From: Flavobacterium ammoniigenes
GTDB lineage: Bacteria; Bacteroidota; Bacteroidia; Flavobacteriales; Flavobacteriaceae
Direction: 5' to 3'
Assembly: GCF_020886055.1 (NCBI RefSeq)
Contig: NZ_AP025184.1
Span: 1,984,001 to 2,048,000 of the forward strand
Length of the DNA: 64,000 nt
Shown: in pieces, positions 1 through 64,000 of the stretch
Layout of the letters: each line of letters opens with the position of its first letter
Position numbering within the stretch: position 1 is the first letter of the stretch
The notes under the pieces: model-generated
Seen by the model: only the letters and a program-made list of their open reading frames with translations
The model's database searches: none
What the model was told of the DNA's origin: nothing
Translations under genes and position numbers: made by a program

Positions 1-896
1 TTATCTTAGAAGATGGAGAAGAAGTAACTATCGAAATCAACAAAGACAGTATTCAAAAATCAAAAGTTTCTGGTACTTATAATAATGATGAATACGTAAA
101 ATTCACAGAAGAACTAGCTAAAATTCAAAAGAAATTAGTTGATTTTCAAACTAAGAATACACCAGCTATGCAAGCGGCTCAACAAGCAAAAGACACTGTT
201 GCAATTACTAAATTAATGCAAGAATTTGGTAAAATTCAACAAGAAGTAGGTGAAGCTGCTAAAGCAAAATACCTTACTTATGCTGAGACACATCCGAAAT
301 CATTTATTTCAGTTCTTATTTTACAAGGAATGTTAAATGACCCAACTACTGATGTTAAAAAAGCTGAAGCTACATTTAATGAATTAGAAGAGAGAATTCA
401 AAACACAAAACCAGGTAAAGCCGTAAAAGAAGCTTTGGCTAAATTAAAATCAGGACCTGCTGCACCACCAGCTATTGGTGGAGCAAAATGAAGAGCTGAC
501 TTTTCTGCACCTAATCCTGCAGGAAAAGTAGTTTCATTAAAAGAGAGTTTAGGAAAAATAACTATTGTTGATTTCTGGGCTTCTTGGTGTGGTCCGTGTC
601 GTAAAGAAAACCCGAATATGGTTGCCCTTTACAAAGAGTTTCACTCAAAAGGGTTAAATATCATAGGTGTTTCTTTAGACAAAGAAGCAAAAGCTTGGAA
701 AGAAGCAATTGCAAAAGACCAACTGAACTGGGTTCAGGTTTCTAATTTAAAACACTGGGACGAACCAATTGCAAGACAATATAATGTCGAATCTATACCA
801 GCAACATTTATTTTAGATGCCACTGGAAAAGTAATTGCAAAAGATTTAAGAGGAGCTGATTTACGCAATAAAATCGCATCTCTTTTAGCTAAATAA
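1..896 (+). pseudogene. TlpA-like thiol-disulfide oxidoreductase with DUF4369-like N-terminus, interrupted by in-frame TGA; 5' end outside window
   Basis: One reading frame stays open from the window edge (first full codon at 3) to a TGA at 489-491, then continues in the same frame to a TAA at 894-896. The upstream part resembles the DUF4369-plus-helical N-terminal half of Bacteroidota TlpA-like periplasmic proteins. The downstream part is a thioredoxin fold with the active-site motif WASWCGPCR (about 577-603) and the cis-proline region SIPATF near 793. Such proteins reduce or isomerise disulfides in the periplasm. The TGA falls in the linker just before the conserved start of the thioredoxin domain (ADFSAPNP), so the catalytic domain would be lost unless it is read through or restarted. 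It could be a true nonsense mutation or a sequencing error. Selenocysteine is unlikely because the active-site cysteines are present elsewhere. Confidence 0.75.
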
Positions 897-917
897 AGAA
901 CTCAATTATTGAAAATA

Positions 918-947
918 AAAAAATCTCCCAATGGGAGATTTTTTTAT
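918..947 (+). terminator. Intrinsic terminator after the TlpA-like gene
   Basis: An 8-bp stem (AATCTCCC / GGGAGATT) with a 3-nt loop is followed by a run of T, 22 bases after the stop codon. Confidence 0.85.
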
Positions 948-1000
948 TTTATTCAATACCAATAGGTTAAAAATTATACCGAAATTATGTGGTGTTTTAA

Positions 1001-1031
1001 TTTGCAAACATCAAAACAGTTTATATATTTG
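1001..1031 (+). promoter_or_regulatory. Bacteroidota-type promoter for tRNA-Tyr
   Basis: TTTG at 1001-1004 and TATATTTG at 1024-1031 are separated by exactly 19 nt, matching the published Bacteroides/Flavobacterium consensus (TTTG about 19 nt TAnnTTTG). Transcription should begin near 1037, giving a leader of about 33 nt before the tRNA. Confidence 0.8.
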
Positions 1032-1070
1032 CAACCGCTTAGACAAACAAAACGGCCTAGTCTAGGAAAT

Positions 1071-1151
1071 GGGGAGATACTCAAGCGGCCAACGAGGGCA
1101 GACTGTAAATCTGCTGTGAAAACTTCGCAGGTTCGAATCCTGCTCTCCCCA
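1071..1151 (+). tRNA. tRNA-Tyr (anticodon GTA)
   Basis: The acceptor stem GGGGAGA (1071-1077) pairs with TCTCCCC (1144-1150), followed by discriminator A at 1151. The anticodon stem GCAGA/TCTGC encloses the loop CTGTAAA with GTA at 1105-1107. A long variable arm typical of bacterial tRNA-Tyr and a T arm containing GGTTCGAATCC are present. CCA is not encoded. Short reading frames crossing this region on both strands are spurious. Confidence 0.95.
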
Positions 1152-1152
1152 C

Positions 1153-1186
1153 AAAAAAGTCCCGATGTATGTCGGGACTTTTTTAT
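1153..1186 (+). terminator. Intrinsic terminator after tRNA-Tyr
   Basis: The stem AGTCCCGA / TCGGGACT has a 6-nt loop and is flanked by A and T runs. It directly follows the tRNA and can also work for the converging rhomboid gene. Confidence 0.85.
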
Positions 1187-1195
1187 TGGAAACAA

Positions 1196-1834
1196 TTATA
1201 ACTTTCCTAATCGCTGCATAACAAACAGCACTATAATTGGAATTGTCAATAATACAACCATTTCAGTATGATCGATTAGTAATTGAGGCTGCTCAATTAA
1301 TGTAATAACATACCCTCCAACTGCACCTCCAAAATGAGCTGAATGTCCAATATTGTCATTTTTTGATTTCATTCCGTAAATAGAATACAGCAAATACAAA
1401 ATTCCGAATAGATAGGCCGGTATAGGAATTATAAAGAAAAGTCCCAACATCATATCCGGTTGCAACAAAATGGCTGAGTACAAAACACCAGTGACTGCTC
1501 CAGAAGCACCAACAGCTCGATAACTATAGTTGTTCTTATTAAAAAGCAAGGTCAACAAATTGCCAAAAATCAAACTTCCCATATAAACTAGTACAAAAGT
1601 CCAGTTTCCTAAATAGGCTAAAACCAAGGGAGCAAAAAACCAAAGCGTTACCATATTAAAAAATAAATGCCCCATATCGACATGTAAAAAACCTGAAGAA
1701 ATCATTCTGATTTGCTCTCCTTTCAGGATGCTACCAACATGGAATTCAAATTTTCTAAAAAAAGAAAGATCGTTAAATCCTCTATAGCTAATTAGAACTG
1801 TAATAGCTATGATTACAATCAAAAGTATATTCAT
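1196..1834 (-). CDS. Rhomboid family intramembrane serine protease
   Basis: A 212-residue, mostly hydrophobic protein with about six membrane segments, the minimal rhomboid core that cleaves substrate transmembrane helices within the inner membrane. The catalytic serine is S111 in GASGAVTG and the partner histidine is H167 in HSAHFGG. H56 and N60 (HLFFN) match the oxyanion-hole region of the family. There is no extra cytoplasmic domain. It is transcribed toward the tRNA-Tyr terminator and divergently from the acyltransferase. The substrate cannot be told from sequence. Confidence 0.93.
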   Translation of the reverse strand: MNILLIVIIAITVLISYRGFNDLSFFRKFEFHVGSILKGEQIRMISSGFLHVDMGHLFFNMVTLWFFAPLVLAYLGNWTFVLVYMGSLIFGNLLTLLFNKNNYSYRAVGASGAVTGVLYSAILLQPDMMLGLFFIIPIPAYLFGILYLLYSIYGMKSKNDNIGHSAHFGGAVGGYVITLIEQPQLLIDHTEMVVLLTIPIIVLFVMQRLGKL

Positions 1835-1926
1835 TATGTATCCATTTTAGTGAATGGTAAAGATAGTAATTCAGTCAAATTGCAGTTGTTCTCGTTCTTA
1901 TTTATATTTCAACAATTATTTTGATT

Positions 1927-1934
1927 TATATTTG
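1927..1934 (+). promoter_or_regulatory. -7 box for the acyltransferase gene
   Basis: TATATTTG matches TAnnTTTG, 14 nt before the ATG at 1949. No clear TTTG lies at the usual -33 spacing, and the leader would be very short. Confidence 0.55.
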
Positions 1935-1948
1935 TAAAAAATTACCGC

Positions 1949-2818
1949 ATGCAATTTTTGATTTATAGTATTAGTTTCCCTTTTCTTTGGATTATATCAA
2001 AGTTACCCTTTCGATTATTTTATTGGTTTTCCGATTGTATCTATATTCTGGTTTATTATCTCGTTGGCTACCGAAAAAAAATAGTTCGAAACAATATATT
2101 AATTGCATTACCTCATTTAAGTGAAGAAAAACGTTTGTTGATAGAAAAAAAATTCTACCATCATATGTGCGATATGTTTTTAGAAATGATAAAAACCATG
2201 TCTATTTCTTCAGAGGAAATGAAAGAGCGTTTCAGAATTACCAATATTGAATTACTCAAAGAATACGAACAAAAGAATAAAAGTATCATCTTACTAGCAG
2301 CTCATTATGCAAGTTGGGAGTGGCTACTATCAATAAATGAAAGTACGACCTTCAAATGTTATGGGGTATACAAGAAAATAAACAACAAATACTTTGATGC
2401 CAAAGTGAGAGCCATTCGATCTAAGTTTAAATCAGAGTTAGTTACAACCGAAAATACCATTGCCTTAATTAATGATAATGAAAAAAATGGCATCATAAGT
2501 CTTTATGGTTTAGCAAGTGATCAGTCGCCTCAAGTACATAAAACATTTCACTGGCAGCAATTTATGGGCATCACTGTTCCTGTTCATACAGGAGCCGAAA
2601 TGTTGGCCAAACGCTACGATTTAGAAGTGGTTTTTGCCAAAGTGAAAAAAGTAAAAAGAGGCTATTATGAGGCCACTTTTGTTCCAATTGCTACTGATCC
2701 TAAATCAATTCCTGATTATGAAATCACGGATGCGTATCTGAAAGAAGTGGAACAACAAATTGTAGAAGCACCTGAATTTTATTTTTGGACGCACAAAAGA
2801 TGGAAACACCGCAGATAA
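1949..2818 (+). CDS. Lysophospholipid / lipid A acyltransferase (LpxL/HtrB family)
   Basis: A 289-residue protein with an N-terminal hydrophobic anchor (about residues 3-40) and the acyltransferase motif HX4E at H119-E124 (HYASWE). This family transfers an acyl chain from acyl-ACP to a lipid A precursor at the cytoplasmic face of the inner membrane. Length and layout (anchor, HX4E about 120 residues in, conserved C-terminal FWTHKRWK) fit LpxL/HtrB homologues of Bacteroidota. The gene is monocistronic and ends at a bidirectional terminator shared with glmM. Which acyl chain or position it uses cannot be told. Confidence 0.9.
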   Translation: MQFLIYSISFPFLWIISKLPFRLFYWFSDCIYILVYYLVGYRKKIVRNNILIALPHLSEEKRLLIEKKFYHHMCDMFLEMIKTMSISSEEMKERFRITNIELLKEYEQKNKSIILLAAHYASWEWLLSINESTTFKCYGVYKKINNKYFDAKVRAIRSKFKSELVTTENTIALINDNEKNGIISLYGLASDQSPQVHKTFHWQQFMGITVPVHTGAEMLAKRYDLEVVFAKVKKVKRGYYEATFVPIATDPKSIPDYEITDAYLKEVEQQIVEAPEFYFWTHKRWKHRR

Positions 2819-2858
2819 AAAAATCCCCTTTCAATCAAAAAGGGGATTTTTATTTTTA
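2816..2858. terminator. Bidirectional terminator between the acyltransferase gene and glmM
   Basis: The stem AAATCCCCTT / AAGGGGATTT is flanked by A and T runs on both sides, between two convergent genes. Confidence 0.85.
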
Positions 2859-2870
2859 TTTGCAATCGGA

Positions 2871-4259
2871 TTAGATTCCCGCAATCGCTTTTATTTCATC
2901 AATGATGCGCAAGGCCAAAACATCGGCTGCTTGCTGTGAAGGTGCTTCCGTATAAATTCTGATAATAGGTTCTGTATTGGATTTTCTCAAATGCACCCAT
3001 TCAGAAGCAAAATCAATTTTTACTCCATCTATTGTAGTGATATCCTCATTTTTATACTTATCAGTCATGGCAACCAAAATAGCATCTACATCAATTTGTG
3101 GTGTCAACTCAATTTTGTTTTTGCTCATATAATATTCTGGATACGAAGCACGTAATGCCGAAACTTTCATTTTTTTATTGGCCAAATGAGTTAAGAATAA
3201 AGCAACTCCCACCAAGCTGTCACGCCCATAATGCAATTCTGGGTAAATGATCCCACCGTTTCCTTCTCCTCCAATAATGGCATTATTTTTTTTCATTAAC
3301 TCCACTACATTCACTTCTCCAACAGCACTCGCTTCATAATTTCCTTTGTGCGCATTAGTAACATCACGCAACGCACGAGAAGAAGACATATTGGAAACCG
3401 TATTCCCAGGAGTTTTACTCAATACATAATCCGCGCAAGCTACTAAAGTATATTCTTCACCAAACATTTCGCCGTCTTCAGAAATGAATGCTAATCTGTC
3501 TACATCTGGATCTACTACAATTCCTAAATGAGCTTTTTCTTTAACAACCAATTCTGAAATATCAGTCAAATGTTCTTTCAAAGGTTCTGGATTGTGTGGA
3601 AAATGACCGTTGGGTTCGCAATATAGTTTCACTACTTCAACGCCCATCAATTCTAATAATTTAGGGATGATAATTCCTCCCGAAGAATTCACACCATCAA
3701 CCACTACTTTAAATTGCGCCGCTTTTACAGCCGCAACATCTACTAAGGGTAAATTCAACACCTCGTCAATATGAATATCCATGTACGCATCGTTTTCTGT
3801 CACGGTTCCTAATGCATCAACATCTGAGAAATCAAAGGCTTCGGCTTCCGCAATTTCTAAAATTTTCTCCCCTTCTACTCCATTCAAAAACTCTCCTTTT
3901 TCATTCAACAACTTCAAGGCGTTCCATTGTTTTGGATTGTGCGAAGCTGTTAAAATGATTCCACCATCAGCTTTTTCCAAAGGGACCGCAACTTCCACTG
4001 TGGGTGTCGTCGATAATCCCAAATCAATCACATCGATTCCAAGACCTACCAAAGTATTCACAACCAAATTATGAATCATAGGTCCTGAAATTCGAGCATC
4101 GCGACCAATTACTACAGATAATTTTTCTTTACCTGAATAGTTTTTTAGCCAAGTTCCATATGCCGAAGCAAATTTCACTGCATCTACTGGAGTCAAGTTA
4201 TCTCCTACTTTACCTCCTATTGTTCCTCGAATTCCTGAAATTGATTTTATTAAAGTCAT
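2871..4259 (-). CDS. glmM: Phosphoglucosamine mutase GlmM
   Basis: A 462-residue alpha-D-phosphohexomutase that interconverts glucosamine-6-P and glucosamine-1-P on the way to UDP-GlcNAc for peptidoglycan and lipid A. The phosphoserine is S106 in TASHNPKQWN. The metal-binding loop is DPDVDRLAF, the sugar-binding loop GEGNGG, and the phosphate-binding loop near the C-terminus RKSNTEPIIRIY. All four family domains are present. The assignment to GlmM rather than phosphomannomutase or phosphoglucomutase rests on resemblance to Flavobacteriaceae GlmM-type proteins and is somewhat less certain than the family call. Confidence 0.88.
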   Translation of the reverse strand: MTLIKSISGIRGTIGGKVGDNLTPVDAVKFASAYGTWLKNYSGKEKLSVVIGRDARISGPMIHNLVVNTLVGLGIDVIDLGLSTTPTVEVAVPLEKADGGIILTASHNPKQWNALKLLNEKGEFLNGVEGEKILEIAEAEAFDFSDVDALGTVTENDAYMDIHIDEVLNLPLVDVAAVKAAQFKVVVDGVNSSGGIIIPKLLELMGVEVVKLYCEPNGHFPHNPEPLKEHLTDISELVVKEKAHLGIVVDPDVDRLAFISEDGEMFGEEYTLVACADYVLSKTPGNTVSNMSSSRALRDVTNAHKGNYEASAVGEVNVVELMKKNNAIIGGEGNGGIIYPELHYGRDSLVGVALFLTHLANKKMKVSALRASYPEYYMSKNKIELTPQIDVDAILVAMTDKYKNEDITTIDGVKIDFASEWVHLRKSNTEPIIRIYTEAPSQQAADVLALRIIDEIKAIAGI

Positions 4260-4291
4260 CTATGTCTGAATTAATTTTTTATTTTGAAATA

Positions 4292-4326
4292 CAAATATAA
4301 AAGTTCGCTTTTAGCTAGACGACAAA
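4292..4326 (-). promoter_or_regulatory. Promoter of glmM
   Basis: Read on the minus strand, TATATTTG (4299-4292) is preceded by TTTG (4326-4323) with a 23-nt spacer, at the long end of the accepted range. The -7 box lies about 33 nt upstream of the start codon. Confidence 0.55.
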
Positions 4327-4376
4327 ATCATCACCTTTTTTTTACAAAATGAAAATCTAAAATGAACTGAACTTTG

Positions 4377-4384
4377 TATATTTG
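4377..4384 (+). promoter_or_regulatory. -7 box for the acpH-ggt-alkD run
   Basis: TATATTTG matches TAnnTTTG. It overlaps the TTG at 4382 that would give the longest possible reading frame, which argues for the ATG at 4409 as the true start. Confidence 0.6.
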
Positions 4385-4408
4385 AAAAGAAACAACTCGA
4401 ACAACAAA

Positions 4409-4993
4409 ATGAATTTCCTTGCCCACATTCATCTTTCTGGCGATAACGAATGGATCAAAATTGGCAATTTTATGGCCGATGGCGTTCGAGGTAAACAGTA
4501 TGAAAATTTTCCTATGGACATTCAAAAAGGAATTTTATTGCATCGAGCGATTGATACCTTTACGGATGCCCATCCTGTTTTTAGACAAAGTACAAAGAAA
4601 CTGCATTCGCGTTATCATCACTATGCAGGGGTTATTGTCGACATGTATTACGATCATTTTTTAGCTAAAAATTGGTCCGCCTATTCTGAAGAAACTTTGG
4701 AAAGTTATTCCGATCGTTTTTACCGATCCTTATTGGACAATCCCGAGGTATTAACTACCAAAACACAGCACCTATTGCCGTATATGATTCAGCACAATTG
4801 GCTTGTCAATTATCAATCTATCAATGGTTTAGAGCGAATTTTAAGTCAAATGGATCAACGTACTAAAAACCAATCGTTAATGCGTTTTGCAACCGAAGAA
4901 TTGGTCGCAAACTACGAAGAATTTGAATCCGATTTTACACTGTTTTATAAAGAAGTACAACTATTTTCAAAAAACAAACTCAACGAATTATGA
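4409..4993 (+). CDS. Acyl carrier protein phosphodiesterase (AcpH family)
   Basis: A 194-residue protein of the AcpH/DUF479 family, HD-like hydrolases that in characterised cases remove 4'-phosphopantetheine from acyl carrier protein. The start MNFLAHIHLSGD, the following IGNFMADGVRG, LHRAIDTFTDAHPV and the acidic/His cluster VDMYYDHFLAKNW are typical. The ATG at 4409 is preferred over an in-frame TTG at 4382 because the latter lies inside the -7 box and adds residues (KRNNSNNK) not expected in the family. The stop overlaps the ggt start by 4 bases (ATGA), implying translational coupling. Confidence 0.87.
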   Translation: MNFLAHIHLSGDNEWIKIGNFMADGVRGKQYENFPMDIQKGILLHRAIDTFTDAHPVFRQSTKKLHSRYHHYAGVIVDMYYDHFLAKNWSAYSEETLESYSDRFYRSLLDNPEVLTTKTQHLLPYMIQHNWLVNYQSINGLERILSQMDQRTKNQSLMRFATEELVANYEEFESDFTLFYKEVQLFSKNKLNEL

Positions 4994-6672
4994 AAACAAC
5001 TTTTCGTGTTTTTTTTATTACATTATTGGTACTAGTAACCAATATAACCCAAGCCCAAAAAGGGCTAATCGCTGACAAAGCCATGGTAGTTTCCGCTCGT
5101 GAAGAGGCGTCTAAAATTGGCGTTGCTATTATGAAAAAAGGCGGCAATGCATTTGATGCCATGGTTGCTACCGAATTAGCTTTGGCAGTGGCTTATCCTT
5201 ATGCAGGCAATATTGGCGGTGGCGGATTTATGGTCTATCGCAAAGCTAATGGTGAAACTGGAACACTTGACTATCGAGAAAAAGCACCTTTATCGGCAAC
5301 TAAAAATATGTTCTTAGACAAAGCAGGTAATATACTACCCGATAAAAGTACGGATTCTCCTTTGGCTATCGGTGTGCCTGGAACTATAGCAGGTGTATTT
5401 GCAGTCCATAAAAAATTAGGTTCTTTACCCATGTCTGAAATCATGAAACCAGTAATTGAGCTCGCTGAAAAGGGAGTCATTGTGACCAAAAAACAAGAAA
5501 AAAGTTTGAACAATTACCGAGAAGCCATTATCAAAGCGAATGGAAATACAACCAAATTCGCTACTATTTTCAAAGAAAACGATACCATTAAATATCCTGC
5601 ATTAGCGGAGACATTAAAACGAATTGCTAAAAATGGAAAAGACGAATTTTATAAAGGAGAAACGTCACAACAATTAGTTCGTTATTTTGAAAAAATTGGG
5701 GCTATAATTACCCAAGAAGACTTGGCTCATTACCAAGCAAAATGGAGAAATTCACTTGAATTTAATTACAAAGAGTTAAAGATAATTTCGATGGCACCGC
5801 CTAGCAGTGGTGGCATTTGCTTATCACAAATCATGAAGATGATTGCGCCATTTGATATCAAGAGGATGGGACAGAATTCAGCAGAGGCAATTCAAGTTAT
5901 GGTGGAAGCAGAACGAAGAGCCTATGCCGATAGAAGTGCCTTTTTAGGCGATCCTGATTTTGTAAAAATTCCGCTAAAAGAGTTAATGGACTCAGAGTAT
6001 TTAAAAACTCGAATGGCAACATTCAATTCAGATAAAGCTACTTTATCCTCTGATATAAAAGAAGGTAAAGTGAATTACAATGAAAGTACAGAAACTACAC
6101 ATTATTCCATTGTGGATTCTTTTGGAAATGCCGTAGCAGCTACAACTACTATTAATGATGGTTTTGGATCCAAATATTATTGCGACGAATTGGGTTTTTT
6201 CTTGAATAACGAAATGGATGATTTTAGTGCCAAACCAGGCGAACCCAATATGTTTGGATTGATTGGAAATGAAGCCAACAGTATCGCTCCCCAAAAACGA
6301 ATGCTAAGCTCGATGACACCAACGATCGTTGAAAAAAATGGAAAATTATTCATGGTAGTGGGGTCTCCTGGTGGATCCACAATTATTACTTCGGTTTTAC
6401 AAACTATTCTAAATGTATACGAATACAACTTAAGTATGCAAGAGGCGGTGAATGCTCCTCGCTTTCATCACCAATGGCTGCCTGACATTATCACTTTTGA
6501 ACCCAATGCTTTTAATGCCAAAACCTTGGGAACTTTAAAAACAAAATCCTATTTAATCAATGAAAAAACCACGCCTGTAATTGGCAAAGTAGACGCTATT
6601 TTAGTTTTATCAAATGGAAAATTAGAAGGAGGTGCTGATTTTAGAGGAGATGATAAAGCTGTTGGATTTTAA
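4990..6672 (+). CDS. ggt: Gamma-glutamyltransferase
   Basis: A 560-residue N-terminal-nucleophile hydrolase, exported to the periplasm, that splits glutathione and other gamma-glutamyl compounds and transfers the glutamyl group. A signal peptide covers about residues 1-22 (hydrophobic core, cleavage after TQAQ). The predicted autocleavage site and nucleophile is T369 in TTHYSIVD, giving a large subunit of about 37 kDa and a small one of about 20 kDa. Substrate motifs NIGGGGFMVYR, SSMTPTIV and GSPGGSTI are intact. It is coupled to acpH by an ATGA overlap and followed within 3 bases by the alkD-like gene. In an organism that also carries YtxJ, the natural substrate may not be glutathione. Confidence 0.95.
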   Translation: MKTTFRVFFITLLVLVTNITQAQKGLIADKAMVVSAREEASKIGVAIMKKGGNAFDAMVATELALAVAYPYAGNIGGGGFMVYRKANGETGTLDYREKAPLSATKNMFLDKAGNILPDKSTDSPLAIGVPGTIAGVFAVHKKLGSLPMSEIMKPVIELAEKGVIVTKKQEKSLNNYREAIIKANGNTTKFATIFKENDTIKYPALAETLKRIAKNGKDEFYKGETSQQLVRYFEKIGAIITQEDLAHYQAKWRNSLEFNYKELKIISMAPPSSGGICLSQIMKMIAPFDIKRMGQNSAEAIQVMVEAERRAYADRSAFLGDPDFVKIPLKELMDSEYLKTRMATFNSDKATLSSDIKEGKVNYNESTETTHYSIVDSFGNAVAATTTINDGFGSKYYCDELGFFLNNEMDDFSAKPGEPNMFGLIGNEANSIAPQKRMLSSMTPTIVEKNGKLFMVVGSPGGSTIITSVLQTILNVYEYNLSMQEAVNAPRFHHQWLPDIITFEPNAFNAKTLGTLKTKSYLINEKTTPVIGKVDAILVLSNGKLEGGADFRGDDKAVGF

Positions 6673-6675
6673 TTG

Positions 6676-7347
6676 ATGACCATGAATTTTATTACCGAAT
6701 TAGAAACCAAATTCAAAACCAAGCAGCATCCTGAAAATGCATTGCCAATGGCCAAATACATGAAAGATTTATTTCCGTTTTTTGGAATTAAAACCGATGA
6801 AAGGAGAGCTATTTTTAAATCTATTTGTAAAACACACCAAGCTGAAATCAATGAAAATGCAAGAGCAATCAGCTGGGAATTATTTTTGAAAAAAGAACGT
6901 GAATTGCAGTATTGCGGGATAGAACTATTAATTAAAAATCTAAAAAATAAATATGTAATTGATGATATCATTTGGATCGAAAAATTACTCATTACCAATT
7001 CTTGGTGGGATAGTGTCGATACGATTTCAAAATTTATTTTAGGCGATTATTTACAGCAATTTCCTGCTGAAATACCAACAGTTGTGGCACGATTTTCAAA
7101 TGCAGAAAATATTTGGTTGAACCGAAGTGTGATCTTGTTTCAATTAGGGTATAAATCCCAAACTGATTTTAAACTACTGCAATCATTGTGTACAAAACAT
7201 AGTAATTCTAATGAATTTTTTATTCGTAAAGCAATTGGTTGGGCGCTTCGTGAATATGCCAAAACAGATCCAGAAGCCGTTCGAGGATTTGTATTGCAAT
7301 CCAACTTAAAGCCTTTGAGTAAAAAAGAAGCATTAAAAAATATTTAA
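6676..7347 (+). CDS. DNA alkylation repair protein, AlkD-like HEAT-repeat glycosylase
   Basis: A 223-residue, all-helical protein of the AlkC/AlkD superfamily, which removes bulky or cationic alkylated purines without base flipping. Family landmarks are KYMKDLFPFFGIKTDERR near the N-terminus, SWWDSVDTISKFILGDYL in the middle and FIRKAIGWALREYAKTDP near the C-terminus. The WWD motif and the conserved Arg and Asp fit AlkD-type active sites. The start could be the ATG at 6676 or 6682; a TTG at 6673 directly abuts the ggt stop. It probably shares the acpH-ggt transcript. Confidence 0.9.
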   Translation: MTMNFITELETKFKTKQHPENALPMAKYMKDLFPFFGIKTDERRAIFKSICKTHQAEINENARAISWELFLKKERELQYCGIELLIKNLKNKYVIDDIIWIEKLLITNSWWDSVDTISKFILGDYLQQFPAEIPTVVARFSNAENIWLNRSVILFQLGYKSQTDFKLLQSLCTKHSNSNEFFIRKAIGWALREYAKTDPEAVRGFVLQSNLKPLSKKEALKNI

Positions 7348-7376
7348 TTGTAATTTAGCGCGCTGAAAAAAATACC

Positions 7377-9161
7377 ATGTTTAAGAAAATCATACTCCAA
7401 ATAGAAGGCACGATCGCTTGGTCCAGATCAAAATTAGGCGATAAACAATTTATCTTTCTATCGGCTGTTTTGGTTGGAATTTCAGCTGCTTTTGCAGTAA
7501 TCGTTTTAAAAGCCTTTGCGCACTGGGTATTTACTTTTGCCACCTATGTCAGTCGGATTTTAAAATTAGGTTTTTTCAATAGTATCTTGCCTATCATAGG
7601 GATTTTACTCACCGTTTTTTTAATCAAAAAATTCTTAGGAGGAACTATTCAAAAAGGGACTTCGCAAATCCTGTATGCGGTAGCTAAAAAAGCCAGTATT
7701 ATCCCTGCCAAACAAATGTATGCGCAAATCATTACCAGTTCCTTAACGGTGGGTATGGGTGGATCTGCTGGACTAGAAAGTCCCATTGTAATTACGGGTG
7801 CTGCCTTTGGTTCTAATTTTGCTCAGAAATACCGTTTAAGTTATAAAGACCGAACTTTATTGATTGGATGTGGGGTTGCTGCTGGAATAGCAGCCGCGTT
7901 TAACGCTCCTATTGCAGGAGTTTTATTTGCTATCGAAGTACTTTTAGTTGATGTGAGTATTTCGGCATTTACACCCATTATGATCGCTGCAGCTACAGGC
8001 GCTTTAGTATCCGTGATTGTGCTAAATGAGAATATCTTACTTTCGTTCAAGCAACAAGAAGATTTTAATTATCATTACATTCCGTTTTATGCTTTCTTAG
8101 GCATATTCACCGGTTTGATTTCCATTTATTATTCCCGTAATTTTCAACGCGTAGAACATTTCTTTAGCCGATTAAAACTAAGCCCATATAAAAAAGCGCT
8201 GTTTGGCTCAACTCTACTAGCCATTTTAATTTATGTTTTTCCAACTTTGTTTGGTGAAGGTTACGAAAGCATCAGGATTCTATCAGAAAGCGATCCGGGA
8301 CAAATACTAGATGACACCTTATTTAGCAGTTTTAGAAACAACAGCTGGGCACTATTACTTTTTGTAGGTAGTACCATGTTATTGAAAGCTTTTGCTTCCG
8401 GTCTAACTATTGGTAGTGGTGGTAATGGTGGTAACTTTGCTCCTTCCCTATTTTTAGGATCCTATGTTGGTTTTTTCTTTTCCAAGTTGATTAACCTTAT
8501 TGGGTTAGCCAAATTGCCCATCAGTAACTTTACATTAGTAGGAATGGCGGGTATTTTAAGTGGGTTGTTTCATGCCCCTTTAACTGCGATTTTCTTGATT
8601 GCCGAAATCACCGGAGGCTACAACTTAATGATTCCATTGATGATTGTCTCATCAATCAGTTTTGCTATTTCGAAACGTTTCGAAAAACACTCCATGGATG
8701 TGAAAAATTTAGCCAAAAAAGGACATGCTTTTACGAGTAACAAAGATGCCAATGTATTATCTACTTTGAATACTAATTCCATCATTCAAACCGATTATTT
8801 GACGGTTTATCCCAATGAAAATTTAGATAAATTAGTCGACTTGATTTCCAATTCTACTCAGGTTGTTTTTGCAGTTGTAAATTTGGAAAACGAATTGGTG
8901 GGCGTGGTCTATTTTAATGATATTAAAGAAATTATTTTCAACACCTACCGAGTGAAATTTACCCTAATCAAAGAGATCATGTCGGCACCCAAAGAAATCA
9001 TTACACCAGAAGACAGTATGGAAATGGTAATGAATAAATTTGAGCAAACTAAAATGGCCTTTTTACCGGTACTCAAAAACGACAAGTATTACGGATTTAT
9101 TTCGAAATCTATGGCTTTAGAAGCTTATCGTACCAAACTGAAATCCATGACCATTGAGTAA
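7377..9161 (+). CDS. ClC-type chloride channel or H+/Cl- antiporter with C-terminal CBS pair
   Basis: A 594-residue inner-membrane protein. The ClC membrane domain (about 25-440) carries GGSAGLESPIV with the gating glutamate E134, FNAPIAGVLFAIE near 174, GSGGNGGNFAPSLFLG near 345 and HAPLTAIFLIAE near 397. Two CBS domains (about 462-590) form a cytoplasmic tail that in this family can bind nucleotides. The first selectivity loop reads GSAGLESP rather than the GSGIP or GREGP forms of E. coli ClcA, so ion preference is uncertain, but the glutamate argues for coupling or gating. It begins 29 bases after alkD and may be part of the same transcript. Confidence 0.92.
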   Translation: MFKKIILQIEGTIAWSRSKLGDKQFIFLSAVLVGISAAFAVIVLKAFAHWVFTFATYVSRILKLGFFNSILPIIGILLTVFLIKKFLGGTIQKGTSQILYAVAKKASIIPAKQMYAQIITSSLTVGMGGSAGLESPIVITGAAFGSNFAQKYRLSYKDRTLLIGCGVAAGIAAAFNAPIAGVLFAIEVLLVDVSISAFTPIMIAAATGALVSVIVLNENILLSFKQQEDFNYHYIPFYAFLGIFTGLISIYYSRNFQRVEHFFSRLKLSPYKKALFGSTLLAILIYVFPTLFGEGYESIRILSESDPGQILDDTLFSSFRNNSWALLLFVGSTMLLKAFASGLTIGSGGNGGNFAPSLFLGSYVGFFFSKLINLIGLAKLPISNFTLVGMAGILSGLFHAPLTAIFLIAEITGGYNLMIPLMIVSSISFAISKRFEKHSMDVKNLAKKGHAFTSNKDANVLSTLNTNSIIQTDYLTVYPNENLDKLVDLISNSTQVVFAVVNLENELVGVVYFNDIKEIIFNTYRVKFTLIKEIMSAPKEIITPEDSMEMVMNKFEQTKMAFLPVLKNDKYYGFISKSMALEAYRTKLKSMTIE

Positions 9162-9250
9162 TCAGATCGGTACACAAGTCAATTCCAAATTTACAAGCTA
9201 TTTTAACATAAACTTCGCTGCTGTTGTACCAAAAGATTCAATCAAAATGG

Positions 9251-9258
9251 TAACTTTG
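9251..9258 (+). promoter_or_regulatory. -7 box for uvrA
   Basis: TAACTTTG matches TAnnTTTG, 16 nt before the uvrA ATG. No well-spaced TTTG is seen upstream, nor a palindromic SOS-like box in the 113-base gap. Confidence 0.5.
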
Positions 9259-9274
9259 CTTTTTTGCAAAAATT

Positions 9275-12106
9275 ATGGTAGACACAGACAATACTATTGA
9301 CGTTCAGGGTGCACGCGTTCACAACCTAAAAAATATCGATATTTCTATTCCAAGAGAGCAATTGGTAGTGATCACAGGACTTTCAGGTTCAGGAAAATCA
9401 TCTTTAGCTTTTGATACGATTTATGCCGAAGGACAACGTCGTTATGTTGAAACTTTTTCGGCCTATGCCCGTCAGTTTTTAGGTGGATTGGAACGCCCCG
9501 ATGTCGATAAAATTGACGGACTTTCTCCTGTAATTGCTATTGAGCAAAAAACAACCAGCAAAAGTCCGCGCTCTACGGTTGGAACCATTACTGAAATTTA
9601 CGACTTCTTGCGTTTATTGTATGCCCGTGGCGCCGATGCCTACAGTTACAATACAGGCGAAAAAATGGTTTCCTATTCCGATGAGCAAATCAAAGAATTG
9701 ATTACCCAAGATTTCTCTGGAAAACGAATCAATATTCTAGCACCCATTATCCGGGCTAGAAAAGGACATTATGCCGAGCTTTTTCAGCAAATCACCAAAC
9801 AAGGCTTTCTGAAAGTACGCGTAAATGGAGAAATTCAGGATTTGGTTAGCGGTATGAAATTAGACCGTTACAAAACCCATGATATTGAAATTGTAGTCGA
9901 CCGCTTAGTTGTCGATAACAGCGATGACAATCAGAAACGTTTATACGAAAGCATCAATACCGCTATGCATCATGGTGAAAATGTGTTGATGGTGTTGGAC
10001 CAAGATTCGAATGAAGTGCGTTATTTTAGTCGAAATCTAATGTGTCCAACTACCGGAATTTCCTATCAAAATCCAGAACCCAATTTGTTTTCTTTTAATT
10101 CGCCAAAAGGCGCTTGCGCACATTGTAACGGATTAGGAACGGTAAATGAAATCAATCGCAAAAAGATCATTCCAAATCCTAAATTATCTATAAAAAATGG
10201 TGGTTTTGCGCCATTGGGCGAATACAAATCGTCTTGGATTTTCAAGCAATTGGAAATTATTGGCGAAAAATACGGTTTCAAATTGACCGATGCGGTAGAG
10301 ACCATTTCGGAAGAAGCGATGGACATTATTTTGAACGGTGGTAAGGAAAAATTCACTATCAACTCCAAAGATTTAGGCGTTGCCAGAGAATACAAAATAG
10401 ACTTTGAAGGCATCGCTCATTTTATCAAAAACCAACACGACGAAAGCGGTTCAAGCTCCATTAAACGTTGGGCAAAAGAATTCATGGACGAAGTACAATG
10501 CCCTGAATGTGAAGGCTCACGATTAAAAAAGGAAGCCCTGTTTTTCAAAGTAAACGATAAAAACATAGCCGAATTAAGCGATTTAGATATTTCTGATTTA
10601 ACCCTTTGGTTTCAAGAATTGGAGAGTCATTTATCGGACAAACAAAAAACAATTGCAACGGAAGTCATCAAAGAAATCAAAGATCGATTGGACTTTTTGA
10701 TGAACGTAGGCTTGAATTATTTGGCCTTGAGCCGAAGCTCTAAATCCCTTTCCGGTGGAGAAGCACAACGTATCCGATTGGCAACTCAAATTGGTTCGCA
10801 ATTAGTTGGCGTATTGTATATTTTGGATGAACCTAGTATTGGTTTGCACCAAAGAGACAACGAAAAATTGATTCATTCATTGGAACAATTACGTGATATT
10901 GGCAATTCGGTAATTGTAGTGGAACATGACAAAGACATGATTGAACGCGCCGATTATGTAATCGATATTGGTCCAAGAGCAGGAAAATTCGGTGGCGAAA
11001 TCATTAGTCAAGGTACACCTGCTGCCATTTTAAAAAGCAACACCATTACGGCTCAATTCATGAATGGCGAGATGAAAATTGAAGTACCTAAAAAGCGTCG
11101 TGGGGGCAATGGTAAATTTTTAAAACTAACTGGAGCCACAGGAAATAATTTAAAAAATGTTTCTATCGAATTGCCTTTGGGTCAACTCATTTGTGTAACA
11201 GGCGTTTCGGGCAGTGGTAAATCGACTTTGATTAACGAAACCCTCTATCCTATTTTAAATGCCTATTATTTCAATGGTGTCAAAAAACCACAACCCTATA
11301 AAAAAATTGAAGGTTTAGAACATATTGACAAAGTGATTGATATAGATCAAAGTCCAATTGGGCGTACGCCAAGATCGAATCCAGCGACCTATACCGAAGT
11401 TTTTTCGGAGATTCGTAACTTATTCACGATGACTTCTGAAAGTATGATTCGCGGTTACAAAGCGGGACGTTTTAGTTTTAATGTAAAAGGCGGACGTTGC
11501 GAAACTTGTGAAGGCTCCGGAGTGCGTACCATTGAAATGAATTTTTTACCGGATGTATATGTAGAATGTGAAACCTGTCAAGGCAAACGTTTCAACAGAG
11601 AAACTTTAGAAATTCGCTACAAAGGAAAATCCATCTCAGATGTGTTGAACATGACGGTGGATGAAGCGGTTCCTTTCTTTGAAAACATTCCTAAAATTTA
11701 CCGAAAAGTTAAAACTATCCAAGAAGTGGGATTGGGTTATATTACTTTAGGACAACAGAGTACCACGCTTTCGGGTGGCGAAGCACAACGCATCAAATTG
11801 GCGGGAGAATTGTCCAAAAAAGATACTGGAAACACCTTTTATATCTTAGACGAGCCCACTACCGGACTGCATTTTGAAGATATTCGAGTTTTGATGGGGG
11901 TGATTAATAAATTGGTTGATAAAGGGAATACCATATTGATCATTGAACACAATATGGATGTGATCAAATTGGCAGATTATATCATCGACATTGGCCCTGA
12001 AGGAGGTAAAGGCGGCGGACAATTAGTGGCCAAAGGAACTCCTGAAGAAATAGTAAAAAATAAAAAAAGCTATACTGCTGAATTTTTGAAAAAAGAATTA
12101 GTTTAG
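9275..12106 (+). CDS. uvrA: Excinuclease ABC subunit UvrA
   Basis: A 943-residue DNA damage sensor of nucleotide excision repair, with two ABC-type ATPase modules. The first Walker A is GLSGSGKS (K41) and the second is GVSGSGKS (K about 650). ABC signatures are [12 protein letters not shown] (about 490) and [12 protein letters not shown] (about 835), with Walker B ILDEPS and ILDEPT. CxxC motifs occur as CPEC near 410 and CETCEG...CETCQG near 745-770. The most N-terminal cysteine module is degenerate: C257-P-T-T260 replaces the usual CxxC, though its partner CAHC near 284 is kept. The start fits the family, and the gene is followed by a LOG-family gene 58 bases on. Confidence 0.97.
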
Positions 12107-12164
12107 TAGGTCGTAAACCTAGCTATTCGTAATAAGACATGAAAAGCTACCAAAATTTAAAACT

Positions 12165-12887
12165 ATGAAATTACACGATAGTACCGAAGATAATGAGATT
12201 CAAGCCCAACTCAATCAAAAAGATTGGAATGATATTCGTGCCAATGACAGTTGGGGTATTTTTAAAATCATGTCTGAATTTGTCAATGGTTATGAAGCTA
12301 TGGGACGTATCGGACCTTGTGTGAGTATTTTTGGCTCGGCCAGAATCAAACCTGGAGATCCTTACTATTTATTGGCAGAAAAAATTGCCTATAAAATTAG
12401 CAAAGCCGGATACGGAGTAATCACCGGCGGAGGTCCAGGCATCATGGAAGCCGGAAACAAAGGAGCTCATTTAGGCGAGGGTACTTCTGTTGGGTTAAAT
12501 ATCGAATTACCATTTGAACAACATCATAATCCCTATATTGATCGAGATAAAAATTTGAACTTTGACTATTTCTTTGTTCGAAAAGTAATGTTTGTAAAAT
12601 ATTCACAAGGATTCGTAGTGATGCCAGGAGGATTTGGAACTTTGGACGAACTATTTGAAGCCATCACTTTGATTCAAACCAAAAAAATAGGTCGTTTCCC
12701 AATAGTTTTAGTAGGAACAGCTTTTTGGTCTGGTCTAATTGATTGGATAAAAACGGTTTTAATCGAACGCGAGGCAACTGTGAGTGCTTCTGATTTAGAT
12801 CTAATAAAAATTGTAGACACCGAAGATGAAGTAGTTGCAGTAATTGACGCTTTCTATAAAAAATTCGACTTAAGTCCTAACTTTTAA
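12165..12887 (+). CDS. LOG-family (TIGR00730) nucleotide 5'-monophosphate phosphoribohydrolase
   Basis: A 240-residue Rossmann-fold protein with GGGPGIMEAGNKGA (about 85-98) and the signature PGGFGTLDELFE (about 153-164), the LOG-family nucleotide-binding and catalytic motifs. Homologues cleave the N-glycosidic bond of cytokinin riboside monophosphates or other purine monophosphates. In non-plant bacteria the physiological substrate is mostly unknown. It is longer than the shortest LOG proteins because of an N-terminal helical extension of about 40 residues. Only 58 bases separate it from uvrA, with no clear promoter or terminator, so cotranscription is likely. Confidence 0.88.
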   Translation: MKLHDSTEDNEIQAQLNQKDWNDIRANDSWGIFKIMSEFVNGYEAMGRIGPCVSIFGSARIKPGDPYYLLAEKIAYKISKAGYGVITGGGPGIMEAGNKGAHLGEGTSVGLNIELPFEQHHNPYIDRDKNLNFDYFFVRKVMFVKYSQGFVVMPGGFGTLDELFEAITLIQTKKIGRFPIVLVGTAFWSGLIDWIKTVLIEREATVSASDLDLIKIVDTEDEVVAVIDAFYKKFDLSPNF

Positions 12888-12956
12888 TCGTTAGATTATC
12901 CTATTCTGAATTGTTTTCGGTTATTAAATTGTACCTTGTAGTTAAATCATTTAAAG

Positions 12957-15785
12957 TTGAAATCATTTCTCAAAATAGTATTGTATTCGCTATTGATGTT
13001 ATCATCAATAAGTAGCATGGCACAACATCAATCTAAGATGATGGTTGAACTGGATGCTGCATCCCAAACACTTCGAATTCAACAAGAAATTACCTTTATT
13101 AATCAGACCAACGACACTCTTTCTTCTCTTGTATTAAATGATTGGAATACCGCCTACTCCAATAAAAACACTCCTTTAGCGAATCGTTTTTCTGATGAAT
13201 TCTACAGAGGATTCCATTTGGCTACTGAAGCGGAACGTGGTGGAACTTCTAATTTAACCATTCTGAATGTAGATAAATTATTTCTATCTTGGAGTAGAAT
13301 CATAGAAAACCCCGATTTAATTACCGTAGATTTGAGAGACAAGTTAGCTCCTAATCAATCCGTTTCACTCTTTCTAACCTATTTTTCAAAAATTCCAAGC
13401 GATCAGTTTACGAAATATGGATATGCTGCTAATGGAAATTTACATCTTAAAAATTGGTACATCACTCCAGCAAGATATGAAGACCACGATTTTGTTAGGT
13501 ACAGCAATAGTAACTTGGACGATATTGCCAATAGTAGTTGTGATTTTAATATTCAATTCAAAATCCCAAAAGAAGCAGCACTCACAACAGATTTAGTGAT
13601 CACGCATCAAATGGAAGAAAAAAATCAAATGAGTTACTTTTTAGAGGATGAAAATAGGACCGACTTTAGTATCGTAATTCAATCCAAATCTAATTTCAAA
13701 AGTTACCATAACGATCATAACGAAGTTATCACAGACATCAATACTACAAAATTAGATGACATTCAAAAAATCATTATAATCAATAGAATTGCCAATTTTG
13801 CAAATGAATTTATTGGATTATATCCCCATCAAAAAATCCTTGTTTCCCAAACCAACTATGATCGAAATCCGTTTTATGGACTCAATCAATTACCCCAATT
13901 TCTGAATCCGTTTGAAGATGATTTTTTATTTGAAATTAAATTCTTAAAAACCTATTTAGAAACTTATTTAAAAACTAGTTTACAACTGGATCCGAGAAAA
14001 AACAATTGGATTTACGATGCCATCCAAATGGATGCCATGATCCGATACATTGAGCTTTATCATGCCAATAGTACCATGCTTGGAAAAGCATCCGATTTTA
14101 AAATTTTAAAAAGTTACAATGTAGCAAATCTTAAATTTAACGAACAATACAGCTATTTTTATATGTTGATGGCTCGTAAAAATTTAGATCAGGCTTTAGG
14201 AAGTCCTAAAACAGATTTAATTAAATTTAACGAACAAATTGCCAGTAAATACAGAGCCGGATTAAGCATTCGTTTCCTTGATAATTACCTTCAAAATGGA
14301 ATTGTAAAAAAAAGTATTCGAGAATTCTACAATTTGAACAAAGCAAAACAAACCACGGATAAAGACTTTGAAACTATTTTAAAATCAAATACAACTAAGA
14401 ATATTGATTGGTTCTTTACCACCATCGTGCATTCGAGAGAATTAATTGATTATAAATTTGCCAAAGTTTCCAAAACCAAAGACAGTATTACTTTTTCAAT
14501 AAAAAACAAAACTGATTTACCTATTCCTATTCCCATTTATGGACTAAAAAAGAAAGAAATTGTTTTCAAAGATTGGTTGGATTTAAAAGAATGTGATAGC
14601 ACCTTTACGATACCACGAAAAGAGGCAGATAAAATTATTCTGAATTATAACAATGAAGTACCCGAATATAATTTAAGAAATAATTGGAATAAATTAGAAG
14701 GTTTTTTTCCAAACAATCGCCCTATAAAGTTCGTACTAATGAAAGATCTAGAAGATCCCTATTACAATCAAATTTTATACGTGCCCACATTAACGTATAA
14801 TTTATATGATGGTCTTTCGCCAGGCTTACGCTTACATAATAAAACCATTTTAGACAAACCTTTCATTTTTGATTTGGCTCCCTCCTATTCCACAAAATCA
14901 AAAAATTTATCTGGTGGTGGAGGATTCATAATCAACGACAATCGTAGAACGGGTACTTTATATTCCGTTAGGTATCTTTTGTCGGGTTCTTATTTTCATT
15001 ATGCGCCTGATGCGAGTTATACCAAAATTACCCCAGCCATAGAATTCCGATTTCGGAAACCTGATTTTAGAGACAATACAAAAGAGGGGATTTTACTAAG
15101 ACAAGTTATTGTTACTCGAGATCAAAGTAAAATTGTACCAACGGATTTGGAAGCCAATTATTCCGTATTCAATACCCGCTATTATATTTCAAAAACTGAA
15201 ATAACGAAGCATATTAGTTCCAATGGCGATATTCAATTGGCAAGTAAATTTGGTAAGATTGCTGCGGAATTCGAATACAGAAAGCTATTTGAAAATAACC
15301 GTCAAGTGAATTTACGTTTGTATTTAGGAGCATTTTTATATAACAAAACCAAATCCAATTATTTTAGTTTTGCTTTAGACAGACCCACTGATTATCTATT
15401 TGACTACAATTTTTATGGACGATCTGAAAGCAGTGGATTCTTTAGTCAACAATACATTCAAGCGGAAGGTGGTTTCAAATCAAAGTTGCAACCCGCTTTT
15501 GCTAATCAGTGGATGGGAACGGTAAATGGAAGTTTCAATATATGGAGATGGATAGAAATCTATGGAGATTTTGGCGTACTTAAAAACAGGAATAATACGG
15601 CTCAATTTGTTTATGATAATGGCATTCGATTGAATTTAGTAACCGATTATTTTGAAATGTATTTACCGTTTTATTCCAACAATGGTTTCGAAATTAATCA
15701 GAAAAATTACCATGAAAAGATTCGTTTTGTCATTACATTATCGCCAAAAACTTTAATCAACCTTTTCAATAGAAAATGGTTTTAA
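12957..15785 (+). CDS. M1-aminopeptidase-like protein without HExxH, with signal peptide and outer-membrane-like C-terminus
   Basis: A 942-residue exported protein. The signal peptide (residues 1-22, ending SSMAQ) requires the TTG start at 12957, since the next ATG would remove the positive N-terminus. Residues about 25-500 align in layout with M1 (gluzincin) aminopeptidases, including YGLNQLPQFLNPFEDDF. Where a peptidase would carry HExxH plus a distal Glu, this protein reads FLKTYLETYL and NNWIYDAIQMDAM, so no zinc site is visible. Residues about 590-942 are rich in alternating hydrophobic/aromatic strands and end in NRKWF, compatible with an outer-membrane beta barrel. A TACCTTG element at 12932 could be its -7 box. 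Function is unknown; catalysis as a zinc peptidase is unlikely. Confidence 0.72.
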   Translation: MKSFLKIVLYSLLMLSSISSMAQHQSKMMVELDAASQTLRIQQEITFINQTNDTLSSLVLNDWNTAYSNKNTPLANRFSDEFYRGFHLATEAERGGTSNLTILNVDKLFLSWSRIIENPDLITVDLRDKLAPNQSVSLFLTYFSKIPSDQFTKYGYAANGNLHLKNWYITPARYEDHDFVRYSNSNLDDIANSSCDFNIQFKIPKEAALTTDLVITHQMEEKNQMSYFLEDENRTDFSIVIQSKSNFKSYHNDHNEVITDINTTKLDDIQKIIIINRIANFANEFIGLYPHQKILVSQTNYDRNPFYGLNQLPQFLNPFEDDFLFEIKFLKTYLETYLKTSLQLDPRKNNWIYDAIQMDAMIRYIELYHANSTMLGKASDFKILKSYNVANLKFNEQYSYFYMLMARKNLDQALGSPKTDLIKFNEQIASKYRAGLSIRFLDNYLQNGIVKKSIREFYNLNKAKQTTDKDFETILKSNTTKNIDWFFTTIVHSRELIDYKFAKVSKTKDSITFSIKNKTDLPIPIPIYGLKKKEIVFKDWLDLKECDSTFTIPRKEADKIILNYNNEVPEYNLRNNWNKLEGFFPNNRPIKFVLMKDLEDPYYNQILYVPTLTYNLYDGLSPGLRLHNKTILDKPFIFDLAPSYSTKSKNLSGGGGFIINDNRRTGTLYSVRYLLSGSYFHYAPDASYTKITPAIEFRFRKPDFRDNTKEGILLRQVIVTRDQSKIVPTDLEANYSVFNTRYYISKTEITKHISSNGDIQLASKFGKIAAEFEYRKLFENNRQVNLRLYLGAFLYNKTKSNYFSFALDRPTDYLFDYNFYGRSESSGFFSQQYIQAEGGFKSKLQPAFANQWMGTVNGSFNIWRWIEIYGDFGVLKNRNNTAQFVYDNGIRLNLVTDYFEMYLPFYSNNGFEINQKNYHEKIRFVITLSPKTLINLFNRKWF

Positions 15786-15802
15786 TAAAACTCAAAAAAA
15801 TT

Positions 15803-15830
15803 ACATAATTATTTAACAAATTATGTTTTG
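15803..15830 (+). terminator. Possible AT-rich terminator after the M1-like gene
   Basis: A perfect 8-bp A/T-rich inverted repeat (ACATAATT / AATTATGT) is followed by TTTT. It is weak because the stem has only one G-C pair. Confidence 0.3.
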
Positions 15831-15928
15831 ACAAATAATTATTCAACAAAATACTATAAATATCGAAATTGATTACAAAAAGCTAATTTTAATTAGTAGT
15901 GTTAGTATGAAAATATCTAGTTTTTAAT

Positions 15929-15936
15929 TAGATTTG
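15929..15936 (+). promoter_or_regulatory. -7 box for the E1 dehydrogenase gene
   Basis: TAGATTTG matches TAnnTTTG, 25 nt before the ATG at 15962. Confidence 0.5.
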
Positions 15937-15961
15937 TACATTATGTCATCCTTTTTCAATT

Positions 15962-18370
15962 ATGGTACAAGAAAAAACTACTACGGCCTTAACTTTTGAA
16001 GACTTCAAAATAGAAGTTTTGAATGATTACAAAATTGCGATAACAAGCAGAGAATGTAGTTTGTTAGGTCGTAAAGAAGTACTTACTGGAAAGGCTAAAT
16101 TTGGCATCTTTGGAGACGGAAAAGAAGTACCGCAATTAGCCATGGCTAAATACTTCAAAAATGGAGACTTCCGCTCTGGTTACTATCGTGATCAAACCTT
16201 TATGATGGCGATAGGTAAATTAACCATTAAAGAATTTTTTGCTGGTTTGTATGGGCATACTGATTTGGATTATGAACCCATGTCGGCAGGAAGACAAATG
16301 GGAGGTCATTTTGTAACACACAGTTTACACGCCGATGGTTCTTGGAAAAATTTAACCAAACAAAAAAACTCAAGCTCAGACATCTCCCCTACGGCAGCTC
16401 AAATGCCACGCCTTTTAGGATTAGCATATGCTTCAAAAATATACAGAGAAGTTCCCGGAATTACTAATGCAGCAAATTTTTCAATCGAAGGAAATGAAAT
16501 TGCTTGGGGTACTATTGGCAATGCCAGTACCTCTGAAGGGGTTTTCTTTGAAACAATCAATGCTGCAGGAGTTTTACAAGTACCTATGGTAATGAGTGTT
16601 TGGGACGATGAATATGGAATTTCGGTTCATGCCAAGCACCAAACTACTAAAGAAAGTATTTCAGAAATTTTAAAAGGCTACCAAAGAGAAAACGGAAGCA
16701 ATGGTTTTGAAATCCTTCAAGTAAAAGGTTGGGATTATGCTGATTTAATTGCCACCTACGAAAAGGCAGCTAATGTAGCGCGAAAAGAACATGTACCCGT
16801 TTTAGTTCATGTTTCACAATTAACTCAACCCCAAGGTCATTCAAGTTCTGGGTCTCATGAACGTTACAAAAGCGCGGAAAGATTAGCTTGGGAAAAAGAA
16901 TATGACTGTATTCGTCAAATGCGATTGTGGATGATCGCTATTAATATAGCCTCACCAGAAGAATTGGATATGATCGATGCCAATGCAAAAACCGCAGTTC
17001 TTGAAGGTAAAAAAGAAGCCTGGAAAGAATTTATTGAGCCTATTATTACCGAACAAAAAGAGCTCGTTGCGCTGCTAGAAAGAGTAGCCGAAATGAGTCA
17101 AAATAAATCTAAAATTCTTCAATACATATCCGTATTAAAAAATATTAAAGATCCATTAAAAAAGGAAATTTTAGGCACCGCTCGTAAGGTATTGCGTTTG
17201 GTAATCAACGAAAGTGGTCAAGCCGAAGTAGCCCAATGGATTCAAAGTTATACTGCAGTAACCCAGCATAAATTTAGTAGCCATTTGCATTCTGAATCCA
17301 ATTCGAATGTTAACTCAGTCCAGCCAATAGCTCCGAAATATAGTGACAACAGTATCGCTGATACGGATGGCCGAATGATTGTTAGAGACAATTTTGACGC
17401 CTTGTTTACCAAATATCCTCAAGCCTTAGTTTTTGGCGAAGACGCCGGAAATATTGGCGATGTGAACCAAGGTCTTGAAGGCATGCAAGAAAAATATGGA
17501 GAATTGCGTGTGACTGATGCTGGTATTAGAGAAGCTACTATTATCGGTCAAGGAATTGGATTGGCTTTACGTGGACTTCGCCCTATTGCCGAAATACAAT
17601 ATTTAGATTATTTATTGTATGCCATTCAAATATTAAGTGATGATTTGGCCACCTTACAATACCGAACATTTGGAAGACAAAAAGCACCATTAATTATTCG
17701 AACACGCGGCCATCGATTAGAAGGTATTTGGCATTCTGGCTCTCCAATGGGAATGATCATTAATGCCATTAGAGGAATTCACGTTTTGGTTCCAAGAAAT
17801 ATGACACAAGCCGCTGGCTTTTACAATACGCTTTTAGAAGCTGATGAACCCGCTTTAGTCATTGAATGTTTGAATGGATACCGATTAAAAGAAAAAGCAC
17901 CATTGAATTATGGTGAGTTTAAAACTCCTATTGGAATCGTAGAAACACTTCGAGAAGGAAAAGATATTACGCTAGTTTCGTATGGTTCTACTTTACGTTT
18001 AGTAGAACAAGCCGCTAATGAATTAGCAGAAATAGGCATCGATTGCGAAGTGATTGACATCCAATCATTGTTACCGTTTGATATCAATAAGGATATTGTT
18101 AAAAGTATTGCCAAAACGAATCGATTATTAGTAATCGATGAAGATGTTCCTGGAGGAGCCTCGGCCTATATCTTACAACAAATTATAGAAGTACAAGATG
18201 GTTATTCGTATTTAGATAGTAAACCTCAAACTTTAACTTCTAAGGCTCACCGTCCAGCTTATGGAACGGATGGCGACTATTTTTCAAAACCATCAGTGGA
18301 TGATATTTATGAAAAAATATATGCCATGATGAGCGAAGCCAGACCCAACCAATACCCTGATTTGTATTAA
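15962..18370 (+). CDS. Fused E1 alpha/beta component of a branched-chain 2-oxoacid dehydrogenase-type complex
   Basis: An 802-residue thiamine-diphosphate enzyme with E1-alpha (about 20-390) and E1-beta (about 455-802) fused in one chain. It would decarboxylate a 2-oxoacid and hand the acyl group to a lipoyl E2, a step feeding branched fatty acid synthesis. The beta half shows VFGEDAGNIGDVNQGL, RVTDAGIREATIIGQGIG, SGSPMGMI and the C-terminal transketolase domain (IDIQSLLPFD). In the alpha half the cofactor-binding motif is altered: IGNASTSEG where GDGxxxEG is usual, and WDDEYGIS where NNxYxIS is usual. No E2 or E3 gene is adjacent. Substrate preference is inferred from fusion type and family only. 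Confidence 0.85.
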   Translation: MVQEKTTTALTFEDFKIEVLNDYKIAITSRECSLLGRKEVLTGKAKFGIFGDGKEVPQLAMAKYFKNGDFRSGYYRDQTFMMAIGKLTIKEFFAGLYGHTDLDYEPMSAGRQMGGHFVTHSLHADGSWKNLTKQKNSSSDISPTAAQMPRLLGLAYASKIYREVPGITNAANFSIEGNEIAWGTIGNASTSEGVFFETINAAGVLQVPMVMSVWDDEYGISVHAKHQTTKESISEILKGYQRENGSNGFEILQVKGWDYADLIATYEKAANVARKEHVPVLVHVSQLTQPQGHSSSGSHERYKSAERLAWEKEYDCIRQMRLWMIAINIASPEELDMIDANAKTAVLEGKKEAWKEFIEPIITEQKELVALLERVAEMSQNKSKILQYISVLKNIKDPLKKEILGTARKVLRLVINESGQAEVAQWIQSYTAVTQHKFSSHLHSESNSNVNSVQPIAPKYSDNSIADTDGRMIVRDNFDALFTKYPQALVFGEDAGNIGDVNQGLEGMQEKYGELRVTDAGIREATIIGQGIGLALRGLRPIAEIQYLDYLLYAIQILSDDLATLQYRTFGRQKAPLIIRTRGHRLEGIWHSGSPMGMIINAIRGIHVLVPRNMTQAAGFYNTLLEADEPALVIECLNGYRLKEKAPLNYGEFKTPIGIVETLREGKDITLVSYGSTLRLVEQAANELAEIGIDCEVIDIQSLLPFDINKDIVKSIAKTNRLLVIDEDVPGGASAYILQQIIEVQDGYSYLDSKPQTLTSKAHRPAYGTDGDYFSKPSVDDIYEKIYAMMSEARPNQYPDLY

Positions 18371-18381
18371 ATTAGAATCAT

Positions 18382-18413
18382 AAAAAAGGCTGCCAAATTA
18401 GGCAGCCTTTTTT
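18382..18413. terminator. Bidirectional terminator between the E1 gene and the porP/sprF-like gene
   Basis: A 13-bp stem starting AAAAAAGGCTGCC pairs with GGCAGCCTTTTTT around a 6-nt loop, between convergent genes. Confidence 0.92.
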
Positions 18414-18430
18414 ATGAAATAAAATTACAT

Positions 18431-19447
18431 TTATTGCATATCGTAAAAACGACTATTGTTACCTCTTCGATTTTTCTTAAATGGATTAAAATCAAAAGTG
18501 AGGTACAATTCAAATGAAGTATAACTAGCTCCAACCGTTTTTTTACTTCCCATATCGAACGAATAATTCGCTCCAACTTCAATTTCTTCTATAAAAATAC
18601 TCAATGAAGTTCCTATTTGTGAAACTGAAAAACCATCGTATTTATTAAAATGTTCATTAATTCCAAAAGAAATGTTACCCAAAATCAATTCTTGATACAA
18701 ATCAAAACGTGATTTAGTTCCTTGTTTAGTAAATGAATTATACAAATACAAATAGGAGTTTTCAGGTAAAAAAGCACTTTGCCCATACTGATTTATATCT
18801 TTTTCGTACCCTGTTTGAAAAGACATTAACATATCTTTTTTATTACTTGCTTGACTATTAAAAGATGTTTCAGGTCGATTAATATGTTTTATACTTAATC
18901 CAAAAAATAGATTTCTATTATTATGAACCACTGCAGCTGCTCCAACATCTAAATAATTAATTTTATTATCAATATTAACTGGATCTCTTGAGACTTCTGC
19001 AATATATCCTGTCAAAACATTAATTTGATCTTCAAAAACTAAAGATGAATAATCTAATCTGCTATTTCCATAACCAACCGAGATAGAAGGATTAAATGTC
19101 CATTCATATGACAATCGAGTATTATAGATATAATGCAACTTCGCTTCATTGATTGAAAATCCTAACTGGCTAATTTTAGTAGAATTAACATCGAATGCCA
19201 ATGAAAAATCATTGTCTGCAAAAAAGTGATTCGCAAATCCAAATCGTGTTTCAATTTTACTTCCCTCATTATATCCTTCGGTACTGTAAATAGCACCCGC
19301 TTTGGAAGAGTCTCCAAAACCATAAAAACTTGGATTGAGTGTACCCATAACTTTATTCTGATTTTTTACTGCAAAATCTTGAGAAAAAGCACTTTGAATG
19401 GCAACAAATAGAAAAAGTGTATATATATTTTTTATTTTCATAATCAT
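18431..19447 (-). CDS. PorP/SprF family type IX secretion system outer-membrane protein
   Basis: A 338-residue protein with a signal peptide (residues 3-22, ending AFSQ) and a predicted beta-barrel body with repeated aromatic strand ends and the GTLNPSFYG motif near the N-terminus, as in PorP/SprF proteins. Known members (SprF in F. johnsoniae) are needed for export of a partner adhesin with a type B C-terminal signal, or hold it at the outer membrane. The gene starts 1 base after the stop of the 5367-residue protein, the same order as sprB-sprF, so they are very likely translated from one transcript. Starts at 19447 or 19441 are both possible (MIMKIKN). Confidence 0.88.
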   Translation of the reverse strand: MIMKIKNIYTLFLFVAIQSAFSQDFAVKNQNKVMGTLNPSFYGFGDSSKAGAIYSTEGYNEGSKIETRFGFANHFFADNDFSLAFDVNSTKISQLGFSINEAKLHYIYNTRLSYEWTFNPSISVGYGNSRLDYSSLVFEDQINVLTGYIAEVSRDPVNIDNKINYLDVGAAAVVHNNRNLFFGLSIKHINRPETSFNSQASNKKDMLMSFQTGYEKDINQYGQSAFLPENSYLYLYNSFTKQGTKSRFDLYQELILGNISFGINEHFNKYDGFSVSQIGTSLSIFIEEIEVGANYSFDMGSKKTVGASYTSFELYLTFDFNPFKKNRRGNNSRFYDMQ

Positions 19448-19448
19448 T

Positions 19449-22400
19449 TTATTTTATAAGCATGAATCGACCTTCTTTCTCAATTGTTTTGTCGTTAATC
19501 GTTTTTGCCATAATATAGTAACGGTAATTACCATTCTTTGGCTCTGAATTCACTTTTTCAATTCCGTTCCATCCCCAATCAGTAGGAAGAGAAGCAGTAT
19601 CTGATGTAATTTCATATATCAAATTACCCCAATTATCATAGATGTACATGCTTACTTCTTTAAGCCCTAATAAAGAAGGTCTAAACAAATCATTAATTCC
19701 ATCACTATTGGGTGAAAAAGCTGTTGGTAACATAATACCAGCACCCTGACCAACCGTAACAATTTCAGTTATGGAACGAGAACAACCAAATTGATTGTAT
19801 ACCGTTAAGGTAACAGGATACAAGCCGTCAATAGCATAAGTATGGAATACAGTTGTTATACTTTCTCCAGCACTATTTAGATTAATATCTTTTGGATTAA
19901 AAAACACTTTAAATGGACTATTATCGCCAAAATCCCAAACGATATGATCGTATTCAGCTGGTATAGTTGCGTTAGTTAATCCATTAGTAAACTTGATACT
20001 TTCATTTACTGAAACCGAACCATACGTAGTTAAATTAAACGATGTATAATCAATAGTTGGATTTACCATAGTTGTATTTACAGTTATTATATCCCAACAA
20101 TTTTGACTGTTCATTACTTTAATTATACCCGTTGGATTTGTTGGATTTGGAATAGATAATTCATAAAGATTATTACCTAAATTCAAATGTGATACTATCG
20201 TATTATTGTAGTAAAAAGTAAGATTACTATCTAAACTTGATACTGTTATTCTTACTTTTCCAGCGGTATTAGTACATAAATTTCCATCTAAACTAGTTGA
20301 ATCGATATGTAAAGTACTAAAATCTTGAATTGTAAATAAATACGGTTCGGTAGCACAATTATTACTATCTGTTACTGTTAAGTAGTAAAGTCCTGCTCTT
20401 AAATTACAAATATTAAAATAATTATTATTTGGAGGCACGATAGTATTTAAAACTTGTGAGGATGGATCTAGATATTGTAGCAAAAATCGTGTATATATAC
20501 CACTTCCACCAGAATAATTAAAATTAGCACATCCTAACGATCCATTACAACTTACATTAGCTGTAGAAACCAAAGCAATATTAATAGGTTGCGCTGGTAA
20601 AACGGTGTATGTTTTTGTTGGCAAAGGACAACCCACTGAATCAGTACCAGTAAGCGTGTAACTTCCAGCAACCAATCCAGTGATATTGGTTTGATTCTGT
20701 TGGAATCCATTTGGACCAGCCCAATGCACTGCGTAAGAACCATTTGTAGGTACCCCACCGATAATGGTAACAGAAATAGCACCATTACTATTAGTACTAC
20801 AGGAAACATTGGTTACTATTTCATTAGTTACAAACATTGGAATAGATATTTTTAACACTCCTGTTTTTACCACACTACAAGGTAAAGAGGTAATAGTATA
20901 ATTAAATATTCCTGCACTAGTAGGAGTTCCACTAATTATTAATTCCCCTGTACTTGGATTAAACACATAGGTAACACCTGCTGGTAATCCTGTAACTGTA
21001 GCTCCAGTAGCACCTTGAATGGTATATCGAATAGGTGTTATTGGTGAATTAAAAGTAGACTGACACAATGTTTGAAGATCAGTTCCTGTTGCCGAAATCA
21101 AGTCTATCGAAACAGCAGAATTCACATTTGAAATCGTTATATTTTGCGATATAGAACATCCTGCTGTAGTTATCGGAATAGTAAACGTTCCATTTACCGT
21201 TGGATTTCCTTGAATAGTATAAATTCCTGTTAATGAATCAAAAGTAATGGTTACACCAGTTGGTAAAATTGGTGGTACAATACCCGTTGCTCCTCCTCCA
21301 ACTGTAAATCGAATTGGTACAATTGGTCCATTCAAACACACTGCTTGATTCAGGGTAGTTGAAGCACCTAAGAAAGTAATGGTGGCAGCTGGTTTTATAT
21401 CCAAACTAATTGACGTACTTGCAGACGCACCACATCCACCTTGAGTAGTAATTACATAGTTTTGCGGTAAACTAGTCGCTACAGTTGGGGTTCCTGAAAT
21501 AGTAACAAGACCATTATTTGAATCAACAATAGCACTTACTCCTAAAGGCAATGCCGGACTAACTGTAACTCCTGTTATTCCTGAAGCTATAGCAAAAGAT
21601 ACTGGATCTATTGGATTGTTTATACAAGCAACCTGATTAGCGGTTCCAGATAAGAGCGCAATAGATTGTAACGGATTCACTTTAATTGTCCCACTAATTG
21701 TATTTCCACAATTGGTGGTAGAGGAAATAGTATACGGGAACGAACCACTTTGTGTTGGCGTTCCTGTAATAATTCCGGTTACAGGATTAAAACTAACACC
21801 TGTTGGTAATACACCAGTCAATTTTAACACCTCCGTTGACGGTGCTATTGCATATTTAATAGGCAATGCAAATGAAGTACCAATACATACTGTTGTATTT
21901 GGATTTCCTGAAACCAAACTAACAGTTGCGTTTTGTTTAATTTCTATAGTTCCTGTGTAGGTAGTTTGATCACATATTCCATACGATTGAATAGTGTAAG
22001 TATACGTTCCAACTTGACAAGAAGTGCCTGAAATAGTTAATACATTAGAAGCTATAGACCAAATAAGTCCTGTTGGTGCATTTGGTGAGAAGGTTACATC
22101 ACCACCTGTTGCACCACCACCTAAACTGTAGGATATTGGTTTTATTGCAGCACATGCACATACCGTTTGATTCACGGTTGTTGGCGTCAATATTGTAATG
22201 ATATCATTAGCATTAATAGTAAGTGTACCATTATAAGTACTATCGCAACCATTTACTGAACCTGCAGTATGAATTACATAATTGAAAACACCTGTAGCAG
22301 TTGGATTACCGGAAATAGTTACGGTATGCGATGTCGCATTGTATACTCCATTCACTCCAGCCGGTAAATTAGTGACATAAGCACTTGTTGCTGAACCACC

Positions 22401-25400
22401 AATTGTAAAAACCACTGGATTTATTGGACTGTCTTGACAAACCGTTTGACTTACTGCAATACCATTCTGAGGAATGATAGTACCTCCTTGCTGTACATTA
22501 ATGTAAGCCTCACTTGGTAAAGTTATAGTACTATTTCCACATGTTGAAGGACTTGACTCCCTAACATTCAATAAAGTCACAGTATAGTTTCCAACTGTAG
22601 TGGTTGGAATTGCAACTGAAACAGTATTACTTGTGGCTGTAGTTGATACTGTTTGAACAGCTCCCGAATTTATTCTGTACTGAAATACATATGGAGGAGT
22701 CGCATTGGATCCAGTAAAAGTAACTATAGGTTGTGCATCATTTTGGCAAACAGTAAAACTCGTTGGTCCAGAAATCGTTGCTGAAGGTAATGGATTTATT
22801 TTTACCACTACAGGCTTAACATTAGAACAACCGTTTGCATCAGTACCTTTAATAAAATAGGTGCCCGATGTTGTTATTGCTGATGGATTCACAATTGCTA
22901 TGGAAGTCGCATTATCGTTCCAATAACCATAAGTCAATCCTACACTAGAACCTGAAGTAGTATTGGTAATATTAATTGTATTAGGAACACAAACCTCAGC
23001 AGGATTGGTAACAATTAATGTAGGTAATGGATTGACTGTAATTACAGCACTTCCTGATTGTACCTGAGCACAACTAGTTGTGCTTCCATCCGAAACACTT
23101 ACTAAATTGTATGTATAGATACCCACAGTAGCAGATGGTACCGTAATGATAGCTGTTGAACCCGTTGATGTTATAGTTTGATTTATACCTCCATTTATAG
23201 TATAGGTAAAAGTATAAGGAGCAGTGCCTCCTGAGCCGGTAAACGTAATAGTAGGATTAGTACTATTAGCACATACTGCCGTGGTTCCAGAAATCGTTGC
23301 TTGTGGTAATGGATTTACTGTAATTACAGCTATACCTGTTTGATTTTGAATACAAGCCGATGCACTTGCATCTTGAACGCTTTGTAAGGCATAATTAAAT
23401 ACCCCTGCAACTGCAGTTGAAGCTTGAAGTGTGACACTATTTCCAGTTATTGTACTTATAGTTTGAGTAGCCCCTCCATTGATAGTATATCTGAATGTAT
23501 ATGGAGCTGTTCCGCCTGAACCTGTAAAAGTGATTAGTGGAGTAGCACTATTTTTACAAATCGTAGTTGTTCCAGCAATAGCTGCACTTGGCAGCGGATT
23601 AACCACAACAGTTACTGATTTTATATCATAACATCCAAAGCTTGAAGTGGCCTTAATATAATAAATTCCTGAGCTAGCTGTTGTTGGCGTTAAATATGGG
23701 ACAGTTGCCGAAGCATCTCTCCAATACGTATACACTAAACCAGTATCTGATCCCGTTGTAGTAGCAGTAATATCAACTGTGTTAGGTGCACAAATGGCTG
23801 CTGGTTGATTTACAACTAAATTAGGAGTCGGATTCACTACAATAGTAGCAACACCTGTTTGTGATTGAGTACAAGAAGTAGCACTTGCATCTTGAACACT
23901 AACTAAATTATAAATAGCAGTACCCGAAATAGCAGTTGATGAAGTGATACTAGCATTGTTGCCACTGCTAACAATAGTTTGATTTGCTCCACCATTAATT
24001 GTATAGGTAAACGTATATGGAGCCGTACCGTTAGAACCAATTAAAGTAACTACTGGATTTGCATCATTTTTACATACCGAAGTTGATCCTACAATTGAAG
24101 CCAATGGCAAAGGATTTACCACTACTGGCAACACAATTTGTTTTGCACAACCATAGGAATTCGAAGGTAAAGTAATAGTGTAATTTACCGTCTTAGCTGT
24201 AGAAGTAGTATTAATTAAAATTTCATTAATCGAAGCGGTACCAGATGCTGCAGCTAAACTTATTCCTGTCACAGAAGCGCGACTCCAATTAATTACTCCT
24301 GCTGTCGATGAACTTGGGGTATAATTAAATGTGCTTCCTGAGCAAAGTCCTACAGCAGCAACTGAAGATGTCAATACTGGAATTGGATTCACCACAACGA
24401 TCACTGATGCTTGGTTTGAACAAGCCGTTGCGTTAGGTCCAGTAAGAGTAAATTGATACACCACATTAATAGGATTTGAAGTAGTATTAATCAAGGTTTC
24501 GCTTATATTACCATTTCCTGAACTAGCTGGATTAGCAATTCCGCTTTGTACTGCTCTAGACCATGCAAAAGTAGATCCTGAAGTACTCGAGGTTGGTACA
24601 TAATTAAATACCGTATCACTACAAATTGCTGAAGGAGTTAATGAACTCGACAAAGTTGGTTTGGCAACTATTGTAATTGGATAATTTACAGATGCCGGAC
24701 CTGCCCCACAAGCATTATTCACAATAACACTTAAATTACCGGAAACATCAGTTAATTGATAGTTAATAGTAATGGTATTAGAAGCTGTTAAAACAGTTGA
24801 TCCATTAGGTAAAGTCCAAGAATAACTTGTAGCCCCTGGAATAGGCAAAGCTGTATATACAACACCTGTAGCTCCCGCACAAACTGCTTGTTGACCACTT
24901 ATTGTGGTTGCTGTTGGTAATGCATTCACTGTTACAGCAAAACTAGAAATTGATCCATTTCCACAACCATTAGAACCAAAAACAGATACATTTCCTGATA
25001 AAGAACCTAATCCGTAACGAACTATAATGGTGTTCGTGTTTTGACCTGAAACTAAAGTTGCTCCTGAAGGAACTGACCAATTATAAGATACAACACTCGA
25101 ATTTACAGGAACGGTATAAGTTACTGTAGCCGAATTGCTTTGACAAACAGTATTCCCCGCACTTGATGTTACTGGTCCTAAATTAGGGATAGAACAATTT
25201 ACTGTAAGTGTAACTGAATCCGAATTCGAACTAGTACTACATGCTCCTACCCCATTAACAGTTAACGTCAATACATCAGAAGTACAACTATTACTAAATG
25301 AATTGTATAAAACCGGATTCCCTAAGGTAAAAGTTCCTGAACCTGAAGTCGTCCAGTTTTGAGTTCCTCCATTAGTTACAGTTGTTCCGGTAATTGCAAA

Positions 25401-28400
25401 AGCGTCAATTGGTTGACCTGCAATATAACAAGTTGTTCCACTTACACCCGCTTCAACTACAGGTAAAGCTTGGATATTTATTGTGATATCTTCATATACT
25501 GCAGTAGATGATGGACATCCTGGTTTTGGATTTACAAACAATCTAACAACAGCCGTTTTATTAGTAATTTCATTAGATGATACTCCGGAAACATAAACCG
25601 GACTTAATGCTGCATTTGAATTAGCAACTATACTTCCTGGTCCACTTTGAACACTCCAATTAACAGACTGATAATTAGAGGCAGTTCCTGTCAATGTAAT
25701 TTGAGAAGTATTGGCACATAGTTGAACATCGCTTGCCGAAACTGTAGGTTTCTTGACAATATCCAATCGAATTATACTTGAATTAGATGGACAAGTCGAA
25801 TTACTTGCTCCGGTCAATTTCAAATACACATATCCTAAATTAATATCATCTGAATTTGGATTATATGTTGGGTTCAATGCCGTCGCATCGCTAAAAGATC
25901 CTGCTTGATAAGTTCCGCTAGAAGTACCCGTACTATTTTGTGCACTGATCCAACTCAAAGATCCCGTATTATCAGCAGTCGCTTGAGAAAGTGTAAAAGT
26001 ACTTCCTTCGCAAACAGAAGCATTTACTCCTGCATTTACTCCTGTTCCTGGTGCTATAGTTAACTCCATGGTATCTGCTACCAATGCCGTACAACTTGGA
26101 TTGGCTACCTTTAGAGTAAGATATACTTTTCCTGAAGCAATATCCGCTACACTAGGTGTAAACGTTGGATTCACCGAATGTATATTTGAAAAAGTTCCCG
26201 TTGCTAATGTTACACCATTGACATCACGGTAAGCAAACCATTCTATGTTGGCCGGAGTATTGTTATAATTGGCTGCAGTGGCATTTACTAAATTGTATGA
26301 TGAGGTTTCGCAAATTGTAACATCTGGGCCAACATTTACAGTTGGCAAAGGAGAAATTGTTACAGTCATGTCATCAACCACCTCTCCTAAACAAGGACTT
26401 GGGTTAGTAGCATGTAAAGTTAAAGTTACCACTCCACTTTCATTAATCCCTGGAAGATACTCTGGAAATAGAGTATTGATTGTAGAGGCTTTTATTGTAC
26501 CCGTTCCATTTTCTGTCCAATAGAAAGAAGTAGCCGTAGTATTGGCGCCATTATTTAATACAATCGAATTACCTTGGCACACCACAATATCCGAACCGGA
26601 ATTCGCAGTAGCTTTTGGTCTCAAATTCACTTTTATAATCTGAGTTGCGGTCGCAGAACATCCTGTTAGCGGTTGTGCAGTAACAGTAAGATTAACAAAC
26701 CCATTAGCAATTTCAGCATTTGTTGGAGTGAAAATCGGAGTTTCTGTACCCCCATTTGTAAGGGTTCCTAAAGTACTCAAACCAGTGGTATCTGTCCATG
26801 AAATAGATGCTGCATTAGTTACAGTTAGCAAATCAGGTAATGTAAAGGTTTCACCACAAAGAGTTATTTCTGTAGCAGAAGCTTGAATAATTGGGTTTTT
26901 ATTGACATTAATAACCATTTGATCGACAACTGCTACTTGTGCGCAATTGGCATTTGGCATTGCAGACAAAGTCAGTGTAACCGAAGTCAAGTCATTAGAT
27001 CCTAAAGTATAGGTAGGGCGAATTCCTCCGTTTGAATTGGCGTAGTTAAACGTTCCATTTCCGGAACTAGTCCAGGAAACTGTATTGTAATTAGTTGCTG
27101 TAGCTCCTGATAAACTCACCGTACTTGCTTGACAAGCCGTTTGATCAACACCTGCAAATACTTGAGGTTTTGCATACAAAGTTAGAGTTGATGAATCCAC
27201 AACTTGTGAACAACCATTAGTTCCTGCTGCAGTTAAAAATACGGTTATCGTATTTACCCCAGAGTTAGTAGTATAATCCGCTGGATTAGGAATGTATTTA
27301 GCTTGCAACGGATTGCTAGTCGTTTGAATACTTCCAGCTCCATCGGTAGTCCAAGTATAATTAGTGCCATTGGTAGCCGTTCCATTCAGTGTTACAAAAG
27401 CAACTCCTTCACAAATAGTTTGAGCAACTCCCGCGTCCACTACTGGCGATGGGTTTATGGTAACTGTCACCGTATCTGAAACTGGTGTAGGACATTGGGC
27501 TGCTCCTTGAACTGTCAAAGTCAAAGTAACAGTACCAGATGCACCAACATTTGGTACAACAACCGGTGATAAAGTAGTTTCAGTTCCTGATCGAATAGTC
27601 GCCGGTCCAGAAATAACCCAATCAAAAGTAGCACCTGATGGAACACTTGCGCCTGAAATAGTATGAGTAGCCGTTTCACAAATGCTAGCATCTAAGCCGG
27701 CATTTACAATTGGACTTGGAACAATCGTAACTACAACTTCAGAAAAAGCATTAGCGCAAACTGAATTTAAAGCGGTTGCTGTAAGTCGTAAACTTACATT
27801 TCCTGATTGAGATGCAGTAGGTGAATAAATCGTTGCGGTGGTTGAATTAGGTGCAAAACTTCCTAGACCATTAGAAGAGGTCCACGTTAATGCACTATAA
27901 TTTGAAGCCGTTACATCGGTAGAATTTAAAGTTAATGTTTGTCCTTGACAAATAGTTCTGGTTGCTGGTGAAGTAACCACAGGTCTAGGAATGATTGAAA
28001 TGGTTTTAGATGCAACAGCATTGATCCCACATTGGTTATAACCCGTTGCCGTTAGTGTTAATGTAACATCACCTGTTTGTCCTGGTGCCGGATTATAAAT
28101 AGGATTTAAACTATGAATTGTACTTACATCCAAAGTTCCTGGACCAGTTGCAGACCAAGTTATAGCCGAATAATTTGTAGCCAAAGCCTCTCCATTTACT
28201 AGAGTATATGACGTCCCTTCACATATTGCAACTGCGGGACCAGCACTTGCTGTAGGTTTTTTTAATATTGAAATAACCAGGGTATCTACTACTTCTGGAC
28301 AATTGGAATCACTCACTCCATGTAAACTAAGTACTACCGTACCATTTAAAATATCAGCCGCACTTGGAATGTATGTCGTTGCAGCTGTATTCGGATTCGC

Positions 28401-31400
28401 AAAAGTTCCTGAAGAACTGCTAGTCCAATACACGCTAGAAATATGTGATACAGCTCCTGATAATGTAACCGAACTACCTTCGCAAATAGTTTGATCAATT
28501 CCAGCATTCACAACTGGTTTAGGATCTAAATTTAAAATAATAAAGTCGGTAACTGAAGAGGCACATGGCGCCAAAGCAGCAGCAGTAATTGTCAAAGTAA
28601 TTCGAGTTCCCGCAGCTACTTCTGCAGCGCTTGGTGTATAATTCGGATTTAATATTGAGGGATTACTAAAAGTTCCTTTGTTGGTTCCTGAACTAGAATT
28701 AGAACTCCATGTGATTGTTCCTAAATTTTGTCCTGTCACTCCTGTTATTGCAAAAGCTTCACCAGCACAATTGTGTCGGGATTCGATTCCTGCATCAAGT
28801 ACTGGTTTAAGTTGTATCGTTACCGTTTTAGTAGTTGTTGCAGCGGCACAAACTGGATCACCAGTAGCCGTAAATCGTATGGTAAAAGTTGCGGTATCAT
28901 TAGTGCCTGGAGTATATAAAGCTGTTGTAGTATTCGCATTGGTAAAAGTTCCATTAGAAGTACCAACTGTTGTCCAAAGTACCGAAGTTGCATTCGTAGC
29001 AATGGCAGTGGCAGTAAACACATTTCCTTCACACAGCACTCCGGTTGGTGCAGTAGTTACCGTTGGAGCAGGTTTAATTGTGATAGTGATTTCTTTATAA
29101 TCAGTCAATCCACAAAGTACGTCTGATTTGGCCAATAAACGCAACGTCACAGGTGATGCTGAGGCTAAATCAGCTGCAGAAAAATTGTAAGTAGTTACCA
29201 AAGCTGTATTATCGGCAAATGTACCTGTTCCGGTAGTTGTCCATAAATAGGTAGTACTAGCAGTCGTGTTGGCAACAGAATTGCCATTAAGAGCATATGA
29301 TGTTTGGGTATTACAAATCGTATCCACCAATTTTACAAAAGTGACTAATGGCTTCTTCATCACATTTAAAGTGAATTGAGCAGTTGTAATTTCGGTACAA
29401 GGTGAATTGCTTGCTGCACTTGCCTCAATAATGACAGTAGTACTAGAAGCATCTGGAGTATAAATTGGTGTTGCCGTATTAGTCCCTGATAATGTTCCTG
29501 ATCCAGATACTATTCTCCAGCTAATATTTGCTGGGTTGTGGTTTGCAAAAATGGCATTAAGCTGTTTTGGCGTATTCTCACAAAAAGTATAATTAGTTTG
29601 TGTTGTATTTATTGTGGCTTTCTTAGTTATATTTACTCGAATCGTTTTTACTATTGGAGTAGCACACGGATTGATAGGTGTTACTGTCAATGTTAATATC
29701 GCAAAACCTGTAGTTTTATCAGCTGCAGAAGGTGTGTATACTGGTGTAAAAGTACTAGCACCTGTTAGTGAACTTGGGTCTGTTGTAGTCCATTGAACCG
29801 AATCAATAGATGTAGGATTCACAACATTAATTTGACTTAATGGCACTTGGTAAGTAGCCGTTTCACAAATAGTAACTTGGGTAGGACTTACGGTAATTAC
29901 TGGATTTTTAACAATTAAATGTTCAACAGTTGATGTTACCGTTCCCACACAAGGAGCAATTGCATCAGCTGTAAGGGTTAGTAAAACTCGTCCACTTGCA
30001 ATTTCATTTGCACCCGGAGTATATTCTACTACTCTAGTCGTAGGTGAAGTGGTAAAAGTTCCATCACCTCCATTTTTACTCCAATTAATATTGGTTACAT
30101 TAGTTGTTATGGCATCCGCTGTTGTAATCACAGTTCCTTCGCAAAGGGTTTGAGAAGCACCTGCGTTTACAATTGGTTGACGTTGCACTGGAATACGAAC
30201 TGTTTTAACCACATTGGCACTGCAAGGCGCATTAGGAATTGCCGTTACTGTGATATCTATGTAACCATTAGAAATATCTGTGGCGCTTGGTGTTACTAAT
30301 GGTGTCAATGAAGTGGCATTAGCTATGGTTGTTCCGGTCGTTGAAGTCCAAGTATATGAAGCTGCATTAGTTACTGTAGTACCTGAAACCAATACATTAG
30401 TAGCATCTTGACAAATCGTAGGTTGCGGACTAACTATTGTAACTATTGGTGATTTAACCAAATTAACTAAAGTTGTAGTAACCAATGGAACCGAACAAGG
30501 TGCTATTGAATTTGCAGTTAATGTTAAGGTAATCGGTGAATTTTGAACATCTAAAGCCGAGGGGGTATAGGTTGGATTAATGGTATTATCCACATTAAAA
30601 GTTCCCGATCCAGATGAAGTCCATCGTAAACTACTTATTGTTGTCATTGTAGCTGTTGCCGTTGTGATAGTAAAAGGTAAATCACATTGTGTAAGACTCG
30701 GACCAGCACTCGCAACTGGCTCAGCAATAAAACTTAAAACAAATGATTTAGATTGTTGTGTTGCACAAGGACTCACAGGCATTACATACATAGTCAAAGT
30801 AACCGAACCATTGGCTTTATCGATTGCTGACGGAAGGTATATTGGATTTTTAGCATCGAATGTGGTGGTAAACGAACCGGTTCCACTCGATTCCCAGCGA
30901 ATAGATCCAGCTAAGAAACTATTGGTGATAGTAGTCCCACTGATAGCATATTGATTAGCACTTTTACAAAGAGAAGCACTTGCTACCGTAGTAATAACTG
31001 GCAATTTTTGGAAACTGATAATAACATCATTGGAAACTGGATCTTGGCAAGAATAACCATTGGCAGTTAATGTCAAAGTTACTGAACCGCCCGCTAAATC
31101 TGTAGAAGATGGAGTATACACCATTCCATTCATTGAAGTAGCATTAGTAATTGTTCCTGAACTTCCATTAGAAGACCAAACTACAGTGGCGTAATTAGCT
31201 GCAGTGGCAGTAGTAGATATATACGTCCCATTTTCACAAATAATTGCATCTGGTCCTGCATTTGCTTCAGGCTTCTTTATAAAATTTAAAGCAATTGTAT
31301 TGGTAGTTGACGAATTACAATTGGCTGGTGTTCTTGATGCGGTTAAAGTTAAAATCACAGAACCTCGAGATAAATCGGCAGCATCAGGGATATACGAATT

Positions 31401-34400
31401 CGTTGCAGTAGTATTTGAAGGTGAGGGTGTTGTAAAACTTCCACTTCCTGAAGTTGTCCAAACCAATAAATTAGGGTCGAAATTAGTCGCAACAATTCCA
31501 GAGTAAGCACCCGTACCTGAAATCTGAACCGGAACTCCTGCAATGGTACAAATATCTTGTTGTGAGTTCACTACTGAAATTCTTGGAATTTTATTGATGA
31601 TCAAATTCACTTCAGCAATTGCGTCTATTGTGCAAGGTGAATTTCTCTTGGCCGTTAAAATTAATTTTACCGAACCGTTATTAATATCATTTGCCCCAGG
31701 TGTATAGGTTGGAGATAATGTATTTCCTCCTGTAAAACTTCCTCCCGTATTTGAAGCAGTCCATTCTAAGCTTTCATAATTAGTTGCAGTAGCAGTACTA
31801 ACTGTATAGGTAGCTCCTTCACAAATTTGAGGATTAACCGCACTAATACTAGCCGTTGGTTTTTGTATGATCGTAACGGTTGTGGTAGCTACTGACGGAA
31901 CCGTACATGGAAATTGAGGTTGCGCTGTTAATGTATACGTTATCGTACCAGAATCTGTAACAGAGGAAACATAATTTGGAGTCAAAGTAGCTGTATTATT
32001 AAATACTCCACTTCCTGAACTTTTTGACCAACTAACTGCACTATTATTAGGTGCTGATCCATTTAGATAAACCGTTTGACCTTGACAAATTGTTTGTGCA
32101 GTGCCTGCATTAGCTACAGGATTTTTTCTTATAGTAACGGTTACCATACTTTGAGCGTCAGTACAACCCAATTTCTTTCCTTTTAAAGTAAAGGTAACGG
32201 ACCCATTGATTATATCAGAAGGACTGAAAGTATAGGTAGGATCTTCAGCAGTTGCATTATCTAAAGTTCCTGATCCATCATGTGTCCAAACTACAGAATC
32301 CGTAAATGATTTAGAACCATTCAAAACATAAAACTGTTGTGTCTCACAAACGGTGACATTCGGACCAGCACTTACAGTTGGGGCCCCATTGATTTTATAA
32401 ATAACACTATCCGTTACATTGGGTCCACAACCATTGTTGGGAGTGACAGTAGCCGTAAAAGTAACAAACTGATCACGATCTGAAGCGGATGGATTGTATA
32501 TTGGCGAACTCACAGATGGATCTACAAAACTTCCCGACCCTCCCGATTTAGTCCAAGTAATAGTCCCCGCATTTTGAATATTTGAAGTAATTGTAATTGG
32601 ACCTTCACAAACTGTTCGATCAGGACCTAAATCGACTGTTGTTTGATCAATCGTAATTTTTAAATCTTTACTAACGATTGTATTACATGGGTTTTGCCCT
32701 GTAACATTTAATCGAACTATAACAAATCCATTGGCAATTCCAATAGAACTTGGTGTAAACATAGGACTTAAAGTATTGGCATTTGCTAAACTACCTCCAT
32801 TTGCAGGAATTACTTCCCAATTATATGAAGCATATAAATTAGCAATAGACGCTACAATTGTTTGATTTGTAGCTATATCACAAATACTAATTTGAGGAGC
32901 TCCATTTATGCTAATTATAGGCAAAGGCTGAACTGTTATAGTAACACTACTCGATTTGGAACAAGCTGTTGCTGTATTGGTTTCTGTTAGTGTATAGGTA
33001 GTAGTTGCGGTTGGGGTAACGGATGGATTGGAACTAGTAGAAGTAAAACCTGAAGGATTACTCGACCAAGAATAGGTATTCCCAGTTACCGGACTAGCGC
33101 CAAGGTTTACTATATCACCCTCACAAATAGTTTTATTGGATATAACGGTTGCTGCAGGAAGTGGATTAGTAGTTACCTCGAATTGATCTTGTGTTATACA
33201 ACCGGAAGCAGTATTAGTTACCGTGTAAGTAAAAACCTGAGTTCCTAAAGTAGTAAATAAAATTGAAGATGTAGGAGTAATACTTGAGTATCCTAAATTT
33301 GAGGTCAATGAATAGGTCTGTCCTGCGACAAAAGTATCACCAAAGGATCTTGTAGTTCCAATGCAAATTTCTTGATTAGGAAAATCAGTAACTATTGGGG
33401 TATCCTTAACTAGAATAGTAACGGCATTGGAAAAGGCCGAAGGACAAACTCCACTTTTAACTTCAACTCGGTATTGAGTTGTTTGAGTTAAAGCAGGTGC
33501 TGAAAAACTAGTTGTTGTTGCAGCGATGTCAGACCAAGTGGCGCCGTTATTTGTAGATTGTTGCCATTGTACCACCTCTCCTACTTTGCCCGTCAAATTC
33601 AATGCACCACCAATTATATTTTTACACACACTTGAATTAATTGCTGATAAAGCACCCCCATTTGAAACAGTTGACACCGAAATCAATGCGGGTGTTGAAT
33701 AAGAAGTTGACCCTCCACTTTGAACTACAGCTCTATAGTACAAAGATGCTGTTACGTTAGTGGCTGTAAAGGTTGCATTTTGTACATTGAAATCGGTAAC
33801 ATTAGTTGAAAAATCACTAACCGATGAAGATTGCCATTTGACAATATTTCCTGTATAACCTGCTGCTGTTAATTGGGTTGAATTCACTCCAGAGCAAACT
33901 GTAGAAGTTCCAGCAATACTTCCTCCTACAGAGTCAGCAAAAACAGAAACAGCAACAGCGGTTCTTGCTACACTTTCACAGCCATTTATTTTTTGAGAAG
34001 CATAATAGGTCCCTGTTGTCAAAAGAGCGGTACCCGAATAAAGTGTACCTCCAGATAGCGAATCATACCAGGCAGGAATACCCAGACTAGTAATTGTAAG
34101 GTTATTTACTGTTTTATTTTGAGAAATCAAAAAAGTTTGCGCAATAGCTGATGGCGCAGCAGGTGTAGTTGCTACATTCACAACAACCTGATCTGTATTA
34201 GAACATCCATTGGCTCCCACTCCTGTTACCGTATAGGTGGTAGTAGTTGATGGAGAAAAGGATACAGCATTAGTCACACCGTTATTCCATGTATAAGAAG
34301 TCGCACCACTTCCTGATAAGATAACCGAATTACCGGCACAAATGGTTTGATCTACTCCAGCATTTACTGATGGCAAAGCATTAATTGAAATTAAATATGA

Positions 34401-35552
34401 AGCCGTAGAAGCTTCGGAACAAGTGCCACTTTTAACAATTGCTCTGAAATACGTTGGGCTATTCAAAATTCCAGGAGACAAAGTCAAGGCTGTAGAATTG
34501 ATATCGGTCCAAGAAATGGCATCCAAAGAAGATTGCCATTTGACCACCGTTCCCACATTACCGTTTAATGTTAAAGTACCTGCCGCTATTCCTGCACAAG
34601 TTGATCCAGGTCCTGAAATGGTTCCTGAAACACTACTCGGTTCAACCGAAATGGAAAAAGTTTTTGCATCTCCTACACAGCCATCATATGTTGGCGTTAC
34701 AGTGAATGTAGCAGTGACTGTACTATTGGAAGTATTGGTGGTAATAAAATTAGGAATGGGAGAAGTTGTCCCGCTTGAGGGAGATAATCCAATCAAATTG
34801 GCATTAGTTGCACTCCAGGTAAACGAAGTACCAGAACCATTTAAGGGAGAACTTGCAGTTAAATCAATATTAGCAATGGTTGTTCCTTTGCACACTTGTT
34901 GTGAAGAAATGGTATTTAATATTGGTTTTGGATTAATTGTAACAACATATTCTTTTGGTATACCAGCACATCCGTTAGTGGATGGCGTAATTCGAATCGT
35001 TCCTGAAATCGGTTGATTAGTAGTATTAACTGCAGTAAATGTGGGTATATTCCCTGAACCACTTGAGGCAAGACCAATAGCTGTGTTAGAATTGGTCCAT
35101 GAAAATTGTGTTCCAGATGGTAGTCCGTTAAGGTTTAGTACTGGGACTGTCGAACCCACGCAATACGATATATTGGGTAATACATTAGAAACTAATGCTG
35201 TAGTATAAGTAAAAACAGTAGTAGAAGTTACTCCATCAACTTCAACAAGTCCTGAGGTTAACCCACAAGGGATTATGACCTGTAATTCTGTTGCCGAAAC
35301 AAATCTAGTGTTAGCGGAAGAGATCGTTGTTGTTCCAATTTTAACAATTGAGTTACTGGTAAAATTAGTTCCTACAATAGTCACAGTCGAACCAGCAGAT
35401 CCATCAACCGGAGAAAATGAACTAATAGTTGTTGCAACTAAACGTACTTTAATTGTATTTGATTTTATATCTAAATCAGATGAAAAAGAGGAAATACTTA
35501 TAAATAGAAATAATAAGCTAAAAAGTGATTGAAATTTGTGATAATTTTTCAT
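19449..35552 (-). CDS. Giant SprB-like surface protein: Ig/PKD-like repeats with type B T9SS sorting domain
   Basis: A 5367-residue secreted protein. In order: signal peptide (about 1-25); IPT/TIG-like domain (about 41-115); mixed Ig/PKD-like domains to about 970; about 27 tandem repeats of roughly 92 residues (974-3450), each with a conserved TICEG-type cysteine and usually a second Pro-Cys; further PKD-like domains; A-B-A-A-B-A modules (about 3815-4350); six repeats ending TISGTPTxxGxFxYxI (about 4354-4905); two SprB-type modules (NVSC..., about 4905-5090); a PKD domain (WDFGDNS); and a type B/CHU_C T9SS signal from about 5272 (TAFSPNSDGINDLF to the C-terminus). It is Thr/Ser/Asn-rich with almost no catalytic-looking motifs, so it is probably an adhesin or gliding filament. 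Its direct neighbour is a sprF-like gene. Identity as a true SprB orthologue is not established. Confidence 0.9.
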   Translation of the reverse strand: MKNYHKFQSLFSLLFLFISISSFSSDLDIKSNTIKVRLVATTISSFSPVDGSAGSTVTIVGTNFTSNSIVKIGTTTISSANTRFVSATELQVIIPCGLTSGLVEVDGVTSTTVFTYTTALVSNVLPNISYCVGSTVPVLNLNGLPSGTQFSWTNSNTAIGLASSGSGNIPTFTAVNTTNQPISGTIRITPSTNGCAGIPKEYVVTINPKPILNTISSQQVCKGTTIANIDLTASSPLNGSGTSFTWSATNANLIGLSPSSGTTSPIPNFITTNTSNSTVTATFTVTPTYDGCVGDAKTFSISVEPSSVSGTISGPGSTCAGIAAGTLTLNGNVGTVVKWQSSLDAISWTDINSTALTLSPGILNSPTYFRAIVKSGTCSEASTASYLISINALPSVNAGVDQTICAGNSVILSGSGATSYTWNNGVTNAVSFSPSTTTTYTVTGVGANGCSNTDQVVVNVATTPAAPSAIAQTFLISQNKTVNNLTITSLGIPAWYDSLSGGTLYSGTALLTTGTYYASQKINGCESVARTAVAVSVFADSVGGSIAGTSTVCSGVNSTQLTAAGYTGNIVKWQSSSVSDFSTNVTDFNVQNATFTATNVTASLYYRAVVQSGGSTSYSTPALISVSTVSNGGALSAINSSVCKNIIGGALNLTGKVGEVVQWQQSTNNGATWSDIAATTTSFSAPALTQTTQYRVEVKSGVCPSAFSNAVTILVKDTPIVTDFPNQEICIGTTRSFGDTFVAGQTYSLTSNLGYSSITPTSSILFTTLGTQVFTYTVTNTASGCITQDQFEVTTNPLPAATVISNKTICEGDIVNLGASPVTGNTYSWSSNPSGFTSTSSNPSVTPTATTTYTLTETNTATACSKSSSVTITVQPLPIISINGAPQISICDIATNQTIVASIANLYASYNWEVIPANGGSLANANTLSPMFTPSSIGIANGFVIVRLNVTGQNPCNTIVSKDLKITIDQTTVDLGPDRTVCEGPITITSNIQNAGTITWTKSGGSGSFVDPSVSSPIYNPSASDRDQFVTFTATVTPNNGCGPNVTDSVIYKINGAPTVSAGPNVTVCETQQFYVLNGSKSFTDSVVWTHDGSGTLDNATAEDPTYTFSPSDIINGSVTFTLKGKKLGCTDAQSMVTVTIRKNPVANAGTAQTICQGQTVYLNGSAPNNSAVSWSKSSGSGVFNNTATLTPNYVSSVTDSGTITYTLTAQPQFPCTVPSVATTTVTIIQKPTASISAVNPQICEGATYTVSTATATNYESLEWTASNTGGSFTGGNTLSPTYTPGANDINNGSVKLILTAKRNSPCTIDAIAEVNLIINKIPRISVVNSQQDICTIAGVPVQISGTGAYSGIVATNFDPNLLVWTTSGSGSFTTPSPSNTTATNSYIPDAADLSRGSVILTLTASRTPANCNSSTTNTIALNFIKKPEANAGPDAIICENGTYISTTATAANYATVVWSSNGSSGTITNATSMNGMVYTPSSTDLAGGSVTLTLTANGYSCQDPVSNDVIISFQKLPVITTVASASLCKSANQYAISGTTITNSFLAGSIRWESSGTGSFTTTFDAKNPIYLPSAIDKANGSVTLTMYVMPVSPCATQQSKSFVLSFIAEPVASAGPSLTQCDLPFTITTATATMTTISSLRWTSSGSGTFNVDNTINPTYTPSALDVQNSPITLTLTANSIAPCSVPLVTTTLVNLVKSPIVTIVSPQPTICQDATNVLVSGTTVTNAASYTWTSTTGTTIANATSLTPLVTPSATDISNGYIDITVTAIPNAPCSANVVKTVRIPVQRQPIVNAGASQTLCEGTVITTADAITTNVTNINWSKNGGDGTFTTSPTTRVVEYTPGANEIASGRVLLTLTADAIAPCVGTVTSTVEHLIVKNPVITVSPTQVTICETATYQVPLSQINVVNPTSIDSVQWTTTDPSSLTGASTFTPVYTPSAADKTTGFAILTLTVTPINPCATPIVKTIRVNITKKATINTTQTNYTFCENTPKQLNAIFANHNPANISWRIVSGSGTLSGTNTATPIYTPDASSTTVIIEASAASNSPCTEITTAQFTLNVMKKPLVTFVKLVDTICNTQTSYALNGNSVANTTASTTYLWTTTGTGTFADNTALVTTYNFSAADLASASPVTLRLLAKSDVLCGLTDYKEITITIKPAPTVTTAPTGVLCEGNVFTATAIATNATSVLWTTVGTSNGTFTNANTTTALYTPGTNDTATFTIRFTATGDPVCAAATTTKTVTIQLKPVLDAGIESRHNCAGEAFAITGVTGQNLGTITWSSNSSSGTNKGTFSNPSILNPNYTPSAAEVAAGTRITLTITAAALAPCASSVTDFIILNLDPKPVVNAGIDQTICEGSSVTLSGAVSHISSVYWTSSSSGTFANPNTAATTYIPSAADILNGTVVLSLHGVSDSNCPEVVDTLVISILKKPTASAGPAVAICEGTSYTLVNGEALATNYSAITWSATGPGTLDVSTIHSLNPIYNPAPGQTGDVTLTLTATGYNQCGINAVASKTISIIPRPVVTSPATRTICQGQTLTLNSTDVTASNYSALTWTSSNGLGSFAPNSTTATIYSPTASQSGNVSLRLTATALNSVCANAFSEVVVTIVPSPIVNAGLDASICETATHTISGASVPSGATFDWVISGPATIRSGTETTLSPVVVPNVGASGTVTLTLTVQGAAQCPTPVSDTVTVTINPSPVVDAGVAQTICEGVAFVTLNGTATNGTNYTWTTDGAGSIQTTSNPLQAKYIPNPADYTTNSGVNTITVFLTAAGTNGCSQVVDSSTLTLYAKPQVFAGVDQTACQASTVSLSGATATNYNTVSWTSSGNGTFNYANSNGGIRPTYTLGSNDLTSVTLTLSAMPNANCAQVAVVDQMVINVNKNPIIQASATEITLCGETFTLPDLLTVTNAASISWTDTTGLSTLGTLTNGGTETPIFTPTNAEIANGFVNLTVTAQPLTGCSATATQIIKVNLRPKATANSGSDIVVCQGNSIVLNNGANTTATSFYWTENGTGTIKASTINTLFPEYLPGINESGVVTLTLHATNPSPCLGEVVDDMTVTISPLPTVNVGPDVTICETSSYNLVNATAANYNNTPANIEWFAYRDVNGVTLATGTFSNIHSVNPTFTPSVADIASGKVYLTLKVANPSCTALVADTMELTIAPGTGVNAGVNASVCEGSTFTLSQATADNTGSLSWISAQNSTGTSSGTYQAGSFSDATALNPTYNPNSDDINLGYVYLKLTGASNSTCPSNSSIIRLDIVKKPTVSASDVQLCANTSQITLTGTASNYQSVNWSVQSGPGSIVANSNAALSPVYVSGVSSNEITNKTAVVRLFVNPKPGCPSSTAVYEDITINIQALPVVEAGVSGTTCYIAGQPIDAFAITGTTVTNGGTQNWTTSGSGTFTLGNPVLYNSFSNSCTSDVLTLTVNGVGACSTSSNSDSVTLTVNCSIPNLGPVTSSAGNTVCQSNSATVTYTVPVNSSVVSYNWSVPSGATLVSGQNTNTIIVRYGLGSLSGNVSVFGSNGCGNGSISSFAVTVNALPTATTISGQQAVCAGATGVVYTALPIPGATSYSWTLPNGSTVLTASNTITINYQLTDVSGNLSVIVNNACGAGPASVNYPITIVAKPTLSSSLTPSAICSDTVFNYVPTSSTSGSTFAWSRAVQSGIANPASSGNGNISETLINTTSNPINVVYQFTLTGPNATACSNQASVIVVVNPIPVLTSSVAAVGLCSGSTFNYTPSSSTAGVINWSRASVTGISLAAASGTASINEILINTTSTAKTVNYTITLPSNSYGCAKQIVLPVVVNPLPLASIVGSTSVCKNDANPVVTLIGSNGTAPYTFTYTINGGANQTIVSSGNNASITSSTAISGTAIYNLVSVQDASATSCTQSQTGVATIVVNPTPNLVVNQPAAICAPNTVDITATTTGSDTGLVYTYWRDASATVPYLTPTTASSGIYYIKATSSFGCYDIKSVTVVVNPLPSAAIAGTTTICKNSATPLITFTGSGGTAPYTFRYTINGGATQTISTITGNSVTLQASTAVAGVFNYALQSVQDASASACIQNQTGIAVITVNPLPQATISGTTAVCANSTNPTITFTGSGGTAPYTFTYTINGGINQTITSTGSTAIITVPSATVGIYTYNLVSVSDGSTTSCAQVQSGSAVITVNPLPTLIVTNPAEVCVPNTINITNTTSGSSVGLTYGYWNDNATSIAIVNPSAITTSGTYFIKGTDANGCSNVKPVVVKINPLPSATISGPTSFTVCQNDAQPIVTFTGSNATPPYVFQYRINSGAVQTVSTTATSNTVSVAIPTTTVGNYTVTLLNVRESSPSTCGNSTITLPSEAYINVQQGGTIIPQNGIAVSQTVCQDSPINPVVFTIGGSATSAYVTNLPAGVNGVYNATSHTVTISGNPTATGVFNYVIHTAGSVNGCDSTYNGTLTINANDIITILTPTTVNQTVCACAAIKPISYSLGGGATGGDVTFSPNAPTGLIWSIASNVLTISGTSCQVGTYTYTIQSYGICDQTTYTGTIEIKQNATVSLVSGNPNTTVCIGTSFALPIKYAIAPSTEVLKLTGVLPTGVSFNPVTGIITGTPTQSGSFPYTISSTTNCGNTISGTIKVNPLQSIALLSGTANQVACINNPIDPVSFAIASGITGVTVSPALPLGVSAIVDSNNGLVTISGTPTVATSLPQNYVITTQGGCGASASTSISLDIKPAATITFLGASTTLNQAVCLNGPIVPIRFTVGGGATGIVPPILPTGVTITFDSLTGIYTIQGNPTVNGTFTIPITTAGCSISQNITISNVNSAVSIDLISATGTDLQTLCQSTFNSPITPIRYTIQGATGATVTGLPAGVTYVFNPSTGELIISGTPTSAGIFNYTITSLPCSVVKTGVLKISIPMFVTNEIVTNVSCSTNSNGAISVTIIGGVPTNGSYAVHWAGPNGFQQNQTNITGLVAGSYTLTGTDSVGCPLPTKTYTVLPAQPINIALVSTANVSCNGSLGCANFNYSGGSGIYTRFLLQYLDPSSQVLNTIVPPNNNYFNICNLRAGLYYLTVTDSNNCATEPYLFTIQDFSTLHIDSTSLDGNLCTNTAGKVRITVSSLDSNLTFYYNNTIVSHLNLGNNLYELSIPNPTNPTGIIKVMNSQNCWDIITVNTTMVNPTIDYTSFNLTTYGSVSVNESIKFTNGLTNATIPAEYDHIVWDFGDNSPFKVFFNPKDINLNSAGESITTVFHTYAIDGLYPVTLTVYNQFGCSRSITEIVTVGQGAGIMLPTAFSPNSDGINDLFRPSLLGLKEVSMYIYDNWGNLIYEITSDTASLPTDWGWNGIEKVNSEPKNGNYRYYIMAKTINDKTIEKEGRFMLIK
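20835..22495 (-). repeat. Six Ig-like repeats of about 92 codons in the giant surface protein
   Basis: Six consecutive units begin near NQTVC-type cysteines and end in LPxGV...TISGTPTxxGxFxYxI, resembling putative-Ig (He_PIG-like) domains. They lie between the A/B modules and the SprB-type modules. Confidence 0.75.
22490..24115 (-). repeat. A-B-A-A-B-A higher-order modules in the giant surface protein
   Basis: A units carry GTAPYTFTYTINGG and a late cysteine followed by QTG/QSG and a VNPLP linker. B units carry AxxCxPNTxxIT, a Tyr-Trp pair and a GCxxxKxVVV ending. The order on the coding strand is A, B, A, A, B, A, so an A-B pair seems to have been copied as a block. Confidence 0.75.
25190..32633 (-). 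repeat. About 27 tandem Ig-like repeats (about 275 bp each) in the giant surface protein
   Basis: Units begin with motifs such as NAGVDQTICEG and run through WTxSGxGTF and PTYTPSAADIxxGxVxLTLTA to a Pro-Cys pair. I counted 27 unit starts between 32633 and about 25450. Protein similarity is clear, but DNA identity between units is only moderate, so this is old duplication rather than recent slippage. Confidence 0.85.
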
Positions 35553-35805
35553 ACTGTTAATAGTAATTTATTGTAAAAGAAAAAAATAAATAAATTCCAT
35601 TTTTCTCTTGTTAAAAAAGAATTTTCTGTCCCAAAAGCCTAATCTAAAAAGCCATATTAGAGTCAGAAAACGCTATGAACATACCAAATTACTTACAAAC
35701 ATATAAAAAACAACGCGGATTACTGATATTTTAAATAAAATTACTGATATGTTGAAAAAAAATTATGTTTATTAACAATGTTTTGTTAATAACTATTACC
35801 ACACA
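35553..35805. other. Intergenic leader upstream of the giant surface gene
   Basis: About 250 AT-rich bases without a credible gene. They hold a candidate minus-strand -7 box at 35703-35696, leaving an unusually long 5' leader of about 140 nt before the start at 35552. An inverted repeat lies around 35770-35794 (ATTAACAA / TTGTTAAT). Nothing else is recognised. Confidence 0.5.
35696..35703 (-). promoter_or_regulatory. Candidate -7 box for the giant surface gene
   Basis: TATGTTTG on the minus strand matches TAnnTTTG. No TTTG lies at the standard spacing upstream. Confidence 0.4.
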
Positions 35806-35843
35806 AAAAAGCGCCTTATTCTTACAAATAAGACGCTTTTTTG
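35806..35843 (-). terminator. Terminator after the lipoprotein gene
   Basis: GCGTCTTATT pairs with AATAAGGCGC (one G-U wobble when read on the minus strand) around a 6-nt loop, with a T run after it. The core is nearly identical to the hairpin at 41374-41399. Confidence 0.85.
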
Positions 35844-35860
35844 AAAAGTAAAAAAATCAA

Positions 35861-36553
35861 TCAATTAGTCTTAAAACTCCAAATCTGACCTTGGGTTTCA
35901 GCTCCTTTTGCGTCTCTAACCACTACTTTCCAATAGTAGATAGTAGCCGCTTGTAGGCTTGCATCAAAGGAGGTCGTGGTCTTATTGTCAACTACCTTAG
36001 TAGTAGGTGTAGCAATGGTTCCTAAATACACATCATATGAAAGAACATCTGTAGCATCTACGTCAGAGCCAGTCCATTTTAAGGTGGTTGTTGTCCCTGT
36101 AATGATGCTATTAGCAACTGGTGCTACTAATTGTGGTAAAAATGGTGCATGGTTAGTCACAGCGGTACCTTCAGTAAAAAAACTATAAACTGTAGAGTAA
36201 GCGCTCGCTGCGCCTTTGCTATCCGTTGCCTTCACCCGCCAGTAATACGCCTTCCCTTTTTCAAGGGTCACCGTATGTGTTGGAGCTGAAACCTCAGCAG
36301 TATTCACAATTTGTGTAAACAAATTGTCTGTAGCGATCTGAATTTGATACAAAATTGGATTATTTTCAGCGTCTGTAGAAGCAGTCCATTCGAAATTAAT
36401 TGAATTACTTATACATAATTTAGCAAGGGTTGGGCTAACCAAACTTGGAATTGACGGGGCTAAATTTTTTGGTTCTAAAACGGGTTCATTTCCTCCGCCA
36501 CATGAGAGTAATAAAAAATTAAATACGATGTAGTATAGTATATTTCTTTTCAT
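35861..36553 (-). CDS. Lipoprotein with two fibronectin type III-like domains
   Basis: A 230-residue protein with a lipoprotein signal (lipobox LLSC, Cys at about residue 18) followed by GGGNEP. Two FN3-like beta domains follow (about 33-130 and 138-230), each with the pattern YYWRVKATDSKGA or YYWKVVVRDAKGA and ending in a SFxTxG or SFKTN strand. It would be anchored in the outer or inner membrane; sorting cannot be told from the sequence. It begins 2 bases after the stop of the metallopeptidase gene, so the two are one operon. A role as surface anchor or binding partner of that peptidase is inference from position only. Confidence 0.8.
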   Translation of the reverse strand: MKRNILYYIVFNFLLLSCGGGNEPVLEPKNLAPSIPSLVSPTLAKLCISNSINFEWTASTDAENNPILYQIQIATDNLFTQIVNTAEVSAPTHTVTLEKGKAYYWRVKATDSKGAASAYSTVYSFFTEGTAVTNHAPFLPQLVAPVANSIITGTTTTLKWTGSDVDATDVLSYDVYLGTIATPTTKVVDNKTTTSFDASLQAATIYYWKVVVRDAKGAETQGQIWSFKTN

Positions 36554-36555
36554 AA

Positions 36556-39500
36556 TTAATTTTTGATTATGATTAAACTTGTAGGTATAGCAGTGTATAC
36601 TTTAGCAATATAAGTTCCGCTCGTTTGGTTGTCTAAATTTAATTGTATCTTTTGGTTTACTACTGGATAAACACCTTTAGATATTAATTCCGCTTTGATT
36701 GAATACAATTCTATGTAGATCTCTTTCAATTCGGTAGACATACTAATTTCAAATGAGCCTTTGGTAGGATTTGGATACGCCATATAACTATTTGGAAGAT
36801 CCGAAATTACTTTTGAATAAATACCTTCGCAAGCTATTGCTGATTTGACCATTACCACATCACCAACATTGACATCAAGTTCAAATAGGGTGTGATCGGT
36901 TGTAAATTTTGATTTACCGTTCAACAGTACTTCAAAGGGTGCGCTACCCTCTGTAATTTCAATTGCCACTTTGTTAGACGAAACTCCTGATGTTTTTCCT
37001 GTCAACGAACCACCTTTACCAATTGTTAAGGTATAACAATGTGGGAATGTTTTCCCCGTAATATTGATACAAACATTATACTCCCCTGCTGTTAAATCAG
37101 GTACAATCAAAGAATTATTTACAAAATTATAAACTTTGTTATTGATAGTAGCTGTATAATTAAAACTCTGAGTAGCCTTAATGCTAATTTCACCGTTATT
37201 CTTTCCTGAGCATGTTTCAGATTTAGTAATAATAGTAAAATTATCGAATGGCAAACTAAATGCTTCTATACTAATATTTACTGTTGCAATATTACTATCT
37301 ACACTTCCATCATTTACTTTATAAGTAAAACTATCGGTAATAGTATTTGAACCATTATGAACATAGGTAAAGGTTCCATTACTATTGAGTGTTAAAGTTC
37401 CATTAACTGGATTAGTAACACGAACAGCTGTTAAAGTATTATTTTCAGCATCTGTGTCGTTTGTTAGAACACTCGTAATTCCTCCAGATAATAATGTTGC
37501 TGTCTCACCATTTTTAATTGTAATCTGATCAGATAAAGCTACTGGAGCATCATTTACAGGATTAATTGTTATAGTAACAGTTGCTATATCACTATCCGAT
37601 GTTCCATCATTAACTTTATAAGTAAAACTATCTTTTGTGGTTTCAGATCCATTATGAACATAACTAAATGTTCCATTACTATTAAGAGTTACTGTCCCAT
37701 TAATTGGATTGGTAACAATAATTGGTATTAAATTAGTATTTAATTTAAAATCATTATATAACAAATTATCAGATCCATTCTTTAATACCCCCGAAACTTT
37801 ACCTTCATCAACTTCAATAAAATCATTAACCGGAGTAGTTTTGTTCAGTATTGATATTTTACCATCAAGTTTATAGAAATATTTTTTAATTGGTACTCCT
37901 TCATTCCCATTTGGATCGGTTATCAGTATTGATGATGAAAATACTCCGTCTTTTAAACTACTAATATTTAAATTATTCAATACTATTTCGGTTTGAGTTA
38001 TTACGCCCTCTATTGAAATAGAAGGAATTGAAGTAGATGAACTTTTAATATCGAATTGTTTATTAGTTGTGGAATTTTGTTCAAATAAGACTTTATATGT
38101 CCCATTTAAATCTACATTTTCGGCTAGCACTTTAAACACAATTGAATCAATATTGCTTGAACCAGAATCTTGTAGATTTGATTTTAAGTAATATCCTTTA
38201 GGCAGAACTGTATCTTTGGTATAATCAGTCGTTGTTGTCGCTATAAGTTGATTTTGGTTATCAGTAACCTGAACTGTTAACTTAATAATACCGTCTAAAA
38301 CTCCCGTCAAGTTAATAGAGTTTAACGAAATAAAATTGGAGGTAAATATTCCTTCGCCTCTTACTACATTACCACCTAATAGGCTATATACTTGATAAAC
38401 ATATTTATTCCCTTGACAGGGTTTACAACTAATTTCTGCGCTAATTGAACTTACATTTTTTGAATTGACTACTTTACTTGTGATTGTTGCAACAAGAGCT
38501 TCATCTAATTTTACATCTGATTCAATCACATCAAATCTAACAATCTCTACAAATGAATAATTCCTGAAATTCCCAGCTCTATCAACCGTTTGCATAGAAG
38601 ATATCCCCCACTTACCCGGAGGGGAACCTTTAGGTAGTAAAATATCGAGATTGATCAGATTCCATTCTGAATTTCCGTCTGGTTTTAAGCTATAATAATT
38701 TAGTAGCATATTATCATTCCAACTACTGTAACTATGCTCAATACCCAATGGATCACGCAATACATATCGTACTAATTTTGCACCGGATTCATGGGTTGGG
38801 AAATCTGACAAATCCCTTATTAATAAAGAAATATCAACTCTAGTTTCACCATCTGGAGACAAAGGATTAGTTGGTTTAGCAATTACATTAATTCGATTTA
38901 AATCTATTTCAGGGGCAATATAATCAGGAAAATTAGTTTTGACATATAAACTATCTCTTATATCTTTAAATATATCTAACTTTCCAGGTTTAATATAAAA
39001 ATTAGCAGTATCCTTTACCATATAAACATTAGTATAATTGCCCGCAATATCACTAGAATTCAATTGTGAAACAGAGTAATAACCAGAAGGAAAATATTCT
39101 GGAATAACTAAATGCATTTCAAAATGTTTGATTGAATTATAATCATTTTTATACGATTTAGCTGCATTAATGATAGGTTTTCCTTGGATTTGCTCCTCAT
39201 ATTTTTGAGCATTTGAATTGTCTAATTTTGGAAAATAAATTCTAGTTATACTTCGATCCATTGGACTATTATCATAATAATCGTAGGAATATTTTATCGC
39301 TTGCATTTGCAATCCATTGACATTGTCTGAAGTATTTTGACCATTTGGATCAAATTTTCCTTGAACTAATTCTGATTTTAAATTATATTGCCATTTAGGT
39401 GGGGTTATATCTTCTAGAGGATTTTCTATATATAATTTAAACCCAAATGAAGAAGTATTTTCAAAACGAGAATTCCCAACAGGATCTTCAATCCTTAATG

Positions 39501-41238
39501 ATACTAAATTCCAATAACCACTTTTTTCATGTTTACTAAATGTAGTTGTTCCAACCAAAGTGGAATCGACTGAACCATTTTTCGGAGTCAACCATAAATC
39601 GTGAATAGTACCTATACTGGATGCTAATCGTATATATCCAACAGAAGCTCCGTCAATTTTTGGATCTTTTGAGTTCAATTTAAATTCAAATTTTACAACT
39701 TTATCATCGTTTGCACTTCCTTCAACATTAATTGTTGATCCAATTATTTTTCCAGGATAAGTATAATCAGGAAATAAATTATAAACCATAAAGGTCAAAT
39801 CTTCTCTAATTTGGGCTTTATAACGAGTTCCATGCATAATTCTGTCTCGAATAAACTCATATTTTCGAACTGATCTAGATAGCAATAAATCTGGATTTAA
39901 TATGTAAGTAGCAATCGACTCAGCCATATCTTCATCTGGATTCTTTTCATGTGCATATTCAGTAACAAATTCAGTTGTGTTATAAGTAGACCATCCTGAA
40001 CTAGAGGTAGGATCTTGGAACCAACCTCCCAAATCAGACCAATCTTTTTTTAATACACTATCAAAAGCATATGCCCATAAAAAATGAGATTTCTCATGTA
40101 AAATTAATCTTCTAACAACACTATTTATTTCTGTGTTATTAAAAGTTTTACTCATAAATTCTATAGTATTAAAACTTGTCCAAGCAATTGCAGCTGCAGT
40201 CGTATAAATAGGATGATCTTGTCCATTTACTCTTCTTACTAAATATTTAAGCCCTTCTTGTTTATGAAATCCCTCTGGCAATTCCTCAAACATAGAGAGT
40301 ATTTCAATTTTTTCTTCATTGAAAAATTCTTGAAAATTAGACGCGTCTTCATGCATTAAATTTTGGGTTTCTAGATTCGATTTCATAAACCTAAATCCGT
40401 ATTTTTCTTGTGCTATTATATCTACATTTTGCTCATTTGACCCAAAGTCAGTATAATAATTTAAAATAGCATGATTCAATCTTTTAGAATAAAACTTCGT
40501 TTTAATTCCATCCAAAATCCCTATTTGTGGACTTGCATAGGTAAATGCGGATTGACTAACGGTAACATGTTTAACCCCGTTTACATTGACAATATTGATG
40601 TCTTTAAATTGTTCTTGATCCGTTAAATAAAAAATAGCTTTGACATTTTCACCCTTCTCAAAATTGAGCACACTCCCTTCCCCAAATGTTTGCAATGGCA
40701 ACGTTTTAAGCATTGAATATAATCTGAAACTATCTTCACTTGACCATTTTGATCTATCATTAGATAAAATTATACCAAACTCATTCCTTAGTTTAACTGA
40801 CGAATAATCATTTGGTATTGAAACCGTATTGTTTAATACTACTAAAGTTGAAGGCTCATTTACATACACTTGTGTTGCATGACCTGCATAACTATCGTCA
40901 TCTTTCCAATTATAGATATAATTTGTGTTTAATAGAGGCGTTAAAGTAACCGTGGCATTATTTGTTTCAGGAATATTGATAACCGTAGAAGAAGGAAAAG
41001 TGTATCCAGTTGCATCTATTATCAATGCCCATTTTCCGTTATCTACATTAAATTGAACCGTTGAAGTACCCGAAGAATTATACTTAACCCATTTTTTTAA
41101 TAATTTTTCTGCACTTTTTTGAACAATAATTCGGATAGAATCGTTTGCTTTTATTCCGTTTACATTGACGGTCAAATTATTTTGAGCAAATAAATTAGTA
41201 CCAAGCATCAATAATGTAATCAATAAATATTTTTTCAT
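36556..41238 (-). CDS. Secreted HExxH metallopeptidase with Ig-like repeats and type A T9SS sorting signal
   Basis: A 1560-residue protein with a signal peptide (1-19, ending LFAQ). The N-terminal catalytic-looking region (about 190-480) holds LILHEKSHF, with H381, E382 and H385 as putative zinc ligands and base. NPDEDMAESIATYI follows, where E440, 55 residues on, could be the third ligand as in gluzincin-type enzymes. Residues about 500-1130 are beta-rich with DxAGN motifs. Two near-duplicate Ig/cadherin-like repeats (about 1160-1326) contain NPxNGTxTLNSNGTFxYVHNGS. The C-terminus (YPNPTKGSFEI, about 1487 on) is a type A T9SS signal. Peptidase family is not assigned with confidence; activity is inferred from the motif. 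Confidence 0.78.
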   Translation of the reverse strand: MKKYLLITLLMLGTNLFAQNNLTVNVNGIKANDSIRIIVQKSAEKLLKKWVKYNSSGTSTVQFNVDNGKWALIIDATGYTFPSSTVINIPETNNATVTLTPLLNTNYIYNWKDDDSYAGHATQVYVNEPSTLVVLNNTVSIPNDYSSVKLRNEFGIILSNDRSKWSSEDSFRLYSMLKTLPLQTFGEGSVLNFEKGENVKAIFYLTDQEQFKDINIVNVNGVKHVTVSQSAFTYASPQIGILDGIKTKFYSKRLNHAILNYYTDFGSNEQNVDIIAQEKYGFRFMKSNLETQNLMHEDASNFQEFFNEEKIEILSMFEELPEGFHKQEGLKYLVRRVNGQDHPIYTTAAAIAWTSFNTIEFMSKTFNNTEINSVVRRLILHEKSHFLWAYAFDSVLKKDWSDLGGWFQDPTSSSGWSTYNTTEFVTEYAHEKNPDEDMAESIATYILNPDLLLSRSVRKYEFIRDRIMHGTRYKAQIREDLTFMVYNLFPDYTYPGKIIGSTINVEGSANDDKVVKFEFKLNSKDPKIDGASVGYIRLASSIGTIHDLWLTPKNGSVDSTLVGTTTFSKHEKSGYWNLVSLRIEDPVGNSRFENTSSFGFKLYIENPLEDITPPKWQYNLKSELVQGKFDPNGQNTSDNVNGLQMQAIKYSYDYYDNSPMDRSITRIYFPKLDNSNAQKYEEQIQGKPIINAAKSYKNDYNSIKHFEMHLVIPEYFPSGYYSVSQLNSSDIAGNYTNVYMVKDTANFYIKPGKLDIFKDIRDSLYVKTNFPDYIAPEIDLNRINVIAKPTNPLSPDGETRVDISLLIRDLSDFPTHESGAKLVRYVLRDPLGIEHSYSSWNDNMLLNYYSLKPDGNSEWNLINLDILLPKGSPPGKWGISSMQTVDRAGNFRNYSFVEIVRFDVIESDVKLDEALVATITSKVVNSKNVSSISAEISCKPCQGNKYVYQVYSLLGGNVVRGEGIFTSNFISLNSINLTGVLDGIIKLTVQVTDNQNQLIATTTTDYTKDTVLPKGYYLKSNLQDSGSSNIDSIVFKVLAENVDLNGTYKVLFEQNSTTNKQFDIKSSSTSIPSISIEGVITQTEIVLNNLNISSLKDGVFSSSILITDPNGNEGVPIKKYFYKLDGKISILNKTTPVNDFIEVDEGKVSGVLKNGSDNLLYNDFKLNTNLIPIIVTNPINGTVTLNSNGTFSYVHNGSETTKDSFTYKVNDGTSDSDIATVTITINPVNDAPVALSDQITIKNGETATLLSGGITSVLTNDTDAENNTLTAVRVTNPVNGTLTLNSNGTFTYVHNGSNTITDSFTYKVNDGSVDSNIATVNISIEAFSLPFDNFTIITKSETCSGKNNGEISIKATQSFNYTATINNKVYNFVNNSLIVPDLTAGEYNVCINITGKTFPHCYTLTIGKGGSLTGKTSGVSSNKVAIEITEGSAPFEVLLNGKSKFTTDHTLFELDVNVGDVVMVKSAIACEGIYSKVISDLPNSYMAYPNPTKGSFEISMSTELKEIYIELYSIKAELISKGVYPVVNQKIQLNLDNQTSGTYIAKVYTAIPTSLIIIKN
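37261..37760 (-). repeat. Two adjacent Ig-like coding repeats in the metallopeptidase gene
   Basis: The two copies are visibly similar in DNA as well as protein (shared segments such as AAGTAAAACTATC and CCATTATGAACATA on the plus strand), suggesting a fairly recent duplication. Confidence 0.75.
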
Positions 41239-41290
41239 AAGTAATATTTTATGGACATAATATTATAACCAATTTCTAACTGTAATTTTA

Positions 41291-41318
41291 CAAAAATATC
41301 CAATTCATATATAGCAAA
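41291..41318 (-). promoter_or_regulatory. Promoter for the metallopeptidase-lipoprotein operon
   Basis: On the minus strand TTTG (41318-41315) and TATTTTTG (41298-41291) are separated by 16 nt. The start codon at 41238 lies about 50 nt downstream. Confidence 0.55.
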
Positions 41319-41366
41319 CCATACCTATATTTAGTGATATTCTACTTTAAATCAATTATATAATAT

Positions 41367-41405
41367 AAAAAAAGCGTCTTATTCTTACAAATAAGACGCT
41401 TTCAA
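41367..41405 (-). terminator. Terminator after gapN
   Basis: A perfect 10-bp stem (GCGTCTTATT / AATAAGACGC, 41374-41399) has a 6-nt loop and is flanked by an A run that reads as T on the minus strand. It differs from the 35.8-kb hairpin by one base. Confidence 0.85.
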
Positions 41406-41422
41406 AAATTAAAAAATCAGAC

Positions 41423-43003
41423 TTATAAAATATAATCCGTATTGATAAAGTTAGACTCTTTACTATTTAATAATTCTTGTAAAATAGCATTGTTATACTC
41501 ATTGTCTTTTGAGGCTACAAATGTTCGAATTGAAAACGAACGCAAGGCATCGTGAATACTCAAGGTTCCTACTGCAGAATCTTTACGACCTGTAAACGGA
41601 AACACATCGGGTCCTCTCTGACATGAACTGTTCAAGTTTACTCTACACACTAAGTTGACCAAAGTATCAATTAATGGTGCAATGGTTTTAATGTCTTTTC
41701 CAAACAAACTCACTTGCTGACCGTAATTCGATTCGGCCATATCATTCAACGGCTCTTGAATATCTTTAAACGAAATGATTGGCACCACAGGACCAAATTG
41801 CTCCTCGTGGTACACACGCATGTTTTTGTTCACTGGGTACAAAACCGCTGGAAAGATAAAATTGTCGCTATGCTGCCCACCTTTTGTATTCAAAATTTGA
41901 GCGCCGTTGGCTTTTGCATCGTCAATCAATTCTTGAATATAGGCTGGTTTTTCTTTTTCAGGAAGTGGAGTCAACATCACTCCTTTTTCCCATGGATTTC
42001 CAAAAGCCAATGCGTCTACTTTAGCCGCAAAACGGGTATTGAATTCTTGTGCAATTGATTCGTGAACATACAATACTTTCAAAGCGGTACAACGTTGCCC
42101 GTTGAATGACAACGATCCTGTAATACATTCTTGGATTGCCAAATCCAAATCGGCGTCTGGTAAAATAATCGCTGGATTTTTGGCTTCCAATCCTAAGATT
42201 AAACGCAATCTGTTTTTATTAGGGTGTTGGTCTTGCAACGCAATCGCTGAGGTACTGTTTCCAATCAAAGCCAAAACACCCACTTTTCCAGATTTCATTA
42301 TTGGCGAAGCCACTTCTCTACCTCGACCGTAAATAATATTAATAGCACCTTTTGGGAAACTACTTCTAAATGCTTCTAAAAGTGGAGACAACAATAATAC
42401 ACCGTGTTTCGCTGGTTTAAACACCACCGGATTACCCATGATTAAAGCAGGAATCAACAATGAAAAGGTTTCATTCAAAGGATAATTATAAGGTCCAAGA
42501 CACAAAACTACACCTAAAGGCCCTCTTCGAACCATAGCATGAATACCTTGCACTTTACTGAAATGAGCACTTCGGCTGTTCAATTCCTTCAAACTATCAA
42601 TCGTATCGTAAATGTACTCTACCGTTCTGTCAAATTCTTTTTCAGAATCGCCAAGGGTTTTTCCAATTTCCCACATTAATAATTTGACCACTTCGGCACG
42701 AGTGTCTTTCATTTTGGTAACAAAATCTTCCATGCATTGAATGCGGTCCACTACTTTCATGGTGGGCCACAAACCTTGACCGTTATTGAAGGCTAAATCA
42801 GCCGATTCAACTGCTTCCATCGCTTCTTTTTCTCCCATTGCAGGAATAGTTCCTAGCAAAGTGGGTGCATAATCAGCTGTAGAGGAAATGGTGGAATAAA
42901 CTGGTGTGGTAACGCCAGTCCATTTTTTTAATTCGCCATGAACTAAATAGGTATCTTGAGTTAAAGGCGATGTAATTTGAAATTCTTGAGGAATTGTACT
43001 CAT
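41423..43003 (-). CDS. gapN: NADP-dependent glyceraldehyde-3-phosphate dehydrogenase-type aldehyde dehydrogenase (GapN-like)
   Basis: A 526-residue member of the aldehyde dehydrogenase superfamily. The catalytic cysteine is C305 in NGQRCTALK, the general base lies in [10 protein letters not shown], and the cofactor loop is [31 protein letters not shown]. The overall layout and the motif QRCTALK match non-phosphorylating GapN, which oxidises glyceraldehyde-3-P directly to 3-phosphoglycerate and makes NADPH. It is downstream of a rhodanese gene (29-base gap) on the same strand and ends at a strong terminator. Substrate is inferred; other aldehyde dehydrogenases share most motifs. Confidence 0.85.
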
Positions 43004-43032
43004 AGTAGGTTGTTGTGTTGTTGTTTAGTAAA

Positions 43033-43344
43033 TTAGGGTTCAACGATATCGCCGTCCCATTCGATAATTCCACCTAATAAGTTATAGGCATTTTCAAAAC
43101 CTAATTCGTTCATAATGGCACAGGCATTAGCACTTCTAGCTCCCGAACGACAGTAAACATAATAGTTTTTGGATTTATCCAAAGTTTCTAGATCCGCTAC
43201 AAAAGCAGCACCTTGATGAAAATCATAATTAATAGCTCCCGCAATATATCCTTCTTCAAATTCCATGGCTGTTCTCACATCAAGTATAACAGCATTTTCG
43301 TCTGACTCAAATTGAGCAATCCAATCTTCTTGTGTTAAATTCAT
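43033..43344 (-). CDS. Single-domain rhodanese-like protein
   Basis: A 103-residue rhodanese domain with catalytic C65 in YCRSGARSANA and the CH2 motif LLGGIIEWDG near the C-terminus. Such proteins move sulfane sulfur or bind persulfides in the cytoplasm. It lies upstream of gapN on the minus strand and about 320 bases from the divergent sulfur module, which suggests a shared theme of persulfide handling. A link to gapN is not obvious, though GapN has a reactive cysteine that persulfides could modify. Confidence 0.92.
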   Translation of the reverse strand: MNLTQEDWIAQFESDENAVILDVRTAMEFEEGYIAGAINYDFHQGAAFVADLETLDKSKNYYVYCRSGARSANACAIMNELGFENAYNLLGGIIEWDGDIVEP

Positions 43345-43600
43345 ATCAAATAATTTTGTTTTTGTAAAAATACGATGTTTTTAGTAAACAACAGATGAGA
43401 TAGTTACGAATTGAAAACTAATTTAACGAAAACGATTTCCCGATTTCATTATATTCAACAAAATGATCTTTCGGGAGAATTCTTTTGAAAAATTAGTTGT
43501 GGTGGAGATAAAATGAATTGAAATTAATAGTTGTATAAATCCTATTTAAGCCAATTTCTATATGCTGAAAATAATATTTAAGAAATTGATCCGCTAAGAC
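43345..43600. other. Intergenic region between the rhodanese and TauE/SafE genes
   Basis: The divergent spacer of 320 bases contains no credible gene. Its right-hand end holds the Crp-like palindrome and promoter listed separately. I see no clear -7 box for the rhodanese gene beyond an AT-rich stretch near 43360-43375. Confidence 0.5.
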
Positions 43601-43645
43601 TGTGACAAATGTTACATTTGGTATGATTCAAAATGTTCATTTTTG
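43601..43645 (+). promoter_or_regulatory. Promoter with Crp/Fnr-like palindrome for the sulfur module
   Basis: TGTGACAAATGTTACA (43601-43616) is a 16-bp imperfect palindrome resembling the TGTGA-N6-TCACA class of Crp/Fnr sites. It also contains a perfect inverted repeat, CAAATG-tta-CATTTG (43606-43620). TTTG at 43617-43620 can serve as -33, and CATTTTTG at 43638-43645 as -7, with a 17-nt spacer. A site overlapping -33 could activate or repress. Confidence 0.5.
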
Positions 43646-43664
43646 TAATTAAAATTATCGAAAT

Positions 43665-44453
43665 ATGGAATACATCGGCTACTTTGCGTCAATTATAATA
43701 GGTCTTTCCCTTGGTTTGATAGGAGGTGGTGGATCCATTCTTACTATTCCGATATTGGTCTATTTATTCAAAATTGATCCTGAATTAGCCACCAGTTATT
43801 CCTTATTTATAGTTGGTATCACTTCATTATCAGGTTGTATTAGCCACTATCGAATGGGAAATTTGCAAATAAAAGCAGCCTTGTATTTTGCCGTTCCCTC
43901 TATATTTTCAATTCTGATTATTCGTGAAGTAATTTTTCCACAAATTGCCGAAACACTTTTTTCTATAGCTTCTTATCAAGTTTCAAAGAGTTTCTTAATT
44001 ATGATCGTATTCTCATTGCTGATGATGGCCGCTTCGATTTCAATGATTAGAAAAAGTAAAGAAGTTTCAACAACTGGAAAAACCAACTATATTCAATTGG
44101 GAGTAATTGGGTTTTTTGTAGGAATTGTAACTGGCTTCTTGGGTGCTGGTGGCGGATTTTTAATTATACCCGCTCTGCTTTTTTTCGCAAAATTACCCAT
44201 GAAACAAGCTATTGGAACCTCATTGTTAATCATTTTCATCAACTCAGCTATCGGATTTGGCGGCGACTTATACATAGGAACTCCAATTGATTATGGGTTT
44301 CTACTAATTATTTCAGGCATTGCCTTTATAGGTATGCTGATTGGTACTCAATTATCTAAACGAATTGATAGCAGCCAACTCAAACCCATTTTTGGTTGGT
44401 TTGTTTTAATCATGGGAATGTATATTATTACCAAAGAAATTTTCTTTACCTAA
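43665..44453 (+). CDS. TauE/SafE family membrane permease (sulfite exporter-like)
   Basis: A 262-residue inner-membrane protein with about eight hydrophobic segments in two repeated halves. Each half has a glycine-rich motif typical of the family: GLSLGLIGGGGSILTIP near the N-terminus and GIVTGFLGAGGGFLIIPAL near residue 155. Family members move sulfite, sulfonates or related small anions. The gene stands first in a plus-strand run with persulfide dioxygenase, methyltransferase and thioredoxin genes, supporting export or import of an oxidised sulfur anion such as sulfite or thiosulfate. The exact ion is not known. Confidence 0.9.
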   Translation: MEYIGYFASIIIGLSLGLIGGGGSILTIPILVYLFKIDPELATSYSLFIVGITSLSGCISHYRMGNLQIKAALYFAVPSIFSILIIREVIFPQIAETLFSIASYQVSKSFLIMIVFSLLMMAASISMIRKSKEVSTTGKTNYIQLGVIGFFVGIVTGFLGAGGGFLIIPALLFFAKLPMKQAIGTSLLIIFINSAIGFGGDLYIGTPIDYGFLLIISGIAFIGMLIGTQLSKRIDSSQLKPIFGWFVLIMGMYIITKEIFFT

Positions 44454-44494
44454 TACTCAAACAAAAATCAATTTTTAAAATCTATAATCTGAAT

Positions 44495-44502
44495 TACATT
44501 TG
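44495..44502 (+). promoter_or_regulatory. -7 box before the persulfide dioxygenase gene
   Basis: TACATTTG matches TAnnTTTG, 24 nt before the ATG, so this gene may have its own start site in addition to read-through from the permease gene. Confidence 0.5.
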
Positions 44503-44526
44503 TAATCAAATAAGGAATTTACACTC

Positions 44527-45942
44527 ATGCAAATAGAACAAATTTATACTGGATGTTTAGCTCAAGGAGCCTATTATATTACTTCTAATGGAGAAGCAGC
44601 GATTATTGATCCGCTACGTGAAGTACAACCGTATTTAGATCGTTTAGAACGCGACAAAGTAAGTTTAAAATACATATTTGAAACCCATTTCCATGCAGAT
44701 TTCGTTTCAGGTCATTTAGATTTAGCTAAAGCGACCAATGCAAAAATTGTATATGGACCAACGGCTAAACCGGAGTTTGAAGCTCTAGTTGCCGCTGACG
44801 AACAAGTTTTTGAAGTGGGGAAAATCAAAATCAAAGTACTCCACACTCCAGGTCACACTATGGAAAGTACTACGTGCTTATTGATTGACGAAAACGGAAA
44901 AGACCACGCCATTTTTTCTGGAGATACCTTATTTATTGGCGATGTAGGTCGTCCGGACTTGGCACAAAAAGCGGCTTCGATGACACAAGAAGAATTGGCT
45001 GCTACATTATTTCATTCGCTTCGCAATAAAATCATGACTTTGGCCGATGATGTTATTGTATACCCTGCTCACGGCGCTGGAAGTGCTTGTGGAAAAAACA
45101 TGAGTAAGGAAACAGTTTCTACCATTGGTAACCAAAAAGCAACGAATTATGCCTTGAGAGCCAATATGACTGAAGCCGAATTCATCAAAGAAGTTACCGA
45201 TGGTTTATTGCCTCCTCCAGCTTATTTTGGGATGAATGTAGCCATGAACAAAAAAGGATACGAAAGTTTCGAAACCGTTTTAAACCATGGTATGCGCGCT
45301 ATTCCTGTAGCTCAATTAGAGGTAATGATAGAAGAAACCAGAGCGTTACTGCTAGATACACGTAACAATGGAGATTTTAGTAAAGGTTTTATTCCGCAAT
45401 CTATTAACATTGGAATCGATGGCGATTTTGCTCCATGGGTAGGTGCTTTAATTGCCGATGTGAAACAACCGATTATATTAGTTACTGCTAACGGACGCGA
45501 AGAAGAAACGGTAACTCGTTTGAGCCGCGTTGGTTTTGACAACCTAATCGGGCATTTAGAAGGCGGATTTGAGGCTTGGAAAAATGCAGGACATGATATT
45601 GATACTGTCAATCGAATTTCAGCGGAAGAGTTTGAAAAACAAGTGACCATTGGCGAAAGCAAAATTATCGACATTCGTAAAGAAAGCGAATACGAAGCAG
45701 AACATATCGAAGACGCTTACAGCAAACCCTTAGCGTATATCAACGAATGGGTTAAAGACATCAATCCTGAAGAGCATTTTTTCTTGCATTGTGCTGGAGG
45801 ATATCGTTCTATGATTGCAGCTTCTATTTTGGAAGCACGCGGTTTTAGAAATTTTAGTGAAGTAGAAGGTGGTTTCAATGCCATTGCAAAAACGACTGTT
45901 CCCAAAACTAATTTTGTATGTCAAAGTAAAGTTTTAAAATAA
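44527..45942 (+). CDS. Persulfide dioxygenase-rhodanese fusion (CstB/ETHE1-like MBL fold)
   Basis: A 471-residue protein. The metallo-beta-lactamase domain (1-250) has THFHADFVSGH (H54, H56, D58, H62), HTPGHT and SGDTLFIGDVGRPDL, the iron ligands and substrate loop of ETHE1-type persulfide dioxygenases that turn persulfide into sulfite. Two rhodanese domains follow. The first (about 265-360) lacks a catalytic cysteine (VTANGREE at the loop). The second (about 375-465) has C422 in HCAGGYRS. This architecture matches CstB-like enzymes that couple persulfide oxidation to thiosulfate formation. The next gene starts 6 bases on. The enzyme is probably cytoplasmic. Confidence 0.9.
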   Translation: MQIEQIYTGCLAQGAYYITSNGEAAIIDPLREVQPYLDRLERDKVSLKYIFETHFHADFVSGHLDLAKATNAKIVYGPTAKPEFEALVAADEQVFEVGKIKIKVLHTPGHTMESTTCLLIDENGKDHAIFSGDTLFIGDVGRPDLAQKAASMTQEELAATLFHSLRNKIMTLADDVIVYPAHGAGSACGKNMSKETVSTIGNQKATNYALRANMTEAEFIKEVTDGLLPPPAYFGMNVAMNKKGYESFETVLNHGMRAIPVAQLEVMIEETRALLLDTRNNGDFSKGFIPQSINIGIDGDFAPWVGALIADVKQPIILVTANGREEETVTRLSRVGFDNLIGHLEGGFEAWKNAGHDIDTVNRISAEEFEKQVTIGESKIIDIRKESEYEAEHIEDAYSKPLAYINEWVKDINPEEHFFLHCAGGYRSMIAASILEARGFRNFSEVEGGFNAIAKTTVPKTNFVCQSKVLK

Positions 45943-45948
45943 AATACC

Positions 45949-46782
45949 ATGGAAGATTTAAAATGTTGTGTCACTTCTTGCGAAAAGCCTTTAGACCAAG
46001 ACTATTGGGATGCCCAATACAAAGCTAAAGCAACGGGATGGGATTTGGGAACTGTTTCCCCTCCTATCCAAGAATTCGTTGATAGCATTCAAGATAAAAA
46101 TAGTGCTATTTTGATTCCAGGTGGCGGAAATTCGTATGAAGCAGAATACCTGTTGCAACAAGGATTTACCAATATTACCGTGATTGATATTGCGCCTACC
46201 TTGATTGCTGTTTTGAAACAAAAATTTGACAATCATCCCAATATCAACATCATTTTAGGAGACTTTTTTGAACACCAAGGACAATATGATTGGATCATTG
46301 AACAAACTTTTTTCTGTGCGCTTCCGCTAACGATGCGTCCCAATTACGTTTGGAAAATGCACCAGCTATTAGCTCCTAAAGGGAAAATAGCAGGATTACT
46401 TTTCAATCGAGAATTTGAAGAAGGTCCTCCTTTTGGTGGTAACAAAGCCGAGTATACTAATTTATTCTCAGGAGCGTTCACTATCAACAAAATGGAAGTC
46501 TGTACCAATTCGGTTGCACCAAGAGCCAATTCCGAATTGTTCATTGAATTAGAAAAAAACACTGCAGCCGAAGTTCATTTATACACCTTTGAAGGCATAA
46601 CCTGTATTGGTTGTAAAGCGACTGTTTCTGAAAAATTAGCCGAAATAGACAGGGTAATGAATGTCAATATGAATACTAATTTCACAGAGGTAATTATCGC
46701 TAGCGAAAAAGAAGTCGCTCTGCAAAAATTACAAGAGACCGTTTCTTATGACGAAAAATACAAAATCATAAAAGCCAATTAG
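45949..46782 (+). CDS. TPMT/HOL-class methyltransferase fused to a C-terminal HMA-like domain
   Basis: A 277-residue protein. Residues about 14-205 form a SAM-dependent methyltransferase of the thiopurine/thiol methyltransferase class. Its landmarks are YWDAQYKAKATGWDLGTVSPP, the SAM loop ALIPGGGNSYEAEYL with VIDIAP, and EQTFFCALP. Residues about 208-277 look like a heavy-metal-associated domain with CxxC at C219-C222 (GITCIGCKATV) and the beta-alpha-beta pattern ending TVSYDEKYKI. The N-terminus also has three cysteines (CCVTSC). The neighbours are persulfide enzyme and thioredoxin genes 6 bases away on either side, so sulfide/thiol or metalloid methylation is a reasonable guess. No function is proven for the fusion. 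Confidence 0.82.
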   Translation: MEDLKCCVTSCEKPLDQDYWDAQYKAKATGWDLGTVSPPIQEFVDSIQDKNSAILIPGGGNSYEAEYLLQQGFTNITVIDIAPTLIAVLKQKFDNHPNINIILGDFFEHQGQYDWIIEQTFFCALPLTMRPNYVWKMHQLLAPKGKIAGLLFNREFEEGPPFGGNKAEYTNLFSGAFTINKMEVCTNSVAPRANSELFIELEKNTAAEVHLYTFEGITCIGCKATVSEKLAEIDRVMNVNMNTNFTEVIIASEKEVALQKLQETVSYDEKYKIIKAN

Positions 46783-46788
46783 TAGCTT

Positions 46789-46983
46789 ATGAAAAATTTA
46801 CTTTTAACCAATTGGCATCTAATGCGTTGGGTTCGTTTGGCTTTCGCTATTTTCCTTTTCATTCAAGCCTATATATTGAGAGAATGGGGATTTGTGGCTT
46901 TTGGAGCCTTTTTCTTATTTCAAGTGATTTTTAATATGGGTTGCGGACCAAATGGTTGTGCTGTACCCAATTCTAAAAAATAA
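46789..46983 (+). CDS. Small membrane protein with Cys pair (DUF2892/YgaP-tail-like)
   Basis: A 64-residue protein with two hydrophobic segments (about 16-30 and 34-50) and cysteines at C52 and C57 in MGCGPNGCAVPN. It resembles the small membrane proteins, sometimes fused to rhodanese as in YgaP, that occur in sulfur-metabolism clusters of Bacteroidota. It sits between the methyltransferase gene (6-base gap) and thioredoxin (3-base gap), so it is part of the operon. The cysteines may take part in thiol exchange with the adjacent thioredoxin. That is inference. Confidence 0.75.
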   Translation: MKNLLLTNWHLMRWVRLAFAIFLFIQAYILREWGFVAFGAFFLFQVIFNMGCGPNGCAVPNSKK

Positions 46984-46986
46984 ATT

Positions 46987-47289
46987 ATGGGAAACTTTAA
47001 TCAAATCATACAATCAGACCAAACCGTTTTAGTAGACTTTTTTGCTACATGGTGTGGACCTTGCCAAATGTTAGCGCCCATTTTAAAAGACGTAAAAACC
47101 AATCTAGGCGAACGCATTTCCATTATTAAAATTGATGTGGATAAAAATCAAGCTGTTGCAGCTCAATATCAAGTGCGTGGCGTGCCTACGATGATTCTAT
47201 TCCAAAACGGTAAACAACTATGGAGACAATCAGGAGTGATTTCAAAAGAGGAAATTATCAAAATCATTGTAGAAAAAAGTAATCCTTGA
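46987..47289 (+). CDS. Thioredoxin
   Basis: A 100-residue thioredoxin with active site W22-C23-G-P-C26 (ATWCGPCQM) and the cis-proline loop RGVPTMILF. There is no signal peptide, so it is cytoplasmic. As the last gene of the sulfur run (3 bases after the small membrane protein) it probably reduces persulfides or disulfides formed by the upstream enzymes. No clear terminator follows within the 183-base gap. Confidence 0.95.
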   Translation: MGNFNQIIQSDQTVLVDFFATWCGPCQMLAPILKDVKTNLGERISIIKIDVDKNQAVAAQYQVRGVPTMILFQNGKQLWRQSGVISKEEIIKIIVEKSNP

Positions 47290-47347
47290 CTACCCCTACT
47301 TCAAATAGGCTTACATTCTATTTTATTATTTCTAATGCAATAATTAA

Positions 47348-47355
47348 TATATTTG
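47348..47355 (+). promoter_or_regulatory. -7 box in the gap before the alpha/beta hydrolase gene
   Basis: TATATTTG matches TAnnTTTG. It would leave a leader of about 110 nt before the ATG at 47473. Confidence 0.4.
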
Positions 47356-47472
47356 AAAATGATATAGTAAAAACGCAACTTCACTTATAAAGCCTATTAT
47401 AAATAAATCACCGATAGTTTTAGCTCATATAAACAAGATAGCGATAATTTAAAAATAAAATTTTAGACAAAA

Positions 47473-48384
47473 ATGAAGATATACAGTAAGTCACACTTCA
47501 AAAACGAAAAAACAGACCGAAACTATTTTGAAAATTGGGTATCACAATTAGAAAAAAATAACGGTAGGAAATATGAGCGATATGAAATCGAAACTTCAAT
47601 TGGCAAAACAATTGTTTGGGGTTTATATACAAACGAAGAATATTCAGACACATTAGTCATTTTCCCAGGAGCTAGAACTACTTCATTGATTTGGGACTTT
47701 GATAGAGGTCTTGACCACTTAAATCATAAAATGAGAATTTTTATGGTCGAAACTAATGGACTTCCCAATTTAAGTGATGGTGATACTCCGGACATTAGAT
47801 CATTAGATTACGGTATTTGGGCAACGGAAGTTTTTGACAGATTAAATATAGATAATGCTTTTATTGCTGGAGCTTCATTTGGTGGATTAATTTGTATGAA
47901 ATTTGGAATAGTAAGTCCAGAAAGAATAAAGGCAGCATTTTTACTAAACCCTGGTTGCTTACAACCTTTTTCTTTGACCTTAAAAAATCTCTATTATAAT
48001 CTTCTACCCATCCTAAAACCAACTTCCCAAAATGTATTAAAATTTCTTGAAAAAGCTATTTTTTCAAAACCTAATCATAAGCTATCTGAGTTTTCAGAAA
48101 AAATGCTTGTAGACTATGAAGTATTCGCAATAAGTCGTTTCAAGGATAAGACTCAAAAACCTTATTACATGAATAGTGAACTAGAAAAAGTTAAAATAGA
48201 AACATTTTTACTTGTTGGAGATAAAGACCTTTTATTTCCATATCAAAAATCTGTTAATAATGCCAAAAGACAGATAAAGACATTGAAAGAAGTAAAGATT
48301 TACAAAAAGGTTGGACATGGGATTGAGACCTACGACAAGGCGATGAACTATATTGGTGAAATAATTAATAACTATGATCAATAG
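47473..48384 (+). CDS. Alpha/beta hydrolase
   Basis: A 303-residue protein with the alpha/beta hydrolase nucleophile elbow GASFGG (S135), a likely acid in VGDKDLLFPY and the catalytic histidine in VGHGIETYD near the C-terminus. There is no signal peptide, so it is probably cytoplasmic. The substrate cannot be predicted. It is flanked by its own promoter-like element and a convergent ytxJ gene and does not look tied to the sulfur operon. Confidence 0.85.
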   Translation: MKIYSKSHFKNEKTDRNYFENWVSQLEKNNGRKYERYEIETSIGKTIVWGLYTNEEYSDTLVIFPGARTTSLIWDFDRGLDHLNHKMRIFMVETNGLPNLSDGDTPDIRSLDYGIWATEVFDRLNIDNAFIAGASFGGLICMKFGIVSPERIKAAFLLNPGCLQPFSLTLKNLYYNLLPILKPTSQNVLKFLEKAIFSKPNHKLSEFSEKMLVDYEVFAISRFKDKTQKPYYMNSELEKVKIETFLLVGDKDLLFPYQKSVNNAKRQIKTLKEVKIYKKVGHGIETYDKAMNYIGEIINNYDQ

Positions 48385-48481
48385 AGTTTTCAATAGTCTC
48401 GCTAACGAGCAAAATAAAATTCAGCCAAACAAAAACTACTCAAAGTCAACAACTTAAGTATTTTCTACTAATTTAAAAAAA

Positions 48482-48871
48482 CTACACTCTCCGCTTCAAC
48501 TCCACAGCATCAATATCGCTATGCGAAGCATCATAGATTGATTTTCCTTCTTTAATCAAAAGCAATTGCGGTGATTGATGGTACACCTCAAAACGAGTCG
48601 CAATCTCATTCGAGATATCTCTGTGATTTAGTAAGTCTAAAAAATACGGAGTGACACTGCCTTCCAAATCAAATTCATTCTCAAATTGTTTCAACGCCAT
48701 GCGACTTATACTACAACGCGTGCTATGTTTAAAAATCACAACCGGTTGTTCATAAGAAAGATCCATTATTTCGTTCAACTGACCTAAATCAGTCAATTCG
48801 ATCCAGTTGATTTTGGATGCATTGCTATTATTATTTTCTGAATCTCCAAAAATAGATTTGAATAAAGTCAT
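48482..48871 (-). CDS. ytxJ: YtxJ-family bacillithiol-system redox protein
   Basis: A 129-residue thioredoxin-fold protein with the signature FKHSTRCSISRMAL (C53), conserved DLLNHRDISNEIA and HQSPQLLLIKEGK. YtxJ proteins co-occur with bacillithiol and are proposed monothiol bacilliredoxins; the biochemical role is still inferred. The start codon at 48871 lies inside one of two direct repeats discussed under findings. It is divergent from clpB, so the two stress genes may share control. Confidence 0.88.
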   Translation of the reverse strand: MTLFKSIFGDSENNNSNASKINWIELTDLGQLNEIMDLSYEQPVVIFKHSTRCSISRMALKQFENEFDLEGSVTPYFLDLLNHRDISNEIATRFEVYHQSPQLLLIKEGKSIYDASHSDIDAVELKRRV

Positions 48872-48898
48872 TTTGTCGTTTTTTAAGTCATTTTGTCG
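48865..48898. repeat. Direct repeat pair at the ytxJ start region
   Basis: AAGTCATTTTGTCG occurs at 48865-48878 and again at 48885-48898, with 20-bp spacing. On the minus strand each copy holds ATGACTT. The downstream one is the ytxJ start, while the upstream one reads ATG-ACT-TAA. Confidence 0.85.
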
Positions 48899-48908
48899 GC
48901 TGTAATCC

Positions 48909-48938
48909 CTTGATATACGTCAAATTGACGTAAATTTA
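48909..48938 (+). promoter_or_regulatory. Putative clpB promoter with palindromic operator
   Basis: A perfect 17-bp palindrome (48916-48932, halves TACGTCAA / TTGACGTA around a central A) lies between a CTTG at 48909-48912 and TAAATTTA at 48931-48938, candidate -33 and -7 elements with an 18-nt spacer. A further TTGACG half-site is at 48954-48959. On the minus strand the palindrome includes TCAATTTG, a possible -7 for ytxJ. Confidence 0.45.
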
Positions 48939-49016
48939 AGAGTGGAATAACAATTGACGATTTTGATGCGAAGTTAGTTATTTAACCCTAAATAATAATT
49001 TAAAAAAAAGACAAAA

Positions 49017-51620
49017 ATGAACATCAATAAATTTACTACCAAATCGCAAGAGGCCATCCAACTTTCGCAACAAATTGCGCAAGGATTAGGGCAACAACAA
49101 ATCGAAAATGAACACCTATTCAAAGCACTTTTAGAAGTCGATGAAAATGTGACTCCTTTTTTATTAAAAAAATTGAATGTGAATGTGTCGCTTTTCAAAC
49201 AAATCTTGGAAAGTACCATTCAAAGTTTCCCAAAAGTGTCGGGTGGCGATATTATGTTATCAAGAACAGCTAACTCCACTTTGAACGAAGCCGAAATTTT
49301 AGCCGGAAAAATGAACGACGAATTCGTTTCGGTAGAACATTTGGTACTCGCTATTTTTGGTTCCAAAAGTAAAATCGCTCAAAGCTTAAAAGACCAAGGC
49401 GTAACCGAAAAAGGACTAAAAGCCGCCATTGACGAAATGAGAAAGGGCGAAAGAGTAACCTCTGCCTCTGCCGAGGAAACCTACAATGCTTTAAATAAAT
49501 ACGCCAAAAACCTGAACGATTTGGCTCGAAGTGGCAAGCTCGATCCTGTTATTGGTCGTGATGAAGAAATTCGTCGTGTGCTTCAAATTTTAACCCGTAG
49601 AACCAAAAACAATCCAATGCTAGTGGGCGAACCAGGCGTGGGTAAAACTGCCATTGCCGAAGGTTTAGCGCACCGAATTGTAGATGGCGATGTACCGGAT
49701 AACTTGAAAGACAAAATCGTCTTCTCTCTCGATATGGGCGCCTTGATTGCGGGTGCTAAATACAAAGGCGAATTTGAAGAACGTTTGAAATCAGTGGTGA
49801 AAGAAGTGACTGCTGCCGAAGGGGATATTGTCCTTTTCATTGACGAAATTCACACTTTAGTGGGAGCTGGCGGTGGCGAAGGGGCTATGGATGCAGCAAA
49901 TATTTTGAAACCCGCTTTGGCACGTGGCGAATTGCGCGCGATTGGGGCAACGACTTTGGACGAATACCAAAAATATTTTGAAAAAGATAAAGCGTTAGAA
50001 AGACGTTTCCAAAAAGTAATTGTAGAAGAACCAGATACCGAAAGTGCGATTTCGATCTTACGTGGAATCAAAGAAAAATACGAAACGCACCATAAAGTGC
50101 AAATCAAAGATGAGGCAATCATTGCAGCGGTCGAATTATCGCAACGCTATATTACCAACCGTTTTTTACCAGACAAAGCGATTGATTTAATGGACGAAGC
50201 GGCTTCTAAATTGCGTATGGAAATCAATTCAAAACCCGAAGAATTAGATGTTTTGGATCGAAAAATCATGCAATTAGAAATCGAAATTGAAGCTATCAAA
50301 CGCGAAAAAGACGAAAGTAAGCTGAAAGTTTTGGGCATGGATTTGGCCAATTTAAAAGAAGACCGCAACGAGATTTATGCCAAATGGAAATCTGAAAAAG
50401 ATGTGGTAGACAATATTCAAGCGGTAAAAACCGAAATTGAAGATTTCAAATACGAAGCCGAACGTGCCGAACGTGATGGCGACTACGGAAAAGTAGCCGA
50501 AATTCGTTACGGAAAAATCAAAGAGGCCCAAGAACGCTTGGATGTATTGGTGAAACAATTGCAAGAAAATCAATCGGGAACTTCCTTAATAAAAGAAGTC
50601 GTTACCCGCGAAGATATTGCCGAAGTCGTAGCCAAATGGACTGGAATTCCGGTGATGAAAATGCTGCAAGGCGAAAGAGAAAAACTCTTGCATTTGGAAG
50701 CCGAATTACATAAACGTGTGGTGGGTCAAGAAGAAGCCATTGAAGCGGTAAGTGATGCGGTGCGAAGAAGTCGCGCTGGTTTACAAGACATGAAAAAACC
50801 TGTGGGTACTTTTCTTTTCTTGGGAACAACGGGGGTGGGAAAAACCGAATTGGCAAAAGCACTTGCGGAATATTTATTTGACGATGAAAATGCCATGACC
50901 CGAATTGACATGAGCGAATACCAAGAACGCCACTCGGTAAGTCGTTTGGTAGGAGCGCCTCCAGGATATGTAGGCTATGACGAAGGCGGACAGTTAACCG
51001 AAGCTGTGCGCAGAAAACCCTACTCTGTGATCTTGTTGGACGAAATTGAAAAAGCGCATCCAGATACGTTTAACATCTTGTTACAAGTCTTGGACGAAGG
51101 ACGTTTGACCGATAACAAAGGACGTCTCGCCGACTTCAAAAACACGATTATCATCATGACGTCGAATATGGGTAGCCAAATCATTCAAGACACTTTTGAC
51201 AACTTGAAAGGAAGTGTCGAAGGAGCTACAGAATCTGCTAAAGTGGAAGTCTTGGGTTTATTGAAACAAACGGTGCGACCTGAATTCATCAATCGTATTG
51301 ACGAAATTGTAATGTTTACGCCTTTGACTCCAGCTAATATTGCACAAATCGTAGGCTTACAATTGAAATCGGTAACCAAAATGTTAGCGCAACAAGGTAT
51401 TACCATGGATGCGACTCCAGAAGCGATTGACTATTTGTCGCAAAAAGGCTATGATCCACAATTCGGAGCTAGACCCGTGAAGCGTGTGATTCAAAGAGAA
51501 GTATTGAACCAATTGTCTAAAGAAATTTTGGCAGGAGCCATCAAAACTGAAAGTATTATTCTTTTGGATGCTTTTGATGGACAATTGGTCTTTAGAAATC
51601 AAGCCGAATTGGTTTCTTAA
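49017..51620 (+). CDS. clpB: ATP-dependent chaperone ClpB
   Basis: An 867-residue hexameric disaggregase that works with DnaK to resolve heat-aggregated proteins. It has two N-terminal Clp-N repeats (about 5-145), AAA+ module 1 with Walker [10 protein letters not shown] (about 204-212), the ClpB-specific coiled-coil middle domain (about 410-525), and AAA+ module 2 with Walker [10 protein letters not shown] (about 603-611) and pore loop [13 protein letters not shown]. The M domain separates it from ClpA/ClpC, and there is no IGF/L loop for ClpP binding that I can see. A strong terminator follows. Confidence 0.97.
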
Positions 51621-51626
51621 TTTAAC

Positions 51627-51663
51627 AAAAAAGCGAAAAAAAATAATTTTTTTTCGCTTTTTT
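51627..51663 (+). terminator. Intrinsic terminator after clpB
   Basis: The long stem begins AAAAAAGCGAAAAAAAA and pairs with a T-rich arm ending TCGCTTTTTT, with a very short loop. It insulates clpB from the trp promoter 27 bases downstream. Confidence 0.88.
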
Positions 51664-51689
51664 ATATTGGGTTAATGGAATAACCTTTA

Positions 51690-51697
51690 TATATTTG
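51690..51697 (+). promoter_or_regulatory. -7 box of the trp operon
   Basis: TATATTTG matches TAnnTTTG. ATTG at 51666-51669 is a weak -33 with a 20-nt spacer. The start of transcription near 51704 gives a 12-nt leader before the trp leader peptide. Confidence 0.7.
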
Positions 51698-51715
51698 TCA
51701 ACACATAAAAAGATT

Positions 51716-51772
51716 ATGATAACGAATACAAACAATACTTGGTGGTGGAACAATTTACGTCAGTCGTCGTGA
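51716..51772 (+). CDS. trpL: trp operon leader peptide
   Basis: An 18-codon reading frame, MITNTNNTWWWNNLRQSS, starts 19 bases after the trp -7 box and stops at a TGA (51770-51772). Three consecutive TGG codons at 51740-51748 would stall a ribosome when charged tRNA-Trp is scarce. Position before a terminator and upstream of trpE makes it an attenuator leader, analogous to TrpL of enterobacteria though not similar in sequence. It has no function beyond being translated. Confidence 0.9.
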   Translation: MITNTNNTWWWNNLRQSS

Positions 51773-51833
51773 ACAAAGCTCCTATAGTATAACTATCAAT
51801 ATAAAAGGCTTGTCATGACGACAAGCCTTTTTT
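51763..51833 (+). promoter_or_regulatory. trp attenuator (antiterminator/terminator switch)
   Basis: GTCGTCGTGA (51763-51772), which includes the leader stop codon, can pair over 10 bp (one G-U) with TCATGACGAC (51813-51822). The second segment is the core of the terminator hairpin at 51803-51833. A ribosome stalled at the Trp codons leaves 51763-51772 free to form the antiterminator. A ribosome that reaches the stop covers it, allowing the terminator to form. I did not find a convincing 1:2 pausing hairpin. Confidence 0.85.
51803..51833 (+). terminator. Attenuator terminator hairpin of the trp operon
   Basis: The 12-bp stem AAAAGGCTTGTC / GACAAGCCTTTT has a 5-nt loop (ATGAC) and is followed by a T run, 36 bases before the trpE start. 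Confidence 0.92.
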
Positions 51834-51868
51834 CATATCTTTTTTATGCTTTTGATAACAATATAAAA

Positions 51869-53278
51869 ATGAATAGTTTGAAATCATTTATTTTAAATAC
51901 CCATTACAAACAAATCCTAGCCGACACGATTACGCCGGTGAGTGTTTATTTGAAAATTCGCGATAAATTCCCGAATAGCTTACTATTAGAAAGTAGTGAC
52001 TACCACGGAAACGATAATAGTTTTTCGTACATCTGTTGCAATCCGATTGCTTCCATTAAAATAGAAAACGAAACTATTTTTAAAAGCTATCCTGACGGAA
52101 GTACAGAAAAAATCGCTATCGATGCTACAACTGATATTCCAGAGGTAATTCAGCAATTCTCAGGACAATTTGAATCGGAAAAGAATGATTTCAAATTCAT
52201 TAACAATGGCTTATTTGGTTACATTTCGTATGATGCCGTTCGCTATTTTGAAAAAGTAAGTATCGCCAAAAAAGAAAATAGCAATACCATTCCTGATGTG
52301 TATTATGCGGTTTACCAAAACATCATTGCCATCAATCATTTCAAAAATGAAGCCTATATTTTCTGCCATAGTTTGGATGGGAAAAATAACATTTCAGAAA
52401 TCGAACAATTATTGCAATCCAGAAATATAGCTTCCTATTCTTTCACCAAAGACGGTGAAGGTTTTTCTAATTTAACCGACGAAGAGTTCAAGCACAATGT
52501 GGCTTTGACCAAAAAACATTGCTACCGTGGCGATGTGTTCCAATTGGTTTTATCACGACGTTTCACCCAAGGATTTAAAGGAGACGAATTCAACGTATAC
52601 CGTGCGTTGCGCAGCATTAACCCATCGCCTTATCTATTCTTCTTTGATTATGGTGATTTCAAAATATTCGGTTCTTCACCCGAAGCTCAAATTATTGTAA
52701 AAGACCGTAAAGCCGAAATTCACCCCATCGCAGGAACCTTCAAAAGAACAGGCGATGATGAAAAAGATGCGGTATTGGCCAAACAATTATCTGAAGATAA
52801 AAAAGAAAATAGCGAACATGTGATGTTGGTGGATTTGGCTCGAAATGATTTAAGCCGCAACGGTCACGATGTGCAGGTTGAAAAATATAGAGAAGTACAA
52901 TTCTTTTCGCATGTAATTCATTTAGTATCCAAAGTAACGGGACATTTGCACGACAAAGCCTCTACGATGCAAGTAGTAGCCGATACTTTTCCAGCAGGAA
53001 CCTTAAGTGGTGCACCCAAACATCGTGCTATGCAATTGATTGAAGACTATGAAAAAACCAATCGTAACTTTTATGGAGGTGCCATCGGATTTATGGATTT
53101 CAAAGGCAATTTCAATCATGCGATTATGATTCGTACTTTCTTGAGTAAAAACCACCAATTACATTGTCAAGCCGGTGCTGGAATCGTAGCCGATTCGGAT
53201 GAAGAAAGCGAAATGCAAGAAGTGTACAACAAATTACGAGCCTTGAATACGGCTTTGGATTTGGCAGAAACAATTTAA
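51869..53278 (+). CDS. trpE: Anthranilate synthase component I
   Basis: A 469-residue chorismate-using enzyme that, with TrpG, makes anthranilate. The ATG at 51869 is preferred. The longer in-frame ATG at 51815 lies inside the terminator hairpin and would encode an unlikely 18-residue extension. The N-terminal LLESS motif, the tryptophan-binding site for feedback inhibition, is present. Catalytic motifs SPEAQIIV, HPIAGTFKR, LSEDKKENSEHVMLVDLARND and FPAGTLSGAPKHRAM are all intact. It is the first gene of a seven-gene operon with gaps of 1-10 bases, and is controlled by the upstream attenuator. Confidence 0.96.
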   Translation: MNSLKSFILNTHYKQILADTITPVSVYLKIRDKFPNSLLLESSDYHGNDNSFSYICCNPIASIKIENETIFKSYPDGSTEKIAIDATTDIPEVIQQFSGQFESEKNDFKFINNGLFGYISYDAVRYFEKVSIAKKENSNTIPDVYYAVYQNIIAINHFKNEAYIFCHSLDGKNNISEIEQLLQSRNIASYSFTKDGEGFSNLTDEEFKHNVALTKKHCYRGDVFQLVLSRRFTQGFKGDEFNVYRALRSINPSPYLFFFDYGDFKIFGSSPEAQIIVKDRKAEIHPIAGTFKRTGDDEKDAVLAKQLSEDKKENSEHVMLVDLARNDLSRNGHDVQVEKYREVQFFSHVIHLVSKVTGHLHDKASTMQVVADTFPAGTLSGAPKHRAMQLIEDYEKTNRNFYGGAIGFMDFKGNFNHAIMIRTFLSKNHQLHCQAGAGIVADSDEESEMQEVYNKLRALNTALDLAETI

Positions 53279-53279
53279 A

Positions 53280-53855
53280 ATGAACACAATGAAAAAGATA
53301 TTAGTCATAGACAATTACGATAGCTTCACCTACAATCTAGTTCACTATTTAGAAGACTTAGATTGCGAGGTAACAGTGTATAGAAATGATGAATTTGAAA
53401 TGGAAGAAATTGCTCGTTTTGACAAAATTTTATTGTCGCCAGGTCCTGGAATTCCTGATGAAGCGGGTTTTTTGAAACAAGTCATTCAGCAGTACGGACC
53501 GACCAAAAGTATTTTTGGCGTATGCCTAGGACAACAAGCGATTGGTGAAGTCTATGGCGGAACACTTTCCAATTTAGACAAAGTCTATCATGGTGTAGCG
53601 ACAAATGTCACTAAAGCGGTGAACGACGAATTGCTTTTTGAAGGCTTAGACAACGAATTTGAAGTAGGACGTTACCATTCTTGGGTAGTCGATACTAACC
53701 TACCCGATTGTTTGGAAGCTACTTCATTTGACGCCAACGGACAAGTGATGTCGCTCCGCCATAAAACCTATGATGTTAGAGGAGTACAATTTCACCCAGA
53801 AAGTGTCTTGACTCCTAACGGAAAGAAAATGTTAGAAAATTGGGTGAAAGCTTAA
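53280..53855 (+). CDS. trpG: Anthranilate synthase component II (glutamine amidotransferase)
   Basis: A 191-residue class I glutamine amidotransferase supplying ammonia to TrpE. The nucleophile is C82 in GVCLGQQA, and the His-Glu pair is in FHPESVLT near the C-terminus. The oxyanion motif SPGPGIPDEAG is intact. Start at 53280 or the internal ATG at 53289 (MKKILVIDNYDSF); the latter fits family lengths better. It may also serve 4-amino-4-deoxychorismate synthesis as in many bacteria, but the trp context favours anthranilate. Confidence 0.95.
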   Translation: MNTMKKILVIDNYDSFTYNLVHYLEDLDCEVTVYRNDEFEMEEIARFDKILLSPGPGIPDEAGFLKQVIQQYGPTKSIFGVCLGQQAIGEVYGGTLSNLDKVYHGVATNVTKAVNDELLFEGLDNEFEVGRYHSWVVDTNLPDCLEATSFDANGQVMSLRHKTYDVRGVQFHPESVLTPNGKKMLENWVKA

Positions 53856-53864
53856 AATAAGAAA

Positions 53865-54857
53865 ATGAAAAACATACTCAACAGACTGATCAATCATGAA
53901 CTGCTTTCGAAAGAAGAAGCAAAAAATGTCTTGGTAAACATCTCCAACGGAGCCTACAACCCAAGCCAAATTGCCTCTTTCCTAACGGTCTATATGATGC
54001 GTAGCATTAGCATCGAAGAATTAGCCGGTTTTCGTGAAGCTTTATTGGATTTGTGTATCCGTGTCGATTTATCAGCTTATAATACAATCGATTTGTGCGG
54101 AACAGGTGGTGATGGAAAAGACACCTTCAATATTTCGACTTTGGCGTCTTTTGTAGCTGCTGGAGCCGGAATCAAGGTGGCAAAACATGGGAATTATGGT
54201 GTTTCGTCTATTTCAGGATCGAGTAATGTGATGGAAAAAATGGGAATCAAATTCAGTAATGATGCTGGTTTCTTAGAAAAATGTATGGAGAAAGCAGGAA
54301 TCTGTATTTTGCATGCACCGCTCTTCCACCCAGCTATGAAAAATGTAGGTCCTATTCGAAAAGAATTAGGGGTGAAAACTTTCTTCAATATGCTGGGACC
54401 TATGGTAAATCCCGCTTTCCCTCAGAATCAGTTGGTAGGTGTTTTTAATTTAGAATTGGCTCGAATGTATGCGTATTTGTACCAAAACACCGATAGAAAT
54501 TTTACCATTTTGCATTCACTTGACGGCTATGACGAAGTATCCTTAACTTGCCCAACCAAATGCATTACGAATACCAAAGAATTAATGCTGAATCCGGATG
54601 ATTTTGGGGTGCGTTTATTGTCTCAAACCGAAATTGAAGGAGGTAAAACCATTGAAGCATCAGCCCAATTGTTTACGGATATTATTTCAGGAAAAGGAAC
54701 TGAAGCACAAAACAATGTGGTTTGTGCCAATGCAGCAATGGCGATTGCAACGGTAACCCAATGCAGTCCTTTAGAAGGGTTTGAATTAGCCAAAGAGAGT
54801 TTGTTCTCTGGAAAAGGATTGCAAGCCTTAAAAACGTTACAAGAATTAAGTAAATAA
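53865..54857 (+). CDS. trpD: Anthranilate phosphoribosyltransferase
   Basis: A 330-residue enzyme joining anthranilate to PRPP. Motifs are CGTGGDGKDTFNIST (PRPP/metal loop, about 78-92), KHGNYGVSSISGSSNVMEKMG (anthranilate tunnel) and GPMVNPAFPQNQLVGVF. It begins 9 bases after trpG. It is not fused to TrpG, unlike some enterobacterial forms. Confidence 0.96.
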   Translation: MKNILNRLINHELLSKEEAKNVLVNISNGAYNPSQIASFLTVYMMRSISIEELAGFREALLDLCIRVDLSAYNTIDLCGTGGDGKDTFNISTLASFVAAGAGIKVAKHGNYGVSSISGSSNVMEKMGIKFSNDAGFLEKCMEKAGICILHAPLFHPAMKNVGPIRKELGVKTFFNMLGPMVNPAFPQNQLVGVFNLELARMYAYLYQNTDRNFTILHSLDGYDEVSLTCPTKCITNTKELMLNPDDFGVRLLSQTEIEGGKTIEASAQLFTDIISGKGTEAQNNVVCANAAMAIATVTQCSPLEGFELAKESLFSGKGLQALKTLQELSK

Positions 54858-54864
54858 TTATCGA

Positions 54865-55647
54865 ATGAACATACTCGACAAAATAATATTCGACAAACGA
54901 AGAGAGGTAGTGCTCAAAAAATCGATTATTCCAGTTTCCCAATTGGAAGCATCGGTATTCTTTGAAAAACAAACTATTTCGTTGAGCCATAATTTACGCA
55001 ACAGTAATTCTGGAATTATTGCCGAACACAAACGACGTTCCCCTTCAAAAGCTGAAATCAATTACGGTTTTACCGTAGAAGAAGTAGTCAAAGGTTATGA
55101 AACGGCTGGTGCTTGTGGTATTTCAGTTTTAACAGATGGCAAATATTTTGGTGGATCATTAGACGATTTGTTGTTAGCTAGAGCTACAGTCAACATTCCG
55201 CTATTACGAAAAGAATTCATAGTAGACGAATACCAAATCTTGGAAGCCAAAGCCCACGGAGCTGATTTAATTCTGCTAATTGCTGCGGTGTTGAGCCGGG
55301 AAGAAATCAAGAGTTTGTCTGAATTTGCACATCGTTTAGGATTGGAAGTCCTTCTGGAAGTGCACAATCAAGAAGAATTAGAGAAATCGATTATGCCAAG
55401 TTTGGACATGATTGGAGTCAACAACCGAAATCTGAAAACCTTTGAAGTGAGTTTGGATTTCAGTAAAGAATTGGCAGCCCAAATTCCGAACGACTTTGTA
55501 AAGGTGTCCGAAAGTGGAATCTCTTCTATTGAAGCGATAACCGAATTAAAACCGTATGGCTATCAAGGGTTTTTAATTGGTGAAAACTTTATGAAAACCG
55601 ACAATGCAGGTCAAGCGGCTAAAGAATTTATAGCTCAATTAAAGTAA
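54865..55647 (+). CDS. trpC: Indole-3-glycerol phosphate synthase
   Basis: A 260-residue TIM-barrel enzyme that decarboxylates and closes CdRP to indole-3-glycerol phosphate. Motifs include IIAEHKRRSPSKAEIN (catalytic Lys), VLTDGKYFGGS, LLRKEFIVDEYQI, IGVNNRNLKTF and SESGI. It begins 7 bases after trpD and is a separate chain from TrpF. Confidence 0.96.
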   Translation: MNILDKIIFDKRREVVLKKSIIPVSQLEASVFFEKQTISLSHNLRNSNSGIIAEHKRRSPSKAEINYGFTVEEVVKGYETAGACGISVLTDGKYFGGSLDDLLLARATVNIPLLRKEFIVDEYQILEAKAHGADLILLIAAVLSREEIKSLSEFAHRLGLEVLLEVHNQEELEKSIMPSLDMIGVNNRNLKTFEVSLDFSKELAAQIPNDFVKVSESGISSIEAITELKPYGYQGFLIGENFMKTDNAGQAAKEFIAQLK

Positions 55648-55649
55648 GT

Positions 55650-56273
55650 ATGAAACTCAAGATCTGCGGCATGAAATACCCCGACAATATTCTCGAAGTA
55701 GGAACGCTCCTACCCGATTATATGGGCTTTATATTCTGGGAAAAGTCGGCACGCTATTTTGATGGAACCCTACCTACTTTGCCCCAAAGCATTAAAAAAA
55801 TTGGAGTTTTTGTCAATGCTAATAAAGAAGAAATTGAAGCACAGGTATTGAAACACGATTTGCAAGCGGTTCAATTGCACGGACAGGAATCAGTAGCTTT
55901 TTGCCATGAGTTAAAAAATACTTTGGCTAATACGACTGAAATTATCAAGGTGTTTTCGGTGGATGACACATTTGATTTTAACCAATTAGAGCCTTTCGAA
56001 ACGGTTTGTGATTATTTCCTTTTTGACACCAAAGGAAAACTACCTGGAGGCAATGGAACCACTTTCGATTGGAAAGTACTGGAACAATATCCATCGCAAA
56101 AACCATTTTTTTTAAGTGGCGGCATTGGATTGGATGAAATCGATTTGGTCAAACAAATACTAAAAACCGATTTACCCATTATTGCTATTGATGTAAATAG
56201 TAAATTTGAAATCGAAGCCGGATTAAAAAACAAAGAAGAATTAGATCGTTTTAAACAAAAAATAAACTTTTAA
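55650..56273 (+). CDS. trpF: Phosphoribosylanthranilate isomerase
   Basis: A 207-residue TIM barrel performing the Amadori rearrangement of PRA to CdRP. The catalytic Cys is in KLKICGMK near the N-terminus and the catalytic Asp in [30 protein letters not shown] is the phosphate-binding loop. It begins 2 bases after trpC. Confidence 0.95.
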
Positions 56274-56283
56274 TAAGTACAAC

Positions 56284-57465
56284 ATGAGTTACAACGTCAA
56301 TGAAAAAGGGTATTACGGAGAATTTGGAGGAGCTTACATTCCTGAAATGTTATACCCCAATGTAGAAGAATTACGTCAAAATTATTTAAAAATAACGGCT
56401 GAACCTGAGTTTCAAGCTGAGTTTGACGATTTGTTAAAAGAATATGTGGGACGCCCTACTCCACTTTATTTTGCAAAACGTTTATCAGAAAAATACAATA
56501 CCAAAGTCTACCTCAAAAGAGAAGATTTGTGCCATACAGGAGCGCATAAAGTAAACAATACCATTGGGCAAATTTTATTAGCCAAACGTTTAGGGAAAAA
56601 GCGAATTATTGCCGAAACGGGAGCTGGTCAACACGGTGTAGCTACCGCAACTGTTTGTGCTTTAATGGGATTGGAATGTATTGTGTACATGGGTGAAATT
56701 GATATCAAACGACAAGCACCCAATGTAGCTCGTATGAAGATGTTAGGAGCCGAAGTACGACCGGCCATGTCGGGTTCACGTACCTTAAAAGATGCTACAA
56801 ACGAAGCGATTCGCGATTGGATTAACAATCCGGTTGATACCTATTACATTATTGGCTCTGTAGTGGGACCACATCCTTATCCGGACATGGTAGCGCGATT
56901 CCAATCGGTAATTTCGAAAGAAATCAAAAGCCAATTATTGGAAAAAGAAGGAAAAGAAAATCCAGATTATGTGATTGCATGTGTCGGTGGAGGTAGTAAT
57001 GCTGCAGGAGCCTATTACCACTTTTTGGATGAAAAAGACGTTACTATCATTGCTGTAGAAGCAGCAGGATTAGGAGTACATTCCGGTGAAAGTGCCGCTA
57101 CCTCCGCTTTAGGAAAAGTAGGTGTTATTCATGGGAGTAAAACCTTATTGATGCAAACCCCAGACGGTCAAATAACAGAACCCTACTCTATTTCAGCAGG
57201 ACTGGATTATCCTGGTGTAGGACCAATGCACGCCAATTTATATGCAACCGGTAGAGCACAATTCATCTCAATTACCGATGAACAAGCGATGCATTGGGGA
57301 TTGGAATTATCTAAATTAGAAGGTATCATTCCGGCAATCGAAACGGCGCATGCCTTTGCGGTTTTGGACGAAATGAAATTCAAACCAAATGATGTGGTCG
57401 TAATTAATTTATCGGGACGTGGCGACAAAGATTTGAATACTTATATTGATTATTTTAAATTATAA
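56284..57465 (+). CDS. trpB: Tryptophan synthase beta subunit
   Basis: A 393-residue PLP enzyme condensing indole with serine. The PLP lysine is K89 in HTGAHKVNN. The phosphate loop GGGSNAAG, the COMM-domain region around [13 protein letters not shown], and the C-terminal NLSGRGDKD are all present. It is a TrpB1-type partner of the adjacent trpA. Confidence 0.97.
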
Positions 57466-57466
57466 C

Positions 57467-58228
57467 ATGAACAGAATCAATCAAAAATTACAAGAGAATA
57501 AAAAAATACTATCCATATATTTTTCTGCGGGTTATCCAAGCCTAAATGATACCGTACAAATCATTCAAGATTTGGAAAAAAGTGGAGTTGATATGATCGA
57601 AATTGGGTTGCCTTTTAGCGATCCATTGGCAGATGGACCAACGATTCAAGCGAGTTCCACCCAGGCTTTACATAATGGAATGACAACTCAAGTATTGTTT
57701 GACCAATTGAAAGACATTCGAAAAACGGTTTCCATCCCATTAGTGATTATGGGGTATTTTAACCCAATGTTGCAGTATGGTGTGGAAGAATTCTGTAAGA
57801 AATGTGCTGAAATAGGCATTGACGGTTTAATCATCCCAGACCTACCTGTGGATGTCTATGCAGACCAATACAAAGCCACTTTCGAGAAGTACGGACTGAT
57901 CAACATATTCTTAATCACTCCACAAACGGCAGAAGAACGTATCCGTTTTATTGACAGCGTATCGGACGGATTTATTTATATGGTGAGTTCAGCAAGTGTG
58001 ACGGGTTCGCTAACAGGTTTTGGAAACACACAAGAAAATTATTTCAAGCGAATAGCCGGCATGAATTTGAATAACCCGCAAATCATTGGATTTGGAATCA
58101 ACAATGCTGAAACCTTTAAACAGGCAACACAATTTGCCAAAGGTGCCATTATTGGAAGTGCATTCATTAATCATCTTACACAGAATGGGACAGGAAAAAT
58201 CGAAGAATTTGTAAATGGGATTCGATAG
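57467..58228 (+). CDS. trpA: Tryptophan synthase alpha subunit
   Basis: A 253-residue TIM barrel cleaving indole-3-glycerol phosphate and channelling indole to TrpB. Catalytic Glu and Asp are in MIEIGLPFSDPLADGPTIQ, and the phosphate loop is FGINNAE. The ATG at 57467, 1 base after the trpB stop, is preferred over an upstream frame extending into trpB. It is the last gene of the operon, followed by a terminator. Confidence 0.96.
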   Translation: MNRINQKLQENKKILSIYFSAGYPSLNDTVQIIQDLEKSGVDMIEIGLPFSDPLADGPTIQASSTQALHNGMTTQVLFDQLKDIRKTVSIPLVIMGYFNPMLQYGVEEFCKKCAEIGIDGLIIPDLPVDVYADQYKATFEKYGLINIFLITPQTAEERIRFIDSVSDGFIYMVSSASVTGSLTGFGNTQENYFKRIAGMNLNNPQIIGFGINNAETFKQATQFAKGAIIGSAFINHLTQNGTGKIEEFVNGIR

Positions 58229-58249
58229 TCCGAAACAAAATTGTCATCT

Positions 58250-58282
58250 ATGCCTCTACATCTGTTAGAGGCATTTTTTATT
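58250..58282 (+). terminator. Terminator of the trp operon
   Basis: The stem TGCCTCTA / TAGAGGCA has a 7-nt loop and a T run, about 22 bases after the trpA stop. Confidence 0.85.
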
Positions 58283-58338
58283 TAATTCGTTTCGATTTTA
58301 ATTCTTTTAATTTTTGTTAAAAAAATGTTAAATTACAT

Positions 58339-58375
58339 TTAAACAACTGTTTAATTAAACGGTTGTTTAATTTTG
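58339..58375 (+). promoter_or_regulatory. TetR-type operator overlapping the efflux operon promoter
   Basis: AAACAACTGTTTAA (58341-58354) faces TTAAACGGTTGTTT (58355-58368), an uninterrupted palindrome with one mismatch that extends by two matching bases on each side to 58339-58370. The -7 box TAATTTTG (58368-58375) overlaps its right edge. A repressor bound here would block the promoter of the adjacent TetR-efflux operon. Confidence 0.8.
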
Positions 58376-58396
58376 TTTTCGATAAATAAAACTGCA

Positions 58397-59026
58397 TTGA
58401 AAAGTAATTTCACTGACAAACAGATCCATATTTTAGAAGCCGCAGAAAACTTATTTGCCGATAAGGGTTTTGAAGGCACTTCCATTCGGGATATTTCAAA
58501 AGTAGCGAAGATCAATATTGCCATGATTTCGTATTATTTTGGTTCGAAAGAACGTTTATTGGAATCTTTGCTTTTTTACAGAACTTCAGATCTAAAAAAT
58601 CAATTGGATCATTTAATTGTAGAAGAATTAGCACCTATTGACAAAATCAATAAACTGATTGCCTTATACATCAATCGAATTAATAAAAACAAAGGTATTT
58701 ATCGCATTATCCATTTTGAATTCAATTCGGAAAAAAGAGCCAAGAGTTTAGCTGCATTTGCAGAGTTAAAAAAAGGCAATCTTAAAACACTGGAAACCAT
58801 CATTGCAGAAGGACAGAAAAAAGGAGTATTTAGAAAAGACATCATTGTTCCCCTTCTCACCCCAACAATTTTAGGAACCTTCTTTCATTTTCAAATGAAC
58901 AAGCCCTTTTTTGAAGAAGTGCTTCAGTTAAAAACGAAAGAATCTTTTGAAAACTATATTACAAACGAATTAACAAATCACATTCAACAAACCATAAAAG
59001 CATTACTGATACATGAAGAAAATTAA
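58397..59026 (+). CDS. TetR family transcriptional regulator of the efflux operon
   Basis: A 209-residue regulator with an N-terminal helix-turn-helix (about 5-50: AAENLFADKGFEGTSIRDISKVAKINIAMISYYF) and a C-terminal ligand/dimerisation domain. The reading frame opens with a TTG at 58373, but that lies inside the -7 box. The TTG at 58397 (giving MKSNFTDKQ) is the first start downstream of the expected transcription start. It overlaps the tolC-like gene by 14 bases. The operator upstream implies autorepression relieved by a toxic compound pumped by the downstream proteins. Confidence 0.85.
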   Translation: MKSNFTDKQIHILEAAENLFADKGFEGTSIRDISKVAKINIAMISYYFGSKERLLESLLFYRTSDLKNQLDHLIVEELAPIDKINKLIALYINRINKNKGIYRIIHFEFNSEKRAKSLAAFAELKKGNLKTLETIIAEGQKKGVFRKDIIVPLLTPTILGTFFHFQMNKPFFEEVLQLKTKESFENYITNELTNHIQQTIKALLIHEEN

Positions 59027-60341
59027 TCGATTCTTGCTCGTTGGACTATCCATTTTTGGGATAAACACCATAGCTGCTCAAGGAAAAAGAAGTCTGACAC
59101 TAGAAGAGTCAGTTCATTTGGCTTGGGACAATAGTAACGAAGTAGGATTGGCAAATGCCAAGGTGCTCTCAAAGAAATACGAATTACAGTCGGCTAAGAA
59201 CAATCAGTATCCTGAATTTAAAATTTCGGGACAATACCAACGATTGGCTAATGCGGCTATCGATTTAAAGTCAACACAAAATTCCAATTCTGGTACTTTG
59301 CCAATCGTTGACCAATTAATCATTGGACAAGCCAATGCAACTTTACCCATTTTTGCAGGATTTAAAGTGCAAAATAACATTCAGTTACACGACAATTTAT
59401 ACCAAGCTGAGGCAGCCAATACTTTGCATACTAAAGAAGAGGTGGCGATTCAAGTGATAAATTTGTATGCTCGTTTATTCAAAGCGCAAAAAACTATAGC
59501 ACTTTTGAAAGAAAACCAAAAAAGAGCAGAACAACGTGCCTATGATTTTGGCGAATTAGAAAAAAATGAAATCATTGCTCGAAATGATTTATTGAAAGCA
59601 CAATTGCAAGTCTCTAAAATCAAGTTATCGATTGTAGAAGAAATGAATCATGAAAATACCATCAACTTTCAATTAATCACTTTATTAAAACTCCCTGCGG
59701 GTACCCAATTAGAAATTCGGGAAAGTGATTTTGCTAATTTCAAAATGGACAATATCCCAACCAATGAAGAACCTGCATTAGCTAACCGAAAAGATTTGCA
59801 AGCCATTCAATTACAAGGAAAAGCAAGCAAAGTGAATGTCCAATTAGCCAAAGGGAATTATTACCCAACTATCAATTTTATTGGTGGTTATGTCATGTTA
59901 GATCTTAAAAATGTGGTAACGGTACAAAATGCAATGAACTTTGGTATGGGAATATCTTATGATTTGAGTTCTATTTTTAAAAATGATGCTGCAGTAAAAT
60001 TAGCTGAAAGTAAACTGACTGAAATTAAAAATTCAGAAGCTATGCTAACGGATTATATCAAAATTGAAGTTCAAAAAGCAATAGAGGATTACCATTTGGC
60101 TATCCAACAAAATGAAGTTTATGCGGAATCCGTTGCGCAATCATCTGAAAATTACCGAATCATCAAAGACAAATACGATAACGGCTTAGCCAATACCAAT
60201 GATTTATTAGAAGCCGACGTAGAACAACTAAGCGCCAATATTAATAAAACATTAGCCAAAGCCAATATCATTCAAAAATACTACGCCTTACTGAATGCAA
60301 CAGGGCAATTAACTGCTACTTTCACTATTTCAAAACTATAA
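59013..60341 (+). CDS. TolC-family outer-membrane efflux protein
   Basis: A 442-residue outer-membrane channel with signal peptide (1-23, ending IAAQ) and two TolC repeats rich in long helices. The pattern LANRKDLQAIQLQ and the C-terminal NDLLEADVEQLSANI are typical. It forms a tripartite pump with the HlyD-like and MFS proteins encoded next. The start overlaps the TetR gene by 14 bases, showing tight coupling. Confidence 0.92.
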   Translation: MKKINRFLLVGLSIFGINTIAAQGKRSLTLEESVHLAWDNSNEVGLANAKVLSKKYELQSAKNNQYPEFKISGQYQRLANAAIDLKSTQNSNSGTLPIVDQLIIGQANATLPIFAGFKVQNNIQLHDNLYQAEAANTLHTKEEVAIQVINLYARLFKAQKTIALLKENQKRAEQRAYDFGELEKNEIIARNDLLKAQLQVSKIKLSIVEEMNHENTINFQLITLLKLPAGTQLEIRESDFANFKMDNIPTNEEPALANRKDLQAIQLQGKASKVNVQLAKGNYYPTINFIGGYVMLDLKNVVTVQNAMNFGMGISYDLSSIFKNDAAVKLAESKLTEIKNSEAMLTDYIKIEVQKAIEDYHLAIQQNEVYAESVAQSSENYRIIKDKYDNGLANTNDLLEADVEQLSANINKTLAKANIIQKYYALLNATGQLTATFTISKL

Positions 60342-60353
60342 TCAACCCCAGAC

Positions 60354-61433
60354 ATGGAAAAGAAAAATACCAATAAAAAGTTCATCACTATATTTTTAAC
60401 ACTAATCATTGTGGGTGGTTCTTATGGAACCTACAAATACCTACATGCACAATCCCACGAGCTAACCGATGATGCTCAGATTGAGAAAAAAATGAATCCG
60501 ATTATCCCAAGAGTTTCAGGATATGTGGATAAAGTGTATGTAAAAGACAACGATTATGTAAAAAAAGGAGATACCTTATTTACAATTGATCAAAGAGACT
60601 TTAAAATTAAAATCGAAGAAGCCAAAGCTACTCTTGTTGCTGCCGAAAGTAGTTTTGAAGTATCAAAAGCCGATATTAGTGGTGCATTGGCTAGTATAGC
60701 CGTTTCTAATGCAAACGTACAATCAGCTGGAGGAAATATTGAAGCTGCAAAAATACGTTTAGGTCGCTTAACTAGTGATTATAACAGATACAACAATTTG
60801 TACAAAAATCATTCAATTACCAAACAACAGTACGAACAAGCTTTGGCTGCTAAACAAGAAGCAGAAACACAAGTACGCATTTTGCAACAACAAGAAAAAG
60901 CGAGTAGTTTCCAAAAATCAGTGATTGAAGCCAAATCAAAAGTATCTAACAAACAAACTGATGTTGCTGCTGCGAATATCAAAAGAGCCCAAGCGCAACT
61001 TGAAGCGGCTCAATTGAACTTAACGTATACAGTAATTACTGCGGCTATTGACGGACAAGTATCTAAAGTAGATATTCAACCAGGCCAATTGGTACAAGCA
61101 GGACAATCCTTGTTCCAAATTATCAATAATGCCTCGGCATGGGTGATTGCTAATTTCAAAGAAACGCAATTGAACAAAATGGTCGAAGGACAAAAAGTAA
61201 CCATTAAAGTAGACGCTTATCCAGATTATGATTTCCAAGGAACCATAGCTTCTTTTTCTCCAGCAACTGGTTCCCGTTTTTCATTACTTCCTCCAGATAA
61301 TGCTACTGGAAATTTTGTTAAAACTATTCAACGTTTGCCTGTCAAAATTAGTTTAGACACCACCAACGATCCAAAAAAAATACAATTATTACGTCCGGGT
61401 ATGAACGCGGATGTTGACGTACATTTACAATAA
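60354..61433 (+). CDS. HlyD/EmrA-type membrane fusion protein
   Basis: A 359-residue periplasmic adaptor with one N-terminal membrane segment (about 10-26), a lipoyl/biotinyl-like half motif (RVSGYVDKVYVKDNDYVKKG), a coiled-coil hairpin (about 85-215) and the second half motif DGQVSKVDIQPGQLVQAG. It bridges the MFS pump and the TolC-like channel. It begins 12 bases after the tolC-like gene. Confidence 0.93.
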   Translation: MEKKNTNKKFITIFLTLIIVGGSYGTYKYLHAQSHELTDDAQIEKKMNPIIPRVSGYVDKVYVKDNDYVKKGDTLFTIDQRDFKIKIEEAKATLVAAESSFEVSKADISGALASIAVSNANVQSAGGNIEAAKIRLGRLTSDYNRYNNLYKNHSITKQQYEQALAAKQEAETQVRILQQQEKASSFQKSVIEAKSKVSNKQTDVAAANIKRAQAQLEAAQLNLTYTVITAAIDGQVSKVDIQPGQLVQAGQSLFQIINNASAWVIANFKETQLNKMVEGQKVTIKVDAYPDYDFQGTIASFSPATGSRFSLLPPDNATGNFVKTIQRLPVKISLDTTNDPKKIQLLRPGMNADVDVHLQ

Positions 61434-61434
61434 A

Positions 61435-63012
61435 ATGGTGCAAGCTGACGATTTAGTAGAATACGGCTATCGACGTGTAGTTATTACGATTACAGCAGTA
61501 CTTTGTGCCTTGCTTGAAATTGTAGACACTACAATTGTCAATGTGGCGCTGACTAATATGCGTGGAAGTCTCGGAGCCACCCTAAACGATGTGGCTTGGG
61601 TAATTACGGCTTACGCTATCGCCAATGTAATTGTCATACCCATGACGAGTTGGCTATCGCAACAATTCGGCAGACGGAATTATTTTGTAGTTTCTATTGT
61701 TCTTTTTACAACTGCTTCCTTTTTATGTGGGAATGCAGGTACGATTTGGGAACTAATTATCTACCGATTTATTCAAGGTCTTGGAGGTGGTGCATTATTG
61801 GTAACCGCTCAAACTATCATTACCGAAAGTTATCCTGCAGCTAAACGTGGAATGGCACAAGCCATATACGGAATGGGGGTTATTGTTGGACCTACCTTGG
61901 GTCCGCCCTTGGGAGGTTATATCGTGGATAATTTTTCTTGGCCATATATTTTTTACATCAACATTCCAATTGGTATTGTAGCCGCAATTTTAGCTTTCTC
62001 ATTTGTTAGAAGTCCTAAATACGGCGAAAAACTAAAAGCACACCAGGTCGATTGGTTGGGAATATTTCTTTTAACCGCATTTATTGGTTCGCTACAATAT
62101 GTTTTGGAACACGGTCAACAAGACGACTGGTTTAATGATTCTACTATTTTAGTTTTAAGTATTGTATCCGTTTTTGGATTACTCTTTTTTGTATGGAGAG
62201 AACTCACCTACAAACACCCAATTGTCAACCTAAGTGTGTTAAAAGATGGTAATTTACGAATCGGAATCGTGATGTGTTTTATTCTTGGTTTTGGTTTGTA
62301 CGGATCAACTTTAATCATTCCCATTTACACTCAAGCCATTTTGGGCTGGACCGCCACCGATGCCGGTTTATTATTAATTCCAGGTTCGATCACCACTGCA
62401 TTCATGATGCCAATAATTGGTAAAATGATTCAGAAAGGCATTCCTCAGGGGTATATGGTTGGAGTAGGATTCTTAATATTCTTCTTCTTTACCTTCATGA
62501 TGTACAACCGAATGACACCCGATACTGGAACAGAACATTTGTTTTGGCCTTTAATTTTAAGAGGAATTGGATTGGGATTGCTTTTTGTGCCAATCACTAC
62601 CCTATCGCTATCTACTTTAAAAGGAAGAAGTATCGGTGAGGGAGCTGCTTTTACAGGAATGATGCGTCAGCTGGGAGGCTCTTTTGGGATTGCAATTATT
62701 ACTACTTTCATTTCTAGATTCAGTCAAGAACACCGAGTAAATTTATTAGCACATTTAGACCCAACCAAAACGAATGTTCAACAACGTATTGCTTTACTTC
62801 AAAAGGGATTTATGTCCAAAGGGTATAGCAGTAATGAAGCCTTGAAAAAAGCGTATCAAATACTTGATTATTCGGTAATGAAACAAGCTACGGTTATGGC
62901 CTATATGGATGTGTTTATGTACCTCGGAATTCTTTTCCTTTGTTGTATTCCGATTATTTTTTTAATAAAAAAAGGGAAAAACAAAATCGATCCAGCCGAA
63001 GCAATGCACTAA
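61435..63012 (+). CDS. DHA2-family MFS multidrug transporter (EmrB-type)
   Basis: A 525-residue inner-membrane drug:H+ antiporter with about 14 membrane segments. Motifs include VDTTIVNVALTNMRGSLG in the first helix, WLSQQFGRRNYFV after helix 2 (motif A) and GPTLGPPLGGYIVDNFSWPY (motif C). The ATG at 61435, 1 base after the adaptor stop, is preferred over an ATG at 61411 inside the preceding gene. It completes the TetR-TolC-EmrA-EmrB operon. The drug spectrum is unknown. Confidence 0.93.
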   Translation: MVQADDLVEYGYRRVVITITAVLCALLEIVDTTIVNVALTNMRGSLGATLNDVAWVITAYAIANVIVIPMTSWLSQQFGRRNYFVVSIVLFTTASFLCGNAGTIWELIIYRFIQGLGGGALLVTAQTIITESYPAAKRGMAQAIYGMGVIVGPTLGPPLGGYIVDNFSWPYIFYINIPIGIVAAILAFSFVRSPKYGEKLKAHQVDWLGIFLLTAFIGSLQYVLEHGQQDDWFNDSTILVLSIVSVFGLLFFVWRELTYKHPIVNLSVLKDGNLRIGIVMCFILGFGLYGSTLIIPIYTQAILGWTATDAGLLLIPGSITTAFMMPIIGKMIQKGIPQGYMVGVGFLIFFFFTFMMYNRMTPDTGTEHLFWPLILRGIGLGLLFVPITTLSLSTLKGRSIGEGAAFTGMMRQLGGSFGIAIITTFISRFSQEHRVNLLAHLDPTKTNVQQRIALLQKGFMSKGYSSNEALKKAYQILDYSVMKQATVMAYMDVFMYLGILFLCCIPIIFLIKKGKNKIDPAEAMH

Positions 63013-63043
63013 ATAAAACTCGGAAAGCATTTGGAGAATAGAA

Positions 63044-63802
63044 TTACCTCGTAAAAACCAGATGGTTTCCTTTAGATAAATTGGCGTCAAATTGATAGCC
63101 TTCGTAGTTGAAGCCTTTTAGGTCTTCGATAGTTTCAGCATTGGTATCTATTATGTACCGTACCATCATGCCTCTCGCCTTTTTCGCAAAGAAACTAATC
63201 ATCTTTAATTTGCCGTCTTTGTAGTCTTTAAAGTCGGGGGTAATAACAGGTACTTTTAGTGCTTTGGTATCAATAACGGAAAAATATTCATTGCTTGCCA
63301 AGTTGACAAACAACTCTCCTTTTTTGAGTTCTTTATTCAAACTAGCCGTTACCGTTTTTTTCCAAAAATCATACAAATTCTTGCTTTCGCCAATGGGCAA
63401 TTTGGTCCCCATTTCCAAACGGTAGGCTTGCATCAAATCTAAAGGTTTCAAAACGCCGTACAAACCTGACAAAATGCGCAAACGTTCTTGTAATAAGTCT
63501 AACTTTTCTAAAGGAATGGAATAGGCATCCAAACCGTTATATACTTCTCCGTCGAAAGCATAGACTGCAGGACGTGAATTAGTAGGATTGAAAGGCGTTT
63601 TCCATGCCTTATTGCGTTGCCAATTCAAGTCGGCCAATTTATCCGAAATCGACATCAAATCAGTTAATTCGGTAGGCGATTTTTGTTTCAAAACCGCATG
63701 TACTTTTTTAGACTCTTTCAACAAACTCGGTTGCGTGAATTGCGTTGTAGGCAATTCTTTTTCGAAGTTCAACGACTTGGCTGGGGAAATGACTATTTTC
63801 AT
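63044..63802 (-). CDS. yaaA: Peroxide stress protein YaaA
   Basis: A 252-residue DUF328/YaaA protein. The start MKIVISPAKSLNFE, NSRPAVYAFDGEVYNGLDA, LSGLYGVLKPLDLMQAYRLEMGTKL and the C-terminal FFAKKARGMMVRYI are diagnostic. In E. coli YaaA limits free iron and DNA damage during peroxide stress; the biochemical function is a DNA-binding fold with uncertain activity. It is convergent with the MFS gene and divergent from the DUF1801-like gene. Confidence 0.95.
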   Translation of the reverse strand: MKIVISPAKSLNFEKELPTTQFTQPSLLKESKKVHAVLKQKSPTELTDLMSISDKLADLNWQRNKAWKTPFNPTNSRPAVYAFDGEVYNGLDAYSIPLEKLDLLQERLRILSGLYGVLKPLDLMQAYRLEMGTKLPIGESKNLYDFWKKTVTASLNKELKKGELFVNLASNEYFSVIDTKALKVPVITPDFKDYKDGKLKMISFFAKKARGMMVRYIIDTNAETIEDLKGFNYEGYQFDANLSKGNHLVFTR

Positions 63803-63838
63803 GGTAAACGACGATTAATCTGCTGATTGAATTGAATC

Positions 63839-63870
63839 CAAAAGTACAAATTGAAAACCCGAAAATCAAA
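63839..63870 (-). promoter_or_regulatory. Promoter of yaaA
   Basis: On the minus strand TTTG (63870-63867) and TACTTTTG (63846-63839) are 20 nt apart, about 37 nt upstream of the start codon. Confidence 0.6.
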
Positions 63871-63900
63871 CTTTGTTTTCGTGAGAGGTAAAACTTTTAT

Positions 63901-63908
63901 TATTTTTG
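63901..63908 (+). promoter_or_regulatory. -7 box for the DUF1801-like gene
   Basis: TATTTTTG matches TAnnTTTG, 18 nt before the ATG at 63926. A TTTG lies farther upstream (63872-63875) than usual. Confidence 0.5.
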
Positions 63909-63925
63909 AAACAAATTGAATGACA

Positions 63926-64000
63926 ATGGCAGCAACTAAACCCAACGACACCGAAGGCGTAAACCAATACATAGCCAACTTACCCATAGAGCAACAAATT
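63926..64000 (+). CDS. DUF1801-like protein, N-terminal fragment (runs off the window)
   Basis: Twenty-five codons are visible to the window edge, beginning MAATKPNDTEGVNQYIANLP. The Y-I-A-N-L-P pattern after a short N-terminus resembles the start of DUF1801 (YdhG/Frataxin-like iron chaperone) proteins. Too little is present to be sure. A suitable -7 box is 18 bases upstream. Confidence 0.55.
   Translation, partial: MAATKPNDTEGVNQYIANLPIEQQI

Follow-up and report, generated by a model that had tools for sequence, protein, structure and literature searches.

What controls the tryptophan operon in the window, which is the whole stretch of 64,000 nucleotides of the Flavobacterium ammoniigenes chromosome analysed here, and is the controlling element new? 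Between clpB and trpE lie a short reading frame with three consecutive Trp codons and an intrinsic terminator. From sequence comparison and folding models, the element very probably attenuates transcription of the tryptophan operon by a ribosome-mediated mechanism, and it belongs to the published Bacteroid-trp family.

An initial annotation, made from the letters of the DNA, had listed a -7 box, an 18-codon frame with three consecutive TGG codons, a stop codon inside a segment able to pair over 10 bp with a downstream partner, a perfect terminator overlapping that partner, and a position just before trpE, and all of these were recovered (Table 1). The gene trpE opens a complete operon, followed by trpG, D, C, F, B and A, with names assigned by reading the translations; its start was placed at 51869, and the mechanical ORF begins further upstream, at 51815. 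The motif TAnnTTTG, which we take to be the Bacteroidota promoter consensus, occurs ahead of the leader in 79 of the 80 TrpE loci and in 63 of the 76 leaders matched by Rfam (see below for both sets), at a shuffled background of 7%. Inspection by eye showed no Shine-Dalgarno sequence 5' of the leader ATG; Bacteroidota genes mostly lack such sites. The hairpin 3' of clpB is probably the clpB terminator, and a similar A/T-rich hairpin is present in three related loci (L056-L058). On the far side of the operon, the translations from 58373-60341 read as a regulator of TetR type and an outer-membrane efflux protein resembling TolC.

Table 1. Features of the trpE leader region in the window, with the related lysine-type loci
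Feature	Positions	Strand	Basis
A/T-rich hairpin with U-run, 3' of clpB	51627..51663	+	sequence
Candidate Bacteroidota-type promoter: TTG 51667-51669 and -7 box TATATTTG (TAnnTTTG) 51690-51697	51667..51697	+	sequence
Leader peptide ORF, MITNTNNTWWWNNLRQSS then stop: ATG 51716, TGG TGG TGG 51740-51748, TGA 51770-51772; 18 sense codons plus stop	51716..51772	+	sequence and comparison
First (1:2) hairpin, containing Trp codons and segment 2; consensus pairs: base 51735-51739/51786-51790, middle 51744-51745/51781-51782, top 51754-51759/51768-51773	51735..51790	+	Rfam structure line, folds, pair counts
Segment 2, antiterminator 5' side, leader stop codon inside; pairs 51763-51772/51813-51822 (10 bp, one G.U), 51774-51776/51810-51812, 51778-51780/51807-51809	51763..51780	+	inverted repeats, folds, pair counts
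Segment 3, antiterminator 3' side (terminator 5' arm, loop, start of 3' arm)	51807..51822	+	fold, pair counts
Intrinsic terminator: stem 51803-51814/51820-51831 (12 bp, 100% complementary by inverted-repeat search) and U-rich tail	51803..51837	+	sequence, inverted repeats, covariation
trpE, first gene of the trpEGDCFBA operon (ends 58228)	51869..53278	+	translations read, relatives
Lys-type loci in other Flavobacterium genomes: L180 (= L238, L244), L190 (= L239), L212, L219, L220, L221 (= L240), L241-L243, L245-L247			

The initial annotation had left open whether such a leader was already described in this clade, and it is. When 4227 Rfam families were scanned at their cut-offs, the leader was matched by RF01692 ("Bacteroid-trp") alone, at 51696-51814, with 66 bits against a cut-off of 49, over model positions 1-131 of 131, and this was the single RF01692 match in the whole genome. 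The enterobacterial Trp leader and T-box families gave no match at cut-off, and the window as a whole gave just RF01692 and one tRNA. With a score over the cut-off, trp genes downstream and an ORF with Trp codons, the element can be assigned with good support to a published family and is hence not new: in the accessible parts of the two sources, Bacteroid-trp is tabulated in 2010 as cis-regulatory (PMC2864571), and the element is placed ahead of the trp operon in Flavobacterium psychrophilum and likened to E. coli trp attenuation (PMC6414381). The Rfam model ends on the terminator 5' arm and its structure line shows the first hairpin alone, so the attenuation switch is absent from it. The consensus hairpin as mapped onto the window contains several non-standard pairs; the minimum-energy fold keeps its top, which the pair counts given below support, and uses another base (51739-51746/51792-51799).

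We propose that the leader works as follows. When charged tRNA-Trp is plentiful, the ribosome would reach the stop codon and cover segment 2, and the terminator (51803-51831) would form. When charged tRNA-Trp is scarce, the ribosome would stall on the three Trp codons and mask the first hairpin's 5' half; segment 2, now released, would then pair with the emerging terminator 5' arm, the loop and the first bases of the 3' arm, and transcription would run on into trpE. With no translation at all, the first hairpin could hold segment 2, and termination would result. Translation of the leader, stalling on the Trp codons and survival of the antiterminator until polymerase has passed are what we infer; the leader ORF, the three competing helices and their conservation, as well as the predicted effect of ribosome position, are established below from sequence and comparison.

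Footprint-masked folding, which had been suggested as a check, was carried out by keeping unpaired all bases from 18 nt 5' to 13 nt 3' of the A-site codon, an approximate general value for the ribosome footprint. With the RNA ending at 51828, a ribosome on any Trp codon gave the antiterminator a probability of 0.91-0.95, and a ribosome on the stop codon gave the terminator 0.73 and the antiterminator 0.00. The same RNA free of ribosomes gave the first hairpin 0.90 and the terminator 0.68. The complete untranslated leader forms the top of the first hairpin at 0.96; the initial annotation had seen no obvious pausing hairpin and had considered a simplified two-state form, which is not called for, since this hairpin exists. 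The ribosome-free first hairpin reaches 0.90-0.96 at RNA ends 51828-51838 and 0.00 at 51822-51825, where the ribosome-free fold is the antiterminator (0.95; its 10-bp part likewise 0.95 at end 51822); to protect against read-through, the first hairpin must therefore form before the RNA reaches 51822 and persist. In the full-length window leader, the terminator probability was 0.92, 0.37 and 0.53 with the first, second and third Trp codon in the A site, respectively. The region 51704-51838 folds with z = -3.08 (2/200 shuffles equally good), and the complementarity between the stretch after the Trp codons and the terminator was equalled by 4/2000 shuffles in the window. The same shuffle test, tried on 12 of the 76 Rfam-matched leaders, gave 4/2000 in two and 60-291/2000 in ten; outside the window most leaders thus show a far weaker match.

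All 76 Rfam-matched leaders were taken into the folding test. In 71, moving the ribosome from the stop codon to Trp raised upstream pairing of the half-made terminator by more than 0.1; the mean shift over the 76 was 0.51, against 0.05 for shuffled linkers, 19% of which also pass 0.1, and in 63 leaders the shift exceeded that of all 20 of their own shuffles. Five leaders (L037, L145, L146, L148, L151) had no shift. At mid-terminator the Trp-stalled state exceeded the ribosome-free state by more than 0.1 in 62/76. In full-length transcripts, a ribosome on Trp cost the terminator more than 0.1 in just 6/76. Since the equilibrium fold at full length is usually the terminator, the choice must be kinetic, and the switch needs an antiterminator that forms first and lasts.

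Comparison of the regions upstream of trpE, also suggested at the outset, yielded Trp runs in every set examined, together with a covarying terminator. The first set was selected by TrpE and not by RNA. The closest TrpE in named records was 99% identical and came from a Flavobacterium assembly, and among the best 80 of 475 TrpE relatives a short ORF with a Trp run (WWW) precedes trpE in 80/80. In 77 of these 80 loci the leader terminator was the best hairpin by script; in L056-L058 the script preferred the A/T-rich hairpin further upstream, and the leader terminator is also present, exact in L056 and L057 and, by eye, with one A-U pair lost in L058. The second set consisted of 76 Rfam-matched places from two surveys (26/60 and 51/392 genomes with a match), all with a terminator and all with adjacent Trp codons (WWW in 73, WW in 3), followed by trpE (66), trpB (5) or trpD (5), the last two named by comparison with the window's own genes. 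Loci with this leader type before trpD or trpB are L149, L150 and L153-L155, and L024, L028, L033, L136 and L144; variants of the Trp run include FFWW (L144), YWWW (L028) and YWW (L033).

Genomes without an Rfam match were sampled as well, and the 18 examined comprised 6 with a strong TrpE, 10 with a match at 27-31% identity and 2 with none. In all six with a strong TrpE (L160-L165, Flavobacteriaceae), the leader encodes WW or WWW and is followed by a terminator that differs in sequence, and three of these leaders are weak RF01692 hits (E 0.6-0.8). Their segment 2 and terminator differ in sequence and are still complementary over 8-9 bp in 4/6, two of which are near-identical to each other; L161 has no ribosome-position shift, and the best helix in L163 and L165 is unconvincing. 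The ten leaderless genomes of the genus with only a 27-31% identical TrpE-like protein (G001, G003, G016, G022, G026, G027, G028, G033, G035, G414) probably carry PabB, which suggests that these members have lost tryptophan synthesis.

Some relatives carry more than one unit. Tandem leader-plus-terminator units precede trpE in G037 (L025/L027, G037:C26:75-332) and G052 (L026 and L159, G052:C169:4762-5045), two of the three genomes of that family examined; the third (L158) has the second type only, in the stretch read. In the second leader of L027 (L027:215-360) the stop codon lies 3 nt 5' of the terminator arm, and the modelled terminator probability with the ribosome on the stop codon is 0.02, so that a ribosome there would block the terminator. 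In G020 (L339: WWW and WWW) and G452 (L340: WW and WWW), both of them genomes that carry the Lys type described below, trpE is preceded by two successive leader ORFs, each with a Trp run.

Conservation of the helices was assessed in an alignment (A1) of 42 of the 73 distinct leaders (76 minus 3 identical), which omits 18 further genus members, near-duplicates by eye, and the divergent L024-L027, L145, L146, L148-L150 and L153-L156. The terminator is paired in 99.6% of cells, with changes on both sides at 6/11 pairs and a covariation score reached by 0/500 shuffles. The antiterminator is paired in 86.2% of cells (17-68% in slid versions) and has 11 double-change cells where shuffles give 3.9; on two of five measures it does not clearly exceed shuffles (38/500, 169/500), and its 3 double-change pairs are equalled by one slid version. 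RNAalifold on the 42-row alignment found the terminator and nothing else, without recovering the first hairpin, which was therefore counted on a structure specified by hand and not on the RNAalifold consensus. Counted in this way, the first hairpin is paired in 81.0% of cells (top stem 87.3%), with 35 double-change cells against 14.4 in shuffles; its 6 double-change pairs compare with 6 and 8 in the versions slid by -3 and +3, and in pair types it does not exceed shuffles (356/500). The pair 51754:51773 is UA in 20, CG in 17, AU in 2 and unpaired in 3 of the 42 leaders. The base of the hairpin, at 72.3%, is poorly judged because, in leaders from other genera, the columns 3' of the stop codon drift. 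Taken with the conserved Trp runs, the both-side changes in all three helices lend support to the ribosome-mediated trp attenuation put forward in the initial annotation.

Homologous leaders without Trp codons had been named at the outset as a finding that would speak against attenuation. Leaders on this scaffold that lack the Trp run do exist, and the codons in its place fit the mechanism. The locus L180, a weak RF01692 hit at 36.4 bits (below cut-off) in a genome without a TrpE match at 1e-30, carries the same scaffold with the leader MYQIKTNKVKKQYLRPTS upstream of an aspartokinase. When 199 genus genomes were searched with a scaffold pattern, 127 places in 126 genomes were obtained, and the reversed control pattern gave zero places in the same genomes. 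Fifty of the 127 places were read, giving 44 WWW and 6 Lys-type leaders, a proportion that is not a frequency because the 20 fetched places had been chosen for unusual-looking spacers. The next protein downstream is of the same kind in 6/6 Lys-type places; two of these proteins, scanned against NCBIfam, passed the cut-off for aspartate kinase (TIGR00657), and their best score, under its cut-off, was to lysine-sensitive aspartokinase 3. A protein search found the Lys-leader aspartokinase in 9/120 genus genomes (E at most 1e-150); the genome of the window had no match at E at most 1e-50. Of the genes found, 9/9 have a Lys-type leader and terminator upstream. Scaffold and protein searches together gave 12 Flavobacterium genomes with the Lys type.

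The pattern K-x-K-K-x-x-L-R-x-x-S-stop is present in 12/12 Lys leaders. Seven residues separate the last Lys from the stop, as they do the last Trp in the window leader, and the Lys codons vary at third positions among genomes; L246 retains one Trp codon (MNTWIIKKGKKQYLRRTS). In an alignment (A2) that joins 12 Trp-type leaders with 7 of the 12 of Lys type, the top stem, segment 2 and terminator are the same as in the window leader, whereas the Lys run replaces the Trp run and the downstream gene differs. Terminator and top stem are paired in 99.1% of A2 cells; double-change cells number 16, where shuffles give 3.7, and pair types are not above shuffles (494/500). Moving the modelled ribosome from Lys to the stop codon shifted pairing in 6/6 leaders folded at one transcript end and in 10/12 with the end set by terminator length; L241 and L247 had no shift.

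Among these relatives, codons and downstream gene change together while the scaffold stays. Judged from sequence, the Lys codons and their aspartokinase context fit attenuation rather than refute it, and Bacteroid-trp is likely to be a modular attenuator whose sensor has changed naturally, such that in part of Flavobacterium Lys codons (mostly KK-x-KK) would place an additional aspartokinase under the control of lysine. Trp is probably the older state, because all 90 of the matches read, out of 150 listed for a family-wide scaffold model (R1), are Trp-type: 85 have an ATG-started Trp-run ORF and 5 (L280, L281, L292, L315, L335), by eye, a GTG or TTG start with the same WWW. R1 matched in 322/395 family genomes, which is not a leader count because R1 also matches the reverse strand of the terminator (51803-51887 minus, 42 bits). 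The idea that the Lys type arises only where trpE has been lost was not supported: 5/12 genomes have a strong TrpE and 7/12 a weak one or none, and the five have WWW leaders of other sequence before trpE, joined in two of them (G020, G452) by a second W-run leader further upstream. Titles and abstract openings in the openly accessible literature searched contain no description of a Lys leader peptide of this kind.

Could the terminator act constitutively, with a Trp-rich small ORF that is incidental? The full-length equilibrium, dominated by the terminator in nearly all states, would agree with this; retention of the Trp run in every trp-linked relative examined and its change to Lys where the downstream gene becomes an aspartokinase argue against it, and we regard it as highly improbable. 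The same low probability is given to a leader that senses a ligand or protein directly (riboswitch, T-box or TRAP-like) and contains the small ORF by chance. The first hairpin might in principle serve as an aptamer, but no Rfam family other than RF01692 matches here, and conservation is centred on the Trp codons, the stop region and the terminator.

Slighter still is the chance that Rho-dependent or re-initiation control operates instead of intrinsic termination. Re-initiation from leader genes is described generally in the accessible part of PMC4833913, which gives a peak distance of 11-14 bp for Bacteroidetes; here, however, 96 nt separate the leader stop from the trpE start, an interval that holds a perfect intrinsic terminator. 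Ribosome-mediated attenuation is the reading that we retain for the window.

All three helices are now located for an Rfam family whose model ends short of the terminator, and the window leader gives targets for a first test in its phylum. The lysine version of the same switch is the wider and less expected result. Should the Lys-type leaders prove responsive to lysine, nature would have run an experiment in which the sensed amino acid was swapped through a few codons and the RNA switch was kept; this would be a simple route by which a regulator moves between pathways.

The enterobacterial trp attenuator (trpL) consists of a leader with Trp codons and three competing helices, and both features are common to the element described here. 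Unlike trpL, most Flavobacterium leaders have the stop codon inside segment 2, and in most of them the best segment 2 helix extends to the terminator loop and the first bases of the 3' arm. The tandem attenuators of mgtCBR (PMC3641672, in its accessible part) resemble some trp leaders here in having two leader ORFs in series; their signals differ, and the window has a single unit. The published Bacteroid-trp element (RF01692; PMC2864571, as far as accessible) is alike in its site before Bacteroidota trp genes, its Trp-codon leader and the full-model match, and the antiterminator and complete terminator are what the present analysis adds to the model. The element of F. psychrophilum (PMC6414381) shares genus and operon with that of the window, and the structure analysis, as far as the accessible text of that source goes, is found only here.
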